In this document: piece by piece, positions 1 to 22,057 of the stretch
Numbering within the stretch: the first letter of the stretch is position 1
How the letters are laid out: each line of letters starts with the position of its first letter
Assembly (NCBI GenBank): GCA_030066475.1
Contig: JASJBO010000033.1
Coordinates: 1 to 22,057 of the forward strand
From: Myxococcota bacterium
GTDB taxonomy: Bacteria; Myxococcota_A; UBA9160; PR03
DNA: 22,057 nucleotides
Direction: 5' to 3'
Translations under genes and position numbers: made by a program
Notes under the pieces: generated by a model
What the model was told of the DNA's origin: nothing
The model's input: only the letters and a program-made list of their open reading frames with translations
Database searches by the model: none

Positions 1-2
1 GC

Positions 3-161
3 CGGGCCCTGCGCGGACTGCTCCGCAGCGCGAGCCGGGCCGCGCGCTCGCGCGGACCGCTGCGCACGCCGCCGCAGCGGCCCTTCCCGCGCTTCAGCAC
101 CCGCGCAAGCGCCCGAAGGGCGCGGGCAGTGAGGCGAAGCCGAACGAAGTCAGACAGGTAG
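3..161 (+). CDS. Possible 3' end of an upstream plus-strand gene (partial)
   Basis: One frame is open from the window edge to a TAG at 159-161. Over roughly the first 110 bases its third codon positions are almost all G or C, as in the real genes of this window. The translation is Arg/Ser/Pro-rich and matches no family I recognise. It would end 3 nt before the GTG of the next gene, a spacing typical of co-transcribed genes. Its last ~50 bases lie in the repeat-like segment at 104-151, so the coding sequence may really stop earlier or use another frame (one alternative ends at TGA 130-132). Low confidence. Confidence 0.25.
   Translation, partial: RALRGLLRSASRAARSRGPLRTPPQRPFPRFSTRASARRARAVRRSRTKSDR
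104..151 (+). repeat. Repeat-like segment, copy 1 (similar to the insert in hisF)
   Basis: The last 26 bases (126-151) match 22 of 26 positions of the reverse complement of 7034-7059, with shared core GAGGCGMAGCCGA. Both copies also begin with CGCAAGCG about 48-52 bp before the common end at AGTC. This copy lies just upstream of the GTG start of the nucleotidyltransferase gene. Two copies in one window suggest a dispersed genomic repeat; GC-rich composition makes a chance resemblance possible. Confidence 0.5.
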
Positions 162-164
162 CCG

Positions 165-731
165 GTGCTGCTCGACGACCAGATCGTCGCGATCGAGCGC
201 GCCTTCGGGAGTGCGGGCATCCCCCACGCCTTCGGCGGCGCCCAGGCCCTGGCGTACTACGGAAGCATCCGCGCGACCCACGACATCGACGTCAACGTGT
301 TCCTCCCGGCCGAGCAGGCCGGACGCGTGCTGGGCGTGCTGGGCGCGCTGGGCGCCGACGTCGACGACGCCTCGCTGCGCGAGCAGATCGACCGCGACGG
401 ACAGACCCGGGTGCGCTGGCAGGGCACTCCGGTCGACCTCTTCTTCTCCTACGACCCGCTGCACGAGAGCGCCATGCACCGGCGCCGGCGCGTCGACTTC
501 TACGGCGACCCGATCCACATCCTGAGCGCCGAGGATCTCATCGTCTTCAAGGCGACCTTCGATCGCGGGAAGGACTGGCACGACATCGCGGGGATCATCT
601 ACGCGAGCCCCGAGGCGCTCGACTACGACTACGTCCGGCGCTTCCTCGAGCGCATCGACTCGGCCGAGGGCCGGCGACTCGCTCGTCTGGAGGCGCTGAT
701 CGCATCCGGTGGCGAGGAGCTCGAGCCGTGA
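165..731 (+). CDS. Nucleotidyltransferase-fold protein (orphan)
   Basis: 188 aa from a GTG start with a weak AGG-type ribosome site just upstream (156-158). The translation has the minimal nucleotidyltransferase signature: Gly-Gly-Ala at residues 24-26, an Asp-Ile-Asp pair at 40-42 in the sequence THDIDV, and a third acidic position at D91 in VDLFF. Further on, DLIVFKATFDRGKDWHDI (around 124-141) resembles the Lys-Asp helix found in many stand-alone MNT/AbiEii-like and DUF-type nucleotidyltransferases. Such proteins transfer NMP to RNA, protein or small molecules; some are toxins or antitoxins of toxin-antitoxin pairs. No partner gene is visible: downstream is a CBS protein after 115 nt, and upstream only 164 nt are in the window. 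The fold is well supported, the substrate unknown. Confidence 0.8.
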   Translation: MLLDDQIVAIERAFGSAGIPHAFGGAQALAYYGSIRATHDIDVNVFLPAEQAGRVLGVLGALGADVDDASLREQIDRDGQTRVRWQGTPVDLFFSYDPLHESAMHRRRRVDFYGDPIHILSAEDLIVFKATFDRGKDWHDIAGIIYASPEALDYDYVRRFLERIDSAEGRRLARLEALIASGGEELEP

Positions 732-833
732 CGGCTGCCGCGCCCACCCGCGCGATTCCGGGGACCCGACCCTTGTCTTCCGCATCCAGGACGATCAGAC
801 TGGGACGATCCGAGGCCACACCACCTCACGCGC

Positions 834-838
834 GGGAG
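834..838 (+). promoter_or_regulatory. Ribosome binding site that fixes the CBS protein start
   Basis: GGGAG lies 8 nt before the ATG at 847. The frame is open upstream to 709, but the upstream residues are not CBS-like and lack a comparable site, so the ATG at 847 is preferred. Confidence 0.65.
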
Positions 839-846
839 ACCTGACC

Positions 847-1344
847 ATGAGCTTGCGGGCAGCCGACCTGATGACGACCGACGTCAAGACCGTGGAGCCC
901 GACATGCGTCTCCGAGATCTCGAGGCGTTCCTCAACAACGAGGGGGTGAGCGGCGCCCCTGTCGTGAGCGGAGGTCACCTGCTCGGCGTGGTCTCGCGAT
1001 CGGACGTCGTTCGGGTGCTCGCCGAGGAGGACGCGCAGGTCCGCTCGGCGCTCTCCTTCTACTACTACCTCTCTCCCTGGGACGGGAAGGCGGCTCAGCC
1101 GGAGCTCGTCTCGCACGAGTCGAGCTCGCTGCTCGCGCGCCACCTCGAGACGCTCAAGGTCAAGGACGCCATGACCTCGGGCATCGTTGCGGTCGCGCCC
1201 GCCGCCTCGATCGAGGAGACCTGCCGGCAGATGGCGGCGCACGGAGTCCATCGAGTGCTCGTCGTGGAAGACGAGACGCTGCGAGGCCTCGTGAGCAGTC
1301 TCGACATCGTTCGCGCGGTCGCCGAGCGGGGCCTGCCGAGCTGA
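847..1344 (+). CDS. Tandem CBS-domain protein
   Basis: 165 aa. Two CBS motifs form a Bateman module: residues about 3-60 (AADLMTTDVKTVEPDMRL through LLGVVSRSDVVRVL) and about 104-160 (VKDAMTSGIVAVAP through LRGLVSSLDIVRAV). Between them a 40-residue linker carries an aromatic run, FYYYLSP at about 71-77. There is no fused catalytic or membrane domain. Free-standing CBS pairs usually bind adenine nucleotides (AMP, ATP, SAM) and regulate a partner or respond to energy state; the ligand cannot be read here. The 115-nt gap from the preceding gene shows no clear promoter. The gene ends 7 nt from the convergent P450 stop, with no obvious bidirectional terminator. Confidence 0.88.
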   Translation: MSLRAADLMTTDVKTVEPDMRLRDLEAFLNNEGVSGAPVVSGGHLLGVVSRSDVVRVLAEEDAQVRSALSFYYYLSPWDGKAAQPELVSHESSSLLARHLETLKVKDAMTSGIVAVAPAASIEETCRQMAAHGVHRVLVVEDETLRGLVSSLDIVRAVAERGLPS

Positions 1345-1351
1345 CGGGACG

Positions 1352-2647
1352 CTATGCCGCCGCGCCCCCCGGCGTGAATTCGCACGGCATGCGCTTGATG
1401 CCGTTGATGAAGTTCGACATCAGCCGCTCGGGCGGGCCCGTGATCTCGAGGTCGGGAAGCCGGCGGAAGAGCTCGCGGAAGACCACCGTCATCTCGCGCC
1501 GCGCCAGGTTCGCGCCCAGGCAGTGGTGCGCGCCCGGTCCGCCGAAGCCCACGTGCTCGTTCGGCTTGCGCGTCACGTCGAACCGGTAGGGCTCCTCGAA
1601 CGCCAGCTCGTCGCGATTGGCCGAGTTGTACCAGAGCACGATCTTCTCGCCCGCGCGGAGCGGCTGGCCGCCGAGCTCGGTGTCCTGGGTGCAGGTGCGG
1701 CGGAAGTGGACGACCGGCGAGGCCCAGCGCACGATCTCCTCGATCGCGCTCGGGGCCACGCCCTCGAAGTCGGCGGCCCACTTGCGCCGCTCGTCGGGGA
1801 AGTCGCAGAGCGCCTTCATCCCGTGGCTGATCGCGTTGCGCGTGGTCTCGTTGCCCGCCACCACCAGCAGTACGAAGAACGACGCCAGCTCCTGATCGGT
1901 CAGCGCCTCGCCGTCGATCTCGGCGTTCAGGAGCTGGGAGGTCAGGTCGTCGGTCGGGTTCTTGCGCCGCTCGGCGGCGATCTCGTTCATCAGCATCGCC
2001 AGACCGCGGCCGGCCGTCATGGCGGCGATGATCGGGTTGTTGCCCGGCGCCACGTAGTCCGGATCGCCGAGGCCGAGGATGATGTTCGTCTGCTCGAACA
2101 CGGCCTGGGTCTGGCTCTCGGGGATGCCCATCATGTCGCAGATGATTCCCAACGGAAGCGGTGCCGCGATGTCGCGCACGAAGTCGCACTCACCCTTGTC
2201 GATCACCGCGTCCACCAGCTCGGTGGCGCGCCGCTGCACGTCGCGCTCGAGTCGGCCGAGCGCCCGCGGCGTGAACCCCCGCGACACGATCCGCCGCAGC
2301 CGCCCGTGGCGCGGGTCGTCCATCGAGATCATCGAGCCGAAGAACTCGTTCATCGCCTCGGGCATGTCGGGGATCTGGGTGCCCTTGCCCGAGCAGAAGA
2401 GGTCGCTCCGCCGGCTGGCCGCCACCACGTCGGCGTGGCGCGTCACCGACCAGTAGCCCGGGCCCTTCGGGATCGGGATCTCGGGCGGCGGCTCGAACTC
2501 GTCGTGGAACGACATCGGCCGCTCGCGCCGCAGCAGCAGGAACGCGCCCTCGCGTACCTCGGGCGGCGCCGCCCAGAACTCCGGGGTGTCGAAGCGGATG
2601 TCGTCGACGGAGGCGGGCAGGACGGGCTCGGTTCCGGGCCTGGCCAA
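1352..2647 (-). CDS. Cytochrome P450 (CYP124/125/142-like)
   Basis: 431 aa, a soluble bacterial class I-type P450 of normal length. The I-helix oxygen-activation motif AGNETT is at 264-269, the K-helix ExxR at E304-R307, and the heme loop FGGPGAHHC at 368-376 with C376 as thiolate ligand. The C-helix region MDDPRHGRLRRIVSRGF is at 109-125. The C-terminal SNFINGIKRMP (411-421) resembles actinobacterial CYP124/125/142 enzymes that oxidise the terminal carbons of steroid side chains or branched lipids; substrate assignment is inference. Start is a TTG one base after the rpoD stop with no convincing Shine-Dalgarno site, suggesting translational coupling. The first in-frame ATG (residue 45) would remove conserved N-terminal sequence. 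No ferredoxin or reductase gene is nearby. It is the last gene of the rpsU-dnaG-rpoD unit. Confidence 0.92.
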   Translation of the reverse strand: MARPGTEPVLPASVDDIRFDTPEFWAAPPEVREGAFLLLRRERPMSFHDEFEPPPEIPIPKGPGYWSVTRHADVVAASRRSDLFCSGKGTQIPDMPEAMNEFFGSMISMDDPRHGRLRRIVSRGFTPRALGRLERDVQRRATELVDAVIDKGECDFVRDIAAPLPLGIICDMMGIPESQTQAVFEQTNIILGLGDPDYVAPGNNPIIAAMTAGRGLAMLMNEIAAERRKNPTDDLTSQLLNAEIDGEALTDQELASFFVLLVVAGNETTRNAISHGMKALCDFPDERRKWAADFEGVAPSAIEEIVRWASPVVHFRRTCTQDTELGGQPLRAGEKIVLWYNSANRDELAFEEPYRFDVTRKPNEHVGFGGPGAHHCLGANLARREMTVVFRELFRRLPDLEITGPPERLMSNFINGIKRMPCEFTPGGAAA

Positions 2648-2648
2648 G

Positions 2649-4532
<1,884 letters not shown>

Positions 4533-4547
4533 CGGGGGTCTCCTCGT

Positions 4548-6323
4548 CTACGTCCGCGTGGGGCTCGGGGTGAGGCCCTGCGTCTGCTTCCTCTCTTCGA
4601 TCTGCCGCTGCTTCTCGGCCAGCAGCGACAGCGGATCCGCTTCGTCGCGGAGGCGCCGGGTGGTGTCGCGCCGGCGCTCGGCGTGGCGGCGGCGGCGCAG
4701 GCCCGCGATCGTGTCGTCGACCGCGCGCCGCGCCTCGTCGGCCTCGAGACCGGGGTGCTCTTCGACGGCGAGCGCGCGCAGCTCGGCGGCCGCCTCCTCG
4801 TCGAGCTGCGCGGCGAGCGCGTGCACGTCGGCGGCGGCGCCGGCCGTGCGCGCGTCGAGCACGGCCAGCAGGATCGACGCCCAGGGCGCGCCGGGCACCA
4901 GGCTCTCGAGCTCGGCGCGGTCGAGCAGGCCGGCGAGCGGCGGGTGGTCGAGCAGCAGCCGCACCAGACGCCGCGCGAAGCGGGCCTCGGGTCCGCTCAG
5001 GCGCGGACGCGCCGCGGGCTCCACGTCGGGATCGGCACCGCCGGGCGAGCGCTCGCGGCGCAGCGCCTCGTCCACGTCCTCGACGCGCACGTCCACCGCC
5101 AGCGCCAGGCGGCGCGCATACTCACCGCGCTCGACGGGATCCGTCACGCGCACCAGCAGCTTCACCACGTTGCGCACCGCGTCGGCCTTCTCCCACGGCG
5201 TGCGGCAGCCCTGCCTCACGGCGCGGCGGATCGCGTGCTCGATCGCGGGCGGCGCCTCGTCGACCACGCGGCGCAGGGCCTCGGCGCCCTCGCGCACCAG
5301 CAGGGTGTCGGGGTCGTCGCCCGGCGGCAACGCGCCCGCGCGCACGCGCAGGCCCTCGGGCAGCAGGATCTCGAGTGAGCGCTCGACCGCGCGCTGCCCG
5401 GCCTCGTCGCCGTCGAACAACAGGACCACCTCGCGCGTGCGGCGGCGCAGCTGCCGCGCGTGCTCGGGCGTGAGCGCCGTGCCGCAGGTCGCGACCGACT
5501 CGGTCACGCCCGCGCGCGCCAGCGCGATGCGGTCGAAGTAGCCCTCCACCACCACGGCGCGTCCGCTGCGCCGGATCGCCTCGAGGCAGTCGGGGAAGCC
5601 GTAGAACGCCTCGCGCTTGCGGAACACCGGGCTCTCGGGCGTGTTCAGGTACTTGGGCTCCTGGTCCACCGCGAGCGCGCGGCCGCCGAAGCCCACGATG
5701 CGGTCGCGCACGTCGCGGATCGGGAAGGTGACCCGCCCGCGCAGCCGGTCGTAGTGGCCGCCGCTCTGGCGCTCGGCCAGCAGGCCCGCCTTCTCGCCCA
5801 GCTCGGCGGGCAGCTTGGCTGCAGCCAGGGCGGTGCGCACGGCGTCCCAGCTGTCGGGTGCGAAGCCGAGTCCGAAGCGCTCGATCTCCGCCGGCTCGAG
5901 GCCGCGCCGCTCGAGGTAGGCGCGCGCCTCGACGCCGGCATCGGCCGCGAGGCGGTCGCGGTACAGCCGCTGCGCGACCTCGTTCGCGTCGCGCAGGCGC
6001 TCGTTCAGGCCGGCGTCGCCGCCGCCGCTCTCCGGCACCTCGACCCCGACGTCGCGGGCGATCACGCGCACGGCCTCGGGGAAGGTGAGGTTCTCGTGCT
6101 GCATCAGGAAGCGGAAGGCGTCGCCGCCCGCTCCACAGCCGAAGCAGTGGAAGATCCCGCGCTCGGGGTTGACCTGGAAGGAGGGGGTCTTCTCGTCGTG
6201 GAAGGGGCACAGCCCCTTGAAGCTACGACCGCTCTGCCGGAGGGAGACGTGGCGCCCGACCAATTCGACGATGTCGACGCGATCCCGTACCGCTTCGATC
6301 GTGTCGTCCGGGATCCGGCCCAC
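4548..6323 (-). CDS. dnaG: DNA primase DnaG
   Basis: 591 aa. Synthesises RNA primers at the replication fork. The N-terminal CHC2 zinc finger has C39, H42, C60 and C63 (CPFH and CFGC motifs). The catalytic core includes YLNTPESPVFRK (225-236). The TOPRIM domain shows the catalytic glutamate in VVVEGYFD (E260) and the metal-binding acidic cluster LLFDGDEAG (D304, D306), followed by DDPDTLL (336-342). The C-terminal DnaB-interacting region, about 440-591, is Ala/Arg-rich and poorly conserved, as usual. Start is GTG at 6323, with a GGAGG site at 6332-6336 spaced 8 nt. It lies between rpsU (15 nt) and rpoD (15 nt), the classical macromolecular synthesis operon order. Confidence 0.97.
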   Translation of the reverse strand: MGRIPDDTIEAVRDRVDIVELVGRHVSLRQSGRSFKGLCPFHDEKTPSFQVNPERGIFHCFGCGAGGDAFRFLMQHENLTFPEAVRVIARDVGVEVPESGGGDAGLNERLRDANEVAQRLYRDRLAADAGVEARAYLERRGLEPAEIERFGLGFAPDSWDAVRTALAAAKLPAELGEKAGLLAERQSGGHYDRLRGRVTFPIRDVRDRIVGFGGRALAVDQEPKYLNTPESPVFRKREAFYGFPDCLEAIRRSGRAVVVEGYFDRIALARAGVTESVATCGTALTPEHARQLRRRTREVVLLFDGDEAGQRAVERSLEILLPEGLRVRAGALPPGDDPDTLLVREGAEALRRVVDEAPPAIEHAIRRAVRQGCRTPWEKADAVRNVVKLLVRVTDPVERGEYARRLALAVDVRVEDVDEALRRERSPGGADPDVEPAARPRLSGPEARFARRLVRLLLDHPPLAGLLDRAELESLVPGAPWASILLAVLDARTAGAAADVHALAAQLDEEAAAELRALAVEEHPGLEADEARRAVDDTIAGLRRRRHAERRRDTTRRLRDEADPLSLLAEKQRQIEERKQTQGLTPSPTRT

Positions 6324-6338
6324 GCAGTGGCCCTCCGA

Positions 6339-6536
6339 TCAGCGCGCCATCTTCTTCAGCTTCTTCAGGGCGCGTTTGCGAGAGGCGGCTGCCTTCTTCT
6401 TGCGCCTGACGCTCGGCTTGTCGTAGGACTCGCGGCGCCGCAGCTCCGTCAGGATGCCGGCCTTCTCCACCTGCTTCTTGAAGCGCTTCAGCGCCTGCTC
6501 GAAAGACTCGTTTTCCTTGACCTTGACGAGGGGCAA
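6339..6536 (-). CDS. rpsU: 30S ribosomal protein S21
   Basis: 65 aa, typical for S21. The product starts [20 protein letters not shown] and ends in the Lys/Arg-rich tail [14 protein letters not shown]; the internal [16 protein letters not shown] is diagnostic. S21 is a small basic protein of the 30S platform near the 16S 3' end and influences initiation. The frame is open far upstream, but the S21 similarity begins at TTG 6536, with GGAG at 6547-6550 about 10 nt before it, so a TTG start is called. First gene of the rpsU-dnaG-rpoD operon. No gatB/yqeY gene lies between rpsU and dnaG, unlike in several other proteobacteria. Confidence 0.95.
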
Positions 6537-6637
6537 GAACTCGTCGCTCCGTCTTGGGGGTGAGTGGCTCCGCCCGCGGCGTGGTGTCAATCCGTGGGTT
6601 CGATCCGCGGTCGGCAGGAAATGCGCAATTCGGAACG
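6537..6637 (-). promoter_or_regulatory. hisF-rpsU intergenic region with a possible rpsU promoter
   Basis: 101 nt between the hisF stop and the rpsU start. On the minus strand a perfect TTGACA is present at 6590-6585, but no good -10 hexamer occurs 16-19 nt downstream (the candidates are C-rich). This is where an operon-leading promoter for rpsU-dnaG-rpoD would be expected. No clear T-tailed terminator for the his genes is visible, so read-through from hisF is possible. Confidence 0.3.
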
Positions 6638-7519
6638 CTAGCGCACGGTCCCTCTGGGGGCAACGCAGGGAGGGCGCACTGCGATGCCTCGGGCCAGCAG
6701 ATGCGCCTTCACCTCGGCGACGGTGGTCTCCTTGAAGTGGAAGATCGACGCGGCCAGCGCCGCCTGGGCGTGGCCGCCCTCGGGGCCGTCGTCGAGCGCC
6801 GCCGCCAGGTCGTCCGCGCTGCCCCCGCCGCCCGAGGCGATCACCGGGATCGAGACGGCGTCCGAAACGGCGCGGCAGAACTCCAGGTCGTAGCCGCTCT
6901 TGGTCCCGTCCTGGTCCATGCTGGTCAGGAGGATCTCCCCCGCTCCGGCTTCCGCCATCCTCGTTGCCCAATGAACGGCATCGATCCCCGTAGGCTCCCT
7001 CCCTCCGTGCGTGCAGACCTCCCATTTGGGGGGGACTCCGCTCGGCTGCGCCTCGCTGCGCGCTCCGGCTTCGCCTCCGCTTGCGGCTTCCTCCTTCGGG
7101 CCGAGGTGGGTGGGAGGGACGCGGCGGGCGTCGATTGCGACGACCAGGTTTGCGGTGCCGATCTTGGCGGCGGCGTCGGCGACCAGGTCGGGGTTCTGGA
7201 CGGCGGCGGTCATGATCGAGACCTTGTCGGCGCCGGCGTTGAGCAGATCGCGCACGTCCTGGAGGGTGCGCACGCCGCCGCCGACGCAGAGCGGCATGAA
7301 GACGCTCTCGGCGGTGCGCGCCACCACGTCGAGGATGATGCGGCGCTTCTCGTGGCTCGCCGTGATGTCGAGGAAGGTGATCTCGTCGGCCTCCTGCTCG
7401 TCATACAGGCGCGCCACCTCCACCGGGTCGCCGGCATCGACGTGGTCGACGTACTTCACGCCCTTCACCACGCGGCCGCGGTCGACGTCGAGGCAGGGGA
7501 TGATGCGCTTCAGGAGCAT
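6638..7519 (-). CDS. hisF: Imidazole glycerol phosphate synthase cyclase subunit HisF, with in-frame insertion
   Basis: 293 aa, about 40 longer than usual. HisF uses ammonia delivered by HisH to convert PRFAR into imidazole glycerol phosphate and AICAR. The (beta/alpha)8 signatures are present: [16 protein letters not shown] with catalytic D11, [10 protein letters not shown] (76-85), VVAIDARRV with catalytic D130, [20 protein letters not shown] (193-212) and [10 protein letters not shown] (225-234). Extra length comes from about 28 residues inserted at 135-162, after strand beta-5, where homologues form the tip of a beta-hairpin, plus a short C-terminal tail ([11 protein letters not shown]). 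The insert is Glu/Ala/Gly/Ser-rich and flanked by Val-Pro-Pro on both sides. Codons downstream of the insert (about 166-195) use GAT, GTT, CAT, AGG and GGA more than neighbouring genes do. The ATG at 7519 overlaps the end of hisA by 10 nt. All catalytic residues remain, so activity is plausible but unproven. Confidence 0.95.
7027..7120 (-). repeat. In-frame 84-bp insertion in hisF bounded by 10-bp direct repeats
   Basis: On the coding strand GTCCCTCCCA (7120-7111) and GTCCCCCCCA (7036-7027) are 84 bp apart, so one copy plus the intervening sequence is exactly 28 codons. The interior holds three degenerate copies of a unit resembling GAGGCGAAGCCGNAGCG. Its distal part (7034-7085) resembles 104-151 near the window start. 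HisF homologues lack this segment. The layout resembles an inserted small element with a target duplication; slippage in a GC-rich loop is an alternative origin. Confidence 0.65.
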
Positions 7520-8250
7520 CCGGCGATCTCCAGGGCGCGCGCCAGGTCGACGTCACCGGTGTAGAGGGCGCGGCCCACGATCAGTCCCGCGATGCCGCGC
7601 CCGGCATACTCGGCGGCGGCGCGCACGTGCGCCTCGCTGCCCACGCCGCCCGAGGCGATCACGGGGATCGCCACGGCGCCGGCCAGCTCGGCGGTGGCCT
7701 CGAGGTCGGGACCGCTCCCCATGCCGTCGCGCGCGATGTTGGTGTAGACCAGCGCCGCGACGCCGGCGCCCTCGAAACAGCGCGCCAGCTCGAGCGCCGC
7801 CGTGTCGCCGGTCTCGAGCCAGCCCTGCGTCGCCACGCGGCCGTCGCGCGCGTCGATGCCCACCACCACGCGGCCCGGCCAGCGCCGCGCCGACTCGCTC
7901 ACCAGCTCGGGGTCGCGCAGCGCGGCGGTGCCGAGGATGACGCGGTCGACGCCCAGCTCGAGCGCCTCCTCGACCGCGGCCTGCGAGCGCATGCCGCCGC
8001 CGAGCTGCACCGGGATGCCCTTCGCGCCCGTCACGATCGCGCGCACCGCGTCGCGGTTGTGCGGCCGGCCGGCGCGCGCACCGTCGAGGTCGACCACGTG
8101 CAGGCGCGGCGGCCCCAGCGCGGCGAACTCGGCGGCGACCGCGCCCGGGTCGTCGCCGTACACGGTGGCGCGGTCGTAGTCGCCCTGCGCCAGCCGCACG
8201 CAGCGGCCGTCGAGCAGGTCGATGGCGGGGAGGATCTCGAAGGGGGGCAA
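7510..8250 (-). CDS. hisA: ProFAR isomerase HisA
   Basis: 246 aa, normal length. Opens the ribose of ProFAR to give PRFAR, the HisF substrate. Motifs: [15 protein letters not shown] with catalytic D11, [12 protein letters not shown] (50-61), VQLGGGMRS (81-89), [14 protein letters not shown] (128-141, D133), [16 protein letters not shown] (167-182, with T170 and D175) and [10 protein letters not shown] (196-205). The LQGD-type segment and second catalytic Asp distinguish it from HisF. Start is TTG at 8250, with a GAGG site several bases upstream; no ATG lies in a suitable position. The stop overlaps the hisF start by 10 nt. It follows the lipoprotein gene after 12 nt. Confidence 0.95.
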
Positions 8251-8262
8251 GAGCGGACCTCG

Positions 8263-8868
8263 CTAGCGGGGGACAGGCAGCGCCTCGGCGATCTCGCCGG
8301 CGCCCCAGCGCGCCATCTCCTCGGCGCTCAGCCAGCGCATGCCGCCGCCGGGATAGCGGCGCGCGTTGAACACGTTCGAGCCGAGCGACTGCTGGGTCTC
8401 GTCGAAGGCGCCCGACCAGAGCATCAAGCCGTCGGGCACGCCGTACACGCGCACCTGGAAGCCGACGCTGGCCGGCGTCATGGCGCCCGCCGCGCGTCCC
8501 TCGCGCTCGCGGAAGCGGGTGATCGTGCCGAGCACCAGCGCCTGCGCGCCGAAGCGATGCTGCACCACGGCGGCCGCCTCGCGCGGGTCCACTGGGCCGC
8601 CGTCGGAGCGCAGCGCCGTCGACACGTCCGAGGGAGGCACCACCTCGAGACCGCGGCCGCGCAGCGCGTCGGCCACGTACAGGGCCACCAGCTGTGGCGC
8701 GTCCTCGCGCACGCGCAGCCCGGGCCGGTGCAGCCGGAACGGCCCCACCGCGACCCGGCTCACCACGAGCCCGCGCGCCTCGATCGACGGGTGCTTGCGC
8801 ACCTGCACGGTCTCGATGCAGCCGAGGCACACGACGAGCGCGATCACCGAGCTCAGCAGCCTCTTCAT
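8263..8868 (-). CDS. Putative secreted lipoprotein inside the his operon
   Basis: 201 aa. The N-terminus is a signal peptide: MKR, then a hydrophobic stretch LLSSVIALVVCLG (4-16), then C17. The lipobox CLGC is imperfect because position -3 is Cys rather than Leu, so lipidation is likely but not certain. The mature part has alternating strand and helix patterns: VSRVAVGPFRLHRPG (36-50), LVALYVADALRGRGLEVVPPSDV (60-82), FGAQALVLGTITRF (106-119), VGFQVRVYGVPDGLMLWSGAFDETQQSL (135-162). The arrangement of an early strand, a helix, 'GADALVLG', a beta-strand and 'LWSG' resembles DUF799/GNA1162-, CsgG- or TolB-N-type lipoproteins, some of which belong to envelope assembly systems; this is a fold-level guess. 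Its ATG overlaps the hisH stop (ATGA) and it ends 12 nt before hisA, so it is translated with the his genes. Confidence 0.8.
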   Translation of the reverse strand: MKRLLSSVIALVVCLGCIETVQVRKHPSIEARGLVVSRVAVGPFRLHRPGLRVREDAPQLVALYVADALRGRGLEVVPPSDVSTALRSDGGPVDPREAAAVVQHRFGAQALVLGTITRFREREGRAAGAMTPASVGFQVRVYGVPDGLMLWSGAFDETQQSLGSNVFNARRYPGGGMRWLSAEEMARWGAGEIAEALPVPR

Positions 8869-9500
8869 GTCGTGACCCAGGTGAAGAAGGCATCGAGCAG
8901 CCTTCGACCCGCGTTCTGGCTCTTCTCGGGATGGAACTGCACGGCGAACACGTTGTCGCGCGCCACCGCAGCGGCGAAGTCGCCGCCGTAGTCGGCACGA
9001 CCCACCACGGTGTCGGCCTGCGAGGGCACGGGCCGGTACGAGTGGACGAAGTAGTACACGTCGGTCTCCGGCAGTGCGTCGAGCATCGGGTGCTCGCCCG
9101 CGAAGCGCACCGTGTTCCAGCCGATGTGCGGCACCAGGAGCCGCACGCCGTTCACCTGCTCGGGGAAGCGCTCGACGCGGCCGCTCAGCAGGCCCAGGCC
9201 CGGGGTGACCCCGTGCTCGTCCGCCTCCTCGTAGAGCAGCTGGAAGCCGAGGCAGATCCCCAGGTAGGGGCGCCCCGCGGCGATCGCGGCGCACACGGCG
9301 TCGTCGAGCCCCTTGGCGCGCAGGCTCTCGCGCGCGTCGCGGAAGGCGCCCACGCCCGGCAGCACCACGGCGTCGGCGCGGCGCACGGCGGCGGCGTCGC
9401 CGGTGACCGACACCGCGAAGCCCGAGCGCTCGAGCGCCTTGGCCACGCTGCGCAGGTTGCCGGCGCCGTGGTCGACCACGGAGGCGAGCGGCGTGCTCAC
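8865..9500 (-). CDS. hisH: Imidazole glycerol phosphate synthase glutaminase subunit HisH
   Basis: 211 aa class I glutamine amidotransferase. It hydrolyses glutamine and feeds ammonia to HisF. The N-terminus VVDHGAGNLRSVAKAL (8-22) is typical. The nucleophile is C83 in YLGICLGFQLL; the other triad members are H190 and E192 in VQFHPEKSQ. The HisH-specific PHIGWN lies at 124-129 and YYFVHSY at 149-155. Start is GTG at 9500, overlapping the hisB stop (GTGA). It ends in an ATGA overlap with the lipoprotein gene. HisH and its partner HisF are separated here by the lipoprotein gene and hisA. Confidence 0.96.
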   Translation of the reverse strand: MSTPLASVVDHGAGNLRSVAKALERSGFAVSVTGDAAAVRRADAVVLPGVGAFRDARESLRAKGLDDAVCAAIAAGRPYLGICLGFQLLYEEADEHGVTPGLGLLSGRVERFPEQVNGVRLLVPHIGWNTVRFAGEHPMLDALPETDVYYFVHSYRPVPSQADTVVGRADYGGDFAAAVARDNVFAVQFHPEKSQNAGRRLLDAFFTWVTT

Positions 9501-10102
9501 AGCGCGCCCTTCACCGAGGGCACGCCGCTGATGCGCGGGTCGAGCTCGACGGCGACGCGCAGCGCGCGCGCCAGGCCCTTGAAGATCGCCTCGACCGCGT
9601 GGTGCGGGCTCTTGCCGTAGCGGAGCTCGACGTGCAGGTCGATGCCGGCATTCTGCGAGAAGGCGTACAGGAAGTCCTCGACCAGCGAGACGTCGAAGCT
9701 CCCGACCCGGTCGTTGGCGAGATCCACCCGGTACACGAGGTAGGCCCGGTTCGACACGTCGAGCGCCACGTCGACGCGCGACTCCGCCATCGGCAGCACG
9801 AAGAAGCCGTAGCGGCGGATCCCGGAGGCGTCGCCGAGCGCCTGGCGCACGGCGCTGCCGAGCGTGATGCCGACGTCCTCCACCGTGTGGTGCAGGTCGA
9901 CCTCGAGGTCGCCGCGCGCGCGCAGGTGCAGGTCGAACGCGCCGTGGCGGGCGAACGACTCGAGCATGTGGTCGAAGAAGGCGATGCCGGTGGCGATGTC
10001 GTACTCGCCGCTGCCGTCGAGGTCGAGCGCCAGCTCGATCTCGGTCTCCTTGGTCTTGCGCCGGTTCCCGGCGCGCCGGGGCTCGCGGGGGGTCTCGCTC
10101 AT
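9497..10102 (-). CDS. hisB: Imidazoleglycerol-phosphate dehydratase HisB (monofunctional)
   Basis: 201 aa, dehydratase only, without the N-terminal histidinol phosphatase domain of the enterobacterial fusion. It dehydrates imidazole glycerol phosphate to imidazole acetol phosphate. The two manganese-binding motifs are HHTVED (71-76) and KSPHHAVEA (164-172). Other family sequence: TGIAFFDHMLESFARHG (38-54) and PRISGVPSVKG (189-199). A short Arg/Lys-rich extension of about 15 residues precedes the conserved start at KTKETEIEL. ATG at 10102 follows the hisD stop by 3 nt; the stop overlaps hisH by 4 nt. Confidence 0.97.
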   Translation of the reverse strand: MSETPREPRRAGNRRKTKETEIELALDLDGSGEYDIATGIAFFDHMLESFARHGAFDLHLRARGDLEVDLHHTVEDVGITLGSAVRQALGDASGIRRYGFFVLPMAESRVDVALDVSNRAYLVYRVDLANDRVGSFDVSLVEDFLYAFSQNAGIDLHVELRYGKSPHHAVEAIFKGLARALRVAVELDPRISGVPSVKGAL

Positions 10103-10105
10103 CGC

Positions 10106-11485
10106 TCAGGCCTCCGCCTCGCGCGCGGCCTCGCGCTCGCGGCGCGCGCGCCGGATCTTCTGGAGCCGCAGGTCCACCGAGTGCCCGTGGCCGCTGAGCC
10201 CCTCCAGCTCGGCGAGCCGGATCACGTCGAGCCCCAGCTCGCGCAGCTTGGGCGGCTCGAAGCGCACGAAGCTCATGCGCTTCATGAAGTCCTCGACGCC
10301 GAGCGGCGAGAAGAAGCGCGCCGTGCCGCCGGTCGGCAGCACGTGGTTGGGTCCTGCCAGGTAGTCGCCCACCGCCACCGGCGTGTAGTGGCCCATGAAC
10401 ACGGCCCCGGCGTTGCGGATCCTCTTGAGCGCCGCCTCGGGCTGGTCGATCGCCAGCACGCAGTGCTCGGGCGCGTAGCGGTCGACCAGCGCGAGCGCCT
10501 CGTCGAGGTCGCGCGTCACGACGATGGCGCCGCGCTTCCCGAGCGACTGCTTCACGATCCTCGCGCGCGGCAGCGCCGCTGCCTGCTTGGCGAGCTGGTC
10601 CTGCACCTTCTTGACCAGCCCCTTCACCGGCGTGATCAGCACCGCCTGTGCCATCTCGTCGTGCTCGGCCTGGGAGATCAGGTCGGCCGCCACCCAGGCC
10701 GGCGTGGCGGAGCGGTCGGCCACGACCGCCACCTCGGTGGGACCCGCCTCCGCGTCGATGCCGACCTGGCCGAACACCAGGCGCTTGGCGGTCGCCACCC
10801 AGACGTTGCCGGGACCGACGATCTTGTCGACGCGCGGCACGCTCTCGGTGCCGTACGCCAGCGCGGCCACCGCGTGCGCCCCGCCCATCTTGAAGACGCG
10901 GTGCACGCCGGCCAGGCGCGCCGCCATCAGCACGTCGGGGCGCAGCTTGCCGTCGGGGCCGGGCGGCGAGGCCATCACGATCTCGGGCACCTCGACCACC
11001 GAGGCGGGCACCGCGTTCATGATCACGCTGGACGGGTAGGCCGCCTTGCCGCCGGGGACGTAGAGCCCGGCGCGCTGGATCGGGCGCACGCGCTGGCCCA
11101 TGAAGGCGCCACCCTCCTCCTTCATCTCCCAGCTCGAGGCCACGCGCTTGCGGTGGAACTCGCGCACGCGCATCGCCGCCTTGCCGAGCGCAGCGCGGTC
11201 GGCCGGGTCCAGCTCGGCCACCGAGGCATCCCACTCGTCGGGCGTCACCTCCAGCGCGGCGAGCTTCGCCCCGTCGTGCTTGTGCACGAGGCCGAGCAGC
11301 GCCGCGTCGCCCTCGTCGCGCACCTTCTCGACGATGCGCCGCGCCGCCCTCTCGACGTCCTCGGCCTCGGCGACCCGCCGCTGCTCGAGCGCGGCGAAGC
11401 TCTTCGCGAAGCCCGCGTCCGCCGTCGCGAACACGCGCATCAGGTCCTTCGAGGCCGAGCTCCTGCCCGAGCTGCGAGCGGCCAT
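10106..11485 (-). CDS. hisD: Histidinol dehydrogenase HisD
   Basis: 459 aa with the start chosen here. Catalyses the last two NAD-dependent oxidations from L-histidinol to histidine. Motifs: [18 protein letters not shown] (144-161), [19 protein letters not shown] (221-239), DAEAGPTEV (244-252). The zinc ligands are Q272 and H275 ([11 protein letters not shown]), D374 ([15 protein letters not shown]) and the C-terminal H433; catalytic E340-H341 are in APEHCVLAI. An upstream GTG (11512) would add nine residues inside the murA gene; ATG 11485 is preferred because GGGAGGGG precedes it. The N-terminal 15 residues and the Arg/Glu-rich C-terminus (443-459) are extra to the family core. It starts one base after the murA stop. 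hisG is not adjacent. Confidence 0.96.
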
Positions 11486-11486
11486 G

Positions 11487-12746
11487 TCACCCCTCCCGTC
11501 GGATGTCCGCACCGAGGCGTCCGAGCTTCTCCTCGATGCGCTCGTAGCCGCGGTCGATGTGGTAGACCCGGTTCACCACCGTCTCCCCGCCGGCCGCGAG
11601 ACCCGCCACGATCAGTCCCGCCGACGCGCGCAGGTCGGTCGCCATCACCGGCGCGCCGGAGAGCCCGCGCACGCCGTGCACCAGCGCCGTGCGGCCCGAG
11701 AGCCGGATCTCGGCGCCGAGCCGCTGCAGCTCCGGCACGTGCATGAAGCGGTTCTCGAACACGTTCTCGGTGACCGCGCTCTCGCCCGCGGCGACCGTGA
11801 GCACGGCCATGAGCTGCGCCTGCATGTCGGTGGCGAAGCCCGGGTACGGCGCGGTCTCGACCCGCAGCGCGCGCGGCGGACCCGACGCGACGAGCCGCAC
11901 CGAGTCGGCGTCCGAGTCGATTTCGCCACCGGCCTCGGCCAGCGCGCGCAATGTGGCCTCCATCCAGCGGGGATCGGTGCCGCGCACGCGCACGTCGCCG
12001 CCGGTGATGAGACCCGCGGCCAGCAGGGTGCCGGCCTCGATGCGGTCGCCCCAGGCGGTGTGGTCGGCGCCGTCGAGCGAGTCGACGCCCTCGATCTCGA
12101 TGCGCGGCGTGCCGTCACCCTCGATGCGCGCACCCATCGCGCGCAGCACGTGGGCCAGCTCCACCACCTCGGGCTCGCAGGCCGCGTTCTCGATCACGGT
12201 GCGACCCTCGGCGAGGGTCGCGGCCATCATCACGTTCTGCGTGCCGTTGACGGTGACCAGGTCGAACTCGAGCGAGCTCCCCTGCAGGCGCGCGGCGGTG
12301 GCCTCGACGTAGCCGTGCTCGAGCCGGACCTTGGCGCCGAGCGCGGCGAGCCCCTTCAGGTGCTGGTCGACCGGGCGCACGCCGATCGCGCAGCCGCCCG
12401 GCTCCGACACCCGCCCGCTGCCGCAGCGCGCGACGAGCGGGCCGAGCACCAGGAACGAGGCCCGCATCTTGCGCACCAGCTCGTAGGGCGCCTCGGGCTG
12501 GGAGATCGGCCCGCCGAACAGGTGCAGGGCGTGCCGGTCCTCGGGGTCCCACACGGCCTGGGCGCCGAGCGCGCGCAGCAGCTCCACCATGAACTCGACG
12601 TCGCGCACGCGCGGCACGTTGCGCAGCACCAGCTCGGCGTCGGTGAGCAGCGACGCCGCCATCAGCGCCAGCGTGGCGTTCTTCGAGCCGGAGGCCGCGA
12701 CCTCCCCGGCGAGTCGGTTCCCGCCCCGTACGACGATGCGATCCAT
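11487..12746 (-). CDS. murA: UDP-N-acetylglucosamine 1-carboxyvinyltransferase MurA
   Basis: 419 aa, normal length. Transfers enolpyruvate from PEP to UDP-GlcNAc, the committed cytoplasmic step of peptidoglycan synthesis. The substrate-binding lysine is K22 in SGSKNATLAL. The active-site loop GGCAIGVRPVDQHL carries C119, the residue attacked by fosfomycin in sensitive enzymes. Later motifs include VTVNGTQNVMMAATLAEGRT, DRIEAGTLL, and PYPGFATDMQAQ, which holds the catalytic-region Asp. Start ATG 12746 is 3 nt from the prmC stop; the gene ends one base before hisD. murA beside prfA-prmC and his genes is familiar from deltaproteobacterial genomes. Confidence 0.97.
   Translation of the reverse strand: MDRIVVRGGNRLAGEVAASGSKNATLALMAASLLTDAELVLRNVPRVRDVEFMVELLRALGAQAVWDPEDRHALHLFGGPISQPEAPYELVRKMRASFLVLGPLVARCGSGRVSEPGGCAIGVRPVDQHLKGLAALGAKVRLEHGYVEATAARLQGSSLEFDLVTVNGTQNVMMAATLAEGRTVIENAACEPEVVELAHVLRAMGARIEGDGTPRIEIEGVDSLDGADHTAWGDRIEAGTLLAAGLITGGDVRVRGTDPRWMEATLRALAEAGGEIDSDADSVRLVASGPPRALRVETAPYPGFATDMQAQLMAVLTVAAGESAVTENVFENRFMHVPELQRLGAEIRLSGRTALVHGVRGLSGAPVMATDLRASAGLIVAGLAAGGETVVNRVYHIDRGYERIEEKLGRLGADIRREG
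11490..11497 (-). promoter_or_regulatory. Ribosome binding site that fixes the hisD start
   Basis: GGGAGGGG on the minus strand, lying at the 3' end of murA, 4 nt before ATG 11485 (6 nt from the GGAGG core). It makes ATG 11485 a much better start than the upstream GTG at 11512. Confidence 0.75.
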
Positions 12747-12749
12747 GCT

Positions 12750-13615
12750 TCAGTCCTCTCCCGGATTGCGGGCCGTGAGCACGCGGGGCGAACGCGCCAC
12801 GTCCCTGCGCGTGTCGAGGTCGACCAGTCCGGCCGCCTCGAGCCATGCCGCGACGATCGGGGTCTGTCGCGGGTCCATCTCCAGCGCCACCGCGCCGCCC
12901 GGGCGCAGCCGCGCGCCGACCTGCTGCACCAGCGGGCGCAGCACGTCGAGCCCGTCGGGCCCGGCGAACAGCGCGCTGCGCGGCTCGTGGGCCAGCTCGG
13001 GCGGAAGCGTGTCGGCGTCGCGCTCCGCCACGTAGGGCGGGTTCGACACGACCAGGTCGAAGTCCTCGCCGGCGACCGGCTCGAACAGCGGGCCGGCCGC
13101 GAAGTGGACGCGGTCGGCCAGGCCGAGCGCCGCGGCGTTCTCGCGCGCGACCGCCAGCGCCGCCTCGCTCACGTCACTGGCCACCACGTGCGCCTTGGGG
13201 CGCTCGCGCGCGATCGCGAGCGCCACCGCGCCCGAGCCGGTGCCCAGGTCGTGCACGCGCACCTCGCCCTCGGGGTCGGGCAGCAGGTCGAGCGCCGCCT
13301 CCACCAGCGTCTCGGTCTCGGGACGCGGCACCAGCACGTCCGACGTCACGCGCAGCGGCTGCGACCAGAACTCGCGCGTGCCGAGCAGCAGCGCCACGGG
13401 CACGCGCTCGCCGGCTCGACGCCGCACCAGCTCGCGAAAGCGCGCGCGCTCGGCCTCCTCCACCGGCTTCTCGAAGTCGACGTAGAGCTTGAGCCGCTCG
13501 CAGCCGAGGGCGTGGGCAAGGAGGCATTCCGCATCCAGGCGCGCCGTCTCGATCCCGCGCTCCTGGAAGTGCTGCGTGGTCCAACGCAAGAGCCGGAGCA
13601 CCGTCCAGGTCTCCG

Positions 13616-13619
<4 letters not shown>
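12750..13619 (-). CDS. prmC: Peptide chain release factor N5-glutamine methyltransferase PrmC
   Basis: 289 aa. SAM-dependent methylation of the GGQ glutamine in release factors. The N-terminal helical substrate-binding domain includes [17 protein letters not shown] (27-43). The catalytic domain has [12 protein letters not shown] (96-107), SAM-binding motif [16 protein letters not shown] (123-137), [15 protein letters not shown] (148-162) and the glutamine-recognition motif VSNPPY (191-196). Start ATG 13619 overlaps the prfA stop (ATGA), so enzyme and substrate are translated in tandem. Confidence 0.97.
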
Positions 13620-14686
<1,067 letters not shown>

Positions 14687-14915
14687 GGCGAAAGTTCGTT
14701 GGGCCCCACGATCTCGGCGGGGGTGAAGAGTTCCAGACTTTGCGGGGGGTTGGGATGAAGCGAGCGGGGGCTGGCCCCGCGGGGACCGTGCGCGCAGCTA
14801 ATGCTCGGCGTGACGCCGCTGGGGCACGCCGCGGAACAGCAGGCCGTCGATGGAGCGAGCGATCGTCACGCCCCCGTGGGTAGCGCAAAGCGTCTTCCCG
14901 CGCAGCAACGCCAAC
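14687..14915 (-). other. rho-prfA intergenic region
   Basis: 229 nt without a recognisable gene. It contains two mutually exclusive short GC hairpins (GGGG 14767-14770 or GGGG 14781-14784 pairing with CCCC 14775-14778) and an inverted repeat CGGCGT-G-ACGCCG at 14806-14818. None has a T tail, so a rho 3' terminator is not clear. A 23-codon frame (14869-14798, GTG to TAG) lacks a good ribosome site. rpmE (protein L31), often found here in related synteny, is absent in all minus-strand frames I read. No confident prfA promoter. Confidence 0.5.
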
Positions 14916-16334
14916 TTACGAGTTCATCGAGTCCAAGAACTCGTCGTTCGAGTCGGTCGCCTTGATCTTCTCGAGCAGGAACTCCATCGAGTCGACCGGG
15001 TTGAGCGGCGCCAGCACCTTGCGCAACACGTACATGCGGTTGAGCGTGGTGTCGCTGAGCAGCAGCTCCTCGCGGCGCGTCGCGGAGCGGTTGATGTCGA
15101 TCGCCGGGTAGGTGCGGCGGTCGGCGAGCTTGCGGTCGAGCACCAGCTCGCTGTTGCCGGTGCCCTTGAACTCCTCGAAGATCACCTCGTCCATGCGCGA
15201 GCCGGTCTCGATCAGGGCCGTGCCGATGATCGTCAGGCTCCCGCCCTCCTCGACGTTGCGCGCCGCGCCGAAGAAGCGCTTCGGCTTGTGCAGCGCGTTC
15301 GAGTCGACGCCGCCCGACAGGATCTTGCCCGAGTGCGGCACCACCGTGTTGTGGGCGCGCGCCAGCCGCGTGATCGAGTCGAGCAGGATCACCACGTCTC
15401 GTTTGTGCTCGGTCAGGCGCTTCGCCTTCTCGATCACCATGTCGGCGACCTGCACGTGACGCGTGGCCGGCTCGTCGAAGGTCGAGGAGATCACCTCGGC
15501 CTTCACGTTGCGCTGCATGTCGGTGACCTCTTCGGGCCGCTCGTCGATCAGCAGCACGATGAGGTACGCCTCGGGGTGGTTCTCGGCGATGGCGTTGGCG
15601 ATGTCCTTCAGGATCATCGTCTTGCCCGCCTTGGGCGGCGACGTGATCAGCGCGCGCTGGCCCTTCCCGATCGGCGCGATCAGGTCGATGATGCGGGTGG
15701 TGCAGCCGCCCGACGGCGCCTCGAGGTTGAACTTCTCCTCGGGGTAGAGCGGCGTCAGGTTGTCGAAGTTGATCTTGTGGCGCGCCTGCTCGGGCGTCTC
15801 GAAGTTGATGCTCTCGACCTTGAGCAGCGCGAAGTAGCGCTCGCCCTCCTTGGGCGGGCGGATCTGGCCCGAGATCGAGTCGCCGGTGCGCAGCCCGAAG
15901 CGCCGGATCTGCGAGGGCGAGACGTAGATGTCGTCGGGGCCGGCCAGATAGCTCTGGTCGGGCGAGCGCAGGAAGCCGAAGCCGTCGGGCAGCGTCTCGA
16001 GCACGCCCTCGGCGTAGATGCGGCCCTTGTTCTCGGTATTGGCCTCCAGGATCGCGAACAGGAGGTCCTGCTTGCGCATCCCGGAGGCGTTCTCGACCTC
16101 GAGGGACTCGCCCAGCTCGACCAGGGCCTCCATCGAGCGGCGCTTCAGCTCGGCGACGTTGAGGCGCTCGCCGGTCTCCTCGCTGTCGTCGAGCAGCTCC
16201 TCTTCGGTCAGCTCGTCGGCGACGTCCAGGATGTCCTGGGGCGGCCGCCGCGACGCGCCGTTGCCTCCGCGCGAGCGGCGCCGGCCGCGCCGCCGGTTCT
16301 GGGAGTGGGACTCGCTCGATCGGTCGATGCTCAC
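14916..16334 (-). CDS. rho: Transcription termination factor Rho
   Basis: 472 aa from the GTG start. Hexameric RNA-dependent ATPase that terminates transcription. An Arg-rich tail ([11 protein letters not shown], about 14-24) and an acidic linker (about 34-56) precede the N-terminal helix bundle (59-100, [19 protein letters not shown]) and the cold-shock-like RNA-binding fold ([16 protein letters not shown] at 115-130, [14 protein letters not shown]). The motor domain has Walker A SPPKAGKT (232-239), Walker [12 protein letters not shown], and secondary RNA-site segments such as SGGVDSNAL. The frame stays open upstream to 16538, but that part is low-complexity with poor codon usage; GAGG at 16340-16343 supports GTG 16334. 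A 334-nt leader precedes it. Confidence 0.97.
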
Positions 16335-16360
16335 GGTCGCCTCGTAGCTTCTTGGTGTCG

Positions 16361-16378
16361 GTGTTTGTGTTTGTGTTT
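16361..16378 (-). repeat. Three tandem AAACAC hexamers in the rho leader
   Basis: On the minus strand AAACAC is repeated three times perfectly, inside a 26-nt run of only A and C (16385-16360). In the 40 nt 16390-16351 there are three G and no T. It lies 17 nt before the rho ribosome site. Unstructured, C-containing, G-poor RNA is what Rho primary sites bind, though the C residues here mostly follow A rather than a pyrimidine. Confidence 0.7.
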
Positions 16379-16563
16379 GGTGTGTCGGGTTCGACGGGAT
16401 CGGGAGGAGTCGGCCGGGTGGCTGGTGCGGCTGCGTCGCGCGGGCAGGGCGCGCGGCGTGGCGCCGGGCGCGCGGCGCGGTCTCCGGCTGGCGGCTGGAA
16501 TGCGATGGGGCTTCTGAGTCTCGCTTTCGGAATGTCACCCGAAAAGGTTGACTGAAATTTGCG

Positions 16564-16601
16564 GATCTTCGGGACTTCGCTGCGCGGTCTCGCTGAAGAT
16601 C
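16564..16601 (-). repeat. Inverted repeat in the rho leader
   Basis: Perfect 7-bp arms GATCTTC and GAAGATC enclose 24 nt; an inner GAC/GTC pairing can extend the structure. No T-run follows on either strand, so it is not a standard intrinsic terminator. Could be a leader hairpin or operator; function unknown. Confidence 0.55.
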
Positions 16602-16668
16602 GCTGGGCCCGTCACGGTGCTCAGGTGCTCACGTCACGGGACTCATAGAGGGAGGTTCGAGGCGGAGC

Positions 16669-17373
16669 CTATGCCGGCGCTCCAGCGGTGTCAAGCCTTT
16701 GCAGCGGAGCCCTCACGTAGTGCACGAGGCGACCGGCGCCCGCGCCGTCGCGCCGGAAGGAGTGGAACCGGGCGGCATCGCAGCGCGTGCAGGCGTTCGG
16801 CAGCGCTCCCATACTGCTTGCAGCCAGCCCTGCGCGCTCGAGATCGACGCGCGCCAGCGGCGCGAGCGCCAGCCGCCAGTGCCCGCTGCCTGCGGGGCGC
16901 AATGCCCCATCGAGACGTGCGCCGAAGCGCTGCGCCAGCGCGTCCACCACGGGTGCGTCCACCTCGTAGCAGCACGCGCCCACGTGCGGACCGATCACCG
17001 CGACTGCGTCGGAGAGGTCGGACGCCAGCGGGCGCAGCGCCTCGCAGGCCGCGGCGATCACACCGGCCGCCAGGCCGCGCCAGCCCGCGTGGATCGCGGC
17101 CACCCAACCGCTCGGCGTCGCGAGCAGCACCGGCAGGCAGTCGGCGGTGACGACGCCGACCGGCACGCCGGGAGCGTCGGACACGACCGCGTCGGCGTCG
17201 CCGAGCGCGCTGCCCGGCGCGCGCGGCGCGGTGACGCGGACCACCGCGATGCCGTGCACCTGGTGCGGCCGGCGCAGGTCGTCCGGCGCGCGCGCAGCGC
17301 GCGTGCCGAAGCCGTGCTCGACGCCGCGCTCGGCCAGCAGCGGATGCTGCACGAAGCCGTCGCGCCGGCTCAC
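16669..17373 (-). CDS. pgeF: PgeF (YfiH/YlmD, laccase-domain) peptidoglycan editing factor
   Basis: 234 aa from GTG. The family is a polyphenol-oxidoreductase fold, now known in some bacteria to remove misincorporated amino acids from peptidoglycan precursors; purine nucleosidase activity has also been reported for relatives. The three metal ligands are visible: H40 in HQVHG, C79 in VVTADCLPVLL and H95 in AIHAGWRGLAAGV. IGPHVGACCYEV (127-138) and the C-terminal CTRCD..RFHSFRRDG are typical. The GTG overlaps the rluD stop (GTGA), a known neighbourhood for this family. The stop precedes the long rho leader. Confidence 0.94.
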   Translation of the reverse strand: MSRRDGFVQHPLLAERGVEHGFGTRAARAPDDLRRPHQVHGIAVVRVTAPRAPGSALGDADAVVSDAPGVPVGVVTADCLPVLLATPSGWVAAIHAGWRGLAAGVIAAACEALRPLASDLSDAVAVIGPHVGACCYEVDAPVVDALAQRFGARLDGALRPAGSGHWRLALAPLARVDLERAGLAASSMGALPNACTRCDAARFHSFRRDGAGAGRLVHYVRAPLQRLDTAGAPA

Positions 17374-18281
17374 GGGCCGCCCTCGCGCCGGCGCAGCAAC
17401 GCCAGCGCGGCGGCGAAGTCGCGCGGCGGCGGAGCCTCGAACGCGAGGCGCTCCCCACTGCGCGGGTGCGCGAAGCCGAGGCGCGCGGCGTGCAGCGCGG
17501 GGCGCGCGAGCCCGAAGCGCTCGCGACCGCGGCCGTAGACCGGGTCGGCGACGATCGGCAGCCCCGCCGACGCCAGGTGTACGCGAATCTGGTGGGTGCG
17601 TCCGGTCTCGGGACGCACCTCGAGCAGCGCCACGCCGCTGCGCGCGAAGCGCTCGCGCACGCGCCACGCGGTGTGCGCCTCGCGCGCCACGCGCGCGGCC
17701 ACGCTCATGCGCTTGCGGTCGCGCGGATGGCGCCCCACCGGACGGTCCACCCGCCCGGCGTCGCCGCCCGGCGTGCCGCGCACCAGCGCCAGATAGACGC
17801 GCTCGATGTCGTGCGCGCGGAACTGCGCGGCGAGCCCCGCATGGGCGGCGTCGTTCTTCGCCGCGACCAGCACACCGGAGGTGCCGCGGTCGAGCCGGTG
17901 CACGATGCCGGGCCGCAGCACGCCCCCCACGCCCGAGAGGTCGCGGCAGTGGTGCAGCAGCGCGTTCACCAGGGTGCCGCGGTCGTGACCGGGCGCGGGG
18001 TGCACGACCAGACCGGCGGGCTTGTCGATCACGATCAGGTCGGCGTCCTCGAACAGCACCGCGAGCGGGATCGCCTCGGGCTCGACTGGCGAAGGGCGCG
18101 GCTCGGGGGGATCGGCCTCGAGCGACTCGCCGCCGCGCAGCCGGTGCGACGCGCGCAGCCGCGCGCCGTCCACTCGGACACAGCCGGTGTCGATCCAGCG
18201 GCGCGCCTGCGCGCGCGGGACGTCGGCCAGCGCGGCGAGGGCGAGGTCGAGTCGGCTGCCGGCCTCGCTCTCGCCCACCAC
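17370..18281 (-). CDS. rluD: RluD-type large-subunit pseudouridine synthase
   Basis: 303 aa. An N-terminal S4 RNA-binding domain (about 8-55, SRLDLALAALADVPRAQARRWIDTGCVRVDG) is followed by the RluA-family catalytic domain. The catalytic aspartate is D131 in GIVHRLDRGTSGVLVAAK; other motifs are LIVIDKPAGLVVHPAPGH (82-99), RPETGRTHQIRVHLA and GLPIVADPVYG. RluD acts on helix 69 of 23S rRNA; the S4 plus catalytic layout and pgeF as next gene favour RluD over RluA/RluC, but exact target sites are inferred. GTG 18281 is used; a second GTG follows directly. It starts 17 nt after the previous gene and overlaps pgeF by 4 nt. Confidence 0.92.
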   Translation of the reverse strand: MVGESEAGSRLDLALAALADVPRAQARRWIDTGCVRVDGARLRASHRLRGGESLEADPPEPRPSPVEPEAIPLAVLFEDADLIVIDKPAGLVVHPAPGHDRGTLVNALLHHCRDLSGVGGVLRPGIVHRLDRGTSGVLVAAKNDAAHAGLAAQFRAHDIERVYLALVRGTPGGDAGRVDRPVGRHPRDRKRMSVAARVAREAHTAWRVRERFARSGVALLEVRPETGRTHQIRVHLASAGLPIVADPVYGRGRERFGLARPALHAARLGFAHPRSGERLAFEAPPPRDFAAALALLRRREGGP

Positions 18282-18298
18282 GAAGCGCAGCGACAGCG

Positions 18299-18967
18299 CT
18301 AGCGCCGCCCGAGCAGCCGCCCCCGCGGCTGCTCGCCGTGATGCTGCTCGAAGCGCTCCATGTAGCTGGCCGCCACCGCGCGCCCGTCGTGCCCCAGGTA
18401 GCGCGCATAGGCGGTCACGAAGCCGCGCACGTAGACGGCGGCCGGCAGGTCGTCGAAGCGCTCCTCCTCGACGAAGCGCAGGTAGGTGGGGTTCACCTTG
18501 GTGATGCCCGCGATCGCCTCCAGGTCGACCCCGCGCATCATGCGCGCGCGGCGCAGGCGGGCGCCGTCCCAGGGCGCGTCGGCGTCGCCCGTCTCGATCT
18601 CCTCGAAGCCCTCGATCTCGTGCGCGAGCGCCTCCGCGGGCGGCGCCATCTCGGTGACCGGCTCGAAGGCGAGCATCTCCTGCGCTTCGATCTCGCGGGG
18701 CTCCTCGAGGGGGGGCGCCCCGGCCGGCGCGCCCAGGGTCTGGTCGTAGGCGTGGCGCGCCTCGGGGTCGGAGAGCACGCGGTAGGCCTGCTCGATGCGC
18801 TCGCGGATCGAGCTCGACTCGCTCTCGTCGAGCACCGAGTAGGCCGCCAGCGCGTCCTCCTCGTAGGCCGCGTGCACCAGCGAGTAGGCGCGCTCGATCT
18901 CCTCGATGCGGGCGTCGCGGGACACCTCGAGCAGCTCGTAGTGGTCGAGATCGGCGAGCGGCTTCAT
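18299..18967 (-). CDS. Degenerate J-domain plus RodZ-like HTH protein
   Basis: 222 aa. Residues 8-76 look like a J-domain (DHYELLEVSRDARIEEIERAY ... IEQAYRVLSDPEARHAYDQTL), but the His-Pro-Asp motif that stimulates Hsp70 ATPase is missing: VHAAYEEDA (31-39) occupies that place. A Pro/Glu-rich acidic linker follows (80-130). Residues 136-195 are a RodZ-type helix-turn-helix (LRRARMMRGVDLEAIAGITKVNPTYLRFVEEERFDDLPAAVYVRGFVTAYARYLG). Unlike RodZ there is no transmembrane segment, so it should be cytosolic; RodZ-type HTH domains can bind MreB or other proteins instead of DNA. Start ATG 18967 overlaps the MinD-like ATPase stop (ATGA), implying a joint function. Role unknown. Confidence 0.85.
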   Translation of the reverse strand: MKPLADLDHYELLEVSRDARIEEIERAYSLVHAAYEEDALAAYSVLDESESSSIRERIEQAYRVLSDPEARHAYDQTLGAPAGAPPLEEPREIEAQEMLAFEPVTEMAPPAEALAHEIEGFEEIETGDADAPWDGARLRRARMMRGVDLEAIAGITKVNPTYLRFVEEERFDDLPAAVYVRGFVTAYARYLGHDGRAVAASYMERFEQHHGEQPRGRLLGRR

Positions 18968-19944
18968 ACGCGGGTTTGCTCCTGCGCCGCGGCGCGCAGG
19001 GGCTGCCGGCTGGTGGGCAGCCCGATCAGCTTGCGGGCGATGCGGTTCAGGTACACGGCGGCGTCCGAGCGCGGGTGGCTCTCGACCACCGGCCGGCGCG
19101 CGCGCACGGCCTGCGTGACGGCGTCGTCCCAGTTGACGTAGCCCAGGTAGTCGGCGTCGAGCCCGAAGTACTTGCGGCACACGCTGCGCACCGCGAAGCC
19201 GAGCTTGATGTCCTCGGCGGAGCGCGCGCCGTTGACCAGGATGCGCGGGTGGAAGGCGCGCAGGGTCGCCACGAAGCGCTTGCCCTCGTCCGGCGAGAGC
19301 GCCTCGATCTCGCGCATCAGGTCGAGCGGCGTGCGGATGCCGCGCTCGTTGCGCTGGTCCATGGCCTGGTTCACCAGCTCGCGCGCCGCGTCGGTGGTCA
19401 TCGCGAGCCGCAGCCGGCGGTAGAAGGCAGCGCGCAGGAAGGTGTAGGCGTTCTCGACCGAGGTGGGCTCGGGCGTCAGCACCAGGATGCCGTCGTCGCC
19501 GACCAGGAAATAGTCCATCACCGAGGGATGTGCGCCCGCGCCGAGGTCGACGATCACCTGGTCGACCGAGAGCCCGCGCAGCGACTCGAGCAGCTCGATG
19601 CGGCGGAAGTGGCGCGGCTGGGCCGAGCCCAGGTGAGCCTGGGTGCCGGCGATCAGCCGCAGCCCCGGCACCGCGGTGTCGACCAGCAGGCGGCGCAGGT
19701 CGCGCTCGCGTCCGGCGACGTACTCGGCCAGGCTGGTGCGCGGCGAGCCCACGCCCAGCAGCGTGTGCAGGTTGGCGCCCTCCAGGTCGGTGTCGACCGC
19801 CACCACGCGCTGGCCGGCGCGCGCGATCGCGGCGGCCAGGTTCGCGACGATCACGGTCTTGCCGACGCCGCCCTTGCCGCCGCCCACCGCGAGCATGCGG
19901 GGCACCCGGGCTCCCCGGCGCGCGCTGCGGCCTGCCTGACTCAT
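18964..19944 (-). CDS. MinD/FlhG-like P-loop ATPase
   Basis: 326 aa. Deviant Walker A motif GGGKGGVGKT (21-30) with the signature lysine K24, then VVAVDTDLEGANLHTLLG (47-64) and Walker B-like VIVDLGAG (129-136); LVLTPEPTSVENAYTFLRA is typical of the MinD/FlhG/ParA group. These ATPases dimerise on ATP and position flagella, division sites or other polar machinery. The 40 C-terminal residues show no clear amphipathic membrane helix as in MinD. No flagellar or min genes are nearby. It is translationally coupled (ATGA) to the J-like/RodZ-like protein, its most probable partner. Not soj/parA: no parB or parS here. Confidence 0.9.
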   Translation of the reverse strand: MSQAGRSARRGARVPRMLAVGGGKGGVGKTVIVANLAAAIARAGQRVVAVDTDLEGANLHTLLGVGSPRTSLAEYVAGRERDLRRLLVDTAVPGLRLIAGTQAHLGSAQPRHFRRIELLESLRGLSVDQVIVDLGAGAHPSVMDYFLVGDDGILVLTPEPTSVENAYTFLRAAFYRRLRLAMTTDAARELVNQAMDQRNERGIRTPLDLMREIEALSPDEGKRFVATLRAFHPRILVNGARSAEDIKLGFAVRSVCRKYFGLDADYLGYVNWDDAVTQAVRARRPVVESHPRSDAAVYLNRIARKLIGLPTSRQPLRAAAQEQTRV

Positions 19945-19989
19945 TCCCCACCCCCGCCGTCCCGCGCGAGGCGCGGCACGCTGCGAAGA

Positions 19990-20009
19990 CGCCGGCCCTG
20001 GGGCCGGCG
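19990..20009 (-). terminator. GC-rich hairpin between the HNH and MinD-like genes
   Basis: Perfect 9-bp inverted repeat CGCCGGCCC / GGGCCGGCG with a 2-nt centre, in the 69-nt gap after the HNH stop. On the minus strand it is followed by TCTTCGC rather than a T-run, so termination is possible but weak. It may separate selA-HNH from the downstream transcript. Confidence 0.4.
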
Positions 20010-20013
20010 CCAG

Positions 20014-20610
20014 CTAGCTCGCGAGTCCCGAGCTGCGCCTCGAGCCGTCCACCACGCGCAGGTAGGGCCGCCACGCCTCGTGGCGCGCGCTCGCCAGCGG
20101 CAGGCTGGCCAGCGGCGTCCAGCGCGGTCGCGCTGGACGGGTCCGCAGCCGCAGCCCCGCCTGCTCGGGCGTGCGACCGCCCTTGCGTCGATTGCAGTCG
20201 AGACAGCTCGCGACCACGTTCTCCCAGGTGCTGCGTCCACCGTGCGCGCGCGGAACCACGTGGTCGAGATTGAGATGCGACCGGGGGGGACGGACGCCGC
20301 AGTACTGACACGTGAAGCCGTCGCGCGAGAACACGTTCGAGCGGCTGAAGCGCACGTGGCGGCGCGGCACCCGGTCGAAGGCGCGCAGCACCACGACGCG
20401 CGGAACCCGGATGCGACCGCGGCTGGTGCCGAGCGCCTCGTCGCCGTTCACCGCCTCGACCCGACACCACGACTCGAAGTCGAAGGTCCGGTACTCGTCG
20501 TCCACGATTCGCGCCAGGTCCTGATACACCATCGCAAAGGCGCGCCTCACCGTCGTCACGTGGATCGGCAGATACGATCGATTCAAGACCAGGACGCTCG
20601 AGTTCAGCAT
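20014..20610 (-). CDS. HNH endonuclease family protein
   Basis: 198 aa. The N-terminal part (1-95, SSVLVLNRSYLPIHVTTVRRA..) is the domain usually preceding this HNH group. The HNH core has zinc cysteines C101 and C104 (FTCQYC) and C136 and C139 (CLDCN), catalytic D116-H117 in LNLDHVVPRAHGG and N131 in WENVV. All nuclease residues are present. This is a common stand-alone genomic HNH family in high-GC bacteria; its role is unknown and it is not obviously part of an intron, phage or restriction system. The C-terminus is Arg/Pro-rich. ATG 20610 begins 43 nt after selA. Confidence 0.88.
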   Translation of the reverse strand: MLNSSVLVLNRSYLPIHVTTVRRAFAMVYQDLARIVDDEYRTFDFESWCRVEAVNGDEALGTSRGRIRVPRVVVLRAFDRVPRRHVRFSRSNVFSRDGFTCQYCGVRPPRSHLNLDHVVPRAHGGRSTWENVVASCLDCNRRKGGRTPEQAGLRLRTRPARPRWTPLASLPLASARHEAWRPYLRVVDGSRRSSGLAS

Positions 20611-20653
20611 CGGATTTCGCGGGGTTGCACGGTACCCGACCGTCGGGGCGCGA

Positions 20654-22051
20654 TCAACGAACCGAGTCCTTGAGCGCCGCGGTGAGCGCGGCCTCGATCG
20701 CCTCCTCGTCGCCCGGCAGCAGGGTGCGGGCGTCGAGCAGCAGCGCGCCCTCGGCGACGCGACCCACGACCGGCACGTCGGCGTCGCGCAGCCGCGAAGC
20801 GAGGCGCTCGGCGCCGTCGGGCGGGCGCAGCGCGACCGCGCTCGAGGGCAGCGCGAAGCCCGGCAGCGAGCCGCCGCCCACCGGCGCCCGGCTCGACTGG
20901 ACGTCGATGCGCAGCGCGCCGCCGGCCACCCCCGCGAGGCGCTCGGCCAGGGCGCGCGCACGCCGCTCGACGGCCTCGGGCGCCTCGGTGAGCCCGGCCA
21001 GCGTGGGCAGTGCGCCCTGCGCATCCCCCGCGAGCAGCGCGCCCAGGGTCCAGTCGAGCGCGGCGAGCGTCATCTTGTCGAGCCGCACGGTGCGGGCGAG
21101 CGGATTGCTGCGCATCGCCCCCAACGCCTCGGCGTCCCCGATCAGCAGGCCCGCCTGGGGTCCGCCCAGCAGCTTGTCGCCGGAGAAGCAGACCACGTCG
21201 GCGCCCTGCTGCAGCCGCGCCGGGGCAAACGACTCGGCCGGAAAGCCGCGCGAGCGCAGGTCGACCAGCGTGGCGCTGCCCAGGTCCTCGAGCAGCGGCA
21301 GCCCGTGCTCGGCCGCGATCGGGGCCAGCTCGGGCAGGTCGACTTCGCGCACGAAGCCGCGCTGCTCGAAGTTGCTGCGGTGGACCTTGAGCAGCAGCGC
21401 GGTCTCGGGCCCGATTGCGCGCCGGTAGTCGTCGGGATGGGTGCGGTTGGTGGTGCCGACCTCGCGCAGCCGCGCCCCGGCCGCCTCGAGGATGTCGGGC
21501 AGCCGGAACGAGCCGCCGATCTCGACCAGCTCGCCGCGCGAGACCACCACCTCGCGGCCGCGCGCCAGCGTGCTGACCGCCAGCAGCAGGGCGGCCGCGT
21601 TGTTGTTGACGGCCAGCGCTGCCGGAGCGCCGGCCAGCAGGGCCAGCTTTTCGGAGACCGCCGCCAGCCGCTGACCGCGGCGGCCGGCGCCCAGATCGAG
21701 CTCGAGATCGGTGTAACGGCTGCCCGCCTCCAGCGCGGCGGCGGCCGCCCCCGGGGCAAGCGGCGCCCGGCCCAGGTTCGTGTGGAGCACGACGCCGGTG
21801 GCGTTCACGACCCGGCCCGGGCGCGGCCGCGCCAGGTCGGTGGCGCGGCGCGCGGCAGCCTCGGAGAGCGCCTCGGGCTCGGGGCGCTCGCCGGCGGCGA
21901 TCCGCTCGCGCGCCGCGGCCAGCTCCCGGCGCGCGCCCTCGGTCGCCGCCCAGCGGGGCAGCCCCCTCTCCCGGCCCAGGACGGCCTCGGCCAGGCGATC
22001 GACGCCGGGCAGGGTGCGGCGGGGGTCGGGATCTCCAGAACGCCGTCTCAT
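20654..22051 (-). CDS. selA: L-seryl-tRNA(Sec) selenium transferase SelA
   Basis: 465 aa, matching the usual length of about 463, so apparently complete with ATG 22051 only 6 nt from the window end. PLP enzyme that converts seryl-tRNA(Sec) to selenocysteyl-tRNA(Sec) using selenophosphate. Motifs: VVNATGVVLHTNLGRAPL (81-98), AVNNNAAALLLA (147-158), EVVVSRGELVEIGGSFRLPD (167-186), EVGTTNRTH (197-205), LLKVHRSNF, and the PLP-lysine loop CFSGDKLLGGPQAG with K293. The N-terminal tRNA-binding region (about 15-60) is present. It implies the organism makes selenoproteins; selB, selD and selC are outside the window. Confidence 0.96.
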   Translation of the reverse strand: MRRRSGDPDPRRTLPGVDRLAEAVLGRERGLPRWAATEGARRELAAARERIAAGERPEPEALSEAAARRATDLARPRPGRVVNATGVVLHTNLGRAPLAPGAAAAALEAGSRYTDLELDLGAGRRGQRLAAVSEKLALLAGAPAALAVNNNAAALLLAVSTLARGREVVVSRGELVEIGGSFRLPDILEAAGARLREVGTTNRTHPDDYRRAIGPETALLLKVHRSNFEQRGFVREVDLPELAPIAAEHGLPLLEDLGSATLVDLRSRGFPAESFAPARLQQGADVVCFSGDKLLGGPQAGLLIGDAEALGAMRSNPLARTVRLDKMTLAALDWTLGALLAGDAQGALPTLAGLTEAPEAVERRARALAERLAGVAGGALRIDVQSSRAPVGGGSLPGFALPSSAVALRPPDGAERLASRLRDADVPVVGRVAEGALLLDARTLLPGDEEAIEAALTAALKDSVR

Positions 22052-22057
22052 CGCGAT

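Follow-up and report, generated by a model that had tools for sequence, protein, structure and literature searches.

An in-frame copy of a probable REP-like palindromic repeat in the expanded beta-5 loop of HisF from a Myxococcota bacterium

The stretch of DNA analysed here (the window) comprises 22,057 nt from a Myxococcota bacterium. Judged from the translations only, positions 2649-12746 hold a his run of hisD, hisB, hisH, hisA and hisF, after which come the last part of an S21-like ORF and two further ORFs, one primase-like and one sigma-70-like. The hisF gene occupies 6638..7519 on the minus strand (293 aa, stop codon included in the coordinates), and its assignment is based on the ORF together with PDB matches to 74 distinct sequences at E ≤ 0.001, the best being HisF-LUCA (2.1e-91). 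From the alignment with HisF-LUCA (4evz), it is clear that the protein is interrupted between residues 134 and 165, where the solved chain runs only from 134 to 137. The 28 extra residues bear out the preliminary description, made from the letters of the window, which had placed about that many after D130-ARRV. The expanded beta-5 hairpin loop, residues 134-165, thus corresponds to 7025..7120 (minus strand); this turn lies next to D130 at the active-site face, with the HisH side on the opposite face. An AlphaFold2 model built from 66 aligned sequences has a mean pLDDT of 85.6 and agrees with solved HisF, 4evz, 1ka9 and 1gpw being among the best structural matches. Between the strands 125-134 and 165-170, the predicted confidence falls to 46 (residues 141-150) and 49 (residues 151-160), with residues 143-156 below 50. 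These low values fit a disordered loop, with which they are compatible without being a proof of it. We infer that HisF carrying the insert keeps its activity.

The insert had been proposed to be an 84-bp element bounded by imperfect 10-bp direct repeats, GTCCCTCCCA on the left (7120-7111; 7111..7120, minus strand) and GTCCCCCCCA on the right (7036-7027; 7027..7036, minus strand). The start-to-start spacing of the two 10-mers is indeed 84 nt, but as boundaries they carry no meaning. Direct repeats of 10 bp that differ at no more than one position turn up in 70% of 1000 order-1 random sequences modelled on the insert stretch, so that the left copy is not significant, and the right copy overlaps the 3′ end of the conserved repeat element described below. 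Because they are frequent by chance and one of them overlaps the end of the conserved element, the flanking 10-mers give no evidence of a target-site duplication, and this origin was rejected. The actual repeat is a unit of about 50 nt inside the insert. Three internal units of the GAGGCGAAGCCG type had also been suggested, of which a repeat search reports two (12 nt, 92% alike) and not the third. The 141-nt stretch folds as RNA no better than its shuffles (z 0.83), and at the gathering score Rfam gave no match in the window or in the relatives' stretches L206, L181, L184 and L221.

The layout of the element, some 45-60 nt in length, consists of a GCAAGC head, a variable segment, the core GYAGCGAGSCGNAGSCGAGCG and an RAGTC tail, forming two hairpins. 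In a consensus of 94 copies from relatives (30 loci of the closest relative, G001, and 64 others), the core and the tail are conserved. The hisF copy extends from CCGCAAGC to GAGTCC at 7033..7086 on the minus strand, with its head beginning at 7084 and its core, free of mismatches, at 7059. The conserved GCAAGC head occupies 7079..7084 (minus strand): among 93 copies, the window's included, 52 have GCAAG upstream of the core at a distance of at most 60 nt and 41 lack it, compared with 163 of 3240 random 60-nt stretches. The variable segment of the hisF copy (7060..7078, minus strand) could form no more than a degenerate hairpin, centred on GGC-GAA-GCC, and its folding is not significant (p=0.21). 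Among the 52 headed copies, 28 have a variable segment whose fold beats that of 95% of shuffles, and 15 of the remaining 24 segments are three-pair mini-hairpins. The core of the hisF copy (7039..7059, minus strand) can be drawn as the hairpin GCGAGGC-GCA-GCCGAGC, in which two G.A mismatches lie side by side, the corresponding consensus of the second hairpin being GCGAGSC-GNA-GSCGAGC. This pairing scheme is our own reading of the sequence, and it is supported by the exchange counts of the central pair given below. In the hisF frame, the core is translated as (R)SEAQPS(G).

A second copy, which answers the refuting condition of the preliminary description that the genome should hold no further copy, lies on the plus strand at 105..151, with a GCAAGC head, a core at 126-146 with 2 mismatches and an AAGTC tail; a perfect hairpin, GCGCCC-GAA-GGGCGC, overlaps its head. 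GCAAG with a core of at most 3 mismatches no more than 60 nt behind it was counted twice in the window, which exceeds chance, since 60 random windows together gave 2 (0.033 each). The copy number of two for the source organism refers to this 22-kb window.

The loop DNA of the window includes GCAGCGAGGCGCAGCCGAGCG, the centre of a 22-mer pattern with which other genomes were searched. Of 18 genomes from close HisF relatives, 7 contained this pattern and none its reversal; in the order to which G001 belongs, 20 of 79 genomes contained the exact 22-mer and none of the 79 the reversed control. The core was located at 840 places in 36 of these 79 genomes, reaching up to 140 per genome, while the joint pattern, reversed as a control, gave 20 places. 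At these 840 places the central core pair is C-G in 602 and G-C in 222, so that pairing is kept in 824 and broken in only 16, as expected for a short stem-loop of the REP kind. In genomes outside the order with one or two core matches, the same pair is broken at 31 of 54 places by hand count, and the pairing within the order must therefore reflect more than base composition alone. The exchange itself may have been a single event, since two old subfamilies descending from two ancestors could give both pairs. Five genomes outside the order and within the phylum (G111, G185, G359, G157 and G148) have 35, 24, 12, 11 and 10 core matches, respectively, so that the repeat extends beyond one order. 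Taken together, the kept pairing, the occurrence in both orientations and the clusters suggest a hairpin element spreading like REPs.

A narrower reading, compatible with the explanation that we prefer below, takes the element for a REP of the GTAG type that a REP-associated tyrosine transposase (RAYT) moves. The tag GTAG is present in 34 of 96 copies, and in this subfamily an outer 3-bp stem (CGC/GCG or GCC/GGC) is complementary in 33 of the 34, far above shuffles (mean 16.5, maximum 27). The window copy, however, has the majority tag GCAG, and in the GCAG subfamily there is no outer stem (complementary in 2 of 62). Y1_Tnp matches are commoner in core-rich genomes, being found in 11 of 17 genomes with at least 10 cores and in 19 of 62 others (Fisher p=0.022); one weak match in G076, which came from a separate search, is outside these counts. 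Against this association, none of the 15 RAYT-like genes inspected is flanked by the repeat in the manner of GTAG REPs, no copy with up to 3 mismatches being found within 1 kb of the domain match, a distance that three of the stretches, which end 0.3-0.6 kb past the gene, cover in part. The nearest copy to one of these 15 genes is at 1.4 kb. No Y1_Tnp was found in G019, a single 3.67-Mb contig with 25 cores, or in G039, which has 132. We therefore regard the RAYT reading as unlikely, and RAYT as a weak candidate for the mover, linked to the repeat by association only. We infer that the element still moves, and by some enzyme.

The variation of this loop was also checked among HisF proteins. 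The set comprised 121 proteins: the window's, P0010, which came up in a loop-directed search only, and 119 of the best 120 among 8000 scored candidates, P0121 being left out since its loop was missed by the loop pattern. The element-like peptide is carried by 62 of the 121 loops and by none of these proteins outside the loop, while 14 loops are short and 45 are long loops of other kinds; the ranking slightly favours loops resembling that of the window, and the peptide patterns, which were written after viewing the loops, miss decayed forms. The 62 element-like loops include 43 of the RSEAQPS/RSEPQAS type, 19 with another peptide type and 2 of the SRA type, one HisF having all three. The HisF of the window and P0001 are identical over 257/257 core residues and over 33/36 loop residues, all 3 differences being in the loop, and P0021 and P0107 are identical over 252/252 core residues with loops of 44 and 18 aa, 26 residues apart. 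The clean empty site with identical flanks that the preliminary description suggested looking for was not found among the HisF proteins compared; near-identical pairs differ instead by copies of the element or parts of it. On a FastTree tree of 118 HisF cores, the presence of the element requires at least 19 changes, compared with a mean of 39.6 and a minimum of 33 for shuffled labels. The presence of the element is thus clustered by descent, yet it changes often. Across the order, in which loop lengths run from 8 to 90 aa, the element or a clear relic of it occurs in 5 of the 70 genomes whose loop was readable (G001, G003, G006, G029 and G037; G076 was not read), G003 having an element or relic in HisF and no exact core.

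One alternative to a mobile repeat is that these loops simply drift in length, by slippage and small duplications of an Ala/Glu/Gly-rich segment. Over 80 HisF loci the loop ranges from 11 to 93 residues, with mostly unrelated sequences that are often long in other phyla; whole loop classes (GVLVPSER..., RIDD...) lack the element, and tandem duplications are present in L006 and L009. All of this would be expected from drift. It also agrees with the earlier proposal that the turn tolerates changes in length. Long unrelated loops at many of the 80 loci go part of the way towards the observation that had been named as evidence against the element, an unrelated extra segment in distant HisF; they speak for a general tolerance of the site and leave the identification of the repeat in the window unaffected. 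What drift leaves unexplained is that this DNA core also occurs away from genes and within proteins other than HisF, that it lies in both orientations and is read in several frames, that its pairing is kept, and that the window has a second copy. For the window copy, drift is contradicted, and as the full explanation we consider it improbable; for many other HisF loops it may apply.

Other repeats were seen in the same loop. At L009 (from 5390) and L146, the 90-aa HisF loop contains a tandem duplication of about 34 aa; the DNA concerned is a different sequence, rich in GC and in part palindromic, which lacks the present core. Heptamer-like tandem repeats were recognized by eye in the HisF loops of L019, L021, L038, L041, L050, L061 and L067, all from other phyla. 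In the genome of L050 the heptamer pattern is interspersed, with 52 matches against 3 for the reversed control; in the six other genomes the picture is less clear or negative (11, 9, 5, 4, 2 and 0 matches, with controls of 0, 1, 2, 3, 0 and 0, respectively).

The position of the repeat relative to genes was checked for 91 copies, a non-random sample made up of the loci of 7 genomes, 20 chosen regions of order genomes and the first 30 places of G001. By our codon model (54 ORFs), 10 copies were called inside a coding frame, 43 had one coding flank, 22 had none, and 16 had two coding flanks with differing frames or a stop between them; among the other 81, some are in frame at gene ends (L089, L182). 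The ten in-frame copies include the HisF of G001 and of G006. Two of the in-frame calls are probably of another nature, one (L091) reflecting a DinG-like helicase on the opposite strand and the other (L108) a copy upstream of a gene. Pfam matches span the insert in a GH3 C-terminal domain (L214), a GlpD-like DAO oxidoreductase (L095), the PHP domain of a DnaE2-like polymerase (L183) and a DUF1015 protein (L187), and L215 encodes an amine-oxidase-like protein that reads opposite to the repeat. The DnaE2-like gene (L183:2-3400) carries two copies in the same frame, one of them inside the PHP match. The repeat is therefore found in frame inside unrelated protein genes, as in RPEs. Element-like peptides were detected in 14 non-HisF proteins at E ≤ 10 (E < 0.02 for 6), including an aminotransferase, a UDG-family protein and a nucleosidase, and they are often near the termini. 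What the response-regulator-like P0126 has in common with the HisF proteins P0032 and P0106 extends beyond the element on its flanks (PDRLEHPAS/PDRLDHPPQ ... AAQQ), a sign that the repeat may be part of a larger composite. That these peptides form a selected functional module, a tag or interaction motif common to several proteins, is very improbable: RSEAKPSEV-like peptides do recur in unrelated proteins, often at least twice in one, but one and the same DNA yields RSEAQPSE, AQRGEAER or AVASRRRA and is also read on the reverse strand, the frame calls placed no more than 10 of the 91 copies in coding sequence, leaving 81, and loops differ between HisF proteins with identical cores.

We consider it most probable, at about 85%, that the insert holds an in-frame copy of a palindromic, interspersed, REP-like repeat, and that the HisF loop is a tolerant and recurrent landing site for it. 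The repeat would spread as DNA, mostly outside coding frames, and a copy landing in a coding frame without a stop would be retained only where the protein tolerates the insertion. The beta-5 turn of HisF, predicted to be disordered, would be such a place, and the loops of this group would then record repeated gain, loss and duplication of a repeat-derived peptide. That HisF has kept the insert is best accounted for by a disordered loop that tolerates it. As a tentative extension, which we hold to be possible and rather doubtful, the repeat may consist of two hairpins of which the first varies in sequence and stays self-complementary, as if every move made it afresh, through snap-back or template-switch copying for instance; together with unrelated repeats in other phyla, it would land repeatedly in the HisF turn, which would then act generally as a landing pad for peptides born from repeats.

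Among the closest known systems, the GTAG/CGTC REPs are, like the present repeat, short, palindromic, interspersed and also present inside unrelated proteins, and they are themselves mostly intergenic (PMC3733652). The same study names DnaE2 among the carriers of intragenic REPs and reports REPs at about the same recB site in two Xanthomonas species (PMC3733652). The present repeat differs in its majority tag GCAG, its window copy thus having neither the GTAG nor the CGTC tag, in the sequence-variable hairpin that often precedes its core, in the absence of a RAYT beside its copies (15 genes inspected) and in its recurrence, read in different frames, in one HisF loop of many lineages. Rickettsia palindromic elements (RPEs) are palindromic repeats that sit in frame within unrelated proteins. 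The likeness that the preliminary description drew to them as a concept is supported: there are hundreds of cores in relatives besides the second window copy, and the repeat is both palindromic and in frame inside unrelated proteins. In contrast to RPEs, it occurs in other bacteria and its consensus ends without CGTC, the comparison being one of descriptions and not of sequences; RPE-1 is described as longer, and the RPEs of R. conorii as ending in CGTC (PMC3733652). PARCEL, likewise a dyad-symmetric repeat in coding sequence, has been proposed to be reshuffled inside genomes and encodes tandem 25-residue amphipathic domains (PMC2996958). The units found here are instead of about 9-16 residues, hydrophilic by inspection, located in a biosynthetic enzyme and without the tandem 25-residue arrangement. 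The literature covered, 5.39 million papers with few subscription papers among them, holds no mention of SEAKPSE, SEAQPSE or SEAEPSE and no description of the present repeat. As judged from its sequence, the element appears to work like an intragenic REP or RPE, a known kind of repeat, of which the present form has, as far as found, not been described previously.

On this preferred reading, DNA repeats would supply a housekeeping enzyme with new protein segments at a single site, and the gain, growth and loss of these segments can be traced among near-identical HisF proteins. The natural panel of HisF loops may serve as a measure of how much foreign peptide a loop on the active-site face tolerates, and the repeat family is offered for the search of its mover.
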